Shown piece by piece: positions 1 to 64,000 of a stretch of DNA of 64,000 bases. The translations under genes were made by a program, and so were the position numbers. This DNA comes from Candidatus Zixiibacteriota bacterium (lineage in GTDB: Bacteria > Zixibacteria > MSB-5A5 > WJJR01 > JAJRUJ01), in contig JAGVQM010000011.1 in the NCBI GenBank assembly GCA_020051695.1, positions 1 to 64,000 on the forward strand. The letters are read 5' to 3'. The notes beneath the pieces were generated by a model, which was not told where the DNA came from, searched no databases, and saw nothing but the letters and a program-made list of their open reading frames with translations. Positions within the stretch are counted from its first letter, which is position 1, and each line of letters begins with the position of its first letter.

Positions 1-195
1 ATCGCCAAGGCGCTGGCGCTTGGTGCGGAGGCAGTCATTCTGGGCCGCGCCGTCAACTATGGACTGGCCGCAGGCGGCGCTGCGGGCGTCACGCGCGCGC
101 TGGAGATTTTGCGCGACGAGTTCGACCGGACACTGGCGCTCAACGGTTGTTGCACCCCGGCCGACCTGTTGCCCGACCTGGTTACGACTGTCTGA
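1..195 (+). CDS. FMN-dependent alpha-hydroxy-acid dehydrogenase, C-terminal fragment
   Basis: The first frame is open from the window edge to a TGA at 193-195, giving the last 64 residues of a protein whose start lies outside. It reads AKALALGAEAVILGR followed by GLAAGGAAGV and a helical tail. This matches the end of the FMN-binding TIM barrel of L-lactate dehydrogenase (LldD), glycolate oxidase and lactate monooxygenase, where the A-LGR segment binds the FMN phosphate. The substrate cannot be told from this fragment. The family is clear, the exact enzyme is not. Confidence 0.75.
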   Translation: MAKALALGAEAVILGRAVNYGLAAGGAAGVTRALEILRDEFDRTLALNGCCTPADLLPDLVTTV

Positions 196-560
196 CAAAG
201 TGAGTCATTTTCAATATTTCGCCATAAGGCCGGGTGGCCCACCATTCCATGGTGGGCGGGTAGTCTATTGATTATCGCAGGCAAGTGTTCCGTGCGCCGT
301 CAGATATCTTTCCCCGATGAGATAGACGAAGACGTCCAGGCGAAGTCGCAACCACAAAGATTATTGTGCGCGCGTTTGTCGACATGAAGTTTCTCCTTGA
401 ACGCAATATACTTCACAGCCCCTTGGCCAATAATACTTATACACCGCATTTGCCGTTTGATATTGTGCACCCCTGAGATATTACCGACCCACCGCAAGCG
501 GCGGGGTACCGGTGAGCAGGTTGCGCCGCGCATTGCGCAGTAATTCCAGCGGACTCACGC
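196..560. other. Intergenic region with one strong hairpin
   Basis: No credible gene is seen between the dehydrogenase tail (+) and the end of the ferredoxin gene (-), which converge here. A perfect 9-bp stem with a 3-nt loop lies at 237-257 (GCCCACCAT / ATGGTGGGC), about 40 nt after the dehydrogenase stop. It lacks a clear T-run, so it may be a weak or factor-dependent terminator. The rest (about 260-560) shows nothing I can name. Confidence 0.4.
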
Positions 561-1346
561 TCACCCCGCCATGTTAAACGCTGATGTTTTCTGTTTGGCG
601 TTGGCCGGAACCGATTCCTCGGTGATGCCACCACGGATGCCGATAGTGTGCACTTCCAATTCGGTCTCGGGTATGACCGAGTTGCGCGCTTGGAATACTG
701 CCTGCGCCAGCCCGTGGCAACAGGGGACTTCCATAATCAACGTCGTCACCCGTCGCGGTCGGGCCTGGGCGAAAATCGCTGCGATCTTTTCCCGGTAATG
801 CGGCAGATCATCCAGTTTCGGGCAGCCGACCAATACTGCACGGTTGGTCAGATAACGTTGATGAAAATCGGGCACGGCAAACGGCACGCAATCGGCGCAA
901 ATCAACAGGTCGGCGCCCTGCAAGAACGGCGCATGCGGGGGAACCAGCATCAATTGTACCGGCCAATGGCCTAATTGCGAGGGTATCTGTGGCTGGGCGT
1001 TAACCGCCTGTCGCGGCGTTTCACTGGAAAGGTCTCGCATCGCCGACCCCGGACAACCGTGGGCCACGGGCAGATGTTTGGCGGGAGCCGGCCGTTCTTC
1101 AGCTTGTCCGGCCAGGTGTTTTTGGACTGCTTTTTCGTCGTATTCGGCGGCATCGCGCTGGATGATCGTGATCGCTCCCTGCGGGCATTCGCCCAGGCAG
1201 GCGCCGAACCCGTCGCAATAGACATCGCTAATCAGCCGGGCTTTGCCGTCGATCACTTTAATCGCGCCTTCCTCACAGGCCACTACGCAATCCCCGCAAC
1301 CGTCGCATAATTCCTCGTCAATCTGGATGATATCTCTGCTGGGCAT
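561..1346 (-). CDS. 4Fe-4S ferredoxin-type protein with C-terminal Cys-rich domain
   Basis: This 261-residue protein starts with a two-cluster ferredoxin domain (about residues 5-62). The first motif is complete (CDGCGDCVVAC). The second reads CDGFGACLGECP, where the usual second Cys is Phe, so the second cluster may be 3Fe-4S or missing. The C-terminal half has conserved Cys pairs (ICADC, GCPKLDD, EVPCCHG), a layout I associate with a family of ferredoxin-like proteins found beside Crp/Fnr and cupin genes in anaerobes. A good ribosome site (AAGGAGG) precedes the ATG. A perfect FNR-type box lies 60 nt upstream. It is probably a cytoplasmic electron-transfer or nitrosative-stress protein; its partner is unknown. 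Confidence 0.75.
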   Translation of the reverse strand: MPSRDIIQIDEELCDGCGDCVVACEEGAIKVIDGKARLISDVYCDGFGACLGECPQGAITIIQRDAAEYDEKAVQKHLAGQAEERPAPAKHLPVAHGCPGSAMRDLSSETPRQAVNAQPQIPSQLGHWPVQLMLVPPHAPFLQGADLLICADCVPFAVPDFHQRYLTNRAVLVGCPKLDDLPHYREKIAAIFAQARPRRVTTLIMEVPCCHGLAQAVFQARNSVIPETELEVHTIGIRGGITEESVPANAKQKTSAFNMAG

Positions 1347-1405
1347 ATTGCCTCCTTTTTGCTTGTTCTTTAAAGCAAAGATCGGCGGCGGAGGGCGCGG
1401 GGGCC

Positions 1406-1419
1406 TTGATCTGGATCAA
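1406..1419 (-). promoter_or_regulatory. Perfect FNR/DNR-type operator upstream of the ferredoxin gene
   Basis: TTGATCTGGATCAA is a perfect palindrome matching the FNR/DNR/NNR consensus TTGAT-N4-ATCAA. It lies between the stop of the Crp/Fnr gene (1425) and the ferredoxin start (1346). Its centre is 66 nt from the ATG, which would fit an activator site near -41.5 with a start point around 1371. The neighbouring regulator carries the E..SR recognition-helix signature that reads this half-site, so it is the natural candidate to bind here. Confidence 0.8.
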
Positions 1420-1424
1420 GCCGG

Positions 1425-2108
1425 TTAAATTTTTTCGCCGGCCGCAATTGCTTCAAGATGAGGAAAATCAAGGATGGTAATGCAGTTGCCGTCCACGGCG
1501 ATGACCTGTAATTCTTTCATTTTGCGCAGGTTGCGCGATAAGGTCTCGCTGGTGGTGCCCAGTTTGTTGGCCAATTCCGCCTTGGTCGTATCCAGGAAAA
1601 TCCTGTGGTCTGCGACACGTCCGTGTTCATCGAACAGAAACCCGGCTAGCCGGGCGGGGACTTCTTTGAGTGAGAGGTCCTCGACCATTTGATTGAACTC
1701 GCGGACAAATGCCGCCAGCCCGACGATCATCTTAATGGAAATGTTCGGGGAATCAGTAACCAGTTTAATGAATTTATCTTTAGGGAAAAACGCGACTATA
1801 GATTCAGCCAATGCCGTGGCGTTGGCCGGGTACCCGCCTGAGGAGAAGATGGCGGCCTCGGCAAACATTTGCCCGGGGCGAATCTGGTGGATAGTGAATT
1901 CTTTACCTTCCGGCGAGGTCTTGTAGATGCGGATGTTGCCCTGCAGTAAAATATAAAACCCGGTGGCGGTATCGCCCTCCCAGAACAGAGTTTGCCCTTT
2001 TTCCACGGACTTAAGTGTCACGATCCCGACCAGCGCATCCAGTTCACTGCTGTTCAGTTCACGGCACAGGAAGCAGTCGCGTAGTAATTCGTTGGGTCCG
2101 GCAATCAT
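1425..2108 (-). CDS. Crp/Fnr-family transcriptional regulator
   Basis: This 227-residue protein has an N-terminal cyclic-nucleotide-binding-type beta roll (about 18-135), a long dimerisation helix, and a C-terminal winged helix (about 150-225). The recognition helix reads TTSETLSRNLRKM and keeps the Glu and Ser-Arg used by FNR-type proteins to read TTGAT. The N-terminus has only C12 and C15, not the four Cys of a [4Fe-4S] FNR. It therefore looks more like the DNR/NNR group, which senses NO through haem, but this is inference. A GGGGAGG ribosome site precedes the ATG. The gene sits between a cupin gene and the FNR-box-controlled ferredoxin gene. Confidence 0.88.
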   Translation of the reverse strand: MIAGPNELLRDCFLCRELNSSELDALVGIVTLKSVEKGQTLFWEGDTATGFYILLQGNIRIYKTSPEGKEFTIHQIRPGQMFAEAAIFSSGGYPANATALAESIVAFFPKDKFIKLVTDSPNISIKMIVGLAAFVREFNQMVEDLSLKEVPARLAGFLFDEHGRVADHRIFLDTTKAELANKLGTTSETLSRNLRKMKELQVIAVDGNCITILDFPHLEAIAAGEKI

Positions 2109-2249
2109 CTGACCTCCCCGGCGTTTTCACCGGCACGGGCCTGTCCCGCGCACCGATGCCTGAGGATAATCTTTTTGCCGCCGGATCGATAGTGTAAACT
2201 GCAAGGAACGGCATCGGCATTGGTTTGATCGATGCACATCCGGCGGAGT

Positions 2250-2606
2250 CTATTCCCGGATCATCGTCAACAACATCTTGAACCGCTGGACAGCGGTCAC
2301 GCCGTGCGGGATGTTCGCCGGCATGAGCACTGTTTCTCCGGCCGAGGCGGGTACCCGCTTTCCGCCGATAGTCAATTCGACCCGGCCGTCAAGGACCTGA
2401 ACGATGGCGTCAAACGGGGCGGAATGTTCGCTCAATTCCTGGCCGGCGTCGAATGCAAACAGGGTGATCGTGCCGGTTTTTTTCTTTTGCAACGTCCGGC
2501 TGACAATGGAGCTGGGAACATAATCCAGCAATTCGGCCAGACGGACGGGTTCCGCATCAGGCAGACGGCCGGAATTTGACTTTTGCTGTTGATCTGACGA
2601 TTCCAT
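2250..2606 (-). CDS. Small cupin-domain protein
   Basis: This 118-residue single-domain cupin shows the two beta-barrel motifs: motif 1 around G-E-SEHSAPFDAIVQVLDG and motif 2 around GETVLMPANIPHGV. The His/Glu set for a metal site is partly kept (H in SEHSAP, H in PHGV). It starts with a good GAGGAGAC ribosome site. It is the first gene of the triad with the Crp/Fnr regulator and the ferredoxin. Small cupins of this type are often found with anaerobic or nitrosative-stress genes, but the substrate is unknown. Confidence 0.75.
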   Translation of the reverse strand: MESSDQQQKSNSGRLPDAEPVRLAELLDYVPSSIVSRTLQKKKTGTITLFAFDAGQELSEHSAPFDAIVQVLDGRVELTIGGKRVPASAGETVLMPANIPHGVTAVQRFKMLLTMIRE

Positions 2607-2820
2607 CGTGTCTCCTCAATGGCCCGTGGTTTATCACCTGGTAACCGGACGATACGCTCCACTTAATATCCTCGTTTGTCCGCTAACCGGCAATCAATTC
2701 GTTTTAATCGAGTTTTCGTATATCGACTTACTGTAACCAATTGTAATATAATAAGTTATAAAACTTCTCAAATCTTATTTGATTAGTAGGCGTATAATTA
2801 TATCGGAGCGGTTGAAATAT
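2607..2820. promoter_or_regulatory. Divergent intergenic region between cupin and metal-efflux operon
   Basis: This AT-rich stretch separates the leftward cupin gene from the rightward metal operon, so it should hold both promoters. A perfect -10-like TATAAT lies at 2747-2752 on the plus strand, but no convincing -35 sits at the right distance. No metal-regulator operator (CueR- or CsoR-type) could be recognised, and no regulator gene lies in the operon. Confidence 0.3.
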
Positions 2821-3237
2821 ATGAGAGTGATGGCGCGAAATATCCTGCTGTCGGGGCTGACAGTCCTGATGCTGGGCCCGCAGGCCCATACGGTTTGTTT
2901 TCGGGATTGCAGCGAAGTACAAGAGCCGACCGCCTCGTGTCCCTGTCATGACCCGGCGCCATCGTGCTGTATGATGGAAACGCAGGCCCCCACGGCCCGG
3001 ACCGGGTGTGACTGCGAAAATTGCATCGAGGTCCAATTGCCCGAGGAATATTGTCCGGTGGTGCCGTTGCCGCATTCCATTCATTATGACCTCGCCGAAT
3101 TGCCGGAGTTGCCGCGCAAACCATTCATCGCTGATGAATTCTCTTTGCTGGTCCACTGCATTTCGCCGCTCGATATCGAAAACCGTTTTCTTTCTCAGAT
3201 AACCGACCAGTTATCAGCCACGGTCATTATTGCCTGA
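2821..3237 (+). CDS. Cys-rich exported protein of the metal-efflux operon
   Basis: The 138-residue product starts with a signal peptide (MRVMARNILLSG, then a hydrophobic core). The mature part is rich in Cys, with 11 in total, including CPC, SCC and CDCENC clusters. I chose the ATG at 2821 over an upstream in-frame ATG at 2779 because it gives a clean signal peptide and has GGAGCGG about 9 nt upstream. No named family is recognised. Position at the head of the efflux operon and clustered thiols suggest periplasmic binding of soft metal ions such as Cu(I) or Ag(I). That is inference. Confidence 0.6.
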   Translation: MRVMARNILLSGLTVLMLGPQAHTVCFRDCSEVQEPTASCPCHDPAPSCCMMETQAPTARTGCDCENCIEVQLPEEYCPVVPLPHSIHYDLAELPELPRKPFIADEFSLLVHCISPLDIENRFLSQITDQLSATVIIA

Positions 3238-3414
3238 TCCTGCACCACAAGCCCTTACCGAAATCCCCGGGGGATTTTTCCGGCTCCACGGCCGTCCGCC
3301 ATCGCGATTGCATGATCGTGCCGGCGAGACTGCTGATCAAATGCCGCATAATCCGCCGGGGACGCGCATAACTCATTTGACCCGCCTATAACATCGGGTG
3401 GCAGGAGGCAATAC

Positions 3415-4125
3415 ATGAAAGTACAAATCAACAACTTTGGTCTGGAAATTACGATGTTGGCTGTCCTTGGCCTGGTTCTCGCGACAAGTGATCCTGTTTG
3501 GGCCGCGGACAAACCCGCCGGTGATGCCTATCCGTTGAATTATTGCCTGGTTTCCGGCGAGAAGCTCGGCGCGATGGGCGAGCCGGTGGCATTTAAACAC
3601 CAGGGCCGGGAGATTACATTTTGTTGCAGCGGTTGCATTGACGAATTCAAGGCGCATGCGGATACCTATATGGGGAAACTCGACTCCGCCGTCATTGAGC
3701 AGCAACTCCCATTTTATCCACTGGCGACAAGCATCGTCAGCGGCAAGGCGCTTGGCCTGAAAACCGGGGCATATGTGAATATGGTCTATGGTAACCGCCT
3801 TGTCCGTCTGGCCTCAAGTAAAGAGGCCGGCGAGTTTGCCAAAGCGCCGGAAAAATATCTGGCGCAACTGGACAGCGCGGTGATTGCTGCACAAAAGGAG
3901 AGCTATCCCCTCAAGACCTGCGTCATTTCAGGCATGGAACTTGGCGGCATGGGCGAGCCGTACAATTTTGTCCACGGTAACCGGCTGGTGCGCTTTTGCT
4001 GCGCCGGCTGCGTTGACGCTTTTCGCGCAGATCCCGTGGCCGATCTGGCCAGGATCGACGCCGCCTTAAAAACGCAGAAAACAACCGAACCCTCTGCGCC
4101 GGTGAAAAAGGACAAATCCGGCTGA
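3415..4125 (+). CDS. Exported protein with three TRASH/YHS-like metal-binding repeats
   Basis: The 236-residue product has a signal peptide (cleavage near A30/A31) followed by three repeats starting at Y39, Y101 and Y164. Repeats 1 and 3 share the pattern YPL..C..SG..LG.MGEP and then FCC.GC, placing four Cys in each (C44, C70, C71, C74; C169, C195, C196, C199). This resembles TRASH/YHS metal-binding folds. Repeat 2 keeps the framework (YPL...VSG..LG) but has lost every Cys. It has a good ribosome site (GGAGG). Lying between the Cys-rich protein and the TolC-like gene, it is probably a periplasmic metal chaperone or buffer for the pump. Confidence 0.75.
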   Translation: MKVQINNFGLEITMLAVLGLVLATSDPVWAADKPAGDAYPLNYCLVSGEKLGAMGEPVAFKHQGREITFCCSGCIDEFKAHADTYMGKLDSAVIEQQLPFYPLATSIVSGKALGLKTGAYVNMVYGNRLVRLASSKEAGEFAKAPEKYLAQLDSAVIAAQKESYPLKTCVISGMELGGMGEPYNFVHGNRLVRFCCAGCVDAFRADPVADLARIDAALKTQKTTEPSAPVKKDKSG

Positions 4126-4158
4126 CAAACGCCATGCCGGAGGAGTAATGAGGAACCG

Positions 4159-5472
4159 ATGAAGTCGCCTGGCTTGATATTCGTGGTCGTCCTGTTGGCC
4201 GGCCTTCCGTTCAACAATGTCAGCGGACAGATACCATCTCTTGGCGGAGATGAAATGCTGTCTGATTCCTTGACGTTGGCAGAATATCTGGACTATACTG
4301 CCGCGCATAATCCGGGGTTGCAGGTCGAATTTGAACACTGGCAGGACGCGAAAAGCATGATCGCACCGGCGAAGTCCCTCCCTGACCCCATGCTGACATA
4401 TCTCGTAGAAGAAATGGAGACGCGGGGCGGACCGCAACGGCGAAGTCTTGGACTGATGCAGACATTCCCCTGGCCCGGTACATTGCGTGCGCAAGGCAGC
4501 GCGGCGACCCTGGCCGCCGATGCCGCCGAGCAGCGGTATCTGGCGGTGAGACTCGAGCTGTTCAGCGAGGTGAAATCCGCCTGGTATGAGTTTTATTATC
4601 TTGGCCGCGCAATCGGGATCACCGAGGAACACGTGCAGCTGCTGGTCTTGTTGGAGGAGCAGGTGCGCATGGCCTATGCCTCCGGCATCGCTGCGCAGGG
4701 GGACGTGATCAAGGCCCAGATCGAATTGGAAAAAATGCAGGACATGCTGGCGTCACTTCGTGATCAGCGCGGCCCCGCGATGGCCGAGTTCAATGCTTTG
4801 CTCAATCGGGCAGCGGATGCCGTCATGCCCTGGCCGGACTCACTTCCCGACATGCCGGAGATGATCCACGAAAATGATCTGGTGCGGGTATTGCCGGAAA
4901 ACCCGCGACTGCAAGCGGCAGATTTCGACATGCAGGGAATGAAGGCCGGATGGTCGGCAGCCCGCCGTCGTGTCATTCCGGAATTGACTCTGGGTGTGAT
5001 GGTGATGAACCCCAACCCCACGCGGATGACCGCCGGTGAAGACCCCGGGAAAAATCCGCTGGCCTTCACCTTTTCCTTCAATCTCCCGCTGTGGTTCGGC
5101 AAGTATCGCGCGGAAGCCCGGGGGAAAAAAGCGAATTTTAATGCTGCGCAGCAGTCCCGCGTCGATCTGGGAAACCAAATGCGGGCTGCGGTGAAGCGAA
5201 TATTGTATCAATATCGCGATGCCGGGCGCAAATCAGGACTCTATGGTTTTTCATTGATCCCGAAAGCCGAACAGCATTTTGAAGTCATGCTCACGTCATT
5301 CAGTAACGGCCAGGCGTCTTTCGCTGACCTGATCGAAGCCCAGCAAACCCTGCTGGAATTCAAGCTCAACTACGAACGGGCGCGGACCGACCGCGTCATC
5401 CAATACGCAGAGCTGGAGAAGCTCGTCGGCCGAGACCTCTCAGTGATATCAACCGGGGAAATTGGCAATTGA
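4159..5472 (+). CDS. TolC/CusC-family outer-membrane efflux protein
   Basis: The 437-residue protein has an N-terminal signal sequence (MKSPGLIFVVVLLAGL) and the two long alpha-helical repeats of outer-membrane efflux proteins. A typical segment is SLTLAEYLDYTAAHNPGL, and the helical repeats run to the C-terminus (EAQQTLLEFKLNYERA). The length fits CusC/CzcC proteins. It sits just before the membrane-fusion and RND pump genes in the same direction, so it should be the outer-membrane duct of this tripartite system. No lipobox is evident at its N-terminus. Confidence 0.88.
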   Translation: MKSPGLIFVVVLLAGLPFNNVSGQIPSLGGDEMLSDSLTLAEYLDYTAAHNPGLQVEFEHWQDAKSMIAPAKSLPDPMLTYLVEEMETRGGPQRRSLGLMQTFPWPGTLRAQGSAATLAADAAEQRYLAVRLELFSEVKSAWYEFYYLGRAIGITEEHVQLLVLLEEQVRMAYASGIAAQGDVIKAQIELEKMQDMLASLRDQRGPAMAEFNALLNRAADAVMPWPDSLPDMPEMIHENDLVRVLPENPRLQAADFDMQGMKAGWSAARRRVIPELTLGVMVMNPNPTRMTAGEDPGKNPLAFTFSFNLPLWFGKYRAEARGKKANFNAAQQSRVDLGNQMRAAVKRILYQYRDAGRKSGLYGFSLIPKAEQHFEVMLTSFSNGQASFADLIEAQQTLLEFKLNYERARTDRVIQYAELEKLVGRDLSVISTGEIGN

Positions 5473-5500
5473 CTTCTCCCGGAGAGATGGAGACAAAATT

Positions 5501-6076
5501 ATGCAACGGCATATAGTGAAGTTGGCGGCAATCGCCGGGATCAGTATCCTGGTGGCGTTTGCATTGTTTGGTTGCAGCAAATCAACAGACGTGAATTCAT
5601 CGGCGACCGATCCGCTCGCGCGGAGCATGGCCGAACTCGATGGGCGAATCGAGCAGCACGACCGGACGTTGTGGGCGAATTCCACCATCGAGGGGCGCAG
5701 CGGCGAAATGCATCACTATCGGGATGACCTCGATGAACTCTTCGGTCACCTTGGCGATACCTTATCCGACCGGGAACACTGTGCGATGGACATTGGCGAA
5801 CACCATATGGGATGGATGCACGGCGATACACTCTGCCCCTCGTTTGACCGGATGAACGACCTGCATGAAGAATATCACCGTCATTATGAGGTGATGGACA
5901 GCATCCTGCACCAGTACGACGGTCATGCATTTACTCAGGAAATGGACGAACATTTCCAGAACATGCACGCATATATGGACTCGATGATGCTTTACCTTGA
6001 TGATGAATTCGGCACCGACATGATGCACGGCCATGATGATGACGACGGCCACGGCTATGGTCATGGTGGACATTAA
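5501..6076 (+). CDS. His/Asp-rich metal-binding lipoprotein
   Basis: The 191-residue product begins with a lipoprotein signal ending in LFGC, so it should be anchored by a lipidated Cys. The mature part is rich in His, Met and Asp (repeated HH, MDEH, MMH) and ends with a HGHDDDDGHGYGHGGH tail. I chose ATG 5501 because GGAGAGATGGAG lies just upstream and the lipobox is then well placed; an upstream in-frame start at 5462 overlaps the previous gene. No named family is recognised. The context, between the TolC-like and CusB-like genes, points to periplasmic metal buffering or delivery. Confidence 0.7.
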   Translation: MQRHIVKLAAIAGISILVAFALFGCSKSTDVNSSATDPLARSMAELDGRIEQHDRTLWANSTIEGRSGEMHHYRDDLDELFGHLGDTLSDREHCAMDIGEHHMGWMHGDTLCPSFDRMNDLHEEYHRHYEVMDSILHQYDGHAFTQEMDEHFQNMHAYMDSMMLYLDDEFGTDMMHGHDDDDGHGYGHGGH

Positions 6077-6091
6077 AAGGAAGTTGTGAAT

Positions 6092-7918
6092 ATGAAACAC
6101 TTCATCGGGAATCTGTGGCAAAAAAGGCCGGTGGTCGTTGTGCTGGTGATTGCCGGGGTGACCTTTATCCTGGGGTTGGCTTTCGGCGGCGGTTCGACGG
6201 CGCCCGGACACGTCCAGACGGCGCGGACGACAGCGCCAAACACCATCTGGACTTGTTCGATGCATCCGAACGTGCGGCAGCCCGGGCCGGGGCAATGTCC
6301 CATTTGCGGCATGGATTTGATCCCCGCAACGACCGGCAGCGGGGACGATGGCGATGAAACGCCGGTGATTACTCTTTCGGCGGCCGCGCGCAAATTGGCG
6401 GAAATCCGGGTGGCTCCCGTCGAGCGTCGTCATGTCACGGCCGAGCTGCGCCTGGCCGGTAAAATCGAGTATGACGAAACCACCTTGCGGGAGATTGCGG
6501 CCTGGGTGCCGGGGCGGCTGGAACGGCTGTATGTCGCCTACACCGGCGAATATGTCGCCACAGGCGCGCCACTGGTTGAATTATACAGTCCCGAGCTCCT
6601 CGTCGGACAACAGGAACTGCTGGCCGCCCTGAATATGATTAACAATCTTTCTGCCGGCGCGGCCGAAAACGTCCGTCAGACCGCGCAACGGACAGCCGCT
6701 GCCGCCCGTGAAAAACTCCGGCGCTGGGGATTGACCCCCGAACAAATTCAGGAGATCATCAGCCGGGGCACACCGGTCGACCGGGTCACGATCACTGCGC
6801 CGCAGGGCGGTGTCGTGGTCAGAAAAGATGCCGTCGAGGGCGCCTATGTCATGACCGGCATGCCGATCTATGCCATTGCCGATTTGTCGACGCTCTGGGT
6901 CCAACTCGATGCCTATGAAGAAGACCTAGCCTGGGTCCGCGCTGGCGATGAGGTCGAATTTACCACCGAGGCAATCCCGGGAGAAGTGTTTACCGGGACG
7001 GTGGCGTTTATTGCCCCGATCCTTGATGAAAGCACCCGGGCCGTTCGCGTACGGGTGGAAGCGCCGAACCCGCGCGGTCGGCTGAAACCGGGGATGTTTG
7101 TCCGGTCGGTTTTACAGGCCGGCATCCCCGGCGGCATACCAGATAAGCCGCCGTTGATTATTCCGGCGACAGCCCCGCTGATAACCGGGACGCGGGCGAT
7201 AGTCTATGTCGCGGTCGACGGCGAGGAAGGGACATACGAGGGCCGGGAAGTGACCCTCGGACCCCGAGTGGGCGATTCATACGTCGTCCGTGCCGGGCTT
7301 GAAGCAGGTGAACTGGTCGTCGTCAACGGCAACTTCAAAATCGACAGTGCCATTCAATTGCAGGCCCGGAAAAGCATGATGAACCCGGGGGCCGAAAAGC
7401 CCCTGGCCGTCACGGAGGGGGACAACAAAATATCCGAGACACTCAATGTGCCTGAGCCGTTTGCCCGACAAATCGCGGCGTTGTTCACGTCGTATATGGC
7501 CGTCCAATATGCATTAAGCCACGATACGCTCGCCGCGGCGCTGTCCGCCGCCTCGGAATTTGTCCGGATGCTGGATAACGTGGACATGGCCTTGTTACAG
7601 GGAAAGGCCCATTCGGCATGGATGGGGCAGGTGCAACTGCTGAAGGAAAGTGCCGACGCCATCGCAACCTCCGAGAATCTGTCCGCCGCGCGTGTCGCCT
7701 TTGAACCGCTGTCCGCGTCGCTGTCTGCCGTCGTATCGATGTTTGGAATGGGGATTGATGATTCCGTTTATCAGGTTCACTGTCCCATGGCCTTCAACAA
7801 CAGGGGCGCCGACTGGCTGCAAACGAAAACAGCCGTGGAGAATCCGTATTTCGGCGCAAAAATGTTCAAGTGTGGGACCGTCAAGGACACATTATTGCCG
7901 AAGATGTCCGGCAATTAA
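6092..7918 (+). CDS. cusB: Heavy-metal efflux RND periplasmic adaptor (CusB/CzcB type) with HMBD and DUF3347-like domains
   Basis: The 608-residue protein has one N-terminal membrane anchor, then a heavy-metal-binding domain (C55SMHP...C69PIC72GMD). The membrane-fusion core (about 100-430) has barrel-sandwich, hairpin and beta-barrel parts, for example VTITAPQGGVVVRKDAVEG. The C-terminal about 150 residues resemble DUF3347, a metal-binding extension seen in some CusB proteins, and contain VHCPMAFNNRGADW. The ATG at 6092 is preferred over a GTG at 6086 because AAAGGAAG is 8 nt before the ATG. It would link the RND pump to the outer-membrane duct and may hand metal to the pump. Confidence 0.9.
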   Translation: MKHFIGNLWQKRPVVVVLVIAGVTFILGLAFGGGSTAPGHVQTARTTAPNTIWTCSMHPNVRQPGPGQCPICGMDLIPATTGSGDDGDETPVITLSAAARKLAEIRVAPVERRHVTAELRLAGKIEYDETTLREIAAWVPGRLERLYVAYTGEYVATGAPLVELYSPELLVGQQELLAALNMINNLSAGAAENVRQTAQRTAAAAREKLRRWGLTPEQIQEIISRGTPVDRVTITAPQGGVVVRKDAVEGAYVMTGMPIYAIADLSTLWVQLDAYEEDLAWVRAGDEVEFTTEAIPGEVFTGTVAFIAPILDESTRAVRVRVEAPNPRGRLKPGMFVRSVLQAGIPGGIPDKPPLIIPATAPLITGTRAIVYVAVDGEEGTYEGREVTLGPRVGDSYVVRAGLEAGELVVVNGNFKIDSAIQLQARKSMMNPGAEKPLAVTEGDNKISETLNVPEPFARQIAALFTSYMAVQYALSHDTLAAALSAASEFVRMLDNVDMALLQGKAHSAWMGQVQLLKESADAIATSENLSAARVAFEPLSASLSAVVSMFGMGIDDSVYQVHCPMAFNNRGADWLQTKTAVENPYFGAKMFKCGTVKDTLLPKMSGN

Positions 7919-7933
7919 CCCCGTGGTAGAGAT

Positions 7934-10900
7934 ATGAGCGATAAGACGCGTCTGACATATGGGGAATCGGCCTCGCCGGTCGACCGGGTCATCGGCTTTT
8001 GCTTGGAAAACAAACTCATTGTTGTACTGCTGATGATTTTGGTGATCGGCTGGGGTGTGGTCGTGGCGCCGTTTGATTGGGACCTCGGCGGAGTGCCGCG
8101 TGACCCGATACCGGTGGATGCAATTCCCGACATCGGTGAAAACCAGCAAATTGTTTTTACCGAATGGATGGGCCGTTCGCCGCAGGATATCGAAGATCAA
8201 ATTACTTATCCCCTCACGGTGTCGCTGATGGGCATCCCCGGGGTCAAGACCGTGCGCAGTTACTCCATGTTCGGTTTTTCCACGGTTTATGTCATCTTCA
8301 AGGAAGAGGCCGAATTCTATTGGTCGCGGTCTCGTCTGTTGGAAAAATTGAGCAGTCTGCCTGCAGGCACACTGCCCGATGGGGTAAAGCCGACGCTGGG
8401 GCCGGATGCCACGGCCCTGGGCCAGGTGTTCTGGTATACGCTGGAGGGCCGCGACGCGGAAGGCAATCCCACCGCCGGCTGGGATTTGCAGGAACTGCGT
8501 TCAATCCAGGACTGGTATGTCCGCTACGCGCTGCTGGCTGCCGAGGGGATCAGTGAAGTGGCTTCCATCGGCGGTTTCGTGCAGGAGTATCAAATCAATG
8601 TGGACCCCGATGCCCTGCGGGCCCACCGGATCAAACTAGAGGAAGTTACCGGGGCCGTCGGCAACGCCAATATCGATGTCGGCGCAGGCACAATCGAAGT
8701 AAATAATGTCGATTATCTGATTCGCGGCATCGGCTTCGTGAAAACTCTCGCGGACCTCGAACAGGCAGTCATCAAAGTTGACAACAACGTCCCCCTGTAT
8801 GTCAGGGACGTTGCGACAGTGACACGCGGTCCGGCATCCCGTGGCGGGGCGCTGGACAAGGCCGGGGCCGAAGCGGTCGGCGGAGTCGTGGTGGTGCGTT
8901 ATGGCGGCAATCCGCTGGCAGCCATCAAACACGTCAAAGAAAAAATCGCTGAGATCTCACCCGGATTGCCCCGGAAAACGCTCGCCGACGGCACAATCAG
9001 CCAGGTAACCATCGTCCCGTTCTACGACCGGACCGGCTTGATCCATGAAACGCTGGGAACGCTGAACGCCGCCCTGATCGAGGAAATCCTGGTCACTATT
9101 ATCGTCGTACTAATCATGGTCATGCATTTCCGCAGTTCGCTGTTGATTTCTGCCGTTCTTCCGCTGGCGGTTTTCTTCAGCTTCATTGCCATGAAGACAT
9201 TCGGTGTCGACGCCAACGTCGTGGCGCTCTCCGGCATCGCCATTGCCATCGGGACAATTGTGGACATGGGAATCATCCTCACCGAGAATATTCTCAAACA
9301 CCTCGATGCGGCCAAACCCGGTGAAAATTCGTTACAGGTCGTCTATCGCGCATCCCGGGAGGTAGGAAGCGCGGTGTTGACCGCGGTGTCCACCACGATT
9401 GTCAGTTTCCTGCCCGTGTTCACCATGCAGGCCGCAGAAGGCAAGCTGTTTAAGCCGCTCGCATTTACCAAGACATTCGCCCTATTGGCATCGGTCGTCG
9501 TGGCCCTGACCATCATTCCGCCGCTTGCACACACTCTGTTTACCGGAAAGGTTCGCGGGCAGTTCTTGCGGCGTTTTCTGCATTGGGGAATTATCGCTGT
9601 CGGTAGTGTCACGGTGTTCGTCGTCAACTGGTGGATCGGGATGATCCTGGTCCTGATCGGCGTATATCGCCTGAACCGGGAACGGATTCCGCATGCGGTC
9701 GAAAAATGGACGCCGCTTGCCGGGACGGGGCTGGCCGTCCTGCTTGTCGGTGTTTTCCTGACCAATCACTGGCTGCCGCTTGGTCCGGAAAAGGGTCTGC
9801 TGCGAAATCTACTTTTCGTCGGAAGTTTGCTCGGGGGGTTCCTGTTTTTCTTTTGGGCGTTTCAACGAATGTATCCGCGGATTCTTCGCTGGTGCCTCGA
9901 TCATAAGACCCTGTTCTTATCCATTCCCTTAGTGATTGTTTTTGTCGGAGGGATGGTCTGGCTCGGCTTTAGTTCTTTTTTCGGCTGGCTGCCGAACGTG
10001 GTTACCCGTTGGGGGCCGGTATCAGCCGTGGCCCACGCCTTTCCGGGGTTAGGCGAGGAATTCATGCCGACACTGGATGAAGGATCGTATCTGTACATGC
10101 CGACCACCATGCCGCATGCCTCGATCGGCGAGGTTCTTGATGTCCTGCAGAAACAGGACATGGCCTTTGACGCCATTCCGGAAATCGAAGATGTGGTGGG
10201 AAAACTCGGCCGCGCGGAAACTCCGCTGGACCCCGCACCGATCTCGATGATCGAGACCGTGATTAATTACAAACCGGAATATGTAATCGATGATGCCGGA
10301 CGGCGGCTTTTATTTCGTTTTCTGCCCGAGGAGATCGACTTTTTCCGCACGATTGACGGGGCGCCCGTGCCTGCGCCGGACGGCCTGCCGTACAGTGTCC
10401 GCGGCCGTTTTGCCCGCGATGAGAATGGCGCGTTGATCCCCGATGCGCATGGCCGGCCCTTCCGCCTGTGGCGTCCGCCGCTTGATCTCGGTTTGAACCC
10501 CCGTCGGGCACCCTGGCCGGGAATTAAAAACCCGGATGATATCTGGCAACAAATCGTGCGGGCGGGCGAGGTCCCCGGCACGACCTCCGCGCCGAAATTG
10601 CAGCCCATTGCCACGCGTATTGTCATGCTGCAAAGCGGCATGCGCGCGCCGCTGGGCGTAAAAGTGAAAGGCCTCGACCTTGAGACTATCGAACACGTCG
10701 GCCTACAGATCGAACGGTTTTTGAAAGAGGTGCCGCAAGTGGAGGCCTCGACCGTCTTTGCCGACCGGATCGTCGGCAAACCATATTTGGAGATTCGCAT
10801 TGACCGGCGCGCGATCGCGCGCTACGGCATTCAGCTGGGCAGTGTGCAGGACCTCATTGAAGTCGCGATCGGCGGCAAACAGGTTACGACCACCGTCGAG

Positions 10901-11857
10901 GGCCGCGAACGGTATCCCGTGCGTGTGCGGTATCTGCGCGAACTGCGGGACAATATCGAGGCGCTGGACCGCATCCTGGTCGATGCACCCGACGGCACGC
11001 AGGTCCCCCTTGGATCATTAACAGAGATCACCTATGTGCGCGGCCCGGAGATGATAAAAAGTGAAGACACGTTCCTCTTGGGCTATGTCTTGTTTGATAA
11101 GAAACCGGGCTATGCTGAGGTCGATGTTGTCGAAAAGGCTCAAGAGTACCTGCAGCAGAAGATTGCCGGCGGTGAATTCATTCTCCCCGCCGGTGTGAGT
11201 TACCAATTCGCGGGTTCATACGAAAACCAGGTTCGTTCGGAAAAGAAATTGATGCTGGTCCTCCCGCTGGCGCTATTCATCATTTTTATTATTCTGTATC
11301 TACAGTTTAAATCCATCCCGACCACGGCGCTGGTCTTCTCCGGCATTCTCGTGGCCTGGGCCGGCGGGTTTATCTTTATCTGGTTTTACGGTCAATCCTG
11401 GTTTTTGGACTTTGCCGTTTTCGGCGTGAATATGCGAGAGTTGTTTCAAGCGCATCCGATCAATCTGAGTGTTGCAGTCTGGGTGGGATTCTTGGCGTTG
11501 TTTGGGGTGGTGACCGATGATGGTGTGGTGATGGCGACGTATTTGGATCAAAGCTTTGCCGGCCGACGGCCCGCCACGGTCCGGGAAATCCGTGAAGCGA
11601 CCATCGAAGCCGGCGGGCGAAGGGTGCGGCCGTGTTTAATGATTACGGCGACCACTCTTTTGTCCTTGTTGCCGGTGTTGACCTCCACCGGACGCGGTTC
11701 GGACATTATGGTACCTATGGCGATACCGTCTTTTGGCGGTTTGCTGATTGAAATAATCTCCATGTTTATCGTCCCGGTCCTGTATTGCGGAATCAAAGAG
11801 GCGAGGCACAAAGCATCGCAGCGTAGCCAGCAAAAAACAGCTATCGAACTGCGGTAG
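7934..11857 (+). CDS. cusA: Heavy-metal efflux RND transporter (CusA/CzcA family), enlarged
   Basis: The 1307-residue inner-membrane pump carries the hallmarks of heavy-metal RND proteins: a DAIPDIGENQQIV start, VRSYSMFG, and the TM4 segment GIAIAIGTIVDMGIIL whose Asp belongs to the proton relay. A second conserved stretch is VTDDGVVMATYLDQ. It is about 250 residues longer than CusA (about 1050). Extra length lies after the first membrane block (additional hydrophobic helices around 550-680) and in the second periplasmic loop (around 770-880). It follows the adaptor gene by 15 nt. The metal (Cu/Ag or Zn/Co/Cd) cannot be fixed by reading; the Cys/Met-rich partners favour copper or silver. Confidence 0.92.
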   Translation: MSDKTRLTYGESASPVDRVIGFCLENKLIVVLLMILVIGWGVVVAPFDWDLGGVPRDPIPVDAIPDIGENQQIVFTEWMGRSPQDIEDQITYPLTVSLMGIPGVKTVRSYSMFGFSTVYVIFKEEAEFYWSRSRLLEKLSSLPAGTLPDGVKPTLGPDATALGQVFWYTLEGRDAEGNPTAGWDLQELRSIQDWYVRYALLAAEGISEVASIGGFVQEYQINVDPDALRAHRIKLEEVTGAVGNANIDVGAGTIEVNNVDYLIRGIGFVKTLADLEQAVIKVDNNVPLYVRDVATVTRGPASRGGALDKAGAEAVGGVVVVRYGGNPLAAIKHVKEKIAEISPGLPRKTLADGTISQVTIVPFYDRTGLIHETLGTLNAALIEEILVTIIVVLIMVMHFRSSLLISAVLPLAVFFSFIAMKTFGVDANVVALSGIAIAIGTIVDMGIILTENILKHLDAAKPGENSLQVVYRASREVGSAVLTAVSTTIVSFLPVFTMQAAEGKLFKPLAFTKTFALLASVVVALTIIPPLAHTLFTGKVRGQFLRRFLHWGIIAVGSVTVFVVNWWIGMILVLIGVYRLNRERIPHAVEKWTPLAGTGLAVLLVGVFLTNHWLPLGPEKGLLRNLLFVGSLLGGFLFFFWAFQRMYPRILRWCLDHKTLFLSIPLVIVFVGGMVWLGFSSFFGWLPNVVTRWGPVSAVAHAFPGLGEEFMPTLDEGSYLYMPTTMPHASIGEVLDVLQKQDMAFDAIPEIEDVVGKLGRAETPLDPAPISMIETVINYKPEYVIDDAGRRLLFRFLPEEIDFFRTIDGAPVPAPDGLPYSVRGRFARDENGALIPDAHGRPFRLWRPPLDLGLNPRRAPWPGIKNPDDIWQQIVRAGEVPGTTSAPKLQPIATRIVMLQSGMRAPLGVKVKGLDLETIEHVGLQIERFLKEVPQVEASTVFADRIVGKPYLEIRIDRRAIARYGIQLGSVQDLIEVAIGGKQVTTTVEGRERYPVRVRYLRELRDNIEALDRILVDAPDGTQVPLGSLTEITYVRGPEMIKSEDTFLLGYVLFDKKPGYAEVDVVEKAQEYLQQKIAGGEFILPAGVSYQFAGSYENQVRSEKKLMLVLPLALFIIFIILYLQFKSIPTTALVFSGILVAWAGGFIFIWFYGQSWFLDFAVFGVNMRELFQAHPINLSVAVWVGFLALFGVVTDDGVVMATYLDQSFAGRRPATVREIREATIEAGGRRVRPCLMITATTLLSLLPVLTSTGRGSDIMVPMAIPSFGGLLIEIISMFIVPVLYCGIKEARHKASQRSQQKTAIELR

Positions 11858-12001
11858 AGCAGGGGCAATTTCGCGTTGTTCAGCACGGTCGATCGTTGAT
11901 CAGATAATGATTTTGAAAAACAAACCGGATGTGGCCGTTACGCAACCGGGCCAGCGCCCGGGGGGCGGGAAAGAAAAACCGGCGGAGAGGTACGGCGGCA
12001 C

Positions 12002-12029
12002 TTGACACGAGTGGCAGATTGTATATATT
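12002..12029 (+). promoter_or_regulatory. Sigma70-type promoter of the dockerin-like lipoprotein gene
   Basis: TTGACA at 12002-12007 and TATATT at 12024-12029 are separated by 16 nt. The expected start point is near 12037, about 33 nt before the first in-frame ATG at 12070. It marks the end of the metal operon's transcription unit and the start of a new one. Confidence 0.6.
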
Positions 12030-12069
12030 TACTTGTCGCCCGGAGTCGGGGTACGACAGAATTATCGCC

Positions 12070-12516
12070 ATGCACGGAGTATCTGATTCCTGGTGGTGCG
12101 GAATGTCGAGTGTCGGAAACGGCGCAAAGAATAATCGCGAAGATGAAACGCAGGTCCTGCGGATTATTTCGGCTTTTATATTTCCGATCCTGTTGCTTTT
12201 TAGCGCATGTGGTGATGTGACTTTGATCAACAATGACTCTTGTGCATGCCCCGCACAGGGAGATTGGAACGGTGATGGAATGATTAATCCACTAGACGTG
12301 ATGTGGGTAGATTATTTTGTCCATGGACAAGTGGATTCGGCCACATGTGACCCACTTTGTCCGGCGGTTAATCGTGGGGATTGGAACTGCGATGGGACGG
12401 TCGACGGCAACGATCTTGACTTGATTATAGGATACGTTTACAAACAATCATCGCTTCATCCCTGTGATCCATGCGACTGTGACCCGTATCCGGAAGGGTG
12501 TTCCACAGGAGGGTAG
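12070..12516 (+). CDS. Dockerin-like lipoprotein
   Basis: The product (148 residues from ATG 12070; 137 if it begins at ATG 12103) has a lipoprotein signal ending LLFSAC, so the lipidated Cys is the likely mature N-terminus. Two calcium-loop motifs follow: GDWNGDGMINPLDV and GDWNCDGTVDGNDL, each followed by a short helix, as in dockerin type I repeats. The C-terminus is Cys-rich (CDPCDCDPYPEGC). Neither start has a strong ribosome site; 12103 would give a more usual signal-peptide length. Such proteins are common in uncultivated FCB-type bacteria, where their partners are mostly unknown. Confidence 0.65.
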   Translation: MHGVSDSWWCGMSSVGNGAKNNREDETQVLRIISAFIFPILLLFSACGDVTLINNDSCACPAQGDWNGDGMINPLDVMWVDYFVHGQVDSATCDPLCPAVNRGDWNCDGTVDGNDLDLIIGYVYKQSSLHPCDPCDCDPYPEGCSTGG

Positions 12517-12623
12517 GGTGAAACCGAAAAGATTGTGGTTATCACCAGATAACTTTGCTGTCCCGGTCAGAGACCTTGAGTCATACAATTCGCACCTGCA
12601 ACGCCATACTTGTTGAGGGTTTT

Positions 12624-13076
12624 ATGAACATACGAAGCTGGCAGGAGAATGATCTTCCACAGATAACATGTCTTCTATCAGAGCTTGATGACGCTCTCGG
12701 TGAAGATCAATGCATTTCCATGGACAGCGTTGAAGTACATTTCAAAGAAATGGGAAAGAACAAAAATATCTACCGGAATTATGTTTGTGAAGATAGGGGG
12801 GAAATACTGGGTTTCATATCACTCCTTTTCTACCGGAGCGTGTACCACAAGGTCGGAACGGCGTTGGTCAATGAATTGATCGTGAAAAAGGATAAAAGGA
12901 ATGAACGGATAGGGTCCATGCTGTTTGAGTATGCGATTCAGGTTGCAAGGAAAGACAACATGGATGAGATAGAAGTTGGAGTGATGATAGAAAACCAGGA
13001 AGCAGTGAAGTTCTATAAGAGACATGGAATGAATGAAGAATATTTGTTATTGGGAATGCAAATCGAAGAGGGATGA
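12624..13076 (+). CDS. GNAT-family N-acetyltransferase
   Basis: The 150-residue protein matches the GNAT fold along its length: an N-terminal IRSWQENDLPQI strand-helix, a central VNELIVKKDKRNERIGS motif A with the acetyl-CoA-binding R..G.G-like turn (RNERIGSMLFEYA), and NQEAVKFYKRHGM (motif B). The ATG at 12624 follows TTGAGGGTTTT, and the protein then starts exactly at the domain. It is visibly more AT-rich than its neighbours, which hints at recent acquisition. The acceptor substrate is unknown. Confidence 0.85.
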   Translation: MNIRSWQENDLPQITCLLSELDDALGEDQCISMDSVEVHFKEMGKNKNIYRNYVCEDRGEILGFISLLFYRSVYHKVGTALVNELIVKKDKRNERIGSMLFEYAIQVARKDNMDEIEVGVMIENQEAVKFYKRHGMNEEYLLLGMQIEEG

Positions 13077-13302
13077 AGAAATCCGGCAATCGCTTCAACC
13101 TGATCAAGGCCGCCGTGCAGGAGTTTGACTCCGTTTCCTATAATCATTTCTCTGAGGAATACGGATCATTGCCGGATTACTTCGCGAGCGGGGGTCAGAG
13201 ACCCCGGCCACACGACCGAACCCGGCCCCACGCCGGCCGCACCCGATCACTCTGTCATTTCCAGCCGAGTCCGTCCTGTTATTTCCACGCCCCATTCGTC
13301 TG

Positions 13303-13383
13303 GTCATTTCGAGCCGCGCAGCGGCGAGAAATCTCCTGTCGTGCCGGTCAAGATTTCTCCTCGGCGGCACTTGTCGAAATGAC
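13303..13383. repeat. Nested inverted repeat, 81 bp, in a 350-bp gene-free stretch
   Basis: Outer arms GTCATTTCGA (13303-13312) and TCGAAATGAC (13374-13383) are perfect inverted repeats. Inner arms GAGAAATCT (13326-13334) and AGATTTCTC (13351-13359) are also perfect, and a GCCGC..GCGGC hairpin lies inside the left half. The pattern resembles a widespread family of intergenic palindromes (cgtcatttcgagc...gagaaatct type) in environmental bacteria. The rest of 13077-13426 holds partial variants (GTCATTTCCAGC, TTATTTCCACGC) but no credible gene. Confidence 0.7.
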
Positions 13384-13426
13384 AAGTGCACTGCGCTGGA
13401 TGAGTAGGTCAGGAGCCCCGGTGCAG

Positions 13427-16400
13427 TTATTTTGCGGGGTTTTTCATGGGCAACGGGCGGGCGGCGTCGGTGGCGGCGCCGATCTTCACCGCGTAGCTGG
13501 TCTTGTTGGCGAGATCCTCATCGGTGACCAGATAGATATCCAGTATGCCCCCGGTACGATATCCCGTCTGCAGGTAATTGATCTCGTCCAGGCACAAACT
13601 CCAGCCGTCCAGCCAGAAGAGCAGTTGCCCGCGTTGCAGCGGCGTCCCGGCGAAATGGACGAGCAGGTCGATATCGCTGTCCGGTTTGGCTGAAATATTT
13701 TTTGTACTGCCGAAGATGTACAGCCCTTTGACCCCGAACAGTTCCGGGTCCAATTGTGCCGCAAGCTGCTGTGCCATCTGCAGCCGCCAGCGGGAGTATT
13801 GCTCGGCCGGTTTTTCCGCTGTGGGCACAACTACCGGCGACGGCTCTTCGATGGCATGCGGCTCGGTCAGGACCGCCATCGCCTGGTTGATCTCGGCGTT
13901 CATCAAAAGCTGCAGCACCCGGCCCCCGGCGGCCTTGGCCACGTCGATTAAGTGGATGGTCCCGGCCAACCCCGCAAAATTGGGCAGGATCTCGGCCAGC
14001 ATATTCGGCGATTGCGTCAGGAACCGTTCGTTGAAGATGATCCCCTCTTCGTCCGGGTACAGCGGCAGGTACCGGATATTGGCCTCGACGAGGTCCTGGA
14101 AAAAATGCGTGCCGAACGAAAGGTCGGGCACATAATTCCCCTGCTGGCGGGCGATCTCGATCAGGACCGCAGCGTTGTTGATTGACGAGTAGGTGACATT
14201 GACCCCGAGTTTGATGTCGCCGCGGCTGCCCCAGCGCCCCGGACCCATGAGAATGAACTGCCGTTTCGGCAGCAGCTTGTTGAGTTTGCTTACGGCGTGT
14301 CCTACCGCCAGCATCTCCTCGCGGCTGGCCAGTTGGCCATACTGCTGCGGATCGACATACACGATATGGGTGATATTCGAAACCCGGCCGTTGGAAATGT
14401 GACGGTCGGCGGAAAAGACGATGCGTTCCCGCGGGATATCCTGCGGGATCGGCGCGGCAATGGTGTCCGAGGTCTGGCTCTGGGGACGGCACTGCAACAG
14501 ATACAGGTCTTTCCCGTCGAAGGCGAATTCAATGTCGACCGGCGTACCGAGCTTATTCTCAAGCAACTTCAAGATAGTGTCGATTTGATTCACGAACGTG
14601 GTGTCGGAAATCAGTCCGTCGAACGTGAGCACCAGTTCACCGTCACTCTGATCGAAATCCATCCCGAACAGGCGGCGGAGACGGCCGTCGACGAACTTGG
14701 AGACGACATGAGCAATACCGGGAATTTCCTCGCCGTGTTTTTCAATGAATTCACCCGCATCAACGGTCTCGAAGGAATTGGTCGACAGGTTGATGACATC
14801 GATCTTTTTCGGCGCATACCGCAGGACCTCGTCGACAGTCGCGTTGACCCGCAAATTCGGCTGGGCCGGGGAGATGAGTACGGGGTAGTCGTCCGAAAGC
14901 CGGTCTACGGCCCGCGTGCCCAATCCGGGGACCAGGCGCAACAAACCGTCATCGCGTTTAATCCGTGGTGACCAGCGATATTCGTTGCGGCTGAACGCTA
15001 CCCCCGCAAAGGTGGGCAGGAAGTAGTGGCCGACGCGCGTCCCGACGACCTCCTGGATCATAATCCCCATTTCCTCGCCGAAGTCGATCAACCCCCGTTC
15101 GGTGCGATACTCGATCGGATCGGGGCCGAACGTGGAAGCGTAGACCTCGGCAATGGCATCGGTGAGCGCCGAGAGGCGTTCCTCTTTCGTGCCCTGGTTG
15201 GCCAGAAACAGACTTTTGTACTTGCCGGAAAAAGCCGCGCCCATCCGGTCCTCAAGCAGACTGGAACTCCGGACGATCAATGGACGGTCGCCGAATTCAT
15301 CCAGCACCGTAGACAGCCCGTTGACAATGTCGGCCGGGAACCGCGAGCGTTTGAACATTTGCACGATGTGCGGGTATTCCTGCCGAATTTGGTCGATCTC
15401 CTTGTATTTCTGTTCGACCACGTCGTCCAGGTCGTTATAGTGCATGAAATACAGAACGACATCCGACGTAATATGCCGGGTTTTCGGAATTTTAATCCCG
15501 GTAAGCAGTTTATCCAGGTCTTCGGTTTTCTGGAGAATATTTTTGGCCAGATACAACCCGGCGCTCTTGCCGCCCAATTTCCCATGGCTATCTGTGGCAT
15601 AGACCAGGTTTTCCAGCAGTTGATAAAAATCGGGCAGGCCGATATAATTTTTGGCGATATTGATAAATTCGAGCTGATCGGACAAAAATCGCCTGATCAA
15701 CGCCACCTCCACGCCCCGGCGGGCCGGGGAATGAAGGTCGAGCGGCGCCGGGCCCATGTGGTGATAGCGCCGCAGCGCATCGGCCACCACCGGCAGCGTC
15801 AGGTGACGATTGACGACCTGGACCAAAAAACTCAGTTTGTCTTCTTGAACCCACTTGTGGACGATGTTGAGAATTTCGGCATCGCGGATATGCTCATCGG
15901 CGATATCAAAGATTGTTTCACTAACGGCATCGGACAACGCAAAAGCGGTCCCACTGTGGGGGCGATTGAGGTCTTCGACGCCCTCCTGGTCTTCAGTCAG
16001 CATACTGTGCGGAGACCCCATCAAGTCCAGTGCCGGCCGGATGCCGTTCCCGCACAGGTGATTGAGCATCTTGTGGGCGATGCGGAAATACAGATCGTGG
16101 TCGGTGGCGCGCAACAAATCGAGGACACACCGCCATTCGCCCTTGCCGGTCCGGGTCGGGCTGCGCCGCGCGCTTTCGACTTCTTTCACTGCCCGGCGCA
16201 TCTGCTGATAACTGATATAATATTCAAGCCGCCTGGCGATGGTATTGATCAGTTTGGTTTCTTCTTTCAGAAACGGCCCGTCGTCCGCCTCCGGCATCTG
16301 CTTGGTATAGTAAACGCTCAGGACGCCCACTTTATGGTCGTGAACTTCGAGGTCGGCATGCTGGGCCCACCGGCTAGGCTGGAAGCCGTCCGGCTCATAT

Positions 16401-16609
16401 TTTTCGCCATACAATTCGATGCAGGGCTGACAGATTTCGCCATACCGCCAGCCCTGCGGTATGGCTTTGAGGATCGCGCGGCAAACCTCACCCGGCTCCA
16501 CGCCGGGGCGGTTGAGGATTTCTTCGATAGCGTACAGGCAGTTTAATTCCTTGGCCCGTTCCTGCAGGGAATTCAGCAGTGTGTCTATCGAATCCTGCCG
16601 TTTGGTCAT
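13427..16609 (-). CDS. GAF / PPDK_N ATP-grasp / nucleotidyltransferase multidomain protein
   Basis: The 1060-residue protein has three parts. Residues about 10-150 look like a GAF-type sensor (ELNCLYAIEEIL...VGVLSVYY...EETKLINTIARRLEYYI). The middle is a PEP-synthase/PPDK N-terminal ATP-grasp region (GGKSAGLYLAK, then LIVRSSSLLEDRMGAAFSG) followed by a shared module containing GPGRWGSRGD. The last about 110 residues are a minimal nucleotidyltransferase (FGSTKNISAKPDSDIDLLV, about 965-985) with the GS...D.D metal site. The swivelling phospho-His and PEP-binding domains are absent, so it cannot be a normal PEP synthase. Its start overlaps the stop of the upstream paralogue by 4 nt, so the two are coupled. 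Confidence 0.8.
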   Translation of the reverse strand: MTKRQDSIDTLLNSLQERAKELNCLYAIEEILNRPGVEPGEVCRAILKAIPQGWRYGEICQPCIELYGEKYEPDGFQPSRWAQHADLEVHDHKVGVLSVYYTKQMPEADDGPFLKEETKLINTIARRLEYYISYQQMRRAVKEVESARRSPTRTGKGEWRCVLDLLRATDHDLYFRIAHKMLNHLCGNGIRPALDLMGSPHSMLTEDQEGVEDLNRPHSGTAFALSDAVSETIFDIADEHIRDAEILNIVHKWVQEDKLSFLVQVVNRHLTLPVVADALRRYHHMGPAPLDLHSPARRGVEVALIRRFLSDQLEFINIAKNYIGLPDFYQLLENLVYATDSHGKLGGKSAGLYLAKNILQKTEDLDKLLTGIKIPKTRHITSDVVLYFMHYNDLDDVVEQKYKEIDQIRQEYPHIVQMFKRSRFPADIVNGLSTVLDEFGDRPLIVRSSSLLEDRMGAAFSGKYKSLFLANQGTKEERLSALTDAIAEVYASTFGPDPIEYRTERGLIDFGEEMGIMIQEVVGTRVGHYFLPTFAGVAFSRNEYRWSPRIKRDDGLLRLVPGLGTRAVDRLSDDYPVLISPAQPNLRVNATVDEVLRYAPKKIDVINLSTNSFETVDAGEFIEKHGEEIPGIAHVVSKFVDGRLRRLFGMDFDQSDGELVLTFDGLISDTTFVNQIDTILKLLENKLGTPVDIEFAFDGKDLYLLQCRPQSQTSDTIAAPIPQDIPRERIVFSADRHISNGRVSNITHIVYVDPQQYGQLASREEMLAVGHAVSKLNKLLPKRQFILMGPGRWGSRGDIKLGVNVTYSSINNAAVLIEIARQQGNYVPDLSFGTHFFQDLVEANIRYLPLYPDEEGIIFNERFLTQSPNMLAEILPNFAGLAGTIHLIDVAKAAGGRVLQLLMNAEINQAMAVLTEPHAIEEPSPVVVPTAEKPAEQYSRWRLQMAQQLAAQLDPELFGVKGLYIFGSTKNISAKPDSDIDLLVHFAGTPLQRGQLLFWLDGWSLCLDEINYLQTGYRTGGILDIYLVTDEDLANKTSYAVKIGAATDAARPLPMKNPAK

Positions 16610-18360
16610 CGCCGGATCACTCCTCGTCCCGTGCGCCCATCAACACGAATATCCAACGGTCTGTCAAGTGTAATCCACCGCACATATTCGGTTTCGGCCT
16701 GCGGCGGCTGCAGCTTGAGCCAGTCCCAATCGATGAGGTGCCGCTCGTGGTGCGGTACGGAAAAATACATGATTTGAAAACTGGTCATGTTATGAAAAAA
16801 ATGTGAGCCCTGGCTCAGAGTAACATACATCTCCGGCAGTGTTGTTTCGACAATCACCCTGGCCCCCGAAATCTGGCCGAAATCGACGGGCACGCCGTAA
16901 CTCGGATCGGAGGTGGCCCAGCGCCCGAAGCCCAGGAGCAGGTAGGGACGGTGTTGACCGACCAGTTTCCGATTGATCTCCTCAATCTGCCGGGCCATCA
17001 GCAGTGTCTGTTGTGTGGAAAACGTTTCCGGCTTAAGGTAGACGACGTCCCGAACCGTGTGGAGTATTCCGTTTCCCAGGACATGTTCCGAGGACAACAT
17101 AACTTCTTCGCCGTCGAACAACGCCGGTTCGAGTTCCACTTTTTCCTGCGAGACCACCATGGGCCGGACCTGCAGGAACCCCAGATATGCGGGGGTACCG
17201 TGTTCCGGATCGAGTGTCGCGGCCAGTTCGATTTCCACCGGGCCGCCGACCTCAGTTTCGCAAATATGCAGCAGGGCCTTGCAGGCCTCATTCAGCTTGA
17301 CCAGTTCGTAATCCAGGATCGGCGCGAAGGTCACGATGCGGGGCCCCCGGATGTCCATCCCGACTTCGAGACGATCGTTTTGTGCATCATACGTCGAAAC
17401 AAGATGAGTAAGAACCCCGTCGGCCTCGGCCTCAGCCAGGCCGTATTTATTCAGATATTCAGTTTCCCGGATGGGGTCATAGGCCGGCGGCCGGCCCATG
17501 TTTACCGCCCAGAATTCACTCTGGGTCTGATTGATCAGATCTCGCGGAGAATTGTAGGGCGGGTACGTGCGGGGACGGGCCGGGGAGTAAGTCCAGGCCC
17601 GGCCGTCATCGACAATACTCTTGCCCAGCCCCAGCGCCAGATCGATGACGCCGTCTTCCGGTTTGGCATGCCCGACCGGATAAAAATTGTATGAGCGCAC
17701 GACGCCGGAAATCTCCGGATAAAACCGGTCGCCGTGCCGCCTGCCGACTACCGCCTGAATGATCACCGCCATTTTTTCCTCGGCGGTCGTGTGGGTCGTG
17801 GCCTGCATGTAGTTTTTGGCGCCGTGAAAGAAGGTCGAGGCATAGACGAATTTTACCGCCTCCACCAGTTTGTGGAACCGTGTATCGGTGTCGTGCTGAT
17901 TGTTCGGCAGCATCTTGGTCGTATAGACGCTGGCGAACGGCTGGTACATGGCGTCTTCCAGAAAACTGGACGAACGAACAGCCAGCGGCGTGTGGATTTG
18001 GGTCATAAGGGAGCGGAGGTCGCCCACCAGCTCGGCCGGGAGACGGGCCTGCTGAAAGGCGAGGGCGATCTGATCGTCCCGCAGTTGCGAGAAGGCAATA
18101 TCCGCCAGGTCGTTTTGTTCGATAAATGCATCGAACATATCGGTGGCGATTACCGTCAGCGTGGGGATGCAGATCGCGACGCTGGGAATCGGCCGCGCTG
18201 CACAATAGTCGGCGAGGACATCTTTCATCCGGGCCAGCCCGTGGGCCTTCCCGCCGATCGAGCCGTCACCGATTTGTGTGAATTGCTGTTTGCCGTCAAA
18301 AAAATGTCGGTCGAAGCGGGGCAGGAGCCCGCCCGGGTCACGGTTTGTTGCATCCGACAT
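16606..18360 (-). CDS. PPDK_N-type ATP-grasp domain protein, paralogue of the downstream gene
   Basis: The 584-residue protein has the N-terminal ATP-grasp fold of pyruvate phosphate dikinase (IGGKAHGLARMKDVL and LAVRSSSFLEDAMYQPFASVY). It shares the downstream protein's second module (GFGRWATSDPSYGVP and SQGSHFFHNM versus GPGRWGSRGD and SFGTHFFQDL). The phospho-His and PEP/pyruvate barrel domains of full enzymes are missing. It is the first gene of a two-gene unit, overlapping the next by ATGA. A role in phosphoryl transfer or signalling is inference. A terminator separates it from gdhA. Confidence 0.8.
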   Translation of the reverse strand: MSDATNRDPGGLLPRFDRHFFDGKQQFTQIGDGSIGGKAHGLARMKDVLADYCAARPIPSVAICIPTLTVIATDMFDAFIEQNDLADIAFSQLRDDQIALAFQQARLPAELVGDLRSLMTQIHTPLAVRSSSFLEDAMYQPFASVYTTKMLPNNQHDTDTRFHKLVEAVKFVYASTFFHGAKNYMQATTHTTAEEKMAVIIQAVVGRRHGDRFYPEISGVVRSYNFYPVGHAKPEDGVIDLALGLGKSIVDDGRAWTYSPARPRTYPPYNSPRDLINQTQSEFWAVNMGRPPAYDPIRETEYLNKYGLAEAEADGVLTHLVSTYDAQNDRLEVGMDIRGPRIVTFAPILDYELVKLNEACKALLHICETEVGGPVEIELAATLDPEHGTPAYLGFLQVRPMVVSQEKVELEPALFDGEEVMLSSEHVLGNGILHTVRDVVYLKPETFSTQQTLLMARQIEEINRKLVGQHRPYLLLGFGRWATSDPSYGVPVDFGQISGARVIVETTLPEMYVTLSQGSHFFHNMTSFQIMYFSVPHHERHLIDWDWLKLQPPQAETEYVRWITLDRPLDIRVDGRTGRGVIRR

Positions 18361-18380
18361 CGGATGTTTACCTCTTGGGT

Positions 18381-18418
18381 AAAAAATCAGAAAGCGAGAT
18401 CATCGTGATCTCGCTTTC
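18381..18418 (-). terminator. Rho-independent terminator after the glutamate dehydrogenase gene
   Basis: A perfect 13-bp stem with a 3-nt loop (GAAAGCGAGATCA / TGATCTCGCTTTC, 18390-18418) is followed on the minus strand by TGATTTTTT. It sits about 47 nt past the gdhA stop and ends that unit before the PPDK_N gene pair. Confidence 0.85.
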
Positions 18419-18464
18419 CATTTGTGTATGTCGCTGACGGGCGGCTGCCCGCCCGCAGTACCTC

Positions 18465-19751
18465 TTATGTCCAACCCCGGTCTTTGCAGGCCTGGGCCAC
18501 GCGACTGATGGCGATATAATACGCCGCGTCGCGCATGAATAATTTCCGTTTGCGCGCCAGTTCGCTGACAGCCTGAAATGCCGAGGTCATTTTCACGTCC
18601 AACTTGCCCAGGACTTCGTCTTTTTCCCAATAATAATTCATGTTGCTCTGCACCTGCTCAAAGTAACTGCAGGTTACGCCGCCGGCGTTGGCCAGGAAAT
18701 CGGGGATCAGGAAAATCCCGCGCGCGGCGATTTTCTGGTCTGCGTCCGGGGTCGTCGGCCCATTGGCGCCCTCGGCGATCAATTTGACGCTTGTGGCGAT
18801 GTGCTCGACATTGCTCACGGTAATCTGGTTTTCCAGCGCGGCGGGGATCAGGAGATCCACGGGTTGTTCCAACCAGGCCGAGCCGGGCAGGATTTCATAA
18901 CCGGCCTCGCGGGCTTTGTCCTTGTTGATGCCGCCGAAGCGGTCGGTAAATTTCAATAGTTCGTCGGGGTCGATGCCCGATTCTTTCTTGAAACCGTATG
19001 ACTTCTGATCGTTCTGGTCCCAGCAGGAAACGCAGATGACCTTGCCGCCGATCTGCTGATACAAGCGGATGGCAAACTGGGCGACATTGCCGAATCCCTG
19101 TACGCTGGCTGTCGTCTGTTTAATCTCGACACCCAATTCCTTGAACGCTTCCCGCACGGTGAAAATAACCCCATAGCCGGTCGCTTCGGTGCGGCCCAGC
19201 GATCCGCCCATACCAACCGGTTTGCCGGTGATCAGGCCGGGGCTTTTTTGCCCGTAAATGACCTCGTATTCATCGAGCATCCACAACATATGCTGCGCAC
19301 TGGTCATCACGTCCGGAGCAGGAACGTCAACCTGGGCGCCGATGAACTTGGCCATCTGGCGGATCCATCCCCGGCAGATTTGTTCTTCTTCGCGGCTGCT
19401 CAGGTTATGCGGATCACAAATCACGCCGCCCTTGCTTCCGCCGAGCGGAATATCGACCACCGCGCATTTCCAGGTCATCCACATCGACAGCGCCCGGACC
19501 GTGTCGATTGTTTCCTGCGGGTGAAAACGGATCCCGCCTTTTCCGGGTCCCCGGGCATCATTGTGCTGGACGCGAAAACCACGGAATATTTTCGCCGTGC
19601 CGTCATCCATCCGGACGGGAATGCTGAATTGATACTCCCGCATTGGCTGGCGCAACAATTGTCGAGTCGCGGCATCGAGATTCAAGACTTCTGCGGCCTT
19701 GTCGAACTGCGCTTGCGCCATGGCAAACGGATTATAGGACTTATCGTCCAT
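18465..19751 (-). CDS. gdhA: Glu/Leu/Phe/Val-type glutamate dehydrogenase
   Basis: The 428-residue enzyme interconverts glutamate with 2-oxoglutarate and ammonia. The catalytic-Lys motif is in the conserved substrate region (PLGGSKGGVICDP), preceded by GPGKGGIRFHP. The C-terminal Rossmann domain carries VQGFGNVAQF and ends in IPAALENQI and EGANGPTTPDAD. Length matches the hexameric family. The ATG at 19751 has GGGAGAG in front and gives MDDKSYNPFAMAQAQF, a usual N-terminus. It is transcribed alone, with its own promoter and terminator. Cofactor preference (NAD or NADP) was not determined. Confidence 0.92.
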   Translation of the reverse strand: MDDKSYNPFAMAQAQFDKAAEVLNLDAATRQLLRQPMREYQFSIPVRMDDGTAKIFRGFRVQHNDARGPGKGGIRFHPQETIDTVRALSMWMTWKCAVVDIPLGGSKGGVICDPHNLSSREEEQICRGWIRQMAKFIGAQVDVPAPDVMTSAQHMLWMLDEYEVIYGQKSPGLITGKPVGMGGSLGRTEATGYGVIFTVREAFKELGVEIKQTTASVQGFGNVAQFAIRLYQQIGGKVICVSCWDQNDQKSYGFKKESGIDPDELLKFTDRFGGINKDKAREAGYEILPGSAWLEQPVDLLIPAALENQITVSNVEHIATSVKLIAEGANGPTTPDADQKIAARGIFLIPDFLANAGGVTCSYFEQVQSNMNYYWEKDEVLGKLDVKMTSAFQAVSELARKRKLFMRDAAYYIAISRVAQACKDRGWT

Positions 19752-19796
19752 GGGTCTCTCCCTTTTTTCCCATACGCTTCTCAATACTCGTGTGGT

Positions 19797-19824
19797 ATTT
19801 TATAGTATGTGTATCACCTGTCAA
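19797..19824 (-). promoter_or_regulatory. Sigma70-type promoter of gdhA
   Basis: On the minus strand TTGACA (19824-19819) and TAAAAT (19802-19797) are 16 nt apart, placing the start point near 19790, about 40 nt before the gdhA ATG. This is a near-consensus promoter. Confidence 0.7.
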
Positions 19825-20480
19825 GCGGCGTTTGGCCGAGTTTGACATCCTGATGGATCAGTCGTGGTCCCACCGGCGCGGTACAGTAATGGATCATGCA
19901 GAACCACAGCGAGTTAACCGGATTACACGTGTAGTCAATGTATCCGAAATATCTGTCATTGATTACGGGATTTTGCCCGGCCTCCCCCGCGTTTCAATAA
20001 TCAGGAAGATCAACTGAAGCATGGACATTCGGCCGAATCAATTGTGTAATGCGCCGGCAGCGGGAATCATGGCGGGCCTGCGGCGGCAGGCAAACTGCGT
20101 TTCACAAGACGTTGGAAAATGATCGGCCGACAGGACTATCTGCCCCAATGTCACCCAGCCCGTCTCGGCGCCACCCCGCCGCAAAAATGTAACTGTCTGC
20201 TGGTGCGGCCGGGGACAATCAACCAACAGAGTGGAGAGGTAATTTGTGAATTTTCTCCCAAAACGTTGTCGGCTTGTCTGTCGGCTTTGCTGGATTCCGA
20301 CGGGCTGATCTTCCAGCAATCGGTGGAGACGGGCACGGTGCCGAAAATCGAATATTTGCGCTGGGGAGATATTTTAACTTAATGTCTAATAACACGATAA
20401 GACTACTTTGTGTTTGAGCTTCGTTTTCCGATGTCCCTGTCAAAATAGCGATAAGCTGGTCCAGGATGTTTCGAGATGTC
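19825..20480. other. Gene-free region between gdhA and the MerR gene
   Basis: About 650 nt without a gene I can support. It contains only short dyads (for example GCCTGC-GGCG-GCAGGC near 20076-20091) and some open frames without recognisable protein character. No tRNA, rRNA or known riboswitch fold was recognised. It may include upstream control sites for either divergent unit. Confidence 0.35.
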
Positions 20481-20508
20481 TTGACTAATAACCGTGAAAA
20501 CGTATACT
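20481..20508 (+). promoter_or_regulatory. Sigma70-type promoter of the MerR gene
   Basis: TTGACT (20481-20486) and TATACT (20503-20508) are 16 nt apart; the expected start point is near 20515, about 29 nt before the ATG at 20544. A second weaker pair, TTGAGT (20515) and TATAGA (20538), overlaps the ATG and cannot drive this start. Confidence 0.6.
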
Positions 20509-20543
20509 TTGTAGTTGAGTAAAGCTGTACTGTATGGTATAGA

Positions 20544-21014
20544 ATGGTGGCTTGGGAAAAAAATCACGTAGTCGGGCCGAAAGATAATCCCGAATGGCAT
20601 GAACCGGTTGTTTCCATCGGCACGGCTGCCAAAAAAGTCGGGTTGTCTGTCTCGGCGCTCCGCAAATATGAGCATGAGGGATTGTTGCTTTTTTTTCGGA
20701 CCCCTTCGGGCCGGCGTTTGTTGTCCCAAGCCGACATCAAGCGGATTACGGTCATCCAGAATCTGATTAATCGACTGGGTTTGAATCTCGAGGGGATTCG
20801 GCGGCTGCTGGCGATTTTACCCTGTTGGAAATTGAAACCCTGTCCAACCAGGCAGCGCGACACCTGCCCGGCCTATTTGGACAGCGTGAAACCGTGCTGG
20901 ATGCTCAGGGATTCGGGGCGTGACGACGGGGATGATTGCTGCCGTGAATGCAATGTGTACCGTTACGGTGCGTATTTTGCGGAGGATATCAAGACCCTGT
21001 TGCATACTGAATAA
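20544..21014 (+). CDS. MerR-family regulator with Cys-rich C-terminal domain
   Basis: The 156-residue protein has a MerR/HspR-type winged helix at about 22-92 (VSIGTAAKKVGLSVSALRKYEHEGLL, with RTPSGRRLLSQADI and a long dimer helix). The C-terminus carries seven Cys (94, 100, 108, 118, 132, 133, 136) in PCW..KPC, TCPAY, PCW and CCRECNVY segments, a pattern suited to an Fe-S cluster or metal site. No strong ribosome site is seen, but no internal start exists before the domain. It lies at the head of the HdrDE-like locus and is its likely redox- or metal-responsive regulator. Confidence 0.8.
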   Translation: MVAWEKNHVVGPKDNPEWHEPVVSIGTAAKKVGLSVSALRKYEHEGLLLFFRTPSGRRLLSQADIKRITVIQNLINRLGLNLEGIRRLLAILPCWKLKPCPTRQRDTCPAYLDSVKPCWMLRDSGRDDGDDCCRECNVYRYGAYFAEDIKTLLHTE

Positions 21015-21113
21015 CCGGCAGACGGGATGGATCGACCCGTGGAGGACGCCGCAAGGCGCAAAAAGAGCATAAATAACTTTGGTATAGACCGAGCACATGG
21101 TGGAGGAAAACGA

Positions 21114-22013
21114 ATGACAGTCTTGCACATCCTGGCGTATGCATCGGTGGCCGTGTTCATTGTTGCCGTCGCTGTGCGGGCGATACGCCTGGCGACCACT
21201 CCCGTGCACTTGCGCTGGGAGTTGTATCCGGTAGCCCACGAGAAGGACAAAGTGAGCTATGGCGGTTCGTATTTCGAAGAGAAAGACTGGTGGACCAAGT
21301 CACAGAAGAAATCGCTGTTCGGCGAATTGAAAGTGATGGTCCCGGAAATTCTGCTGCTCAAGGGGGTCTGGGAACACAATAAGCCCCTGTGGTTATGGTC
21401 GTTCCCGATGCACTTTGGCTTATACCTGGTGATCGGCTTTGCCGCCCTGGTACTGGTTACCGCGTTTACCGGCACGCAGGACGGCCTCGGCGCAGTCCTC
21501 GAGCAGATCGGGTTAGCCGTCGGGCTCGTCGGTTACGTCCTGGGCACAGTCGGGGCGCTTGGTCTGTTCGGTTATCGCTTGTTCAGCCGGAAGACCCGTG
21601 GTTTTACGCCGCCGTCGGCATATCTCAATATCTTGTTCCTTTTGGCGTTGTTCGCTACCGGGTTGTATATGTTCGCCGGTGTGGACCATCCCTCCGGAGC
21701 GCTGGCCGCTTTCGGCCGGGATGTTTTCACCCTCGGTGCCGGGGCGGCCCCGGCCGGGGCGGTGGCGGCACACCTGGGAGTGGCGCTGTTGTTCATGCTG
21801 TATCTGCCGTTTACCCATATGACTCACTTTTTCACCAAATATTTCACCTATCACTCAGTCCGCTGGAACGACGAACCGAATCATCCGGGTTCCAAACTTG
21901 AAGCGGCGATCCAGCGCCAGCTGGCCTACCCGGTCAGCTGGTCGGCCAAACATCTCAGGGCGGACGGGAAAAAGAACTGGGCGGATATTGCGACGGACAC
22001 GGAGGTGGAATGA
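21114..22013 (+). CDS. NarI/HdrE/DsrM-like b-type cytochrome membrane subunit
   Basis: The 299-residue protein has about five membrane helices and a cytoplasmic loop (SYGGSYFEEKDWWTKSQ). Conserved His lie within helices or at their ends (WSFPMHFGLYL; AHLGVALLFMLYLPFTHMTHF), as in NarI-type subunits that bind two haem b and react with quinone. The ATG at 21114 has GGAGG 8 nt upstream. It overlaps the following HdrD-like gene by ATGA, matching the HdrE-HdrD or DsrM-DsrK pair arrangement. Its job is probably electron transfer between the quinone pool and the HdrD-like partner. Confidence 0.85.
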   Translation: MTVLHILAYASVAVFIVAVAVRAIRLATTPVHLRWELYPVAHEKDKVSYGGSYFEEKDWWTKSQKKSLFGELKVMVPEILLLKGVWEHNKPLWLWSFPMHFGLYLVIGFAALVLVTAFTGTQDGLGAVLEQIGLAVGLVGYVLGTVGALGLFGYRLFSRKTRGFTPPSAYLNILFLLALFATGLYMFAGVDHPSGALAAFGRDVFTLGAGAAPAGAVAAHLGVALLFMLYLPFTHMTHFFTKYFTYHSVRWNDEPNHPGSKLEAAIQRQLAYPVSWSAKHLRADGKKNWADIATDTEVE

Positions 22014-23626
22014 CCATGGCCGACAAAGTCAAAGTCAAGGATATCAGCAAACATCCCGAACGGCAACTGACGCACATCGATCCACAGGACCTGATGCCGC
22101 TTCCTCCGCCGTACGATAAAGTCGACGAGGAGCCGAAGTGGAAAGCCATCAAACAAGAGCAGAAAGATGCTGTGGTCAGCAATCTCGATGATACGATCGC
22201 CCTCGGCTTTCCGAAACCCAAGACGAAGGAAGAAGAGGACGAACTGGTCCGGAAATTCCTGTCGGGCCTGGAAAAACTACTGACCAGGGAAAATAACTGG
22301 ACTTTTCTGCAGCCGCTTCTGCTGTCACTGGAACATTGCGCCAAGTGCCAGACCTGCAACGACGCCTGCCCGATCTACGAAGCCAGCGGACATAATGATG
22401 TCTATCGGCCGACGTACCGCTCGGAGGTCTGGCGGCGGATTGTGGCGAAGTATATCAAGCCCGGCGGAAAATTCTTTGGCGCATTCAAGCAGGGCGATAT
22501 TGAGTTGAACTGGACCACGGTATCACGGCTGATGGAATTATCATATCGCTGCACGCTGTGCCGCCGCTGCGCCCAGACCTGCCCGATCGGCGTGGACAAC
22601 GGCCTGATCACCCATGAACTGCGTAAGGTCTTCAGCCAGGAAATGGGGATTGCGGCCAAGGAAATCCACGAGAAAGGGTCGGTGCAACAGCTCAAGGTCG
22701 GGTCCTCGACGGGGATGACGCCGCTGGTGGTCAAAGACAATATCGAGTTTATCGACGAGGACATGTTCGACAAGACGGGGATAAAAATCGAAACCCCGTG
22801 GGATAAAGAGGGCGCCGACGTCCTGCTGATCCACAACGCCGGTGAAATCCTGGCCTGGCCGGAAAACCCGGGGGCGTTTGCCGTGATCCTGGAGGCCGCA
22901 GGCATCTCCTGGACTCTTTCCAGCGATGTGGTGGCTTACGACGGGATCAATTACGGGCTGTGGTACGACGATTTCCAGCTCGCGCGGGTGGCGATTAAAC
23001 ACGCTGAGGCGGCCAAAAAACTGAAGGTGAAAAAAATCGTCATCGGCGAGTGCGGGCACGCCCATAAAGCGCTCACCGTAATCGCCGACCGCGTGTTGCA
23101 GGGCGATTTGAATGTCCGTCGCGAGAGCGCGATGACCCTCCTGGAAGACATTGTTTTCTCGGGCAAGATCAAATTCGACCCTTCAAAAAACGATTTTCCG
23201 GTGACCCTGCATGACCCATGCAACATGGTGCGGCTAATGGGTATTGTCGAACCGCAACGGCGGATCCTGCGGTACCTGGCACCGCAGTTCCGGGAGATGA
23301 CACCGCATGGCGTGGATAACTACTGCTGCGGCGGCGGAAGCGGTTTTGCGATCATGTCGCCATTCAACTTCCAGGACTGGCGACTTTCGATTTCGGGGCG
23401 CAAAAAACTCAAACAGGTCCTCGATGCCTTTGCCGATTGCCCGGGGCCGGAGATCAAAAAATACCTGTGCGCCCCCTGCTCCAACTGCAAAGGGCAGTTG
23501 CGCGATTTGTTCCAATACTATAACGTATGGGAAAAATCGGGTATCCTGTATGGTGGACTGGTCGAGTTGATTGTCAACGCGATGGTGGACGTCAAAGAAC
23601 CGTTCATCGAATGGGAGTTCCATTAA
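22010..23626 (+). CDS. HdrD/DsrK-like Fe-S oxidoreductase
   Basis: The 538-residue cytoplasmic protein has two classical 4Fe-4S motifs (C110, C113, C116, C120 and C181, C184, C187, C191) followed by two CCG (Cys-Cys-Gly) domains. The first CCG domain includes HDPCNMVRL and NYCCGGGSG; the second ends in CAPCSNCKG. CCG domains hold the non-cubane cluster used for disulfide reduction in HdrB/HdrD. An about 90-residue charged N-terminal extension precedes the clusters. It is coupled to the NarI-like gene and followed by a free receiver-domain gene. It probably moves electrons between membrane quinone and a thiol/disulfide; the substrate is unknown. Confidence 0.87.
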   Translation: MTMADKVKVKDISKHPERQLTHIDPQDLMPLPPPYDKVDEEPKWKAIKQEQKDAVVSNLDDTIALGFPKPKTKEEEDELVRKFLSGLEKLLTRENNWTFLQPLLLSLEHCAKCQTCNDACPIYEASGHNDVYRPTYRSEVWRRIVAKYIKPGGKFFGAFKQGDIELNWTTVSRLMELSYRCTLCRRCAQTCPIGVDNGLITHELRKVFSQEMGIAAKEIHEKGSVQQLKVGSSTGMTPLVVKDNIEFIDEDMFDKTGIKIETPWDKEGADVLLIHNAGEILAWPENPGAFAVILEAAGISWTLSSDVVAYDGINYGLWYDDFQLARVAIKHAEAAKKLKVKKIVIGECGHAHKALTVIADRVLQGDLNVRRESAMTLLEDIVFSGKIKFDPSKNDFPVTLHDPCNMVRLMGIVEPQRRILRYLAPQFREMTPHGVDNYCCGGGSGFAIMSPFNFQDWRLSISGRKKLKQVLDAFADCPGPEIKKYLCAPCSNCKGQLRDLFQYYNVWEKSGILYGGLVELIVNAMVDVKEPFIEWEFH

Positions 23627-23703
23627 TCGGTGCGGCACGGCCGCGCATGACAGCAAACGGGGAATGGAAAAACGGGAAGTACTGGACATAGCGAGGCAGA
23701 ACG

Positions 23704-24111
23704 ATGAACGATAAAACGGCAGGGCCGGCCGGGACCGGCCGGAAAATCCTGATTGTCGATGACGAACCCGATGTCGTGACGTATTTGACCACCCTGCTGG
23801 AGGACAACGGGTACGCGACGATCACCGCGGCCGACGGTAGGGAAGGGTTTGCCAGGGCCAAGACCGAGCGGCCGGACCTGATCACGCTGGATATCTCCAT
23901 GCCCGAGGAGTCGGGGGTCAAGGCTTTCCGGCAGTTACAGGGCGAACCGGCAACGAAAGGGATTCCGATTATCATTGTCACCGGGATCAGCGCCGATTTC
24001 GAACGGTTCATCCGCAGCCGCAAGCAGGTCGAGCCGCCGGCGGCGTACTTTGAAAAACCGATCGATCCGGAGAAATTTCTGGAAACGATCCGCAAAATTC
24101 TGGTGAAATAG
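23704..24111 (+). CDS. Stand-alone response-regulator receiver protein
   Basis: The 135-residue protein is one CheY-like receiver: acidic pair D19-D20 (ILIVDDEPD), phospho-acceptor D63 (LITLDISMP), conserved Thr (IIIVTG) and Lys in FEKPID. There is no output domain. It closely resembles the receiver fused to the second HdrD-like protein (both share PDLITLDISMP and a PP..(Y/F)..EKPI ending). It lies 77 nt after the first HdrD-like gene and before a terminator. It is probably the phosphorelay input for the first oxidoreductase pair. Confidence 0.9.
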   Translation: MNDKTAGPAGTGRKILIVDDEPDVVTYLTTLLEDNGYATITAADGREGFARAKTERPDLITLDISMPEESGVKAFRQLQGEPATKGIPIIIVTGISADFERFIRSRKQVEPPAAYFEKPIDPEKFLETIRKILVK

Positions 24112-24167
24112 CCGCAGAGATTATCGACTATAACGATCCAGATTCGCTGACGGCGAAAAGCGCATCC

Positions 24168-24205
24168 GACGACCCGCCATAATCATGACGGGCCGTCATT
24201 TTTTT
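24168..24205 (+). terminator. Rho-independent terminator after the receiver gene
   Basis: A 13-nt arm (GACGACCCGCCAT, 24168-24180) pairs with ATGACGGGCCGTC (24185-24197) at 11 of 13 positions around a 4-nt loop, followed by a run of seven T (24199-24205). It closes the MerR to receiver unit. Confidence 0.8.
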
Positions 24206-24481
24206 CGCCTTTTCGCCAAATTGTGCTGGAATTCTGCTGAAATAATATTACTATAATAATTAGTGTAATAAGGGGATTCCTCACCCGGTTGCGGAAGATG
24301 TCGCCGGTGACTGGGTGCGGGACGCTGACCGAAAGAATGAAAATGGCGGTATTTACCTACCAAATCAATAAGAAAAATATGATATCAAGATAGATACTGT
24401 CACCTGCGGCAACCGGCCGGTGCACTCTGCGTACGGGCCGCCGGTCATTGGCACCGGACTAGAGAGATCGAGGTGGAGATC
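24206..24481 (+). promoter_or_regulatory. Leader region of the second module
   Basis: This gene-free stretch follows the terminator and precedes the macro-domain gene. It holds an AT-rich core with a perfect TATAAT at 24252-24257, though no clear -35 is in register. With 24112-24205 it makes about 370 nt without a gene. I see no known riboswitch. Confidence 0.3.
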
Positions 24482-25018
24482 ATGGGCCAGGAGAAGAAAA
24501 TCAACAATTCCACGGTGCACCTGCTCCGGGGCGATATCGCTGATCTGGAGATCGAGGCCTTTGTCTATTACGCCCGCGAGGACCTGGCCCTGGGTTCGGG
24601 GTTCGGCGGCGCGATTGCCGTCCGGGGCGGCCCCACCGTTCAGGAAGAGCTGAACAAGCTGGCCCCCGTCAAATTGACCGAAGCGGTGATTACCGCTGCC
24701 GGAGAAATGAAGGCCGATAATATCATTCATGCGGTGGGGCCAAAATTCCAGGAGGAGAACCTGGAAGCAAAACTGCGCGCGACAATCCTGAATGCCCTGA
24801 AACTCGCCGATGAGAAGCACCTCAAACGGATAGCTTTCCCGCCGATGGGGACCGGCTTTTACGGGGTGCCGCTGGAGCTGAGCGCTGCGGTGATGTTTGA
24901 GGTTTTTGCTGAATACCTCTCGGGGAATACCGGTATTGAAGAAGTGATCATCTGCCTGATGGATTCGCGGGAGTATGCATCCTTTGCGACCCGCCTGTCC
25001 GCTGCAGCGGTGTACTAG
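24482..25018 (+). CDS. Macro-domain protein (ADP-ribose-binding fold)
   Basis: The 178-residue protein is essentially one macro domain: VHLLRGDIADLEIEAFVYYA (ligand-binding loop 1), GSGFGGAIAVRGG, NIIHAVGPKF and the Gly-rich loop MGTGFYGVPLE. The domain binds ADP-ribose or O-acetyl-ADP-ribose and sometimes removes ADP-ribose from proteins. The usual Asn of the NAAN segment is replaced by Y-A here, so catalysis is uncertain. ATG 24482 is preferred (AGGTGG upstream) over GTG 24473. It directly precedes the second NarI-like/HdrD-like pair by 10 nt, suggesting co-transcription. Confidence 0.82.
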   Translation: MGQEKKINNSTVHLLRGDIADLEIEAFVYYAREDLALGSGFGGAIAVRGGPTVQEELNKLAPVKLTEAVITAAGEMKADNIIHAVGPKFQEENLEAKLRATILNALKLADEKHLKRIAFPPMGTGFYGVPLELSAAVMFEVFAEYLSGNTGIEEVIICLMDSREYASFATRLSAAAVY

Positions 25019-25028
25019 AGGAGGAACA

Positions 25029-25721
25029 ATGAGCGATTTACTCCATTTTTCAGAGCATACCCTGCAGGAGGCGGCCCTGGGGATCATGGCGGTAGTCTAC
25101 ACGCTGCGTTTGCTCTGGCTGTTTCATTATAAGCCGGGCGGCGACCGGCAGGCGCCGACCGGCCTGCCCGACACCTCGCCGCGCCGCGGCATCATCTATT
25201 CCTGGTTCAATGTGGCCAAGCCGTGGGCGATGGAAAGCACACGCACCAAATTGTTTTTCTACCTGCAGTTTGTGGTTTTTCACCTGGGGGTCGTCTCGGC
25301 CATCGGGCTGTCGTTCGTCATACCTTACGCGCCCGGGTGGTTGAACTGGCAGCCGTTGGTCGTGGTCCTGCGAATAAGTATCGGCCTGGCCTGTCTGGTC
25401 GGGTGTTACCGGATCATTCGCCGGATGTCCGACAGGTATATCCGGGCGATCAGCACCCCGGATGATTATTTCTCATTGATCCTGCTGACCGTCTGGTTTG
25501 CCTTTGCCTTTCTGGCGGTGCCCAACCGCCTCGAGCAGGGCGAGTGGCAGCTCCTGACGTATTTCATCCTGACGGCGTTTTTCCTGATTTACGTGCCTTT
25601 CAGCAAGATCTCGCATTACCTGTATTATCCGATCACTCGCTACTATTTCGGCAAGACCATGGGTCATCGCGGGGGATACCCGTTGCGCGGAACAGTCCGA
25701 CCGAAAACTTCGCGCGGTTGA
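25029..25721 (+). CDS. Second NarI/HdrE-like b-type cytochrome membrane subunit
   Basis: The 230-residue protein has about five membrane helices. His residues in FHLGVVSAIGL and SKISHYLYYP fit haem b ligation as in NarI-type subunits. GAGGAGG lies just upstream of ATG 25029. The order (membrane subunit, then Fe-S oxidoreductase) repeats the first module, but this copy is shorter and sequence similarity between the two membrane proteins is low. It should form the quinone-facing anchor for the receiver-fused HdrD-like protein. Confidence 0.8.
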   Translation: MSDLLHFSEHTLQEAALGIMAVVYTLRLLWLFHYKPGGDRQAPTGLPDTSPRRGIIYSWFNVAKPWAMESTRTKLFFYLQFVVFHLGVVSAIGLSFVIPYAPGWLNWQPLVVVLRISIGLACLVGCYRIIRRMSDRYIRAISTPDDYFSLILLTVWFAFAFLAVPNRLEQGEWQLLTYFILTAFFLIYVPFSKISHYLYYPITRYYFGKTMGHRGGYPLRGTVRPKTSRG

Positions 25722-25740
25722 ATTCCTGATGGAGCAGAAC

Positions 25741-27498
25741 ATGGGCGACAGAAAACGATCATATAAAGCAGAAAAAGTCATCGAACGGTTGGGTAAAAAG
25801 CTCAACCGACAAATCGTCGGGTCGCTGGCCGCGTGTGTCCATTGCGGGATGTGCACCCGGTCATGCCATTATGTCCTGACCAATCCCGACGACCCGACCT
25901 ATGCCCCGGCCTACAAGGCCGACAAGATCCGCAAATTGTTCAAACGGCATTATGACTGGACCGGCCGCGTGCTCCCCTGGTGGGTCGGCGCAAAGAGCAT
26001 CTATACCGACGATGAACTGGAAGAGCTCAAGGATACGGTCTTCGGCAAGTGCACCAACTGCCGCCGCTGTTCGATCAATTGCCCGATGGGTGTCGATTAT
26101 GCGACATTCAACCGCATGGCACGCGGGCTGCTGGTGTCGGTGGGCGTGATGCCCGAAGGCGTGGCCGTGGTCAGCAAAGACCAGTGGGAACTCGGCAACC
26201 AGATGGGCGTCCTCAAGGAGGACTACATTGAGACCCTCGAATGGATGTCCGACGAACTCGCCACGGAGCTCGAGGTGCCCGGCCCGCTGATCCCCATTGA
26301 TAAGGAAGATTGCGCTGTTGTGTATTCGATCAACCCGCGCGAAGTCAAGTACGACCCGCGGACCATCGCCGATGCGGCAAAAATTTTCTACGCTGCCGGG
26401 GAAGACTGGACCATGCCCAGCGAGGGCTGGGATATGACCAATTTCGGCCTGTTTTCCGGCGACGACGACCTCGGCGGCGCGGTGGCCAAACGGCTCTACG
26501 AGAAAGTTGTCGAATTGCGCGGGAGGACGCTGGTGATCTCCGAATGCGGCCATGGCTACCGTTCCACGCGCTGCGAAGGTCCCAACTGGGGCAAGGTCGA
26601 TGTGCCGTTTGTGATGGAGTCGTCGGTCAATACCATGTTGCGCTATATCAAGGACGGTCGCATCAAAGTGGACAAAACGAAAAACACCGTCCCGGTCACC
26701 TTCCATGATTCGTGCAACAATGCCCGCAGTTGCGGGCTGTTCGAGGAACCGCGTGAACTGTTGCAACTGGTCTGCACCGATTTCCGCGAGATGTACCCCA
26801 ACCGCAACGAAAATTATTGCTGCACCGGTGGCGGCGGGGCCATGTCCATGTCTGAATACACCAATCGCCGCCTGAAATCCGGGAGAGTGAAGGCCGATCA
26901 GTTGGCCGAAACCGGCGCCAAAACGGTGGTCACGTCCTGCCACAACTGTGTGGACGGTCTGACCGACGTCATCCGCCATTATAAATTGGGTATGGACGTT
27001 ACCCAGCTGGTCAATCTGGTGGCCAATGCGCTGATCCTCCCCCCGAAACCGGTGGTGGTCCCCGAACTGCCCGAGGAGGTCGTTCCTGTGGCAGAAGGAC
27101 TCGAATTGGCCGGTAAAACGATCCTGGCGGTCGATGATGAACCGGATATCCTGGTGTTCATCGCCGCGGTGCTCGAGGACCACGGCGCGACGGTGATCCA
27201 GGCCCACAATGCCGATGTCGGTATCGAGCTGGCCCGCCGGGAAAAACCCGATTTGATCACGCTGGACATTTCCATGCCCGGCAAAGACGGCGGTTTTGTG
27301 TTCGAGGCCATCCGCAATGATCCCGAGCTCCAGCGGACGCCGGTGTGTATCATTTCCGGCAAGCCGGAGCTGCGGCGGCTGATTTACGACCGCGCGGTCC
27401 CGCCGCCGGAGGGATTTTTGGAAAAACCGATCAGTGAGGAGACACTGTTGTTGAACGTGCGCAAGATACTGGAACTGGCGCATGTAAAAAAATCGTAA
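25741..27498 (+). CDS. HdrD-like Fe-S oxidoreductase fused to a response-regulator receiver
   Basis: The 585-residue protein carries two 4Fe-4S motifs (C32, C35, C38, C42 and C104, C107, C110, C114), then two CCG-type domains (HDSCNNARSCG; NYCCTGGGG; CHNCVDG). After a Pro/Glu-rich linker it ends in a complete CheY-like receiver (about 458-580) with D465-D466, phospho-acceptor D509 in LITLDISMP, and EKPI. ATG 25741 follows GGAG at a good distance; ATG 25729 is possible. The frame is continuous with no sign of sequencing error, so the fusion is real in this sequence. It implies that phosphorylation could control, or report on, electron flow through the enzyme. Confidence 0.88.
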   Translation: MGDRKRSYKAEKVIERLGKKLNRQIVGSLAACVHCGMCTRSCHYVLTNPDDPTYAPAYKADKIRKLFKRHYDWTGRVLPWWVGAKSIYTDDELEELKDTVFGKCTNCRRCSINCPMGVDYATFNRMARGLLVSVGVMPEGVAVVSKDQWELGNQMGVLKEDYIETLEWMSDELATELEVPGPLIPIDKEDCAVVYSINPREVKYDPRTIADAAKIFYAAGEDWTMPSEGWDMTNFGLFSGDDDLGGAVAKRLYEKVVELRGRTLVISECGHGYRSTRCEGPNWGKVDVPFVMESSVNTMLRYIKDGRIKVDKTKNTVPVTFHDSCNNARSCGLFEEPRELLQLVCTDFREMYPNRNENYCCTGGGGAMSMSEYTNRRLKSGRVKADQLAETGAKTVVTSCHNCVDGLTDVIRHYKLGMDVTQLVNLVANALILPPKPVVVPELPEEVVPVAEGLELAGKTILAVDDEPDILVFIAAVLEDHGATVIQAHNADVGIELARREKPDLITLDISMPGKDGGFVFEAIRNDPELQRTPVCIISGKPELRRLIYDRAVPPPEGFLEKPISEETLLLNVRKILELAHVKKS

Positions 27499-27523
27499 AC
27501 CACTGATCGAACGGGACAGGAAT

Positions 27524-28969
27524 ATGGCCACGCCCTACAAGGACTATTTCGACCTGATGCCCTGTTATGTGACCGTGCAGGACCGGGAGCTGAAACTTGT
27601 CGATGCCAATCAGCGGTTCCGCGATGGTTTTGGCGAAATTGACGGCCGGTACTGCTATCAGGTCTACAAGCACCGCTCGGAAAAATGCGAGATCTGCCCG
27701 GTGGAGCGGACATTCCGCGACGGTCTGAACCATAGTAACGAAGAAAATGTCACCTGCCTCGATGGTACGGAAGTCTCGGTGTTGGTCAATACGACACCGA
27801 TCCGAGGCGGCGACGGCAAAATCATCGCCGTCATGGAGATGTCCACCGACATCACCGACATCAAAAACCTCCAGCGGCAGATGCGCGACAGCCGGCGGCG
27901 TTACCGCACACTGTTCGAGTCCGTCCCCTGCCACATCTCGATCCAGGACAGCGACCTGCGCGTGATCGAGGCCAACCGCATGCACCGCGAGGCCTTCGGC
28001 CAGGGACTGGGGCGGAAGTGTTACGAAATATACAAACACCGCACGGAGGAATGCACACCGTGTGTGGTCCGGGATACATTTCACGACGGCCAGGTCCATT
28101 TGCACGAGGAAGTGGTCACCGACCAGCACGGGCACCGGATGAATGTGATGGTGTATACCGGGCCGCTGTTCGACGCGGACGGCAATATCGAAGCGGTCAT
28201 CGAGATGAGCGCGGACATCACGCAGATCCGGCAGCTCCAGTCGCAGCTTACCTCCATCGGGATGCTGATCAGCACGATTTCGCACGGGATCAAGGGGTTG
28301 ATGACCGGACTGGACGGCGGGGCGTACCTCCTCAATACCGGGCTGAAAAAGGGCGATCAGGAGCGGGTGACCAGGGGCTGGGACATGGTCCAGCGCAATA
28401 TGGGCCGGATCCGCAGCATGGTTTTTGACCTGTTGTATTATGCCAAGGACCGCGAGCTGGAAATCGAGACCGTCCGGGCGGTCCTCATCGCCGAGGAAAC
28501 CGTCCGGTTGTTTACCGACAAGGCCGACAAACTGAATATTGATTTGAAATGCGATTTCCATCCGGACACCGGGTCGTTTGACGTCGATCCCAAGGCCGTG
28601 CATACGATGTTGACCAATCTGTTGGAAAATGCCCTGGATGCCTGCCGGACCGACAAGGATAAACCACGGCATGAAGTCGGCTTCAACAGTTATCGCGAAG
28701 ATAAGAATGTCGTTTTCCGGATCAGCGATAACGGCATCGGCATGGACCGGGAGACCAAGGAAAAGGTGTTCAGCTTGTTCTTTTCCTCGAAGGGTACTGA
28801 AGGGACTGGGCTGGGCTTGTTTATTGCCAACAAAATCGCGATGAAACACGGCGGCAAGATCGATATCGAATCCACCCCGGGGGCCGGTACATGTTTCTGG
28901 GTCAGCATTCCGGCCCAGTTGCCGCAGGCAGGGATTGTCGAATCATATGTTCCCGAAGTACAGGAATAG
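27524..28969 (+). CDS. Soluble PAS-PAS sensor histidine kinase with CxxC motifs
   Basis: The 481-residue protein has two PAS domains (about 5-112 and 125-235), each with a matching Cys insert: C44...C55EIC58PV and C166...C177TPC180VV. A HisK dimerisation helix follows with H254 (TISHGIKGLM), then an ATPase domain with N, G1 and G2 boxes (LLENALDAC, DNGIGMD, GTGLGLFI). No membrane helix or signal peptide is present, so it should act in the cytoplasm. It lies 25 nt after the receiver-fused oxidoreductase and is its natural kinase partner. The Cys pairs suggest redox or Fe-S sensing, which is inference. Confidence 0.88.
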   Translation: MATPYKDYFDLMPCYVTVQDRELKLVDANQRFRDGFGEIDGRYCYQVYKHRSEKCEICPVERTFRDGLNHSNEENVTCLDGTEVSVLVNTTPIRGGDGKIIAVMEMSTDITDIKNLQRQMRDSRRRYRTLFESVPCHISIQDSDLRVIEANRMHREAFGQGLGRKCYEIYKHRTEECTPCVVRDTFHDGQVHLHEEVVTDQHGHRMNVMVYTGPLFDADGNIEAVIEMSADITQIRQLQSQLTSIGMLISTISHGIKGLMTGLDGGAYLLNTGLKKGDQERVTRGWDMVQRNMGRIRSMVFDLLYYAKDRELEIETVRAVLIAEETVRLFTDKADKLNIDLKCDFHPDTGSFDVDPKAVHTMLTNLLENALDACRTDKDKPRHEVGFNSYREDKNVVFRISDNGIGMDRETKEKVFSLFFSSKGTEGTGLGLFIANKIAMKHGGKIDIESTPGAGTCFWVSIPAQLPQAGIVESYVPEVQE

Positions 28970-29038
28970 CCCGCGCCGCGCCGGCCGCGCATCTCGCGTT
29001 TCGGGCGTCGGCATGTCTATGGTCGTGATCCACGGAAA

Positions 29039-29470
29039 TTACTGATCCAGCAGCGCATCAAGGGCCAGCCGATAACTTGTGGGACCGAACCCGCAGATTT
29101 GCCCGATACAGGCCGGCGCGATTACCGAATGACGGCGAAATTCCTCGCGGGCATAAATATTCGACAAGTGCACTTCGACAGTGCGCAGCCCGCAGGCCAG
29201 CACGGCATCATAAATAGCAAGACTATAATGCGTATAGGCCCCGGGATTGAGGATAACGCCGTCGGCCCAGGTCATTGCCTCGTGCAGCGCCTCGATGATG
29301 GCGCCTTCCGCATTTAATTGCACGATCCGGAGTTCGGCGCCCCTGGTCTTCGCATATGCAACCAGCCCGCCGTTCAGCTCTTCCAGGGTGGCCGTGCCAT
29401 AGACCTCCGGCTCCCGCCGGCCCAGCAGGTTCAGATTCGGCCCGTGAATAACCAGTATTTTTCCGGTCAT
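29039..29470 (-). CDS. aroQ: Type II 3-dehydroquinate dehydratase
   Basis: The 143-residue enzyme converts 3-dehydroquinate to 3-dehydroshikimate (third shikimate step). Signature segments are IHGPNLNLLGRREP, the catalytic Tyr in EVYGT, NPGAYTHYS and the catalytic His in VEVHLSNI. It matches the usual length (about 145) of the dodecameric type II family, which is unrelated to type I AroD. It is the last gene of the aromatic supraoperon and overlaps aroB by ATGA. It converges with the histidine-kinase gene, leaving 69 nt between their ends. Confidence 0.95.
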   Translation of the reverse strand: MTGKILVIHGPNLNLLGRREPEVYGTATLEELNGGLVAYAKTRGAELRIVQLNAEGAIIEALHEAMTWADGVILNPGAYTHYSLAIYDAVLACGLRTVEVHLSNIYAREEFRRHSVIAPACIGQICGFGPTSYRLALDALLDQ

Positions 29471-30546
29471 AATGTATCCAGCGCTTTATTGAACATCCGC
29501 CTGGTCACCGTGATCTTTATCGGCTTGCCGATTGATTTTAACAGAATGAAATTGACGCGGCCATCGACGGCCTTTTTATCGTGCAGCATGGTTTGCCATA
29601 AGCGCCCGGCATTTTCGCCGATTCGCTTTTTCTGCGGCAAGAGATGCCGAATCATCGCGTATGATTCCTGCACATGTGCCCCGGCGCAATATCCCAGATG
29701 CTCAGACAACCGAAGCGCCAGCAGCATCCCCCAGCCGACGGCTTCGCCGTGGCCGAGGCCGCGGTAGTCTGCGGATGTCTCCAGCGCATGACCGAACGTA
29801 TGGCCGAAATTGAGGATCGCCCGAAACCCCCGGTCGCAGGGGTCCCGATCGACAACCTTGACTTTTTCCCGCACACAACGCGAGACCATTTGAAAGATAC
29901 GCCGTTTGTTCCCCCCCCGGATTTTATCCAGCCCCAATTGGATAAACGCATGAAGCTCCGGATTACAGACTAATCCTATTTTAATGGCTTCAAATAAACC
30001 ATTGCGGAACTCGCGCTTCGGCAATGTTGCCAGCACATCCGGATCGGTCAGGACCCGCCGGGGATGATAAAAGCAGCCGATCATATTTTTGGCGCGGGCA
30101 TGATCGATCGCTGTTTTGCCGCCGATGCTCGAATCGATTTGCGCGACCAGCGTGGTCGGGACATGCACCAGATCAATTCCGCGCATATAGGTGGCGGCCA
30201 CAAACCCGCCCAGGTCGCCGATAACCCCGCCGCCCAAAGTCAATAACAGGGACTGCCGGTCGGCGTGTTCTTCGGCCAGCCGGCCGATAATTCGGTGGTA
30301 GACGGCCACATTTTTATAGCGCTCGCCGTCACCGATCACCATCGGGTAACATCGGATGCCGGCGTCGGCCAGCGCTTTATTCAGTGCGGCGTACCAGTGG
30401 GCGTGCACTGTCGTATTAGTGAGAACGAATACCCGGTCGATTTTCCATTTTCCGCGTACCATCGCGCCGACATCGGCGAGCAACCCGCGCCGGATTTCGA
30501 CCATATATGTTGCAGACCTCGGTCCGGCGCTCACGCGCAATCTCAT
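29467..30546 (-). CDS. aroB: 3-dehydroquinate synthase
   Basis: The 359-residue enzyme turns DAHP into 3-dehydroquinate with NAD and a metal ion (second shikimate step). Signature segments are GGGVIGDLGGFVAATYMRG, VPTTLVAQIDSSIGGKTAID and the metal ligands in FGHTFGHALE. Length is normal. It overlaps both neighbours by 4 nt (aroK upstream, aroQ downstream), so translation is coupled. Confidence 0.95.
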   Translation of the reverse strand: MRLRVSAGPRSATYMVEIRRGLLADVGAMVRGKWKIDRVFVLTNTTVHAHWYAALNKALADAGIRCYPMVIGDGERYKNVAVYHRIIGRLAEEHADRQSLLLTLGGGVIGDLGGFVAATYMRGIDLVHVPTTLVAQIDSSIGGKTAIDHARAKNMIGCFYHPRRVLTDPDVLATLPKREFRNGLFEAIKIGLVCNPELHAFIQLGLDKIRGGNKRRIFQMVSRCVREKVKVVDRDPCDRGFRAILNFGHTFGHALETSADYRGLGHGEAVGWGMLLALRLSEHLGYCAGAHVQESYAMIRHLLPQKKRIGENAGRLWQTMLHDKKAVDGRVNFILLKSIGKPIKITVTRRMFNKALDTL

Positions 30547-31082
30547 ATTGCCACTCCCGGAAAACCGACGGCATGGTAATAGCGTTTGATGATCATTGCC
30601 GCCGTTTCGCCCGGCGAAAACTCAGTGGTATCGATATGGTTGGGCAACTGCTCGTACTTGGCCAGCCGTTGGGCCAGCAAACGGGTCATCGCCGCCGGCA
30701 GGTCGGGTTCACCGAGCAGCGGACGGGAAGGCGAGCCGGTCAGCCGCAGCGCCAGGATATCGAGCCGTGTTTCCAAACAGAAAATCATTCCCGCCTGAGA
30801 GGCCAAGCGTAGGTTCTCTTCGCTGAGCAGTGTCCCGCCGCCGGTGGCGATTACCGCATCGTGTTTGTTCGCCACCGATTGCAGGACTTGTGCCTCCTGC
30901 TCCCGGAAATACCGTTCGCCGTGAGCGGCAAAGATTTCGACGATGCTTTGTCCAGCCAAAGTTTCGATTAAATGGTCGGTGTCGATGAACTCGCGGCCCA
31001 TCCGTTGTGCCGTTTCCCGCCCCACGGTGGTCTTGCCTGTCCCCATGAATCCGGTAATAATGATGTTGGCTTGTGCTGTCAT
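30543..31082 (-). CDS. aroK: Shikimate kinase
   Basis: The 179-residue kinase phosphorylates shikimate at the 3-hydroxyl using ATP. The Walker A motif is GFMGTGKTTVG, the substrate-binding DTD motif is FIDTDHLIE, and the central GGG is ATGGGTLL; the lid carries SRPLL. ATG 31082 is chosen over a TTG at 31112 because AAGGTGAT lies just upstream and the protein then begins at the usual place. It follows aroC by 26 nt, the widest gap in the supraoperon. Confidence 0.95.
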   Translation of the reverse strand: MTAQANIIITGFMGTGKTTVGRETAQRMGREFIDTDHLIETLAGQSIVEIFAAHGERYFREQEAQVLQSVANKHDAVIATGGGTLLSEENLRLASQAGMIFCLETRLDILALRLTGSPSRPLLGEPDLPAAMTRLLAQRLAKYEQLPNHIDTTEFSPGETAAMIIKRYYHAVGFPGVAI

Positions 31083-31108
31083 TTGGATCACCTTGAAGCC
31101 CTGCGGCT

Positions 31109-32245
31109 TCAATCCTCCACATGAACGTGGTTGAGATACTGCCGGTGGTTGTCCTTCACCTCGCGCAGGGAGTCCCCACCGAATTTTTCGACCAGCGCCT
31201 CGGCAATGGTCCAGCCGGCCATGGCTTCCCCGATCACACAGATTGCGGGCACCACGCAGACATCCGAGCGCACATACGGCGCTGCGGCCGGGGTGTTGGT
31301 CTTCAGGTCAATTGACGATAACGGTTTTTTCAGACTGGAAATCGGTTTGGCGTAACCGCGAATGCGAATCTCCTCGCCGTTGGTGACGCCGCCTTCCAGC
31401 CCCCCAGCCCGGTTTGATGTCCGGGCGGCAGTCCCCCGGCGCACGACGATCCGGTCATGCGCCCGCGAACCGGGCCGCCGCGCGTTGCGGACCGCTTCGC
31501 CGAATTCCACACCTTTGACGCTGGGGATACTCAGGACCGCCTGTCCCAGGCATCCGGTAAGTCTGCGGTCCCAGTGGACATAACTGCCCAGTCCCGGCGG
31601 CACATGCGCGGCCACGATTTCAAACACACCGCCCAGCGTATCACCTGCAGCCCCGGCCCGGTCGATTTCGGCGCACATCAATTCGCTTGCCCGGGGATCT
31701 GCGCAATAGACCGGCGAATGCTCGGCGGCCGCTCTGATATCAGCCACTGAGCGACTGTAAGGACGCGCCGCCGCGCCGCCGATGGCCACGGTATGTCCCA
31801 CGATGTCGATCGCAAATTCCGCCAGCAGTTGTAGCGCCACCGCACCGACGGCAGTGCGCATCGCCGTCTCGCGGGCACTGGCCCGCTCGATGACATTTTG
31901 AATGTCGTCGAAATCATACTTGATTGCCCCGGCCAGGTCGGCGTGTCCGGGGCGCGGCACATGTTTGGGCCGGTCGATCTTGTTTTTGCGGTTGGCCCAG
32001 TCTTCATTCTCGATGTACAACGCCAGCGGGCTGCCCAGGGTCAGGCCGTTGCGGGTGCCGCCGATGATTTCGACGCGGTCGTGCTCGATCTTTTTCATGC
32101 GCCGGCCACGGCCATAGGAACGCTGCCGCCTGCTGAGCAGTTGGTTCACTTTATCGACCGAAAGCGCCAGTCCGGCGGGCAAGCCCTCGATAATTGCCGT
32201 TAATCCCCGGCCATGCGATTCACCCGCTGTTAAAAAGCGTAACAT
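31109..32245 (-). CDS. aroC: Chorismate synthase
   Basis: The 378-residue enzyme makes chorismate from EPSP using reduced FMN. All signature blocks are seen: GESHGRGLTAIIEGLPAG at the N-terminus, RRQRSYGRGRRM, RPGHADLAGAIKY, ASARETAMRTAVGA and the C-terminal KPISSL. Length is typical. It starts 1 nt after the aroE stop. It is the branch point feeding both the trp genes and aroH/tyrA in the same operon. Confidence 0.96.
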   Translation of the reverse strand: MLRFLTAGESHGRGLTAIIEGLPAGLALSVDKVNQLLSRRQRSYGRGRRMKKIEHDRVEIIGGTRNGLTLGSPLALYIENEDWANRKNKIDRPKHVPRPGHADLAGAIKYDFDDIQNVIERASARETAMRTAVGAVALQLLAEFAIDIVGHTVAIGGAAARPYSRSVADIRAAAEHSPVYCADPRASELMCAEIDRAGAAGDTLGGVFEIVAAHVPPGLGSYVHWDRRLTGCLGQAVLSIPSVKGVEFGEAVRNARRPGSRAHDRIVVRRGTAARTSNRAGGLEGGVTNGEEIRIRGYAKPISSLKKPLSSIDLKTNTPAAAPYVRSDVCVVPAICVIGEAMAGWTIAEALVEKFGGDSLREVKDNHRQYLNHVHVED

Positions 32246-32246
32246 C

Positions 32247-33113
32247 TTAGCGACTCCCGGATACCCTGGTTTGCAGCAGTTGATATACCTGGCCGATTTC
32301 CGCCGTGCGGCCGGTCCAGATCCGAAAGCTTTCCACGGCCTGGGCGGCCAGCAGATACAGACCGTCGATATACTCCATTTCGGCCGGCAATGACTTGGGA
32401 TTTATCGCCCGGATTCCGTAATTCAAATCCCAAAAGCAGCTTCCGCGAAAGTCAGTGCCGTTCGTCAGGTTACCGATAATCTGCGCCGGCCGGTCCGGCG
32501 GGGCGGACGTCGCATTAATGATCAAAACCGGCCGATTGTGCGCACATGCCTGCGGGAGTTGCTCCAGAGCCGGCACCTCGATCGGGCATCCGGCATGGGT
32601 GCCGGCAAATACATCACGCAACCGCTGCGCTCTGGCGATGGTCCGGTTGCCGATGAGTATTTTTGCCGGAGCGTGATTAAGCAATTCGGCCAGACAGGCC
32701 CGCGCCACGCCCCCGGCGCCCAACAGGACAATCTCGCGGCCATGAAGCACTGTCGGCAATCGATCATTGATAACTGCCCGGATGCCGAACATGTCGGTAT
32801 TATCTCCGATAAGCTTGCTGCCGGTGATTTTTACCGTGTTCACCGCCCCGGCCGTCCTGGCCGCCGGGGACAATTCATCGAGCAGGGGAATGATTTGTTC
32901 CTTGTAGGGATGGGTGACATTGAATCCCCGCACGCCCTGGGCGTCCATCGCGCAGATCATTTCCGCCAATGACTCCGCGCCAATTTCAAGTGTCGTATAT
33001 ACTGCCCGGAGACCAAACCGTCGAATAAGACGGTTATGAATCAACGGAGACAGGGAGTGGCCCAGGGAGTCCCCAATGATGCCGTATACATCGTAAGAGC
33101 GAGTAAGGTTCAT
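32247..33113 (-). CDS. aroE: Shikimate dehydrogenase
   Basis: The 288-residue enzyme reduces 3-dehydroshikimate to shikimate with NADPH. The substrate-binding SLSP (HSLSPLIHN) and the catalytic-Lys motif NVTHPYKE are present. The nucleotide-binding loop is GAGGVARACLAELL, followed by GNRTIARAQRL, where the Arg after Asn fits NADP preference. It follows aroA by 4 nt. Confidence 0.95.
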   Translation of the reverse strand: MNLTRSYDVYGIIGDSLGHSLSPLIHNRLIRRFGLRAVYTTLEIGAESLAEMICAMDAQGVRGFNVTHPYKEQIIPLLDELSPAARTAGAVNTVKITGSKLIGDNTDMFGIRAVINDRLPTVLHGREIVLLGAGGVARACLAELLNHAPAKILIGNRTIARAQRLRDVFAGTHAGCPIEVPALEQLPQACAHNRPVLIINATSAPPDRPAQIIGNLTNGTDFRGSCFWDLNYGIRAINPKSLPAEMEYIDGLYLLAAQAVESFRIWTGRTAEIGQVYQLLQTRVSGSR

Positions 33114-33117
33114 CTGA

Positions 33118-34401
33118 TCACCCTGTCAGCTTCTCCAGTGTTGCAAAAAACTCCGGGTACGACACCTCGATCGCTTCAGCATGTGAAATCACGGTTTCGC
33201 CGGCGGCAATCAAACCGGCGACGCCGAGGGTCATGGCCAGCCGATGATCGTGATAGGATTTGGCGAACGCGCCGCGCAACGGAGATGGTCCGGTGATTTC
33301 CAGCCCGTCTTCGCGTTGGATGATACTCCCGCCCATCCGTGACAACTCTGTCGCGACAGTCTGCAGCCGGTCACTTTCCTTGAAGCGCAGTTCTTTGGCC
33401 CCGGTTATTATCGTTTTTCCCTCGGCTTGAGTGGCGGCCAGCGTTAGGGCCGGGACTTCATCGACCAGTGAGGGGATCATTTCCGGCGTGATCTTGATGC
33501 CCTGCAGCCGGGAGGGATACGCGTCAATCCGCCCGTACGGTTCATGATTGCACTCGCCAGTTTGAACGATGCGAATATCCGCGCCCATGTTCTGCAGCGC
33601 CGTGATCCCGCCCAGCCGCGTGGGGTTCAGGCCGACCTGCTCGACCCGGACATCCGAACCGCCGGCCAGCACGCCCGCCAGCAGAAAATAAAACGCAGAG
33701 GAAATATCGCCCGGAATGGTCAGGTCCGCGGCGGCAAGCTCGCTGCCTTCGATGCTGATCCGATTATTATCGACGGCGATCCTGCCGCCGAGATATTGCA
33801 GCATTCGTTCGGTGTGGTCGCGGGAGGGTGTCCGCTCGGTAATCGATGTCGTTTCCGTGCAGAACAAACCGGCCAGCAGAATTGCCGATTTGACCTGGGC
33901 GCTGGCCACCGGCATCGTGTAATCAATGGATTGCAGGCCGCCGCCGGAGATAGCCAGCGGCGCTCGCGTGCCGTTTTTGCGGGCCATAATGCGCGCGCCC
34001 ATCTTCTGCAATGGTTCAATGATTCGCCCCATCGGCCGGCTGCGCAGCGAATCATCACCGGTGATGATCGAAACAAATGCCTGCCCGCTGAGCAGTCCGG
34101 AAAGCAGGCGCATCGTGGTCCCCGAATTTCCGGCGTCCAGGACCCCGGACGGTTCGCAAAATCCGTATCGTCCCCGCCCCTGCACAACAACGGCACGGCG
34201 ATTAACGGACTCAATAATAACACCCAGTGCCTCCAGGCACCGTCGTGTCGAGATGCAATCGGCGGCCGTCGAAAGATTCGTGATTGTAACCGGGCCATTG
34301 CATAATGCGCCGATGAGCAATGCCCGATGAGAAATCGACTTATCACCGGGGACTTTGATGGTCCCGCCGATTTCCGCGGTATGTGTAATTTGTTTATCCA
34401 T
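33118..34401 (-). CDS. aroA: 3-phosphoshikimate 1-carboxyvinyltransferase (EPSP synthase)
   Basis: The 427-residue enzyme joins shikimate-3-phosphate and PEP. Signature segments are VPGDKSISHRALLIGAL, DAGNSGTTMRLLSGLL, RPMGRIIEPLQ and KESDRLQTVATEL. The N-terminal GNSGTTMR loop has Thr-Thr rather than the Ala-Ala type loop seen in glyphosate-tolerant class II enzymes, and the length suits the general family; I did not assign a class. It overlaps tyrA by 8 nt. Confidence 0.95.
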   Translation of the reverse strand: MDKQITHTAEIGGTIKVPGDKSISHRALLIGALCNGPVTITNLSTAADCISTRRCLEALGVIIESVNRRAVVVQGRGRYGFCEPSGVLDAGNSGTTMRLLSGLLSGQAFVSIITGDDSLRSRPMGRIIEPLQKMGARIMARKNGTRAPLAISGGGLQSIDYTMPVASAQVKSAILLAGLFCTETTSITERTPSRDHTERMLQYLGGRIAVDNNRISIEGSELAAADLTIPGDISSAFYFLLAGVLAGGSDVRVEQVGLNPTRLGGITALQNMGADIRIVQTGECNHEPYGRIDAYPSRLQGIKITPEMIPSLVDEVPALTLAATQAEGKTIITGAKELRFKESDRLQTVATELSRMGGSIIQREDGLEITGPSPLRGAFAKSYHDHRLAMTLGVAGLIAAGETVISHAEAIEVSYPEFFATLEKLTG

Positions 34402-35263
34402 CGATTAAATCGCGATGCTGGTCGCGCACAGTGGCGATTAATTCACGCAACCTCGATTCATCCAGACTGCTGATTAAAGTCTTCAGTGATTCCAGATGCC
34501 CAATAATCTCATTGAGGGCAATGACGCAATTATCCGTGTTGGTCAGGAACATATCCAGCGGCAGGTCGGGGGAGGAGGCCGCAACCCGTGTCGCACTTTT
34601 AAAGCTGCCTGCGATTAGCTGTTTGATCTCCGGGTGCTGTGCGGCACGTTCGGTGGTCAATCGGACCAGCGCCAGTGACAGCAGATACGGCAGATTGCTG
34701 GTCAACGCGATCAGTCGATCATGCTCGGCAGCGTCCAGCACCAACGGTTTGGCCCCCAGGGCACTGACCAACGCTGCGGAGAGTCCCAGGCACTCTTCGG
34801 CGGTTGCTCCAGTCGGTGATAATACAAATTCTGTCCCGACAAACATATGTCGTTGCGCAGCCGCCAGGCCGAATCCTTCCGTCCCGGTCAGTGGATGGCC
34901 GCCGACATACCGGGCGGTCAGGCCACGCCGCGCCGCTTCATCCCGGAGCCGGCGTTTGGTACTCCCGACATCCAGCACAAGCGCACCTACGTTGAGATGC
35001 TCAGCGACCACGGGCAGCACTTCTATTATTTGACGCAAAGGTGCAGCCAGAATGACTATATCTGCATGTTCAATGCCCGCTTCCAGAGTGGCGGCAGCGG
35101 TATCGATCACGCGCCGGCGCCCGGCTTCGTCCAGCACCGATAAATCAGGATCATAGCCGACAACCTCACCGACTATGTTGTCGGCCACCAGATCGAGTCC
35201 GAGCGAACCGCCGATCTGGCCCAGACCGATGATGAGTACCCGGGTTTGCCGCAGACTTTTCAC
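34394..35263 (-). CDS. tyrA: Prephenate dehydrogenase
   Basis: The 289-residue enzyme oxidatively decarboxylates prephenate to 4-hydroxyphenylpyruvate for Tyr. The N-terminal Rossmann loop is [15 protein letters not shown] with D38-type acidic residue (GYDPDL) favouring NAD, and the substrate motif is [12 protein letters not shown]. The all-helical C-terminal half ([13 protein letters not shown]) is complete. There is no ACT or chorismate-mutase domain. The start codon is GTG, overlapping the aroF stop in GTGA. Confidence 0.93.
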
Positions 35264-36276
35264 AACCGGCGCCCCACTGCGTTGGCCAACGGTTTCAATC
35301 CGGCCATGAGTTCGTCGAATTCGGCGGGCGGCAGACTCTGCGCGCCGTCGGATAATGCTTTCTCCGGTTCCGGGTGGACCTCGATAATCAGCCCGTCGGC
35401 TCCGGCGGCGATCGCGCTTTTGGAGACCGGCGCCACGAGGTAGCGCTGCCCGGTGGCATGGCTGGGATCGACAATCACCGGAAGATGGCTGAGCTTTTTA
35501 ATGATCGGCACCGCGGAAATATCCAGCGTATTGCGCGTATATTTTTCAAAACTGCGGATCCCGCGCTCGCAGAGTATCACGTTGGGGTTGCCGTTGGCCA
35601 GAATATATTCGGCGGCCATCAGGAGTTCCTCGATCGTCGACATCAACCCGCGTTTTAATAACACCGCCTTGCTGGTTTTGCCGACCGCCTCCAGCAAGGG
35701 ATAATTCTGCATGTTCCGCGCGCCAATCTGCAGGATATCGGCGTAGGCCGCCACTAACGGCACGGCCTGGGGTGACATCACCTCGGTGACAATTGCCAGG
35801 CCGGTTTTTTCGTGAGCTTCCCTGAGGATTTTAAGCCCTTCTTCGCCGAGTCCCTGGAATGAATAGGGCGAGGTCCGGGGTTTAAAGGCCCCGCCCCGCA
35901 GGACTTTTGCCCCGGATTTGGCCACCGCCTCGGCCGCGGCCAGGGTTTGTTCGCGGCTTTCGACCGCGCAGGGCCCCGCCATCACGACAATTTCATCGCC
36001 GCCGATCCGCAGACCGTTCAGCGCGACAATTGTCGGTTCATTTCTCCATTCCCGTCCCGCCAGTTTAAACGGTTGCAAAATCGGCACGACATTTTCCACT
36101 CCGGGCAGGACGGTAAACATCTGCGGATCGATGCGCTTGTCGTTGCCGACGATGCCGATGATACTTTTTTTCTCACCTTTGGAAAGATGGGGTTCGAAAC
36201 CAAGTTCCTGCACTTTTTTGATCACCACGCCCGCTTGTTTGGCGGTGGCTTCGGTTTTCATCACGACGATCATCAT
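35260..36276 (-). CDS. aroF: DAHP synthase, type I-beta with N-terminal regulatory domain
   Basis: The 338-residue enzyme condenses PEP and erythrose-4-phosphate, the first shikimate step. The N-terminal about 70 residues ([16 protein letters not shown]...) match the ferredoxin-like regulatory domain of the Thermotoga-type I-beta enzymes, which gives Phe/Tyr feedback. The barrel shows [29 protein letters not shown] and DPSHATGQR. It overlaps tyrA by 4 nt and follows aroH by 7 nt. Having allosteric control on top of attenuation would let Tyr limit flux independently of Trp. Confidence 0.94.
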
Positions 36277-36283
36277 GGTTTCC

Positions 36284-36646
36284 TCACTGCAAGTCGGGCC
36301 GGAGGTTTACGGCATCGCCCAGGTATTGGTGCTTGATTTGCTCCGGGGCCAGCGCCGTGTTGACATGCACCAGGACCCGAATTACTCGAGTCATGCTGTC
36401 GGCCACATCCATTTCCCGCGCACATAGTAACGGCACGGTCAGCCAGCCCATCTCGCGCGCAGCACGGGCGGGATAGACTGCCTGCAGGTCGGCTGTGGCA
36501 GTAAAAAACACGCTGGCAATGTCCGCGATGCGGATATCGTTTTCTCTGATTATCGCCTGCAACAACAGTGTCGTCGCGGCCAGAATATCTTCTATCGTAT
36601 TGCTTCGGGCCTGGATGGCTCCCCGGATGCCGCGCACGTTAGTCAT
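36284..36646 (-). CDS. aroH: AroH-type monofunctional chorismate mutase
   Basis: The 120-residue enzyme rearranges chorismate to prephenate. It matches the trimeric AroH fold of Bacillus, not the helical AroQ type: [13 protein letters not shown] at the N-terminus, [24 protein letters not shown] and [10 protein letters not shown], with Arg and Cys residues of the active site (LLCAREM). It overlaps trpA by 8 nt. It diverts chorismate towards Tyr and Phe. Confidence 0.94.
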
Positions 36647-37439
36647 GATCGATTCCTTTACGAATCTGGCGCAGGAAATCCCTCACGCGTCCGACCGCCC
36701 GGCCGGGATCGCCCGTGTGGCGAATCAGATCAATGATGGCGCTGCCGACAATTACGCCGTCGGCTACCCGCGAGACCTGCTGCGCCTGAGCAGGAGTCGT
36801 GATGCCGAACCCCACACAAACCGGCAGTGTGCTTTCCTGTTTGACACGGCGAATCCAGTTTAATATCGAGGGGGAAAAGGATGTCTTCGCGCCGGTCACC
36901 CCGGTGACCGATACCAGGTAGACAAACCCACGTGATTTTCGGATAATCTGCCGTCGCCGCTGTGGAGATGATGTTCGTGCCAGCAGATAAATCAAATCAA
37001 TCCCATTGTCCCGGCAAACCCGCTCAACCTCGGCGCCTTCTTCCCAGATTAAATCCGGCACAATCAATCCTGATACACCCGCGGATTGGGCGTGGTCGAC
37101 AAAACGCTGCAGACCGTATGCCCGGACCGGGTTGTAATAACTCATCAAGATTCGCGGTGCGGGGTATGTCCCATTGAGCGATCTTAACAACCCCAGCGTC
37201 CGGGCAACGGTCATGCCGTGTTCCAGCGCGTGTTGTGAGGCCTGCTGGATTACCGGCCCATCGGCCAGCGGATCGGAAAAGGGGATGCCGATTTCCACCA
37301 AATCCGCGCCCGCGTCGCCGAAATCCTCAAGTAACCGCAGGAATGTCTTCTCATCCGGGTACCCGGCGGTGAGAAAAGGGAGCAAGGCCTTGCGTTTATT
37401 GTCGGCGCAGCGCGCGAGTGTCTGGGCAATCACATTCAT
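36639..37439 (-). CDS. trpA: Tryptophan synthase alpha subunit
   Basis: The 266-residue TIM barrel releases indole from indole-3-glycerol phosphate for the beta subunit. Catalytic Glu and Asp lie in LVEIGIPFSDPLADGPVIQ; the phosphate site is seen in VSVTGVTGAKTSF and GFGITTPAQAQQV. The real start is ATG 37439; the open frame runs further upstream but those residues are not part of the family. It follows trpB by 13 nt. Confidence 0.95.
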   Translation of the reverse strand: MNVIAQTLARCADNKRKALLPFLTAGYPDEKTFLRLLEDFGDAGADLVEIGIPFSDPLADGPVIQQASQHALEHGMTVARTLGLLRSLNGTYPAPRILMSYYNPVRAYGLQRFVDHAQSAGVSGLIVPDLIWEEGAEVERVCRDNGIDLIYLLARTSSPQRRRQIIRKSRGFVYLVSVTGVTGAKTSFSPSILNWIRRVKQESTLPVCVGFGITTPAQAQQVSRVADGVIVGSAIIDLIRHTGDPGRAVGRVRDFLRQIRKGIDHD

Positions 37440-37452
37440 GGTGTTTTCGACC

Positions 37453-38685
37453 TCATCGTGTGCCTGATGCTGCGTTCTTTCGCCGCTGGTGAGCGGCTTG
37501 TTCCACCGCCTGCTGGACTTGCGGGTTGGCCAGGTCTTTATCGCCACGGCCGGACAGGTTGACCACGATCAGCGCCGACGCCTGTAATTGCGGCGCCAGT
37601 TTTCCGGCATACGCCAGCGCAAAAGAGGATTCGAGCGCCGGGATGATTCCCTCGGTTTCGGTTAACTCCACAAACGCCCGCAATGCTGCAGCATCGGTCG
37701 CGGTCTCATATTGGACACGACCGTTATCCTTCAGGAAACTGTGTTCCGGGCCGACGCCGGGGTAATCAAGTCCGGCGGCGACAGAATGCGTGGGCCTGAC
37801 CTGACCGTGACGGTCCTGCAATAGGTAACTTAAGCTGCCGTGCAACACACCGGGACTGCCTTTTTTGAGTGTGGCTGCGTGCAGATGCGTGTGCAATCCC
37901 TTCCCGGCCGATTCCACGCCGACCAGGCGCACCGAGGTATCCGCAATAAACCGATGGAACATCCCGATCGCATTGCTTCCGCCGCCGACACAGGCCACGA
38001 CAGCATCCGGCAGTTGCTTAAACCGCCGTTGCACCTGTGCGCGCGTTTCCCGGCCGATGATGGCCTGAAAATCACGGACCAGCAGGGGATAGGGATGCGG
38101 TCCCACGACCGAACCGATGATATAGTGTGTCGATTCGACATTGGTCACCCAGTCGCGGATCGCCTGATTCGTGGCGTCTTTGAGTGTCCGGCTGCCGGCG
38201 TTTACCGCCACGACTTCGGCGTTGAGCAATCTCATGCGCGCGACATTCGGCGCCTGCCGGATGATGTCTTCTTCTCCCATATACACGGTGCAGGCAAAGC
38301 CGAACAGTGAGGCCACGGTCGCCACCGCGACACCATGCTGCCCCGCGCCGGTCTCGGCGATGATGCGTTTTTTTCCCATGCGGCGGGCGAGCAGGGCCTG
38401 TCCCAGACAATTATTGATTTTATGTGCGCCGGTATGGGCCAGGTCTTCACGTTTCAGCAGAATCCGCGCGCCCCGGTGTTTGTGAGTCAGACGCCGGGCA
38501 AAAAACAGCGGCGTCGGCCGCCCGGCATAGGTCTCCATCAATTCCCGCAGTTCACTGGTGAAGCCCCGGTCACGGCGCGCCCGCCGGTACTCGCCGTCCA
38601 GTTCCTGCAGGGCCGACATCAATGTTTCAGGAACAAACCGGCCCCCGTACTTGCCGAAGTAGCCGAGTTTATTTGGTTGTCCCAC
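37453..38685 (-). CDS. trpB: Tryptophan synthase beta subunit
   Basis: The 410-residue PLP enzyme joins indole and serine. The PLP Lys is in HTGAHKINN, followed by [10 protein letters not shown]; the phosphate loop is [10 protein letters not shown]. The protein starts [21 protein letters not shown] at a GTG (38685) that lies 67 nt inside the end of trpF. No later in-frame start keeps the conserved N-terminus. It pairs with trpA just downstream. Confidence 0.95.
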
Positions 38686-39287
38686 CGTTGTACCTCGCGG
38701 ATAAACCGTTCAAGTTTTTCCGGGTCTTTGCGCCCCGGTTGTTGTTCCACACCGCTGCTGACGTCAACGGCAAATGGCCGGGCAACGCATAACGCTTCGG
38801 TGATATTGGCTGGGGTCAGTCCCCCGGAAAGGATGACTTTTCCCAACGCCGTTGCCTGGCGCGCGATTTCCCAGTTGAAACGTTTTCCGGTACCGCCGCG
38901 GGCGTGCCGGTCATAGGAGTCCAGGACGAAACAGTCCCGGCCGAATTTTCTGATCTGGTCCGGCAACCGGTTGTTCTTGACCCGAAAGGCTTTAATGGCC
39001 GGGACCGGCAATGCCTCCAGAAATTCACGGCTTTCATCGCCATGCAATTGGACGACATCCAGCCGGCAGTATGTCGCGATCTGCTGAATGATCTCCGGGT
39101 GTTCATTAACGAAAACCCCGGCCATTGTCGCCGATGAGGCCGCCTGATGGATAATCCGGCGCACGGCGGGCGGCGTGACGCGGCGCGGACCGGCGGCAAA
39201 CACAAAGCCCAGCGCGTGCGCACCCAGGTCGAGTGCCAACCGGGCATCCTCGATCGTGGTGATTCCGCAAATTTTTATTCTGGTCAT
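38619..39287 (-). CDS. trpF: Phosphoribosylanthranilate isomerase
   Basis: The 222-residue TIM barrel catalyses the third Trp step. Catalytic Cys is in [12 protein letters not shown] and the general acid Asp in [18 protein letters not shown]; the phosphate loop is [10 protein letters not shown]. The last about 22 residues run past the usual end of the family and overlap trpB. It overlaps trpC by ATGA. Confidence 0.93.
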
Positions 39288-40063
39288 GAGTGCTTGCCTG
39301 TCAGTTCCCGCAATTTCAGCGCCGGATCAGCGCTGGTGACCAGTGCCTCACCAATGAGTGCCGCATCCAGGCCCCATTCACGCAGCCGTTCGATGTCGCC
39401 GCGGCCGGTGATCCCGCTTTCGCTGAGGCAGATCATGCCGCCGGGGATGAGCGGCCGCAGGCACCGCGTGGTCTGCACATCAACCGCAAATGTCCGCAGG
39501 TCGCGATTGTTAATCCCGATCATCTCCGGGTCTGCCGTGAGCGCGACCTCGATTTCCTCGACGTTATGCACTTCGATCACTGTTTCCAGCCCGAGCTCGC
39601 GGGCCAGACCGTGCAAGCGGACCAGTCGGCCGGCCGTCAGCGCCGCGACAATCAACAGCACCGCATCGGCGCCGAAAACCCTGCTTTCCCAGAGCTGATA
39701 CTCATCGATAATGAAATCCTTGCGCAGCACCGGGAGCGTTGTTGCCGCCCGCACTGTCCGCAGGTCCTGGGTCGAACCGTGAAAGAATGTGCCGTCGGTC
39801 AATACAGAAATGCCTGCCGCGCCGCCCTTTTCATACATCGCGGCCGTGCGCTCAACCGGCAGGTTTGCGGCCAGGTCCCCCTTTGATGGTGAATGCCGCT
39901 TGATTTCGGCGATAATGGCGACATCATCGGCAGCCACGATCCTTTGCCGCAGACTGTTGATTGGTCGGGCCAGGGCTTCATCACGCCGGAATTGCGCGAT
40001 CTGCTCCGTGCGGTCGGCTCCGGCCAGTTCGGCCTGTTTATGGGCAATGATCTTATTCAGCAT
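39284..40063 (-). CDS. trpC: Indole-3-glycerol phosphate synthase
   Basis: The 259-residue TIM barrel closes the indole ring. Signature segments are IAEIKRHSPSKGDLA, VLRKDFIIDEYQLWES, GINNRDLRTFAVD and SESGIT. ATG 40063 is chosen because it gives the usual N-terminus (MLNKIIAHKQAEL); it overlaps trpD by 11 nt. TrpC and TrpF are separate genes here, not fused as in enterobacteria. Confidence 0.95.
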   Translation of the reverse strand: MLNKIIAHKQAELAGADRTEQIAQFRRDEALARPINSLRQRIVAADDVAIIAEIKRHSPSKGDLAANLPVERTAAMYEKGGAAGISVLTDGTFFHGSTQDLRTVRAATTLPVLRKDFIIDEYQLWESRVFGADAVLLIVAALTAGRLVRLHGLARELGLETVIEVHNVEEIEVALTADPEMIGINNRDLRTFAVDVQTTRCLRPLIPGGMICLSESGITGRGDIERLREWGLDAALIGEALVTSADPALKLRELTGKHS

Positions 40064-41078
40064 GGCCGTGTTTATTGGTAAATTCGATGAACGCATTCAG
40101 CTTGTCCAACGCGGCACCGGAATCGATGCTAGTTGCGGCCTGCGCGATGCCGTCGCGAATGGAATCTGTCTTCTCCGCAGCCACCAGCGAGACTGCGGCA
40201 TTGAGTACGACCGTGTCCCGCCTCGGCCCGCGTTCTCCCTGCAAAATCGACCGCGTAATTGCGGCGTTCTCCGCAGGTTCCCCTCCGGCCAGGTCGGCCA
40301 ACGAGCATTCGGCAAACCCGTATTCGCGCGGGTCCAGCAGGAAACTTTCACTGGTCCCGTTGTATACCATGGATACTTTGTTGGGGCCGGCCGTAGTCAG
40401 CTCATCGACATGGTTGAGGTTGTAGACGACACACGTGCGGCGAATGCCCAGTTCCCGCGCGGCGGCGGCCAGTTTGTCGGTGAAGGAAATGTCGCACACG
40501 CCAATCAGCTGGTGCGTGGCGAAAGCCGGGTTGGTCAGCGGTCCCAGGAGATTGAAAATGGTCCGGAATCCCAGTTCCCGCCGGACCGGGGCGACTTCCT
40601 TCATCGCCGGGTGCAACAGCGGCGCAAACAGAAAACCGATGCCGATTTCATTGATACAGCGGCCCATGGTCTCCGGGGTCAGCATGATACACGCCCCTAG
40701 TTCCCGCAACAGATCGGCGCTGCCGCTGCGGCTGGAGACCGAACGGTTGCCGTGCTTGCCGATCGCCAACCCGCAGCCGGCCAGCACAAACGCGGCGGTT
40801 GTCGAAATATTAAAGGTCCCGGCGCCGTCACCACCGGTCCCGCAGTTGTCGAATAACGCGGTCTGGTGATGCTCAATGCGGCGGGCTTTGTCCCGCATCG
40901 CCCGCGCCGAACCGCAGATTTCCTCGGCGGTCTCGCCCTTTTGCCGCAACGCCGTCAAATAGGCTGCAATCTGGGCCGGCGCGACATGGCCGGACATGAT
41001 CCGGTCCATGACCTCCCGGCATTCCCCGGCGCTTAAATTTTCCCGGTGCAATAATTTTTCTATCGTTTCGGTAATCAT
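40053..41078 (-). CDS. trpD: Anthranilate phosphoribosyltransferase
   Basis: The 341-residue enzyme adds phosphoribose to anthranilate. The PRPP site is DNCGTGGDGAGTFNIST, and KHGNRSVSSRSGSADLLRELG marks the anthranilate and metal region. The length is right for the stand-alone enzyme, with no TrpG fusion. It begins 3 nt after trpG. Confidence 0.95.
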   Translation of the reverse strand: MITETIEKLLHRENLSAGECREVMDRIMSGHVAPAQIAAYLTALRQKGETAEEICGSARAMRDKARRIEHHQTALFDNCGTGGDGAGTFNISTTAAFVLAGCGLAIGKHGNRSVSSRSGSADLLRELGACIMLTPETMGRCINEIGIGFLFAPLLHPAMKEVAPVRRELGFRTIFNLLGPLTNPAFATHQLIGVCDISFTDKLAAAARELGIRRTCVVYNLNHVDELTTAGPNKVSMVYNGTSESFLLDPREYGFAECSLADLAGGEPAENAAITRSILQGERGPRRDTVVLNAAVSLVAAEKTDSIRDGIAQAATSIDSGAALDKLNAFIEFTNKHGHAE

Positions 41079-41081
41079 CGA

Positions 41082-41648
41082 TCACCTCGACAGCAGGAAA
41101 TTGGACAGCAGCAATTTTCCATGTTCAGTTAAAATTGCTTCTGGATGAAATTGTACACCCTCGACCGGCAGTTCCCCGACGCGGACAGCCATCACTTCGC
41201 CGTCCGCGGTCTGGGCCGTCACTTTGATCCGCTCGGGCAGTGCATCCTCTTTGGCGATCAATGAATGGTACCGTGCGGCGGTGAACGGACTGGGGACCCC
41301 CTGAAAAATGCCCTGTCCCGTATGGAATATCTGCGAGGTCTTGCCGTGCATCAGGCGGTCCGCGTTGACAATTTCACCGCCCAGCGCGTACGCGATACAT
41401 TGATGGCCCAGGCATACGCCGAGGATGGGGATCAGACCGGTGAAGTGTTTCACCAAAGTGCAGGAGATGCCGGCGTCCTGCGGCGCCCCCGGGCCGGGAG
41501 AGATAATCAGGTGCGTCGGCTGCAGGGCGACCGCCTGCTCGAGTGTGATTTCATCATTGCGGAAAACGAGGAGCTGTGCGCCCAGCTCGCCCACATACTG
41601 CACCAGGTTATAGGTGAACGAATCGTAGTTGTCGATGATCAGGATCAT
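41082..41648 (-). CDS. trpG: Anthranilate synthase component II (glutamine amidotransferase)
   Basis: The 188-residue class I amidotransferase supplies ammonia to TrpE. The catalytic Cys is in LGVCLGHQCIAYALGG and the His-Glu pair in GVQFHPEAIL; the oxyanion segment is SPGPGAPQDAG. It starts inside the trpE stop (TAATG), so translation is tightly coupled. It may also serve as PabA if no other copy exists, which cannot be judged here. Confidence 0.94.
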   Translation of the reverse strand: MILIIDNYDSFTYNLVQYVGELGAQLLVFRNDEITLEQAVALQPTHLIISPGPGAPQDAGISCTLVKHFTGLIPILGVCLGHQCIAYALGGEIVNADRLMHGKTSQIFHTGQGIFQGVPSPFTAARYHSLIAKEDALPERIKVTAQTADGEVMAVRVGELPVEGVQFHPEAILTEHGKLLLSNFLLSR

Positions 41649-43108
41649 TAAAACCCTCCTTCGGCCATGGCGATTGCTTTTTGCAGCGCCGCGATCTTGG
41701 TACAGGATTCCCGGTATTCTTTTTCCGGCACCGAATCGGCGACAATGCCCGCGCCGGCTTGCAAGAAAAATTCACGGCCTTTCATGACGATGGTCCTGAT
41801 CGTGATGCACCAGTCGGTATCGCCGGAAAGACTGAAGTAGCCGACCGCACCCGCATAGGGGCCGCGCTTGTTTTGCTCCAGCTCGTCGATTAATTCCATC
41901 GCGCGGATCTTCGGCGCCCCGGTCACTGTCCCGGCGGGAAATGCTGCCCCAAACAGGTCGAACTGGTCCAGCCCGGGGCGCAACCGTCCCGTGACATTGG
42001 AGGTCATATGCATCACATGCGAGTAACGCTCGAGCTTCATGAAATCGGTTACCTGCACCGACCCATAGGTGCAGCACCTCCCCAGGTCGTTGCGCCCGAG
42101 ATCGACCAGCATCACATGTTCAGCCCGCTCTTTTTCGTCGGCGAGCAGTTGTTCACCCAGCAGCCGGTCTTCGGCCTCATCACGGCCGCGCGGCCTGGTC
42201 CCGGCAATCGGCCGCACGGTGGCCACATCATTTTCCAGCCGGACCAGTGCTTCCGGAGAGGAGCCGATCAGCCGCACATTATCAAAATCAAGATAAAACA
42301 TGTAGGGCGAGGGGTTGAGCATCCGCAGCGCGCGGTAAATCATGAACGAATCGGCGCCGGTTGTTCCCTGCAGCCGTTGCGACAGTACCAGTTGATAGAT
42401 ATCACCGGCCACGATATGCTTCTTAATCTGTTGCACCGTCCGGCAAAATCGTTCCTCGGTGAAATCCGAAATCAACCCGTTGCCGGCCGTGATGACCTTA
42501 TGCTCGGGGACCTGCAGCGGCGCCCGTAATAAGGCTTGGATCTCTGCCAATTTGTGCTCTGCGGCCTGTGCCCCGCCCTGATCGGCCAGGCACATGATTT
42601 TCATCCGCCGCTGCACATGGTCAAACACCAGCAGGGTATCAACCAGATACAACAAGGCCGGCGGCAGCCCCAGCCGGTCGGGGGCCGTATCGGGTATATG
42701 TTCAAGAAACCTGATGAAATCGTAACTAATGTAGCCGACTGCCCCACCCAGCAGGCGAGGGTGGGTCGCCGGCAGGTCGATCTGCAATTTTCCCAGGACG
42801 TCCTTCAGCGAGCTTAAGGCGGATTGATGGTCCTGCCGGGGCAGTAAAAAACGTCCCCCGGAATTTTCCACCAGCAAGCCCTGGTCGGTCATCATGATTT
42901 TGGCATCCGGTTTCAGGCAGATGAAAGAGTACCGCCCGACCACCGTGCCGCTGTCGACGCTCTCCAGCAGAATCCGCGCACCGTGGCGGTGCAGCTTCAA
43001 AAACGCGGAAACCGGTGTTTCCAGGTCGGCGGGCATCTCGCGGACGACCACCTGCAGATGCCGGACACCCTGATCCGTGGCCGGGTGAGAAAGCAGCACA
43101 TTGTTCAT
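41648..43108 (-). CDS. trpE: Anthranilate synthase component I
   Basis: The 486-residue enzyme converts chorismate to anthranilate with ammonia from TrpG. The N-terminal LLESVDSG..GRYSFI segment is the Trp feedback site. The catalytic half shows AGDIYQLVLSQRL, IAGTRPRGRDEAEDRLL, VDLGRNDLGR and FPAGTVTGAPKIRAMELI. ATG 43108 is chosen since GGAGG lies 5 nt upstream; the ATG at 43111 is too close, and a longer frame would start inside the attenuator hairpin. It is the first structural gene of the supraoperon. Confidence 0.95.
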   Translation of the reverse strand: MNNVLLSHPATDQGVRHLQVVVREMPADLETPVSAFLKLHRHGARILLESVDSGTVVGRYSFICLKPDAKIMMTDQGLLVENSGGRFLLPRQDHQSALSSLKDVLGKLQIDLPATHPRLLGGAVGYISYDFIRFLEHIPDTAPDRLGLPPALLYLVDTLLVFDHVQRRMKIMCLADQGGAQAAEHKLAEIQALLRAPLQVPEHKVITAGNGLISDFTEERFCRTVQQIKKHIVAGDIYQLVLSQRLQGTTGADSFMIYRALRMLNPSPYMFYLDFDNVRLIGSSPEALVRLENDVATVRPIAGTRPRGRDEAEDRLLGEQLLADEKERAEHVMLVDLGRNDLGRCCTYGSVQVTDFMKLERYSHVMHMTSNVTGRLRPGLDQFDLFGAAFPAGTVTGAPKIRAMELIDELEQNKRGPYAGAVGYFSLSGDTDWCITIRTIVMKGREFFLQAGAGIVADSVPEKEYRESCTKIAALQKAIAMAEGGF

Positions 43109-43128
43109 CATGTCCTCCAGCAAACAAT

Positions 43129-43163
43129 AAAAAAAGCCCACTATCATCGGCTGATAGTGGGCT
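43129..43163 (-). terminator. trp attenuator terminator
   Basis: On the minus strand a perfect 12-bp stem (AGCCCACTATCA / TGATAGTGGGCT, 43135-43146 and 43152-43163) with a 5-nt loop is followed by seven T (43135-43129). It lies only about 20 nt before the trpE start and after the Trp-codon leader, so it is the terminator (3:4) hairpin of a transcription attenuator, not the end of a gene. Confidence 0.9.
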
Positions 43164-43185
43164 GCATATTTCCGGTTATCCGTGT

Positions 43186-43302
43186 CTACATGGGGATCTC
43201 GGCTGCGACAGGCCCACCATCATTTGTCATGGTATACCACCACCACATTGAGCAGGCGCAATAATACGAACGAGCAACACGTGGATGGGTCAAAGTGGTC
43301 AT
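43186..43302 (-). CDS. trpL: Tryptophan leader peptide
   Basis: A 38-codon frame (ATG 43302 to TAG 43186) has three tandem Trp codons (W20-W22, 43245-43237) inside CSMWWWYTM. Three Tyr codons (Y13, Y14, Y23) lie nearby; there is no Phe. GGAG sits about 11 nt upstream of the ATG, after a sigma70-like promoter. The stop codon falls between regions 2 and 3 of the attenuator. Ribosome stalling at the Trp run when charged tRNA-Trp is low would favour the antiterminator. A longer open frame on the same strand in another phase has no Trp and is not the leader. Confidence 0.88.
   Translation of the reverse strand: MTTLTHPRVARSYYCACSMWWWYTMTNDGGPVAAEIPM
43212..43222 (-). promoter_or_regulatory. Antiterminator segment (region 2) of the trp attenuator
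   Basis: The RNA segment UGAUGGUGGGC (43222-43212, minus strand) can pair with GCCCACUAUCA (43162-43152), the 5' arm of the terminator, over 11 positions with one G.U. It differs at one base from the 5'-to-3' complement used by the terminator's own 3' arm, so the two structures exclude each other. It lies 15 nt after the last Trp codon, where a stalled ribosome would leave it free. I could not find a clear region 1 partner. Confidence 0.75.
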
Positions 43303-43325
43303 CACAGCATCTTCTCCTGTCGACT

Positions 43326-43353
43326 AATATGTATAATATATGATAATTGTCAA
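43326..43353 (-). promoter_or_regulatory. Promoter of the aromatic supraoperon
   Basis: On the minus strand TTGACA (43353-43348) is followed 16 nt later by CATATT (43331-43326) in a very AT-rich spacer. The start point would lie near 43319, directly before the leader's ribosome site, giving a short 5' end. The -35 is perfect; the -10 is weaker. Confidence 0.6.
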
Positions 43354-43703
43354 GATTTATTTTTCCGCGAATATCTATAGTCTTTCCTGTCAACAGCTTC
43401 AATGGCACGATTTTTTTCGGCATGCAAAGAGTTGCAGGTGTCCCGACGGGTATGAATGGTTATGCATGACTCAATGACAGCGGCAAGTCCGGCGATCAGG
43501 GACGTCTCGATTTTTGCTGTTTCGCAGCACTAGCGGCTTCACGTCGGTGACTTATAGGGAATCGACTCCGAGGTCATCGCCCAGGGAGAACGATTATTGG
43601 TGACTTTTTATGGTGTGTCAATTTTGGTCGTGGGTCGGACGATAAAGTACATGGAGGGCGGTGGTCTGCCCGAAAGCTAGTCTGCCGACCGCCCGGGAAG
43701 CTT
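43354..43703. other. Gene-free region upstream of the supraoperon and the double-receiver gene
   Basis: About 350 nt without a supportable gene, between the divergent trp promoter and the double-receiver gene. It holds a few short open frames with no family resemblance. No operator for a TrpR-type repressor was recognised, and no promoter consensus for the plus-strand gene stands out. Confidence 0.35.
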
Positions 43704-44462
43704 ATGGCCAAAATACTGCTGGTCGATGCCGATCAGGATAATTCTCGAAATGTACATAAGGTCCTGGGAACTCAGGGGCATACTGTTGTGCCCGCGCGGT
43801 CGGCGGAAGATGCTTTAAACATTCTGCACTCAGATTCGACCATTCGGTTGATCCTGACGGCCCAGGTGCTCCCCGATACCACCGGTTTCAAGTTCGTGCA
43901 ACAGCTGGCCGCCGAGCCCCAGTTACAAAAGATTCCAGTCGTCATGCTTTTGGCTCAAGTGGACGAAATCACGTTGCGCGCTGGGTTGCATGTCGGGGTA
44001 AAAGATTTTCTGGCCCGGCCCTGGGAGCCGGAGACCCTGATCAACAAAATCAAACGCAACCTGCCCCGGCGAAAAGCCGTCGTGCTGATTATCGAATACG
44101 AACGCATTATCTGTGACCGGCTGAAATATATCATCGAATTGAAGGAGTTCACCGTCCTGCTTGCCGGGACCGCCGAAGAGGGCCTGGAAATACTGCGGAA
44201 CAGGCGGGTGGACGTGGTCATTGCCGATATCGGGCTGCCGGAAATGCCCGGCCCGGTCCTGATCAGGAAAATCAGGACCGAACATCCGCAGGTCCCGATC
44301 CTGCTGATCACCGGACTTTCCGGGCGCCTGTCCCGTGAGGTCGCGCGTTCGGCCGGCGCGGACGGCAGCATTAACAAGCCCTTCCGCAATCTGGAAATTA
44401 TCGAAAAATTGCGTGGATTTACCGCATCGTCCCAAACCGCCGCCACCCGGCAACCGGCCTAG
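43704..44462 (+). CDS. Double-receiver protein with degenerate phosphorylation sites
   Basis: The 252-residue protein consists of two CheY-like receiver domains (about 3-120 and 125-240). In the first, the phospho-acceptor position is Ala (LTAQVLPD instead of the usual D..(L/M)PD). In the second, the acceptor Asp is kept (IADIGLPEMPG, with VLLITG-type Thr and NKPF Lys), but the acidic pair is replaced by Glu-Tyr (IIEYERI). There is no output domain. It stands alone, divergent from the trp operon. It may be a phosphorylation-independent adaptor or a phosphate sink. Confidence 0.85.
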   Translation: MAKILLVDADQDNSRNVHKVLGTQGHTVVPARSAEDALNILHSDSTIRLILTAQVLPDTTGFKFVQQLAAEPQLQKIPVVMLLAQVDEITLRAGLHVGVKDFLARPWEPETLINKIKRNLPRRKAVVLIIEYERIICDRLKYIIELKEFTVLLAGTAEEGLEILRNRRVDVVIADIGLPEMPGPVLIRKIRTEHPQVPILLITGLSGRLSREVARSAGADGSINKPFRNLEIIEKLRGFTASSQTAATRQPA

Positions 44463-44515
44463 ATAATACGAATACCACGTCACTTCCGGGCGCGAGGGAT
44501 GCCTGCCGAGGAGAG

Positions 44516-44684
44516 TGTTGAAAAAGCCCTACACCCAACAATTCCCGTCATCGAGAGGAGTCCCGCCATCAGGCGGGACGACGCGGCGATCTCATTGTAG
44601 CTCAGAGATATCATCGACGTGTGAGATTGCTTCGTCCCGCTTAAAAGCGGGACTCGCAATGACGATTTTTGGGCTTTTTCAACA
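44516..44684. repeat. MITE-like element with 14-bp perfect terminal inverted repeats
   Basis: Perfect 14-bp ends TGTTGAAAAAGCCC (44516-44529) and GGGCTTTTTCAACA (44671-44684) bound a 169-bp stretch. Internal halves are also partly inverted: CGTCATCGAGAGGAGTCCCG near the left, CGGGACTCGCAATGACG near the right, plus CCCGCC..GGCGGG and CCCGCT..AGCGGG hairpins. No coding capacity. The ends and the 'cgtcattgcgag' core resemble a repeat family common in environmental bacteria. It lies between two convergent genes and could also work as a bidirectional terminator. Confidence 0.75.
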
Positions 44685-44741
44685 AGGCCCGAGGGGGGAT
44701 TATCCGGGGGAGTGAAATTTTTCGTCTGACACGAAGCCGGG

Positions 44742-45410
44742 CTATTTCACGATCAATTGGCCGTTTTCCAACAGCACGGAATACGACGCGTCGCTGGTTG
44801 CCGCCAGGACGTCCGACTGCACGGTCCTGACCTGAGCCAGCGACAATTTGCTGGGCCAACCCGCCAATTGCCGGAATGCGGATGACGATCCCCGATGTAG
44901 CGCCGCAGAGGATGTCGCCACCTCATCACCGTATTCCCCGGTGCGCACGAATTCTACACCGGTCAGCTTGACATACGTGCCCAGCCCCAGCGGCGAGAGC
45001 CACTTCGCCCATTCGATGACCTCGCCATTAATCCGCATCTTTGCGTCACGCACCGTCAAAACTTCCACTAATTCGTTGCCCGAGCCGCCGGCTATCGAGT
45101 AAATCAAACGGGGTACACGATCGGCCGGAGTGTAAATATCAAGGGAACAAAAAGAGTCGCCCGAATTGATGGGTTTATAATTGCCCAACTGGCCGGAAAT
45201 CCAGAAAACCGGTTGGGCGCCAAGGACCAAAACCAGTCCGAAGACCAACGAAACCATGCGATACAGCCCCGCGCCCTTACGGTGTCGCGGACGGATAATA
45301 TCCCGCTGTGAATACATAAATCGCAACAGCACGAACAGCAATGATAACAAAACAATGAAGCCGGCGGAAAAAAGCACCGTGGCAAAAAGCGGCAAGTGTG
45401 TGTTATTCAC
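44742..45410 (-). CDS. Conserved-looking membrane-anchored protein of unknown function
   Basis: The 222-residue product has two hydrophobic helices near the N-terminus (about 8-30 and 50-70) and a soluble C-terminal region of about 150 residues, predicted outside the membrane after the second helix. The soluble part has IYTPADRVPRLIYS and GEVIEWAKWLSPLG segments; I do not recognise a family. A GTG start at 45410 (AGGTG upstream) is preferred over the ATG at 45479, because the membrane helix then begins near the N-terminus. It lies downstream of the bactofilin gene in the same direction. Confidence 0.6.
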   Translation of the reverse strand: MNNTHLPLFATVLFSAGFIVLLSLLFVLLRFMYSQRDIIRPRHRKGAGLYRMVSLVFGLVLVLGAQPVFWISGQLGNYKPINSGDSFCSLDIYTPADRVPRLIYSIAGGSGNELVEVLTVRDAKMRINGEVIEWAKWLSPLGLGTYVKLTGVEFVRTGEYGDEVATSSAALHRGSSSAFRQLAGWPSKLSLAQVRTVQSDVLAATSDASYSVLLENGQLIVK

Positions 45411-45462
45411 TATGATAGCACCTGCATCAAATGTGTTGTCCCCATGCTTTCCACCATAAAAA

Positions 45463-45540
45463 TGTGGAAAACTCTTCAATGAGCGCGTTAATTATTTTCC
45501 TTAACGCGCTGGGGATAAGGTTGTTATGCGATTTTCCACA
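45463..45540. other. Cluster of DnaA-box-like 9-mers around a 10-bp inverted repeat
   Basis: TGTGGAAAA (45463-45471), TGGGGATAA (45510-45518) and TTTTCCACA (45532-45540) each differ by one base from the DnaA box TTATCCACA or its complement. Between them is a perfect 10-bp inverted repeat AGCGCGTTAA / TTAACGCGCT with a 9-nt AT-rich loop (45482-45510). No T-run follows the stem on either strand, so a terminator is unlikely. This could be chance, a regulatory site or a minor DnaA-binding site. Confidence 0.3.
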
Positions 45541-45587
45541 AGCAACCAGCGTTTTTCAACACGGGTCGGAAAAGCGTATAACTTCCC

Positions 45588-46043
45588 CTACTTCTTATTT
45601 TCGACGGAAGAACTTGTCTCTTTAGGAGATGATGAGCTCATTCCTGATTTTAATGGCGGGGGCGAGTCCTTGATTTCGCCCATGTTGCAGTGACCTTGGA
45701 AAACCGCTCCCTGCTCAATCGCCAGTGATTTGGTAACAATATCGCCGTAAATCACTGATTTTGCTTGCAGTTCCGTCTTGTCGGTGGCGTGAATATCGCC
45801 CCGCACCGTGCCGGAAATAACCGCGTTTTTGGTTTTCACCGAGGCCTCGACCTCGCCGGTCCCGCCGATGGAAATCGTATCGCTGACATTGATCTCGCCG
45901 TGGACCCTGCCGTCGATGCGCAGTGTACCGACGACCTCGAGTTTGCCGGTAAAAACCGAGTCTTTTCCTATGACTGTATTCAATTTGTCCCCCCGCGTGA
46001 CCGGGACATCCATATCTTCATCTTTTTTTTCAAACAACGCCAT
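45588..46043 (-). CDS. Bactofilin-family cytoskeletal protein
   Basis: The 151-residue protein has the central bactofilin (DUF583) beta-helix, visible as repeated short strands with regular Gly and Val: TVIGKDSVFTGKLEV, GTLRIDGRVHGEINV, VKTKNAVISGTVRGDI and KSVIYGDIVT. Disordered Ser/Pro-rich ends flank it, which is typical. Bactofilins polymerise without nucleotide and organise envelope or chromosome-positioning proteins. No peptidoglycan hydrolase of the common partner type (M23) is adjacent in the window. Confidence 0.9.
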   Translation of the reverse strand: MALFEKKDEDMDVPVTRGDKLNTVIGKDSVFTGKLEVVGTLRIDGRVHGEINVSDTISIGGTGEVEASVKTKNAVISGTVRGDIHATDKTELQAKSVIYGDIVTKSLAIEQGAVFQGHCNMGEIKDSPPPLKSGMSSSSPKETSSSVENKK

Positions 46044-46209
46044 CGGCTATTCCCTCTTCAGGCCCTACAGCATTGGAGAGCCGAACTTTCCTCTGGAATT
46101 AACAGAGAATTTTTCCAGCCCACAACAACTTTTTCGCAATATGAGAATTTCTGCCGGCGGTTGCGGGCGATTTGTGGAGGAGTTTTTTGATCTCCGGGGC
46201 CGGAATTTC

Positions 46210-47568
46210 TCAGCGGGTCTCTTCGCGGGGCGGACCGGCCTGCTCCGGCGGTGCTGTGCGGCGCCGGGCCCACCACTCCATGCGTTTTTTAATCTCGCGT
46301 TCGAAGCCGAATTCCTTTGGCGTGTAAAACCGCGTGGTATCCAGACCCTCCGGAAGATACGATTGATCGACCACACTGTCGGGATGGTCATGCGGATACA
46401 AGTAGCCGTCGCCATATCCCGCAGCTTTCATCAGCGCGGTCGGCGCGTTGCGCAGGTGTAGCGGGACCGGGAGAGAGGGGTGGCGCATTATTGCGGCATC
46501 CGTCCGCCCTTCCGCCCGGTACAACGCATTACTTTTAGGCGCGGTAGCCAGATACACCGCGGCCAGCGCCAGCGCCAGCTCGCCCTCGGGGTGACCGAGG
46601 AAATCGAAGGCATCTTTGGCCGCCAGGGCAATAGTCAGCGCCTGCGGATCGGCCAGCCCGACATCCTCTACCGCAAAACGCACCATGCGGCGCGCCAGAA
46701 ATAGCGGGTCCTCGCCGCCGCGCAGCATGCGGTACAGCCAGTACAACGCGGCGTCGGGGTCCGAACCACGCAGACTTTTGTGCAGTGCAGAAATCAGATT
46801 GTAGTGTTCTTCGCCTGATTTGTCGTACAGCTCGGTTTTGCGCTGCAGGATGTCCTCCAGCAGTGGGCGGTCGATCAGCGCTTCCCGGCCGCGCTCCAGA
46901 TCGTCCTGGCATGCCGCCGCGGTGGCTTCCAAAATCGACAACGCGCGCCGGGCGTCGCCGTTGGCAAAGCGGGCAATCGTGTCGTCCAATCCCTCACCCA
47001 GGACCAGTTTCCAGCGGCCCAGCCCCCGCTCGGCATCGGTCAACGCCCGCTGCAAAATTCGCTTGATGTCCTCAATGCCCAGCAACTGCAGAATATAGAC
47101 CCGGCAGCGGGAGAGCAGGGCGGGGATTAGTTCAAATGACGGGTTTTCTGTCGTGGCGCCGATCAGAATGATCGTGCCCTTTTCGACATGCGGCAAAAAT
47201 GCGTCCTGTTGCGCCTTGTTGAAGCGATGAATTTCATCCACAAAAAGGATCGTCCGGCCATCGTCGAATTTCAACCGTTTCTCTGCCTGTTCCACGGCGG
47301 CCCGAACTTCTTTCACACCGGACAGCACGGCGGAAAAGAAAATAAAATCCGATTTGGTCTTTTTGGCGATTAAATGGGCCAGTGTCGTTTTGCCCGACCC
47401 GGGCGGTCCCCAGAAGATCATCGAACCCAGCCGGCCGTCCTCGATGGCCCGCCGCAGGGATTTACCCTCGCCGATTAAATGCTCCTGCCCGACAAATTCA
47501 TCCCAGCTTAGCGGGCGCAGCCGGGTAGCCAGCGGTTCAGGTGAGGGAGATGACGACATGCTGGTCAT
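46210..47568 (-). CDS. rarA: Replication-associated recombination protein A (RarA/MgsA) AAA ATPase
   Basis: The 452-residue protein has Walker A at about 54-62 (GPPGSGKTT), Walker [11 protein letters not shown], sensor [10 protein letters not shown] and an Arg-finger region (ALLSRCRVY), followed by the helical tetramerisation domain with the family's typical C-terminal YLYPHDHP. It acts at stalled replication forks. ATG 47568 overlaps the gltX stop (ATGA); ATG 47559 is also possible. The pairing with gltX looks like a two-gene unit. Confidence 0.94.
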
Positions 47569-49043
47569 TCAGGGGGTCCCAGGGTTTTGATATATTCGAG
47601 AGAACGCGCGATTCTTTTTAAGCAATTATCCCGGCCCAGGATATCGGTGATCTCGAACATCCCCGGCCCTTTGGTCGAGCCGGTCAGCGCCAGCCGCAGC
47701 GGATGAATCAGTTGCGCGACCTTGGCGCCCCGCGATTCGGCCAAGGCACGCAAGGCCTGCTCGGATGACTCTTGATTAAACCGTTCTTCCGGGATTTTGG
47801 CGAATTCGTCGGCCAGAGCGGTCAGGATTTCAGATGTTCCGTCTTTCCGGAAGTATTTGGCTACCCCCTGTTCCTCGTACCCGAACTCGCCCCGGAAATA
47901 GAATGCGCCCATCGCAATGATATCGGTAAGAAAATGCAGCCGTTCTTTCAACGAGTGGATGATTTTGAGCATCCAGTGCCAGCGGGTTTCGATCTCCAGC
48001 CGCGTGGCGAGGCCCGCTTCCATCAGAATCGGCTGTAACAGGGTCAGCAACTTATTGTCATCCATGTCGCGGATATACTGCCCGTTCAACCAGGTCAGCT
48101 TGTCGGTATCGAACACCGGGTTGGTCGAGGTCACCCGTTCCAGTCCGAACGCGGCGATCAGCTCAGTGCGGGGCAGGTACTCACGGTCATCCCCCGGCGA
48201 CCAGCCCAAAAGCGCGAGAAAATTCATGAACGCCTCGGGCAGATACCCCTGATCGCGGTATTCGGTGACCGCTACCGCACCCTGACGCTTGGAAATCTTC
48301 TTTTTGTCCTGGCCCAAAATCAGCGGCAAATGGGCAAAATATGGCGGCGTTGCGTCCAGCGCCCGGTAAACCAAGACCTGTTTGAACGTGTTGGTCACAT
48401 GGTCGTTGCCCCGGATGACATGCGAAATCCGCATCTCGACATCATCGACCGCGCACACAAAATTATAGGTCGGGTTCCAATCGGCGCGCAGAATGATGAA
48501 ATCATCGAGTTCGTCGTTCCCCTTGGTCAACGGTCCCAGCACCAGGTCTTCAAAAGTGGTGGTGCCGTTCTCGGGGATGGCGATGCGCATCACTTTTTCC
48601 CGGCCTTCGGCTTCCCGCGCCGCGCGCTGCTCGGCGGTCAGACGGCGGCAGCAGCGGTTGTACAGTGGGTTGCGGCCCGCGGCCATGGCTTCAGTGCGGC
48701 GGGCCTCCAGTTCCTCCCGCATGCAATAACAGTAATAGGCCCGGCCCTGTTCCAGAAGTCTATCGGCGGCTTGCTGATACAATTCGGTCCGTTTGGATTG
48801 AAAATACGGCCCCTCGTCCCAATCCAGCCCCAGCCACTTGAGCGAATCCATAATCGACTCGGTCATCTCGGCGAATGACCGGCTCTGGTCGGTGTCTTCG
48901 ATCCGCAGGATGAACGTCCCGCCGTGTTTCCGGGCGAACAGCCAGTTGTACACCGCGGTGCGCGCGGTGCCGACATGCAGATGCCCCGACGGTGAGGGCG
49001 CAATGCGCACCCGGATTTCTTGGTTTATGTTGTCTGCTGCCAT
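47565..49043 (-). CDS. gltX: Glutamyl-tRNA synthetase
   Basis: The 492-residue class I synthetase shows the HIGH-type motif PSPSGHLHVGTARTA and the KMSKS-type loop KKISKRQGA, plus LRIEDTDQSRS. A Cys-containing insert (YYCYCMREEL...CCRRL) may hold zinc. The C-terminal anticodon-binding helical domain is complete. Whether it also charges tRNA-Gln (needing GatCAB) cannot be seen here. It overlaps rarA. Confidence 0.95.
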   Translation of the reverse strand: MAADNINQEIRVRIAPSPSGHLHVGTARTAVYNWLFARKHGGTFILRIEDTDQSRSFAEMTESIMDSLKWLGLDWDEGPYFQSKRTELYQQAADRLLEQGRAYYCYCMREELEARRTEAMAAGRNPLYNRCCRRLTAEQRAAREAEGREKVMRIAIPENGTTTFEDLVLGPLTKGNDELDDFIILRADWNPTYNFVCAVDDVEMRISHVIRGNDHVTNTFKQVLVYRALDATPPYFAHLPLILGQDKKKISKRQGAVAVTEYRDQGYLPEAFMNFLALLGWSPGDDREYLPRTELIAAFGLERVTSTNPVFDTDKLTWLNGQYIRDMDDNKLLTLLQPILMEAGLATRLEIETRWHWMLKIIHSLKERLHFLTDIIAMGAFYFRGEFGYEEQGVAKYFRKDGTSEILTALADEFAKIPEERFNQESSEQALRALAESRGAKVAQLIHPLRLALTGSTKGPGMFEITDILGRDNCLKRIARSLEYIKTLGPPE

Positions 49044-49334
49044 CTCGACCCGCTTTCCCAGGTTATCTGTTCCCGGGGGTGAATCTACAGCGCGGGGGAG
49101 GGCTTGGCAAGAGGGGGGAGAAGCATTGTTGGGGGATATGAATGGTTAGTAATCATTTTTGCCCGGTTCGGTAGGATAATTCGGTCGGCCGCGGATTTGG
49201 TGGAACTTGGCCTGTGAGAGGGTCTAGACGTAGAAGGTCAGTATCGTAATTTATCCATTTTTGCCTTGCGAGCCTCAGTCTTATAGCTTATTCCTGGGTA
49301 AAAGAAACGGGCCAAAGAAGGCAGGTTTCTCAAG

Positions 49335-50225
49335 ATGTTAACCAGACAAAAAATAATACTCGGTTTACTTGACAAGGCCGACGGGACATTGTCCAGAACG
49401 AAACTTGTCAAATTGGCTTTTTTGCTGCAGCGAGAACATTTGAACGGCAGAGTTGGCGCATTCTATGATTTCGTACCGTACAAATACGGCCCGTTCTCCT
49501 TCACGTTATATCACGAAATGAACTCGTTGGAACGAGATGGCTACATCAATGTCTCCGACGAATCGGTCCGAATCAATCCTGATCTGTCGCAGTCAATAAA
49601 GCATCTAATCGCCGAATTGCCGCAACAAGTCACGTGCGCCGTCACCGGGATTTTTGAGCGGCATGGCAAACGCAATCAGAAGGATCTGATTAAGGAAGTA
49701 TATGCAAATTACCCCTGGTTTGCTTCCCGTAGCGAATTGCAGGATTTGAAGCCAGCCGGTATTCCAAAGCGAAGTTGTGCTGATCCCGCGATTTACACTG
49801 TCGGCTATGAGAGCAGCTCTGTCGATTCATTATTGAATCAAATCCTCTATCAGGGGATATCGTGCATTGCGGATGTGCGATCCAACCCTGTATCAAGGAA
49901 ATATGGATTCGGGAAACGTGTGTTAAGCGCAAATTCGAAAAAACTTGGCATTGAATATGATCATTGGCCTCTTTTAGGTATACCTGGCGAGTTCCGCAAG
50001 CCATTGACTGACTATGAGTCATATCAGCAATTGCTGCGGATTTATGAGAAAGAATTTCTCCCAAAACAAGAACTTGAAGTCATGCGCCTGGCAAAATGCA
50101 TGAAAAAAACACCTACGGTATTGCTTTGCATGGAAAAAGATGTTAATATTTGCCACCGGGGAAAATTAGCCGAGTGTATTTCAAAATTGACGGCATTGCC
50201 CGTGTGTCATCTTGGGTTGGCGTAG
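49335..50225 (+). CDS. Panacea-like/DUF488 two-domain protein
   Basis: The 296-residue protein joins an N-terminal domain of about 130 residues resembling the DUF4065/SocA (Panacea) fold (KLVKLAFLLQRE and YKYGPFSFTLYHEMNSLE) with a C-terminal DUF488 domain (about 148-296): IYTVGYESSSVDSLL, IADVRSNPVSRKYGF and CMEKDVNICHRGKLAE. Panacea domains act as antitoxins or chaperone-linked modules in some toxin-antitoxin systems; DUF488 has no settled function. The DNA is clearly AT-richer than its neighbours. The next gene begins directly after this stop codon, so the two form one cassette. Confidence 0.72.
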   Translation: MLTRQKIILGLLDKADGTLSRTKLVKLAFLLQREHLNGRVGAFYDFVPYKYGPFSFTLYHEMNSLERDGYINVSDESVRINPDLSQSIKHLIAELPQQVTCAVTGIFERHGKRNQKDLIKEVYANYPWFASRSELQDLKPAGIPKRSCADPAIYTVGYESSSVDSLLNQILYQGISCIADVRSNPVSRKYGFGKRVLSANSKKLGIEYDHWPLLGIPGEFRKPLTDYESYQQLLRIYEKEFLPKQELEVMRLAKCMKKTPTVLLCMEKDVNICHRGKLAECISKLTALPVCHLGLA

Positions 50226-51059
50226 ATGAACAAGAATAAAGAAAAATTGAAAGTCCTCATTACTGTTAAAACATATCCAAATCCTTCAAAGAAATACAAC
50301 GAAGTTGTTTGTACGGCTGGCGTTCGCGAAAGTGGTGATTTCATACGTCTTTATCCTATTAATTTTCGTGACCTTCCCTACAATAGCAAGTTTAAGAAAT
50401 ATCAATGGATTGAAGTTTTGGCGGAAAAACATATGGGGCAGGATAGGCGAAAAGAAAGCTACCGTCCCGATACGATTTCCATAAAAATGCTGGGAGAACC
50501 TATCCCTACCGATCATGGAGATTGGTCTGATCGGGGCAAAATAGTACTCCAGAAGGTATCCCAGTCTATTGAGGAATTGAAGGTCCGATACCGAGAAAAC
50601 CGCACTTCGTTAGGAATCATTAAGCCAAAGGTGATTAAAGATTTGGTCGTTGTTGATGATGAAAGGGAATGGAAACCGTCGGCAAAAGCACGAATGCAGC
50701 AATATCATCTCTGGGAAACCAGTACATCTAAGGAACCGCCCCGAAAGCTCCCGTTCAAGTTTAGGTATATCTATGAAAGTGAAGATACCCATTGTACAGG
50801 ACATGAGCAAGCGATAATTGATTGGGAAGTCGGGCGATTGTTTTGGCGATTAAGAGATATGGGAGCTACAGAAAAAGAAGCAAAGGATAAAATAAAGTAC
50901 AAATTTTTAAATCAACTGTGTGCCTCGGATAAAGACACACATTTCTATGTCGGTAATCTATTGCAATATCCCAAATCTTGGTTAGTACTAGGTGTTTATT
51001 ATCCTCGGCTTCTCAATAGCAGAAAAACTCAACATCCAACTTTGTTCGATATGAATTAA
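50226..51059 (+). CDS. Conserved hypothetical partner of the DUF488 protein
   Basis: The 277-residue protein has no membrane segment or signal peptide and is rich in Lys. I recall similar conserved hypothetical proteins beside DUF488 genes, with features seen here: VLITVKTYPNPSKKYNE, TAGVRESGDFIRLYPI and YQWIEVLAEK. No catalytic motif is named. It starts on the base after the upstream stop, so translation should be coupled. The low GC, shared with the upstream gene but not with the flanking gltX and pepF, suggests the pair was acquired together. Confidence 0.65.
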   Translation: MNKNKEKLKVLITVKTYPNPSKKYNEVVCTAGVRESGDFIRLYPINFRDLPYNSKFKKYQWIEVLAEKHMGQDRRKESYRPDTISIKMLGEPIPTDHGDWSDRGKIVLQKVSQSIEELKVRYRENRTSLGIIKPKVIKDLVVVDDEREWKPSAKARMQQYHLWETSTSKEPPRKLPFKFRYIYESEDTHCTGHEQAIIDWEVGRLFWRLRDMGATEKEAKDKIKYKFLNQLCASDKDTHFYVGNLLQYPKSWLVLGVYYPRLLNSRKTQHPTLFDMN

Positions 51060-51095
51060 TTAACCGTCATATTCGACGCCATTTAATCCGAATAT

Positions 51096-52904
51096 TTACC
51101 CTGCCAGCGCCTCGAATTTCTCCACATCCGCCAGGATCCGGTCCAGCGCGCTCTGCCAGAAATCGTCATGCGCCAGATCGACACCGAGATGCTTGCGGGC
51201 TAAATCCTCGGTGCTCATCCGGCCGGTGTCACGCAGCAGGTTTTTATAATCTTCGGAAAAGGCGGGGCCTGCGGCGCGGGCACGGGCGTAAATACCGTTG
51301 GAGAACAAATAACCGAAGGTGTACGGGAAATTGTAAAACGGCTGTGCGGTCAGAAAAAAGTGCAGCTTCGTGGCCCAGAACAGGTCATGGAATCCCTCAG
51401 GATCAAGCAAATCGCCGAAGGCCTTTCGCTGCGCCTCCCGCATCATTTCGGACAACTGGACAGAGCCGACCGTGCCGGTCTTGCGTTTTTCGTAAAATGC
51501 GCAATCAAACAGATATCGCGCGTAAATATTACACATGAACACGAAGGCATTGGTCAGTTTCTGGTCCAGCAGCATGAGTTTGGTGTCATTGTCCGCCGCT
51601 TGTTCCAGCGCGGCATCGGCAACCAACAGCTCGTTGAACGTGGAGGCCGCCTCGGCGACGTTGAGGGCATACCGTGAACCGTAATAGGGGAGTTGGCGCA
51701 TGGTCCAGCTATGCCAGGCGTGGCCCAGCTCGTGCGCCAGGATCCGCAGGCCGTTGTAGCTTTCGGAATACGTCATGAAAATCCGGCTTTCGCGGATATT
51801 GCCGAACCCGGTGCAATACCCACCGGCGCGTTTGCCGGGCCGGTCCTCAGCCTCGACCCAGCGGTTGTCGATGGCCATCCGGGCAAACTCGGCCATCTCC
51901 GGGGAGAAGGGGCGCAGGTTATCAACAATAAATTCAACCGAATCGTAAAACGGGAATTTCTGTTTACTGCCGCCCAGCGGGGCGGTCTGGTCATACCACA
52001 TGAACCGGTCGATGCCCAGCATCCGTTTTTTGGCTTCGATAAACGGTTTAAGCCGTGAAACATTGCTGCCGACCACGCGCCACATGGCCTCCAGCGATTC
52101 CCGTCCCAGACGATAATTGAGCAGCGGCTCCTTGAGTACCGAGTCCCAACCCCGCCGTTTGTACAGGGCAACGCGAAACCCTCCCTGAGAATTGAGGGCC
52201 ATTGCCGCCAACTCGACTGCGGGTTGCCACATCTCGTTCGACTTTTCGTAGGCCTGCCGCCGGACCGCGCGGTCGGGATGGCTCATCATGTTCGAGATCT
52301 GGCCGAACGACAGCATCTTCGTTGTGCCGTCCGCGCCGGTGAATTCGGCGCGCAGGTCGCCCGCCAGTTTTTCGTACAACCGGTTCCAGGCGTGATAACC
52401 GTCCACGGCCAGCTCGTTGACCAATGATTCCTGTTCCACCGGCAGTTTTTCCCGGGCGATGCGGCGGCGTTCATCAAGGAAAAACCGGATCGATTGCATT
52501 TCCCCGGTGGCAAACAGAGTTTCCCAGCGGTCATCCGGCTGTTTGGCCGCCAGCGCTTCCAGGGCGATGAGCAGGTTGTCATATGCGGCGCCGTCGGCGT
52601 CGATGTCCGCCTCGATCTGCTGGGCGGTGTTGTCGTCGACATCGGCGCTGACCAGACAATGGGCAAACGCATGCGCGCGATGCAGGTGTTCAATGATCGT
52701 TTGCAGTTTCAGGATAAAGGAGACCCAGGTCCTGCGGGTGGCGCCGTTCAATTCCGGAGGTAGTTGGGCCAGTTCCGCACCGGCAGCGGCGAGGTCCTGT
52801 TTGAGCCGGCGGCGGAATTCCGCAAACTCAGGCGACGAACTCCCGCCGGGGAAAATCGGTTCCAGGTTCCATGTCGGCGCGTTTGTTGTTGGTGGGGTAC
52901 TCAT
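51096..52904 (-). CDS. pepF: M3-family oligoendopeptidase (PepF)
   Basis: The 602-residue zinc peptidase carries the HExxH site at H391-H395 (LAHELGHAWHSW), followed by the third-ligand Glu region (NVAEAASTFNELLV). Length and the helical N-terminal half match PepF/M3B oligopeptidases, which hydrolyse short cytoplasmic peptides. It has no signal peptide. It precedes no partner gene; lptB lies upstream in the same direction, 50 nt away. Confidence 0.92.
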   Translation of the reverse strand: MSTPPTTNAPTWNLEPIFPGGSSSPEFAEFRRRLKQDLAAAGAELAQLPPELNGATRRTWVSFILKLQTIIEHLHRAHAFAHCLVSADVDDNTAQQIEADIDADGAAYDNLLIALEALAAKQPDDRWETLFATGEMQSIRFFLDERRRIAREKLPVEQESLVNELAVDGYHAWNRLYEKLAGDLRAEFTGADGTTKMLSFGQISNMMSHPDRAVRRQAYEKSNEMWQPAVELAAMALNSQGGFRVALYKRRGWDSVLKEPLLNYRLGRESLEAMWRVVGSNVSRLKPFIEAKKRMLGIDRFMWYDQTAPLGGSKQKFPFYDSVEFIVDNLRPFSPEMAEFARMAIDNRWVEAEDRPGKRAGGYCTGFGNIRESRIFMTYSESYNGLRILAHELGHAWHSWTMRQLPYYGSRYALNVAEAASTFNELLVADAALEQAADNDTKLMLLDQKLTNAFVFMCNIYARYLFDCAFYEKRKTGTVGSVQLSEMMREAQRKAFGDLLDPEGFHDLFWATKLHFFLTAQPFYNFPYTFGYLFSNGIYARARAAGPAFSEDYKNLLRDTGRMSTEDLARKHLGVDLAHDDFWQSALDRILADVEKFEALAG

Positions 52905-52954
52905 TATCCCGAATCCTTTGTTAAATTATCCTTTGCCGACCGCATGATTGAATC

Positions 52955-53713
52955 CTACAGCCGGAATTTTTCTCCAAGGTAGATACGGCGGGCGTCCGGA
53001 TCGTTGGCCAGGTACTCTGATGTTCCCGTTTTCAGGATCTTGCCGTCGCACATGATATACGCCCGGTCGGTGATAGACAGCGTCTCCCGCACGTTATGGT
53101 CGGTGATCAGTACTCCCAGTCCCTTTTGTTTGAGCCGGGCGATAATCGCCTGGATATCTTCCACGGCAATCGGGTCGATCCCGGCAAACGGTTCGTCCAG
53201 GAGCATGAACAACGGATTGGAGACCAGCGCGCGTGAGATTTCCACCCGCCGCCGTTCGCCGCCGGAGAGCTGGTCGCCGTACTGCCGGGCGACATTTTCG
53301 ATATTCAAATCGGCCAGTAATTCGGCCAGCCGTTCCTTGCGCCGCGCCCGCGTGAGTTTCTGCGTTTCCAGAATGGCCAGGATATTGTCGGCCACGGTCA
53401 TCCGCCGGAACACCGAGGCCTCCTGCGGGAGGTAGCCGATCCCCAGCCGCGCGCGCTTATACATTGGCCGTTTGGTAATATCGATACCATCCAGGAACAC
53501 CCTGCCCGAATTGGGCCGGATAAAACCCGTAATGATATAAAACGTCGTGGTTTTCCCGGCGCCGTTAGGACCCAGCAGGCCGACAACTTCACCGGCGTTG
53601 ACTTCGATGGATACTTCATCCACCACCCGCCGCCGGCGGTAGGCCTTGACCAATCCATCCGTGGACAGGCGGTGGCTGTTAGTTCCATGATTATCAACAA
53701 CTTCTATCATCAT
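52955..53713 (-). CDS. lptB: LPS export ABC transporter ATPase
   Basis: The 252-residue ATPase has Walker [10 protein letters not shown], signature [11 protein letters not shown], Walker [14 protein letters not shown] and the His switch ITDHN. The length and the [14 protein letters not shown] segment are typical of LptB, which powers lipopolysaccharide export with LptF and LptG (not in this window). ATG 53713 is preferred over a GTG at 53716, since AGGA lies six bases before it. Two TGTACA palindromes (53723-53728, 53736-53741) just upstream could be an operator. Confidence 0.93.
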
Positions 53714-53903
53714 CACTGTTCCTGTACATACAAAGTGTACAACATATCCTCAATCCTGTCTGGAAACAATTAAAATCGGCGATAGCCGCGAAGCCCACCG
53801 GAATGGGTGGTGGATTGTTCTTGGTTCCAATCCGGTCTCATTTTACATTGCCCTGCCGAATACCGGTCTTGGATGACCGGAATTCGCGAAGACCGGAGCG
53901 AAA

Positions 53904-54185
53904 ATGGCAGCGGAAATTCGATCAGAAGCAAACTCGCCGTCCTCCAGCCCGCTGGTATTTCTGGCTGCCGAACGCACCCGGCTGGCCAACCACCGGACGT
54001 TTCTGGCCTATCAGCGAACTGCGCTGACCTTGTTTGTGGCGGGAGTGACGTTTATCCGCTTTTTTGATAACCTGCTGATTGAGATCATCGGCTGGGCTTT
54101 CCTCCCCACCGCTCTTATGACTATCCTGATTGGCGCAATCCGGTACCGCCGCACCCGGGACCGCATTCAGCACACCATGGATTAG
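53904..54185 (+). CDS. DUF202 (YidH-family) membrane protein
   Basis: The 93-residue protein has the DUF202 signature AAERTRLANHRTFLAYQRTAL, followed by two hydrophobic helices (about 50-85) and a basic tail (IRYRRTRDRIQ). Members are small inner-membrane proteins of unknown function. The ATG follows AGCGAAAATG with only a weak ribosome site. It stands alone, divergent from lptB. Confidence 0.85.
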   Translation: MAAEIRSEANSPSSSPLVFLAAERTRLANHRTFLAYQRTALTLFVAGVTFIRFFDNLLIEIIGWAFLPTALMTILIGAIRYRRTRDRIQHTMD

Positions 54186-54196
54186 TCCGGAAGTCA

Positions 54197-54225
54197 TTGA
54201 CATACAAATGCTTGCCATATAGTAT
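54197..54225 (+). promoter_or_regulatory. Sigma70-type promoter of the secreted dockerin-like gene
   Basis: TTGACA (54197-54202) and TAGTAT (54220-54225) are 17 nt apart. The start point would lie near 54232, about 80 nt before the ATG at 54311, leaving a moderately long 5' leader. Confidence 0.6.
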
Positions 54226-54310
54226 CTGCCGCGGGCTTTACAATTTTGCCTAATCCACTATATTGTTAATGTAGCAGGTGTATTAGTTCACTGATTCCAG
54301 GGCGTGCAAC

Positions 54311-55234
54311 ATGGCGAACCGTCAAAGGTCTCGTAAAAAGAACGTGATCGGGTTGTCTCGTACGTTGAAGAATCTACAGTCGGCCATATTTATGCTCGGT
54401 TTCTTTTGCACGGTCATCGGCGGAACACATACCACGTTGGCCCAGAGTGGTGCACCGCTGATCTGGATGGATTCGGCGATGGTGTTGATTGGTTATGACG
54501 CCGAGATCAGCATTTCCGCCTCCGGAGAGCTTGAGGCGAGCACTTTGGATTTGCTTTTTTCCTACGAAAAGGCGTTGAACATCATAGACATCAGACCGGT
54601 GGGGGTGGTCGCGGATTGGGAATATTTCACCTACCGAATCTTGACTCCTAATGGTTGCGGAGTTGATTGTGAGACAGGCCTGATTCACTTGACCGGTATT
54701 GCCGACCTGCCGGGTGGTATCGATCCCGGTGGCGTGTTTGCCCTCGACGGGCAAATTGCGCAACTCCGACTGCAAACTCCCGTCAAAGTGAATTACAGCA
54801 ATCAGTGCTTTCACCTGCGCTGGATCTGGAATGAGTGCACTGATAATTCACTGGCCTCGGCAACCGGTGATACCACATTTTTGGCGGCTGATATTGAGAC
54901 TTTTCTCCCCGGTGAAGACTGTCTCGATGCGGGCGGGATGATGGTGTTCAATCCCAATCTTGGATTCGTTGACGGCATCATTTGTGTCGTCGGGATGGAA
55001 GACCGGGGCGATATTAATCTCAACGGCACCCCCTATGAAATTGGCGATGCTGTTTTGCTTAGCAACTATTTCATCTACGGCCCCGAGGTTTTGCACGATG
55101 ACATTCCTCCTGACTATTACGATGACCGCGTCCTCGGGTCCGATGTCAACGACGATGGCACACCGCTGACCGTGGCCGACCTGGTTTATCTCATCAGGAT
55201 TATCGCGGAAAGAGCCCGGCCTTATAGTCATTGA
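54311..55234 (+). CDS. Secreted protein with cohesin-like region and dockerin-like C-terminus
   Basis: The 307-residue product has an N-terminal signal segment (about 22-45, ending TLAQSG). The central part (about 50-180) is beta-rich with WMDSAMVLIGYDAEISISASG and LLFSYEKALNIIDI, as in cohesin-like folds. The C-terminus has two calcium-loop repeats: RGDINLNGTPYEIGDAV and GSDVNDDGTPLTVADLV, as in dockerins. The layout recalls many secreted proteins of FCB-type candidate phyla. The partner and function are unknown. It has its own promoter. Confidence 0.65.
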   Translation: MANRQRSRKKNVIGLSRTLKNLQSAIFMLGFFCTVIGGTHTTLAQSGAPLIWMDSAMVLIGYDAEISISASGELEASTLDLLFSYEKALNIIDIRPVGVVADWEYFTYRILTPNGCGVDCETGLIHLTGIADLPGGIDPGGVFALDGQIAQLRLQTPVKVNYSNQCFHLRWIWNECTDNSLASATGDTTFLAADIETFLPGEDCLDAGGMMVFNPNLGFVDGIICVVGMEDRGDINLNGTPYEIGDAVLLSNYFIYGPEVLHDDIPPDYYDDRVLGSDVNDDGTPLTVADLVYLIRIIAERARPYSH

Positions 55235-55358
55235 TTGAGCCGGATTGATTGTTGGATTTTTTCGCGCCACGTCCCGAATTGTCCGTTCTCCGATCAGCCC
55301 TCTGCGTTTGGTATTCCCCTCTGGAAAAACATTCCGCAATCACGTATCTTATCATGGG

Positions 55359-56489
55359 ATGAATTGGGGAGCCGGCAAAAGACCGGGGCTGTTTGATTTA
55401 GGGGAGCGGCCCAAAATACTGATCTCGCGCACCGATCGCATCGGTGATGTGGTCCTGTCCTTGCCCGTGGCGCGGTCACTCAAGACCGCTTTTCCCACCG
55501 CTGAAATACATTTTCTGGTCCGCGAGGAAACCGCGCCGGTGGCGGCGCAGGCGCCGGGAGTTGACAAGTTGTTGATCTATCACCCGGACGGTGCCGGCAA
55601 AGCAAAACTTGAACGGGATTTGGCGGAGGCCCGGTTCGCTGCGGTCATCTGCCTGTTTCCCCGGCCGGAATTGGCCGCCGCGTTTTTCAGGGCGGGTATC
55701 TCCGCGCGGGTCGGCACCGCCCGCCGCTGGTATTCATTTCGCTTTACGAACCGGGTGAATATCAGCCGCCGCACCTCAGGCCGTCACGAAAAAGACCTTA
55801 ATCTGGACTTGCTGCAACCGCTGGGCATCAAGCCGGATTACACCATGGTACCGGAGCTCGCTACATCTTCGTCTGAGGATTCATCGGCGGGATTATTGCC
55901 GGAGAGGATGAACGACGGTAAGCCGTTGGTGGTGATACATCCGGGAGATGGCGGGTCGGCCATGAATTGGCCGCTGGAGCGGTATGCGGCGCTGGCCGGC
56001 GAGTTATCCACGGCGGGGTTTAATATTGTGGTCACCGGCCCGGCCGCGGAGCGGGAACGCCGGCTTAGGGAATTCGGCGGCATTTTGGGAAAAGAGTCTG
56101 TCCTTTCGGGCCGTACAAGCTTAACGCAGCTGATATCCCTGCTCGCCCACGCAGACCTCTTTGTGGGAGGGTCCACCGGTCCGTTGCATCTGGCCGCTGC
56201 TCTGGGGATCAAAGTCGTGGCTTTCTACGGTCCCATACATACCACAACGCCAGACCGCTGGGGACCTTGCGGGAAGGGACATGTAGTGTTGACTCCCGGC
56301 GTTCCGGTCTGCCATTGCAAAGTCGGCCGCTGCAAACTTGGTAATTGCATGGAACGTATTGAATTAACACATGTCATGCAAACCTGCCTGAATATACTCG
56401 ATCCACGGGCAACCCACTTATCCGCTTGTCCGCCAAATAAAAAACATCCGGCGTCCGATCTTACTCCAGAGGGAGGAATATGTCGATAG
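55359..56489 (+). CDS. GT9-family glycosyltransferase (heptosyltransferase-like)
   Basis: The 376-residue enzyme shows the GT9 framework: ILISRTDRIGDVVLSLPV at the N-terminus, VIHPGDGGSAMNWPLERYA at the start of the donor domain, and GSTGPLHLAAALGIKVVAFYGP. The C-terminus has a Cys set (CHCKVGRCKLGNCM), as in heptosyltransferases. The ATG at 55359 is preferred; upstream in-frame starts would add residues with no domain match. It probably adds sugar to lipopolysaccharide core. It overlaps the Rel gene by 10 nt. Confidence 0.83.
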   Translation: MNWGAGKRPGLFDLGERPKILISRTDRIGDVVLSLPVARSLKTAFPTAEIHFLVREETAPVAAQAPGVDKLLIYHPDGAGKAKLERDLAEARFAAVICLFPRPELAAAFFRAGISARVGTARRWYSFRFTNRVNISRRTSGRHEKDLNLDLLQPLGIKPDYTMVPELATSSSEDSSAGLLPERMNDGKPLVVIHPGDGGSAMNWPLERYAALAGELSTAGFNIVVTGPAAERERRLREFGGILGKESVLSGRTSLTQLISLLAHADLFVGGSTGPLHLAAALGIKVVAFYGPIHTTTPDRWGPCGKGHVVLTPGVPVCHCKVGRCKLGNCMERIELTHVMQTCLNILDPRATHLSACPPNKKHPASDLTPEGGICR

Positions 56490-58681
56490 GCTCTCCCCAT
56501 AAGACGGAACCGGAAATGAACCTCGCGGAATTCGTCATCCGCATCGAGGCCCTCAACGCCAACGTGGACATTTCCTTACTGCGCCGGGCGTATGAATTTT
56601 CGGAAGCGGCCCACGAGGGACAAAAGCGAGCCTCCGGGGAGCCGTTTTTTAACCATTGCATCCAAACCGCGTTTATCCTGGCCGAACAGCATCTGGATAC
56701 CGCCACCCTTGCTGCCGGCCTGATTCATGATGTTGTCGAGGACACCCGCTATTCGGTCGAGGCGATCAAGGGTGAATTCGGGGAAGAAATTGCCCTGCTG
56801 GTCGACGGCGTCACGAAAATGGAGGACGTGCGGTTTACCAGTAATGCGGAGGTGCAGGTCCAGTATTTCCGCAAGATGTTGTTGTCGATGGCTGCCGACA
56901 TCCGGGTGATTATCATCAAGCTGGCCGACCGGCTGCACAATATGCGCACATTGGAATTTCTCACGCCCGAACAGCGTTCGCGGATCGCCCGCGAAACGCG
57001 GGAGGTGTACGCTCCGCTGGCCCACCGGTTCGGGATGGCGCGGATTAAGTGGGAATTGGAAGACCTGTCGTTGAAGTATCTCGACCCGGCCGCGTATGAA
57101 GACTTAGTCAAAAAAATCACGCTTACCCGGGAAGAACGCGAGGGGTATATCAAAGAGGTCGCCCAGCCCCTTTCGGAAGCCCTGGCCGAGGAAGGGATCA
57201 AAGCCGAGATCACCGGCCGCGCCAAGCATTTCGATTCTATCTACCGCAAGATGAAAAAACGCCGCAAGCCGGTGGAGGAAATTTTCGATTTGATGGCCAT
57301 CCGGGTCCTCACCGCCACCGAGCGTGAGTGCTATCATGTGCTGGGGATCGTGCATTCATTGTGGACCCCGGTCATCGACCGGTTCCACGATTATATCGCC
57401 ACACCCAAGACCAATATGTATCAGTCGCTGCACACGACCATCATCGGGCCGCGGGGCCGGACCGTGGAGATCCAAATCCGGACGCGGGAAATGCACCGGA
57501 CCGCCGAATACGGGATCGCGTCCCACTGGCTGTACAAAGAGGGCCGCCAGAAGGCCGATGAAACCGACCGGCGTATCGCCTGGCTGCGGGAAGTGTTGGA
57601 GTGGCAGAAAGACACCACCAATCCGTCGGAGTTCATGGACTTCCTGAAAACCGATTTGTTCCGCGATGAAATTTATGTCTTCACGCCACAGGGTGAACTG
57701 CTGCCGCTGCCACGCGGGGCAACGCCGATTGATTTTGCTTTTGCCGTGCATACCCAGGTCGGCTATCAGTGCACCGGCGCCAAAATCAACGGCCGCATTG
57801 TGTCCCTGCACTCGGAACTACATAACGGCGATGAAGTCCAGATCATCACCTCGGCCCATCATAAACCCTCTCACGACTGGTTGCAGATCGCCAAAACCGC
57901 CAAGGCGCGGTCGAAAATCCGCGCTTTCCTCAAACGTGAGAGGTTTGAGGAGTCAATCCACCTGGGCCGCGAGATGCTCACGCGTGAATTGAAAAAGCGC
58001 CGCGTGCCTCTGCCTACCGACAACCAACTCGATGATCTGGCCATGTCCTTCTCCTTTTCCGGACGGACGACGATGCTGGCCCGGATCGGGGACGGCAGCT
58101 TGTCGCTGGTCCAGGTGATCAACAAGATCGCCCCCGAAAAAGAAAAACGGCCGCCCAAGACCATTGTCGCGCGTTTCCTCGATCGTGCCCGCGGCAAAGA
58201 CGGGGTGCGCATTCAGGACCTGGACCAGATGATGTTCCGCTTTGCCGGGTGTTGTCAGCCGGTCCCCGGCGAGGAAGTCATCGGGTATATTACCCGCGGC
58301 CGGGGAATCAGCGTCCATCGCGCCGACTGCCCCAACGCGCTGATCCTGGCCGAGGAACCGGAACGGAGGATCGAGGTCGAATGGGATGTCGAACCGGACC
58401 GTTCGTTTTTAGTCCAGTTCTCGCTGGTGGTCGAAAACCGGAAACGGATTCTCTCGGAAATCACCAACGCGATCAGCGAACTGGACACCAATATCCGCCT
58501 GGCAGAAATTACCGGCGATACGCAGGCAGGCACCGGGCGGTTCATCGTCGAAATCAAAAACCTGAAACACCTCAAAAAAGTGCAAAGTAAAATCAGGGCG
58601 GTCAAAGGCGTCCTGACGGTCGAACGGACGCAGGGATTTGATGCCGATTTACAGGTTGAACCCGGCGAACTCGGGGAATAA
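56480..58681 (+). CDS. rel: Bifunctional (p)ppGpp synthetase/hydrolase (Rel/SpoT family)
   Basis: The 733-residue protein has an N-terminal HD hydrolase domain (FNHCIQTAF, GLIHDVVEDT), the synthetase domain (GRAKHFDSIYRKM, FDLMAIRVL, FHDYIATPKTNMYQSLHTT), a TGS domain (IYVFTPQGELLPLPRGATPIDFA) and a C-terminal ACT domain (about 655-733). Both catalytic sites look intact, so the protein should make and break the alarmone and act as the cell's main stringent-response enzyme. GGGAGGA precedes the ATG. It overlaps the glycosyltransferase gene. Confidence 0.95.
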   Translation: MSIGSPHKTEPEMNLAEFVIRIEALNANVDISLLRRAYEFSEAAHEGQKRASGEPFFNHCIQTAFILAEQHLDTATLAAGLIHDVVEDTRYSVEAIKGEFGEEIALLVDGVTKMEDVRFTSNAEVQVQYFRKMLLSMAADIRVIIIKLADRLHNMRTLEFLTPEQRSRIARETREVYAPLAHRFGMARIKWELEDLSLKYLDPAAYEDLVKKITLTREEREGYIKEVAQPLSEALAEEGIKAEITGRAKHFDSIYRKMKKRRKPVEEIFDLMAIRVLTATERECYHVLGIVHSLWTPVIDRFHDYIATPKTNMYQSLHTTIIGPRGRTVEIQIRTREMHRTAEYGIASHWLYKEGRQKADETDRRIAWLREVLEWQKDTTNPSEFMDFLKTDLFRDEIYVFTPQGELLPLPRGATPIDFAFAVHTQVGYQCTGAKINGRIVSLHSELHNGDEVQIITSAHHKPSHDWLQIAKTAKARSKIRAFLKRERFEESIHLGREMLTRELKKRRVPLPTDNQLDDLAMSFSFSGRTTMLARIGDGSLSLVQVINKIAPEKEKRPPKTIVARFLDRARGKDGVRIQDLDQMMFRFAGCCQPVPGEEVIGYITRGRGISVHRADCPNALILAEEPERRIEVEWDVEPDRSFLVQFSLVVENRKRILSEITNAISELDTNIRLAEITGDTQAGTGRFIVEIKNLKHLKKVQSKIRAVKGVLTVERTQGFDADLQVEPGELGE

Positions 58682-58707
58682 ATTGTTGTCTTCCGGGTGA
58701 GTACACC

Positions 58708-61584
58708 ATGCACATGCCCCAACAAAAATCCGGTCCGCCGTCGATGAGTCTCGATCCCCTTTGCCATGAACGCCGGGTATCCCGCTGTCTGCTCCGCGCA
58801 CTCATCATCGGCCTGGCCCTGCTGGCGGGGTTGCCCAACCGACAGCCGGCCGAGGCGCAGTATTATTTCGGCAAGAACAAAGTGCAATACACCGACTTTG
58901 ACTGGCGGGTCATGGAGACCGAACATTTCAAATTGTATTTTTATCAGTCCGAACGCGACCTGGCGGAAATTGCCGCACGCTCGGCCGAGGATTCTTTCCG
59001 GATGCTGGCCGACCGCTTCAATTACCACATCGAGCGGCCGATCCCCCTGATTATTTACTCGTCATCGAATTTTTTCTCACAGACCAACGTCATCCCCGAC
59101 TTGTTGCCTGAGAACGTCGGAGGGTTCACCGAGTTTTTCAAGGGCCGGGTCGTTGTGCCGTTCCACGGCTCCTATGCCGATTTTGACCGGGTCTTGCGGC
59201 ATGAGCTGGTCCACGTGTACCTCTCGGCGAAAATTCCCGCCGTCCTGCGCGGCCACCGCAAATACAATATGTCCCGCATCCCGCTATGGCTGGAAGAGGG
59301 GCTGGCCGAGTATTTTTCGGGGCCCTGGGACAGTGAAGCGGACATGGTCTTGAGCGACATGATTCTCACGGACCGCTTTTTCGATATCGAAAACATCGGC
59401 GCGATCTCCGGGACGTATTTGATGTACAAGGAAGGTGAATCGTTCTGTCACTTCCTCGCCGACACCTACGGGCCTGAATCAATCCTCCGGCTTTTGGAAA
59501 ACTGGTGGAAGGCCTCGGACTTCGACGAAATCATGCAGGCCGCGCTGGGCAAGCCCCTGCGCAAGATCGGCGAGGAATGGAAGTACTGGCTGAAAAAAAA
59601 GTATTTCCCGACATTTGCTACCGCCGAATTGCCCGCACTTGACGCCCGGGAGCTGACCAGGCCGGGATATGCGGTCTCGCCCTGTCCTGTCCGCCATACC
59701 GAGGAGGGCATCACCGAGGATTGGGTGGTGTTTCAGGCGAACAAGCTGGGCTATGCCGGGATTTACATGGTCCCCCTGCTCGGCGGCGAACAGCGGGAAA
59801 TCAAAACACTGCTCAAGGGCGAACGCTCGCCGAAATTTGAATCACTGCATTTGTTGCGTTCGGATCTGGATGTCCATCGCGACGGCCGAATTGCTTTCGC
59901 TTCGAAAAACAAGGAACGGGACCGGCTGTATGTCCTCGGTCTGGGGGCGCGGAGGATCCTGGCCGAGTATGATTTTCCCGACCTGGTTTTCATTTCGTCC
60001 CCCGCCTGGTCGCCGGACGGAAAGACACTGGTTTTTTCCGGGGCCGGCTGGGACGGCCGCGTCGATATCTACACGCTGGACGTTGAACACGGCGAAACAC
60101 CCGTGCGGTGCACGCAGGATTTTTTCAATGACCTGGACCCGGTCTTCACTCCGGACGGCACGGCCATTGTTTTTGCCTCCGACCGGGGGCGGTGGGGCGC
60201 CCAGGGCTATACCAACTTGTTTCGTCTGGAACTTGGCACCGGCGCCATTTCACCGGTTACCTGCGGCCGGCAACAGGACCGTCAACCGTCGTTTGCCCCC
60301 GACGGCGGGCAGTTGATTTATTCCTCGGACCGTGGGGGACTGCGGAATTTGTATGTCCTCAACGCCGACGGTACCACTGAACAGTGGACGAAATATGCTT
60401 CCGGAGCCTTTAATCCCCGGTTCACCGCGGACGGGCAGCACGTCATTTTTTCCGGGTACCAGGAGCTCGGCTTGCGTGTATTCGAAATCGCCGTCCCCGA
60501 TTCGGCCTATGCGATATATGAGGCCGCCGATTGCCCGCCGGCATTTACCTGGCAGCCGCCGCGCATCGACGCCGGCGACACTCGGGGGGTGGCGAAATAT
60601 TCCCAGAAATTCTCGTTCGATATCGCCCAGTCCGCGGTGTCCTACGATGCAGTGTACGGCACGCTCGGCGGATTTCAGACCGCCCTGACCGACGTGCTGG
60701 GGAACAAGCAGTATTTCTTCCTCCTGGCCAACAACACCGATTCCAAGGACAATTTCATTTCGAGTTTCAATGTATCCGCCACGTATCTGGACCGGACCGG
60801 CAGGATTAACTACGGCTATGGTTTGTTCCATTTGTATGACGATTACTACGACCGAACGGACGGCCTGTTCACCGAACGGCAGTATGGCGGTGTCGCCTAC
60901 CTGGGCTACCCGATCTCGAAGTTCCGCCGTTTTGAGGGTTCTTTGATCGTTCGGCAGTCCGACCGGGATTATCTGGTCCAGGACCGCAAACGCGAGACAC
61001 TACTGGGGACGCAGTATGTCTCATTTGTCCACGACAATTCGATCTGGGATTTGAGCGGGCCGATTGACGGATATCGCTTCCGAGTGTCGCTGGGGCTGAC
61101 CCAGGACATTTCCAATTTCGAGCATTTCAACCGGCTCGGCGTGATCGATGTCCGTAAGTATTTCCGGCTGGGCCGGTATTCCTGTCTGGCGTTGTGGGCT
61201 TTGGGGCAATCGTCTTCCGGCGAAGAACCGCAGCGGCGTTATCTGGGCGGTTCCTGGTCGTTGCGGGGATACCCCCGGCGCGCATTTTATGGACGGCATG
61301 TCGTCTTGTTTTCCAACGAGCTGCGTTTTCCCCTGATTGATAACCTGTTTATCAAGTTCCCGCCAGCCCGTATGGGGTTTCAGGCGATTCGCGGGGCGAT
61401 ATTCTTTGACGCGGGGAATGCCTGGGATGAGGAGTTCGACCGGATGAAAGGCGCCGTGGGCCTCGGCGCGCGGGTCAGTCTGGGATACTTTATGGTATTG
61501 CGGTTCGATTTTGCGCGGCGCACTGATTTCAAGAAAATCGACACCGATACGAAATTTGATTTCTTCTTCGGATGGAATTTTTGA
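58708..61584 (+). CDS. Exported peptidase / TolB-like beta-propeller / Omp85-like barrel fusion
   Basis: The 958-residue protein has a signal peptide (cleavage near AEA50/Q51). A metallopeptidase-like domain follows with H165-E166-L-V-H169 and a second Glu motif WLEEGLAEYFSG, typical of the peptidase MA group. Residues about 330-640 contain WD40/PD40-type TolB-like blades (AWSPDGKTLVFSG, VFTPDGTAIVFASDRG, SFAPDGGQLIYSSDRG). The last about 300 residues form a beta barrel like the BamA/Omp85 C-terminus (YLGGSWSLRGYPRRAF, GAIFFDAGNAWD, and a final aromatic). This combination should place a peptidase and propeller in the periplasm on an outer-membrane barrel. Its function is unknown. Confidence 0.82.
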   Translation: MHMPQQKSGPPSMSLDPLCHERRVSRCLLRALIIGLALLAGLPNRQPAEAQYYFGKNKVQYTDFDWRVMETEHFKLYFYQSERDLAEIAARSAEDSFRMLADRFNYHIERPIPLIIYSSSNFFSQTNVIPDLLPENVGGFTEFFKGRVVVPFHGSYADFDRVLRHELVHVYLSAKIPAVLRGHRKYNMSRIPLWLEEGLAEYFSGPWDSEADMVLSDMILTDRFFDIENIGAISGTYLMYKEGESFCHFLADTYGPESILRLLENWWKASDFDEIMQAALGKPLRKIGEEWKYWLKKKYFPTFATAELPALDARELTRPGYAVSPCPVRHTEEGITEDWVVFQANKLGYAGIYMVPLLGGEQREIKTLLKGERSPKFESLHLLRSDLDVHRDGRIAFASKNKERDRLYVLGLGARRILAEYDFPDLVFISSPAWSPDGKTLVFSGAGWDGRVDIYTLDVEHGETPVRCTQDFFNDLDPVFTPDGTAIVFASDRGRWGAQGYTNLFRLELGTGAISPVTCGRQQDRQPSFAPDGGQLIYSSDRGGLRNLYVLNADGTTEQWTKYASGAFNPRFTADGQHVIFSGYQELGLRVFEIAVPDSAYAIYEAADCPPAFTWQPPRIDAGDTRGVAKYSQKFSFDIAQSAVSYDAVYGTLGGFQTALTDVLGNKQYFFLLANNTDSKDNFISSFNVSATYLDRTGRINYGYGLFHLYDDYYDRTDGLFTERQYGGVAYLGYPISKFRRFEGSLIVRQSDRDYLVQDRKRETLLGTQYVSFVHDNSIWDLSGPIDGYRFRVSLGLTQDISNFEHFNRLGVIDVRKYFRLGRYSCLALWALGQSSSGEEPQRRYLGGSWSLRGYPRRAFYGRHVVLFSNELRFPLIDNLFIKFPPARMGFQAIRGAIFFDAGNAWDEEFDRMKGAVGLGARVSLGYFMVLRFDFARRTDFKKIDTDTKFDFFFGWNF

Positions 61585-61586
61585 TC

Positions 61587-62804
61587 ATGTGTTTTGAACG
61601 ACAGCAGCGGAGAGACGAAGCGGCCCTGATCCGCAGACAACCCTCTGAATTTCCCGATCTCATTCGGCGTTTGCGGCTGGTGGTTATCGTCAGCGGCATG
61701 GTGTTCCTGACGGTCCTCTCCTGTATGCCCAACCGGGTGAAGGTCGAACTCGCCGATCCCATTCCCGGAGCGGGCTGGATTCAACCCCGCCTTGATGATG
61801 CCAATACCGCGTTTCTCGATGCTCCGGTCACGCTGCCGGACCAACTGCTCTGGGAAGCTAAAACCGGCGGGGATATTCGCGCCGAACCGACAGCCGATCG
61901 CGGCATCATTGTGGCGGCTGTGCAGAGCAGCCGCCTGTTTTTTGTCGATGCCGCGACAGGGAAAAGTCTCCACCGGGAGGAATTCGCCGGCCCGCCGACC
62001 AGCGCGATATTTGTGAACGATTCCTTGGCTTTTGCAGTCGATGCCAAAAAACCGCACCTGTATTTCTGGGATATTGCCTATCAGCGGGCAGGCCGGGAAC
62101 TACCCATCACGCGCACGGTGGCGCCCCCGGCGTTTTTGCCCCAGGGCCAGTTGGTGCAGATGTACGATGGGACGGTGGCCATGATCGGTCCGGACGGCGA
62201 CACGGTCTGGACATATCACCTCCCGCCGCCATTGCTGGTGGAAGCGGCCTATGCCGGGGAGCGGTTATATATCGTCTCCGGCGGCAAGCGGGTCGTCTGT
62301 CTGCGGGGGGACGACGGCACACTGCTTTGGGAGCATTCGTCGGCCGGGGGCCACGCGGCCTCGCCCGCAGTCGACGGTCTGGTCTATTTCGGCTCGCTGG
62401 ATTCGAATTTCTACGCCCTGGACTGCGAGACGGGCGAGATGCGCTGGTTTTTCCACACCGGCGGTCAGATCTTCACATCGCCGGCGGTCGACCGTGGGCG
62501 CGTATACTTCGGCGCCAACGATGGTTTCTTTTATGCTCTGGATAAACAATCCGGCGCTTTGATCTGGAAATTATCGGCGGGCCTGGTACACAATTCATCG
62601 CCTGTCGTCTGGGACACTGTCGTCATTTTCGGCACCTCGGATGGCCGCGTGCTGGTGGTTGATGCCAAAGTCGGCCGGCTGGTGCGCGAATTCCGGACCC
62701 GAGGCGGCATCTATTGTGCTCCGATTGTCTATCAAGACCGGGTATATGTCGCCGATGCCAAACGCCGGTTGTATTGTTTCGGCCCAGCCACTCGGACCGA
62801 GTGA
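61587..62804 (+). CDS. BamB-like PQQ-propeller lipoprotein
   Basis: The 405-residue protein has a lipoprotein signal (VFLTVLSC, preceded by a hydrophobic core) and a seven- to eight-bladed PQQ-type propeller with repeated blades such as VYFGSLDSNFYALDCETGEMRW and VYFGANDGFFYALDKQSGALIW-like segments. BamB has this fold and helps outer-membrane protein assembly. ATG 61587 begins 2 nt after the upstream stop; 61572 would overlap it. The tight spacing to the barrel-fusion gene suggests the two work together at the outer membrane. Confidence 0.85.
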   Translation: MCFERQQRRDEAALIRRQPSEFPDLIRRLRLVVIVSGMVFLTVLSCMPNRVKVELADPIPGAGWIQPRLDDANTAFLDAPVTLPDQLLWEAKTGGDIRAEPTADRGIIVAAVQSSRLFFVDAATGKSLHREEFAGPPTSAIFVNDSLAFAVDAKKPHLYFWDIAYQRAGRELPITRTVAPPAFLPQGQLVQMYDGTVAMIGPDGDTVWTYHLPPPLLVEAAYAGERLYIVSGGKRVVCLRGDDGTLLWEHSSAGGHAASPAVDGLVYFGSLDSNFYALDCETGEMRWFFHTGGQIFTSPAVDRGRVYFGANDGFFYALDKQSGALIWKLSAGLVHNSSPVVWDTVVIFGTSDGRVLVVDAKVGRLVREFRTRGGIYCAPIVYQDRVYVADAKRRLYCFGPATRTE

Positions 62805-62834
62805 CATCCCGCCGTTTTTCACCCGCCATGGATA

Positions 62835-62870
62835 TAAAAACCCCGGGCCGACAAAGTGATCGACCCGGGG
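62835..62870 (-). terminator. Terminator after the EF-hand gene
   Basis: An 11-bp stem with one mismatch (CCCCGGGCCGA / TCGACCCGGGG, 62841-62851 and 62860-62870, 8-nt loop) is followed on the minus strand by TTTTTATAT. Convergent with the propeller gene, it may also stop plus-strand transcripts. Confidence 0.75.
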
Positions 62871-62973
62871 GGCGCAGCGGTGGGGGGGTGTGTATCGTCC
62901 AATTATCTCATTGTCTGTCTGTTCCGTTCCTCCAGGCCCCTGTCCGCGTCATGCGGGCAACTTTGCACCGCAA

Positions 62974-63726
62974 TCAAATATACATATCGATATGCACCGG
63001 CTGCACTTCCTGCGGCTTGATCATGTTTCGTAATTCCGCGAGCGTCGAGTGCAGTTCCACCAGGTCCGGGTTGTCCGTCATAAATTGTTCGACCAGATCT
63101 TCTTGCCGGATGCCGTGTTTCAGCGAACTCGCAATTTTCTTAAATTCATCGAGTGATCCCGGAAATTCCACTGCGGTCAGATAGCCGTCCTGGTCGCCGT
63201 CGTTGCGCACGATGAATTCATCAAAAAACGATTCGACTTGCACGGACAGCTCCTGCACGTCGGCCTGTTCCACGTTGAGTATCCGGTCGTATAACGCGTG
63301 GGCGAACCCGTCGGTCATTTCCCTAATTTCCGGATTGGCCTCGAGGAACTGTCGTTTCAAGTCTGACGCCTCGATCAGGCCGTCTTCGTTCCGGTCCAGT
63401 CCGGCGAATTGCTCATCACTCCCGTAGAATTCCCAACTCCCCAGCCGGCCGTCCCCATCCGTATCATGCCGTCGGAGTTTATCCTCGAAAAAGCGGTCGA
63501 GTAAATCCGAAACCGAATAATACTCTCCCGCAGGCGTGCGGCCATTTTGTTTGCGGTCGGTCACCTGCTCGGGTTTTTCACGGACTTCCGGCTCGAACAA
63601 ATCAAGCTGGTCCTGCACGACCGAGCCCGGGGTTTGTTCGGGTACCGTTCGGGATGTTCTGTTGGCCCCGGTGGTTCGAGCGACAGACCGGAAATCATAA
63701 ATCGGACTGATGGCAGTGATTGTCAT
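62974..63726 (-). CDS. Cytoplasmic-type EF-hand protein
   Basis: The 250-residue protein has no signal peptide. It has a Thr/Gln-rich N-terminal 60 residues, then three EF-hand loops: DTDGDGRLGSWE (88-99), DRNEDGLIEASD (111-122) and DGDQDGYLTAVE (176-187), each with the Asp/Glu positions for calcium. I chose ATG 63726 because GGTGGGTGG precedes it; the open frame upstream is not coding in character. The function is unknown. A sigma54-like site lies at the right distance upstream, which may link it to flagellar or other sigma54-controlled genes. Confidence 0.72.
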   Translation of the reverse strand: MTITAISPIYDFRSVARTTGANRTSRTVPEQTPGSVVQDQLDLFEPEVREKPEQVTDRKQNGRTPAGEYYSVSDLLDRFFEDKLRRHDTDGDGRLGSWEFYGSDEQFAGLDRNEDGLIEASDLKRQFLEANPEIREMTDGFAHALYDRILNVEQADVQELSVQVESFFDEFIVRNDGDQDGYLTAVEFPGSLDEFKKIASSLKHGIRQEDLVEQFMTDNPDLVELHSTLAELRNMIKPQEVQPVHIDMYI

Positions 63727-63762
63727 ATTCCACCCACCCAACGGGTCCTCCAAGTATGAGAA

Positions 63763-63780
63763 CAGCAAGCCGCATACCGG
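63763..63780 (-). promoter_or_regulatory. Possible sigma54 promoter of the EF-hand gene
   Basis: On the minus strand CCGGTATGCGGCTTGCTG keeps the invariant GG (63778-63777) and GC (63766-63765) ten bases apart and the TTGCT block, but the -24 element deviates from TGGCAC. The start point would be near 63753, 27 nt before the ATG. Confidence 0.35.
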
Positions 63781-63896
63781 CCGGCCGTGTCGATACCACA
63801 CTTTTCCAACTCAATGATTTTAAGTGGCTTCGGCTGATTGGCAGGTGGCCCGCAATTGCGGTGGGCCCGGCTGGGTGAGGGAAGGAGATCCCGGCT

Positions 63897-63914
63897 TATG
63901 GGAGTTTTCCCATA
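63897..63914. other. Short perfect inverted repeat near the window end
   Basis: TATGGGA (63897-63903) and TCCCATA (63908-63914) form a perfect 7-bp dyad with a 4-nt loop. It lies about 120-150 nt upstream of the possible sigma54 promoter, where an enhancer-binding protein would act, but could be unrelated. Nothing else nameable is seen from 63781 to the window end. Confidence 0.3.
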
Positions 63915-64000
63915 GATAACAATCCGGAGATAATGCTTAACTGCGGGGAAAGTGTTCCGGATCGAAGTGCCGGTCATTATGCCGAGATCGGCTGCAGTGC

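Follow-up and report, generated by a model that had tools for sequence, protein, structure and literature searches.

Membrane subunits of the NarI/HmcE type exchange electrons with menaquinone, and CCG proteins handle thiol/disulfide chemistry. For Tmc, one of the closest described systems, DsrC has been proposed as the recipient of electrons, and the cytoplasmic redox partner of Tmc/Hmc-type complexes has been described as unknown, with DsrC merely suggested (PMC4215793). Tmc and Hmc genes are found next to genes for kinases, response regulators and Usp in D. multivorans and D. vulgaris (PMC5109826). In the Desulfobacterota locus L228, all four proteins of a tmcABCD operon exceed their NCBIfam cut-offs (TmcA, 151; TmcB, 820; TmcC, 334; TmcD, 588). 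The operon also encodes Usp, a receiver, a DVU0259 receiver (193 bits) and a kinase whose Cys motif and H-box match those of the kinase described below.

Here we describe a related gene cassette in a 64,000-nucleotide stretch of DNA (the window), contig C25 of the 3.53-Mb genome of a Zixibacteria MAG. Our leading reading, which we hold at about even confidence, is that it encodes a membrane electron-transfer module for dissimilatory sulfite/sulfate reduction under two-component control, in which electron flow would be tuned by phosphorylation.

Gene content of the locus

Eight genes, all on the + strand, were identified within positions 20544-28969 from the ORF listing, Pfam and NCBIfam (Table 1); all eight lie, in the same order, at the coordinates given by the first-pass annotation. 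A gap of 361 bases with a terminator-like hairpin separates the group ending in RR1 from the group beginning with the macro-domain gene, so the genes probably form two transcription units, MerR-MemM-HdrK-RR1 and Macro-MemE-HdrF::REC-HK.

Table 1. Features of the locus, in window coordinates
Feature	Positions	Strand	Basis and remarks
MerR-family regulator, Cys-rich C-terminus	20544..21014	+	Pfam MerR_1 1.9e-14
MemM, DsrM-like/NarI-type membrane subunit	21114..22013	+	Pfam Nitrate_red_gam 22.9 bits, at cut-off
HdrK, DsrK-like iron-sulfur protein	22010..23626	+	NF045796 DsrK 339 bits (cut-off 400)
RR1, free CheY-like receiver, DVU0259-like	23704..24111	+	PF00072 1.2e-21; NF045717 114.5 bits (cut-off 160)
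Terminator-like hairpin and T run	24185..24206	+	Between the two gene groups; hairpin scan count not above shuffles
Macro-domain protein	24482..25018	+	PF01661 1.5e-25; GTG at 24473 is a possible alternative start
MemE, HmcE/TmcC-like membrane subunit	25029..25721	+	NF045716 48 bits, NF045723 45.5 bits, below cut-offs
HdrF::REC, HmcF/TmcB-like iron-sulfur protein fused to receiver	25729..27498	+	HmcF 329 bits, TmcB 309 bits, PF00072 7.7e-16
Receiver domain of HdrF::REC	27121..27456	+	Residues 465-576; D469, D470, D513, S543, K566
HK, soluble PAS-PAS histidine kinase	27524..28969	+	Pfam PAS_4 and HATPase_c; H254

Catalytic and metal-binding residues are intact throughout the parts. The MemM ORF opens at 21027, with conserved sequence beginning near 21114; its His residues are conserved, as are two His of MemE. 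HdrK and HdrF each carry two 4Fe-4S motifs and one intact CCG motif (the second in HdrF), the first CCG being degenerate in both, and Foldseek matches for HdrF::REC include LutA, HdrB and receivers. The AF2 model of HK is organized as PAS-PAS-DHp-CA (mean pLDDT 83.9) and matches WalK, NifL and HK853 in Foldseek. Relatives of the MerR protein conserve PCW..C, C, PCW and C..C motifs. The macro domain has YYAR where MacroD-type hydrolases have NAAN (alignment to 2dx6 and MacroD1); the catalytic Asn is thus missing, setting it apart from MacroD-type ADP-ribosyl hydrolases, and is not conserved among 91 homologues.

NCBIfam scores against described families all fall short of the cut-offs. HdrF reaches 329 bits for HmcF (cut-off 750) and 309 for TmcB (735), MemE 48 for HmcE (275) and 45.5 for TmcC (240), HdrK 339 for DsrK (400), and MemM 21 for DsrM NF038037 (300), so the parts are relatives rather than members of these NCBIfam families, and membership in Tmc, Hmc and DsrMK was dropped. 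HdrK does have the two 4Fe-4S motifs and CCG motif of the DsrK type. Membership in HdrDE was dropped as well, since it needs two CCG motifs and only the second is complete. The two proteins labelled HdrD-like in the first-pass annotation belong to the DsrK and HmcF/TmcB branches. The receivers are likewise below the cut-off of 160 for NF045717 (DVU0259 family), the fused one scoring 75 bits and RR1 114.5.

The nearest named relative of the host genome is a Zixibacteria MAG (83-84% identity in HdrF::REC). The dsr locus of the host lies on a separate contig, C36, and comprises dsrA (594 bits), dsrB, dsrN, dsrL, dsrC, dsrM, dsrK (721 bits), dsrJ and dsrO; because the true dsrK sits there, HdrK is its paralogue. 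Host DsrL has a YRR motif, which points to DsrL-2, a form reported with reductive-type DsrAB and also with some oxidative-type DsrAB (PMC7596348). Presence of dsrD in the host is unconfirmed: an 83-aa ORF at L247:4591-4842 occupies the usual position between dsrB and dsrN but has no Pfam match. An RsbRD_N-domain protein is encoded between dsrC and dsrM on C36 (L247:8773-9333), as in several Zixibacteria relatives.

Conservation and association with sulfite reduction genes

Relatives were collected by a search of the class (132 genomes) and from GTDB contigs (161 relatives, 80 kept, 64-83% identity); nearly all are MAGs. The core, macro-MemE-HdrF::REC-PAS-PAS kinase, usually followed by a free receiver, was found with its order conserved at 99 distinct loci in about 15 phyla. 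Record titles name Zixibacteria, Acidobacteriota, Myxococcota, Thermodesulfobacteriota, Planctomycetota, Calditrichota, Gemmatimonadota, Electryoneota, LCP-89, Ignavibacteriota, Bacteroidota, Hydrogenedentota, Poribacteria, Elusimicrobiota and others, though such MAG labels may be partly wrong. Where the contig is long enough for scoring, MemE is present in 90/90 loci, the macro domain in 84/85 and the kinase in 80/84; a free receiver immediately follows the kinase in 61/75 and occurs somewhere in the locus in 65/75. Of 93 fused homologues, 90-93 retain the acidic pair, D513, T/S543 and K566, and 91-93 retain each Cys of the iron-sulfur and CCG motifs. Receivers and kinase are thus conserved beside the HdrD-like genes, the point on which the first-pass annotation had staked its proposal. 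Its further suggestion that all six parts form one unit is not supported and was dropped: the DsrMK-like pair MemM-HdrK is found in only 11 of the 41 loci whose contigs extend 6 kb or more to each side, and MerR beside the cassette in 8/99, making both optional additions to the core.

Over 60 complete loci, part-by-part distances correlate for all six parts (r 0.36-0.80; six pairs tested, with 0/2000 permutations as high). In trees, the fused HdrF cores fall into a single clade, adjacent to one linked to DsrC and another of Tmc/Hmc type, and HdrK forms its own clade within the DsrK branch. One genome, G121, has kept macro-MemE-HdrF and is missing the fused receiver, the kinase and the free receiver; dsrA is absent too, and this joint loss is consistent with a functional tie.

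Other neighbors were also noted. Upstream of the macro gene in L112 and about 31 other loci is a BldC/excisionase-type HTH protein whose middle part is Cys-rich (CWEYF...C..C) and whose C-terminus, by eye, resembles a degenerate receiver. Positions 13427-19784 of the window (- strand) encode glutamate dehydrogenase and two PPDK_N-type proteins, which recur near the HdrF cassette in G087/G088 (L043, L048) and near HdrK in G083 (L290).

Gene context links the core to sulfite reduction. In some Zixibacteria and Syntrophaceae, it is embedded in the dsr operon, with dsrC on one side and dsrMKJO on the other. The genes run dsrA-dsrB-dsrN-dsrL-dsrC-[macro-MemE-HdrF::REC-HK]-X179 gene-dsrM-dsrK-dsrJ-dsrO in the Zixibacteria loci L045, L083 and L065 (the last ending with its contig), and dsrA-dsrB-dsrN-dsrC-[macro-MemE-HdrF::REC-HK-REC-MemM-HdrK]-dsrM-dsrK-dsrJ-dsrO in L104, L119 and L147; L131 matches L104 up to the contig end, and L136 is similar. 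NCBIfam confirms dsrA, dsrB, dsrC and dsrK in L045 and dsrM in L104. Across the class, dsrA was detected in 30/34 cassette genomes versus 21/98 others (Fisher p 4.9e-12, kinship ignored). Three of the four cassette genomes without detected dsrA are 73-81% complete. The cassette is not essential, given the 21 dsr-bearing genomes of the class in which none was detected, and the location of cassette (C25) and dsr locus (C36) on different contigs in the host speaks against the tie.

The closest receiver-free relatives of HdrF (39-42% identity) are encoded just downstream of dsrC and MemE in eleven genomes, an order checked in L074, L076, L252 and L253. Because these nearest unfused relatives sit in dsrC-membrane-HdrF operons, DsrC is the predicted thiol partner of MemE-HdrF. 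The thiol/disulfide chemistry assumed in the first-pass annotation is supported, as DsrC-type chemistry, by these operons and by the placement within dsr operons. MemM-HdrK is also found next to dsrC, in L302 and L305. In an Elusimicrobia MAG with no kinase at the locus, a double-domain DsrC-like protein (two DsrC repeats) is encoded right after the cassette (L144:11757-12503).

Kinase, receivers and a proposed mechanism

The kinase family has 80 members in the class at E <= 1e-45. For sixty-five, a listed HdrD-type gene is no more than 8 kb away (29 fused HdrF, 8 HdrK, 28 Hmc-like), and the same holds for four more in the stretches examined, so at least 69/80 are linked, where the chance of such proximity is about 2.4% for each. 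The remaining eleven are mostly near contig ends, with that of G023 a real exception. The family is therefore nearly confined to the surroundings of HdrD-type oxidoreductases, which makes the regulation of such complexes directly testable with purified proteins. This linkage, together with conservation of the core, strongly supports the wiring of kinase, receiver and HdrD-type protein. H254 is present in 84/84 kinases, C44, C55, C58, C166, C177 and C180 in 83-84 of 84, and C136 in 82/84; the same seven Cys do not vary in the kinases neighboring HdrK and Hmc-like complexes either.

Elsewhere in the class, HdrK is followed by receiver-kinase or receiver-kinase-receiver in 8/20 loci. One operon (L287:4746-11122) reads Rrf2-MemM-HdrK-HEAT-RR-HK-RR, its kinase having an N-terminal hydrophobic stretch. 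In another locus, L306 (G077:C4:64000-80000), an Hmc-like operon (HmcF/DsrK-like, HmcE-like, Fe-S, HmcC-like) has no gene for a c-type cytochrome; a PAS-PAS kinase of the same kind and two receivers lie downstream, and a PAS-sigma54 activator upstream.

The two receivers are, as previously noted, similar to each other: identity between RR1 and the fused receiver is 40.6%, compared with no more than 33% to 30 others in the genome, and they share PDLITLDISMP and a PP...EKP(I) signature. The phospho-site of RR1 is intact, and orthodox two-component residues are present in both partners (H, N and G boxes of the kinase; D, T/S and K of the receivers). RR1 follows HdrK in the window, yet nests in the tree with the post-kinase receivers of relatives. 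Fused receivers form one side of a single branch, and the fusion to HdrF has a single origin. With regard to putative phosphotransfer from HK to these receivers, a shared alpha1 profile was observed. The AF2 model of HdrF::REC (21 sequences, pLDDT 59.6) gives no reliable receiver-enzyme interface.

We propose that MemE and HdrF act as a quinone-facing cytochrome and cytoplasmic iron-sulfur pair that would connect the menaquinone pool with a thiol/disulfide carrier of the DsrC type by electron transfer. Through its conserved PAS Cys, the soluble kinase would sense the redox or sulfur state of the cytoplasm and phosphorylate the HdrF-fused receiver and probably the free receiver, both being putative partners. 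Phosphorylation would alter HdrF activity or docking, leading to post-translational tuning of electron flow into the DsrC/Dsr pathway; we infer this gating, its direction and its effect. The DsrMK-like pair in the window would be a further, optional module of this type, and the macro domain a nucleotide input, predicted to bind ADP-ribose-type ligands without hydrolyzing them.

The oxidoreductase could instead be the sensor rather than the target, with MemE-HdrF reporting the redox state of quinone or DsrC to the kinase Cys, the free receiver relaying the signal onward (to another kinase, or to Usp- or MerR/Rrf2-linked expression) and the fused receiver serving as kinase dock or phosphate sink. 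The invariant kinase Cys, the usual presence of the free receiver, and the Rrf2-type, MerR and HTH-Cys regulators that recur upstream of the cassette in relatives all fit such a role, but reporting would not call for a complete electron-transfer chain, intact CCG included, within a dsr operon. We regard a sensor role as rather unlikely and prefer phosphorylation control because, through the fusion, the site of phosphorylation is part of the enzyme.

An ordinary transcriptional or housekeeping two-component system, merely co-transcribed with the oxidoreductase and with a fusion lacking regulatory output on the enzyme, is more improbable still. The kinase and receiver families are common and MerR and Rrf2 genes are nearby; however, Pfam and NCBIfam detect no DNA-binding output domain in either receiver, the single-origin fusion retains its active-site residues, and the kinase family occurs almost solely beside HdrD-type genes. 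A structural or dimerization role for the fused receiver, independent of phosphorylation, seems very unlikely, given conservation of the acidic pocket, Asp, Thr/Ser and Lys in at least 90/93 homologues, even if the weak AF2 model without an interface and the 4/84 loci without an adjacent kinase would suit it.

Receiver and oxidoreductase may be tethered merely for co-localization. A bolder form of phosphorylation control, offered tentatively and with less confidence than the module itself, is a direct phospho-switch on respiration, in which a kinase dedicated to HdrD-type oxidoreductases would set menaquinone-DsrC electron flow without transcription in sulfite reducers of about 15 phyla. The conserved gene order, often within sulfite reduction loci, suggests that the uncultured bacteria carrying the cassette may regulate sulfur respiration by direct phosphorylation of their electron-transfer machinery. 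The cassette thereby points to a post-translational control layer on sulfur respiration; the main texts of two recent dsr gene surveys, which leave such a layer unmentioned, contain neither 'response regulator' nor 'histidine kinase'.

Comparison with known systems

The cassette works like HdrDE in its cytochrome b and CCG iron-sulfur architecture, but has one intact CCG, is bacterial, and lies in a context pointing to DsrC rather than CoM-S-S-CoB. Likeness to DsrMK/DsrMKJOP is seen in HdrK, which falls in the DsrK branch by score and tree and shares an operon with these genes in Syntrophaceae; HdrK differs as a paralogue below the cut-off that is accompanied by receivers and a kinase. With Hmc, the cassette shares an HmcE/HmcF-like pair and, in relatives, recurring upstream Rrf2-type regulators (the D. 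vulgaris hmc operon presumably carries Rrf1/Rrf2), whereas it is without the 16-haem cytochrome and HmcB/C/D, has a fused receiver and scores well below 750.

The closest likeness is to Tmc, where, as in L228, a membrane subunit and an HdrD-type protein are encoded beside a Cys-motif PAS kinase and DVU0259-type receivers. Unlike Tmc, the cassette is without TmcA and TmcD (no TmcA type II cytochrome c3 gene was found among the ORFs of 20544-28969), has a receiver fused to the iron-sulfur protein and a macro domain, scores far below the TmcB/TmcC cut-offs, and is spread over many phyla and into dsr operons. The first-pass annotation knew of no described system with this composition, a view overtaken by the homologous kinase, receivers and Usp of the L228 tmcABCD operon and by the published adjacency (PMC5109826). 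We found no published description of the HdrF-receiver fusion in the open-access literature. Because tmc operons hold a homologous kinase and receivers, the cassette is a new branch of a theme already visible there and not unprecedented; it ties the Tmc/Hmc-type protein family to DsrC through operon structure, and what is new is the single-origin receiver fusion, the macro domain, the placement in dsr operons and the breadth.
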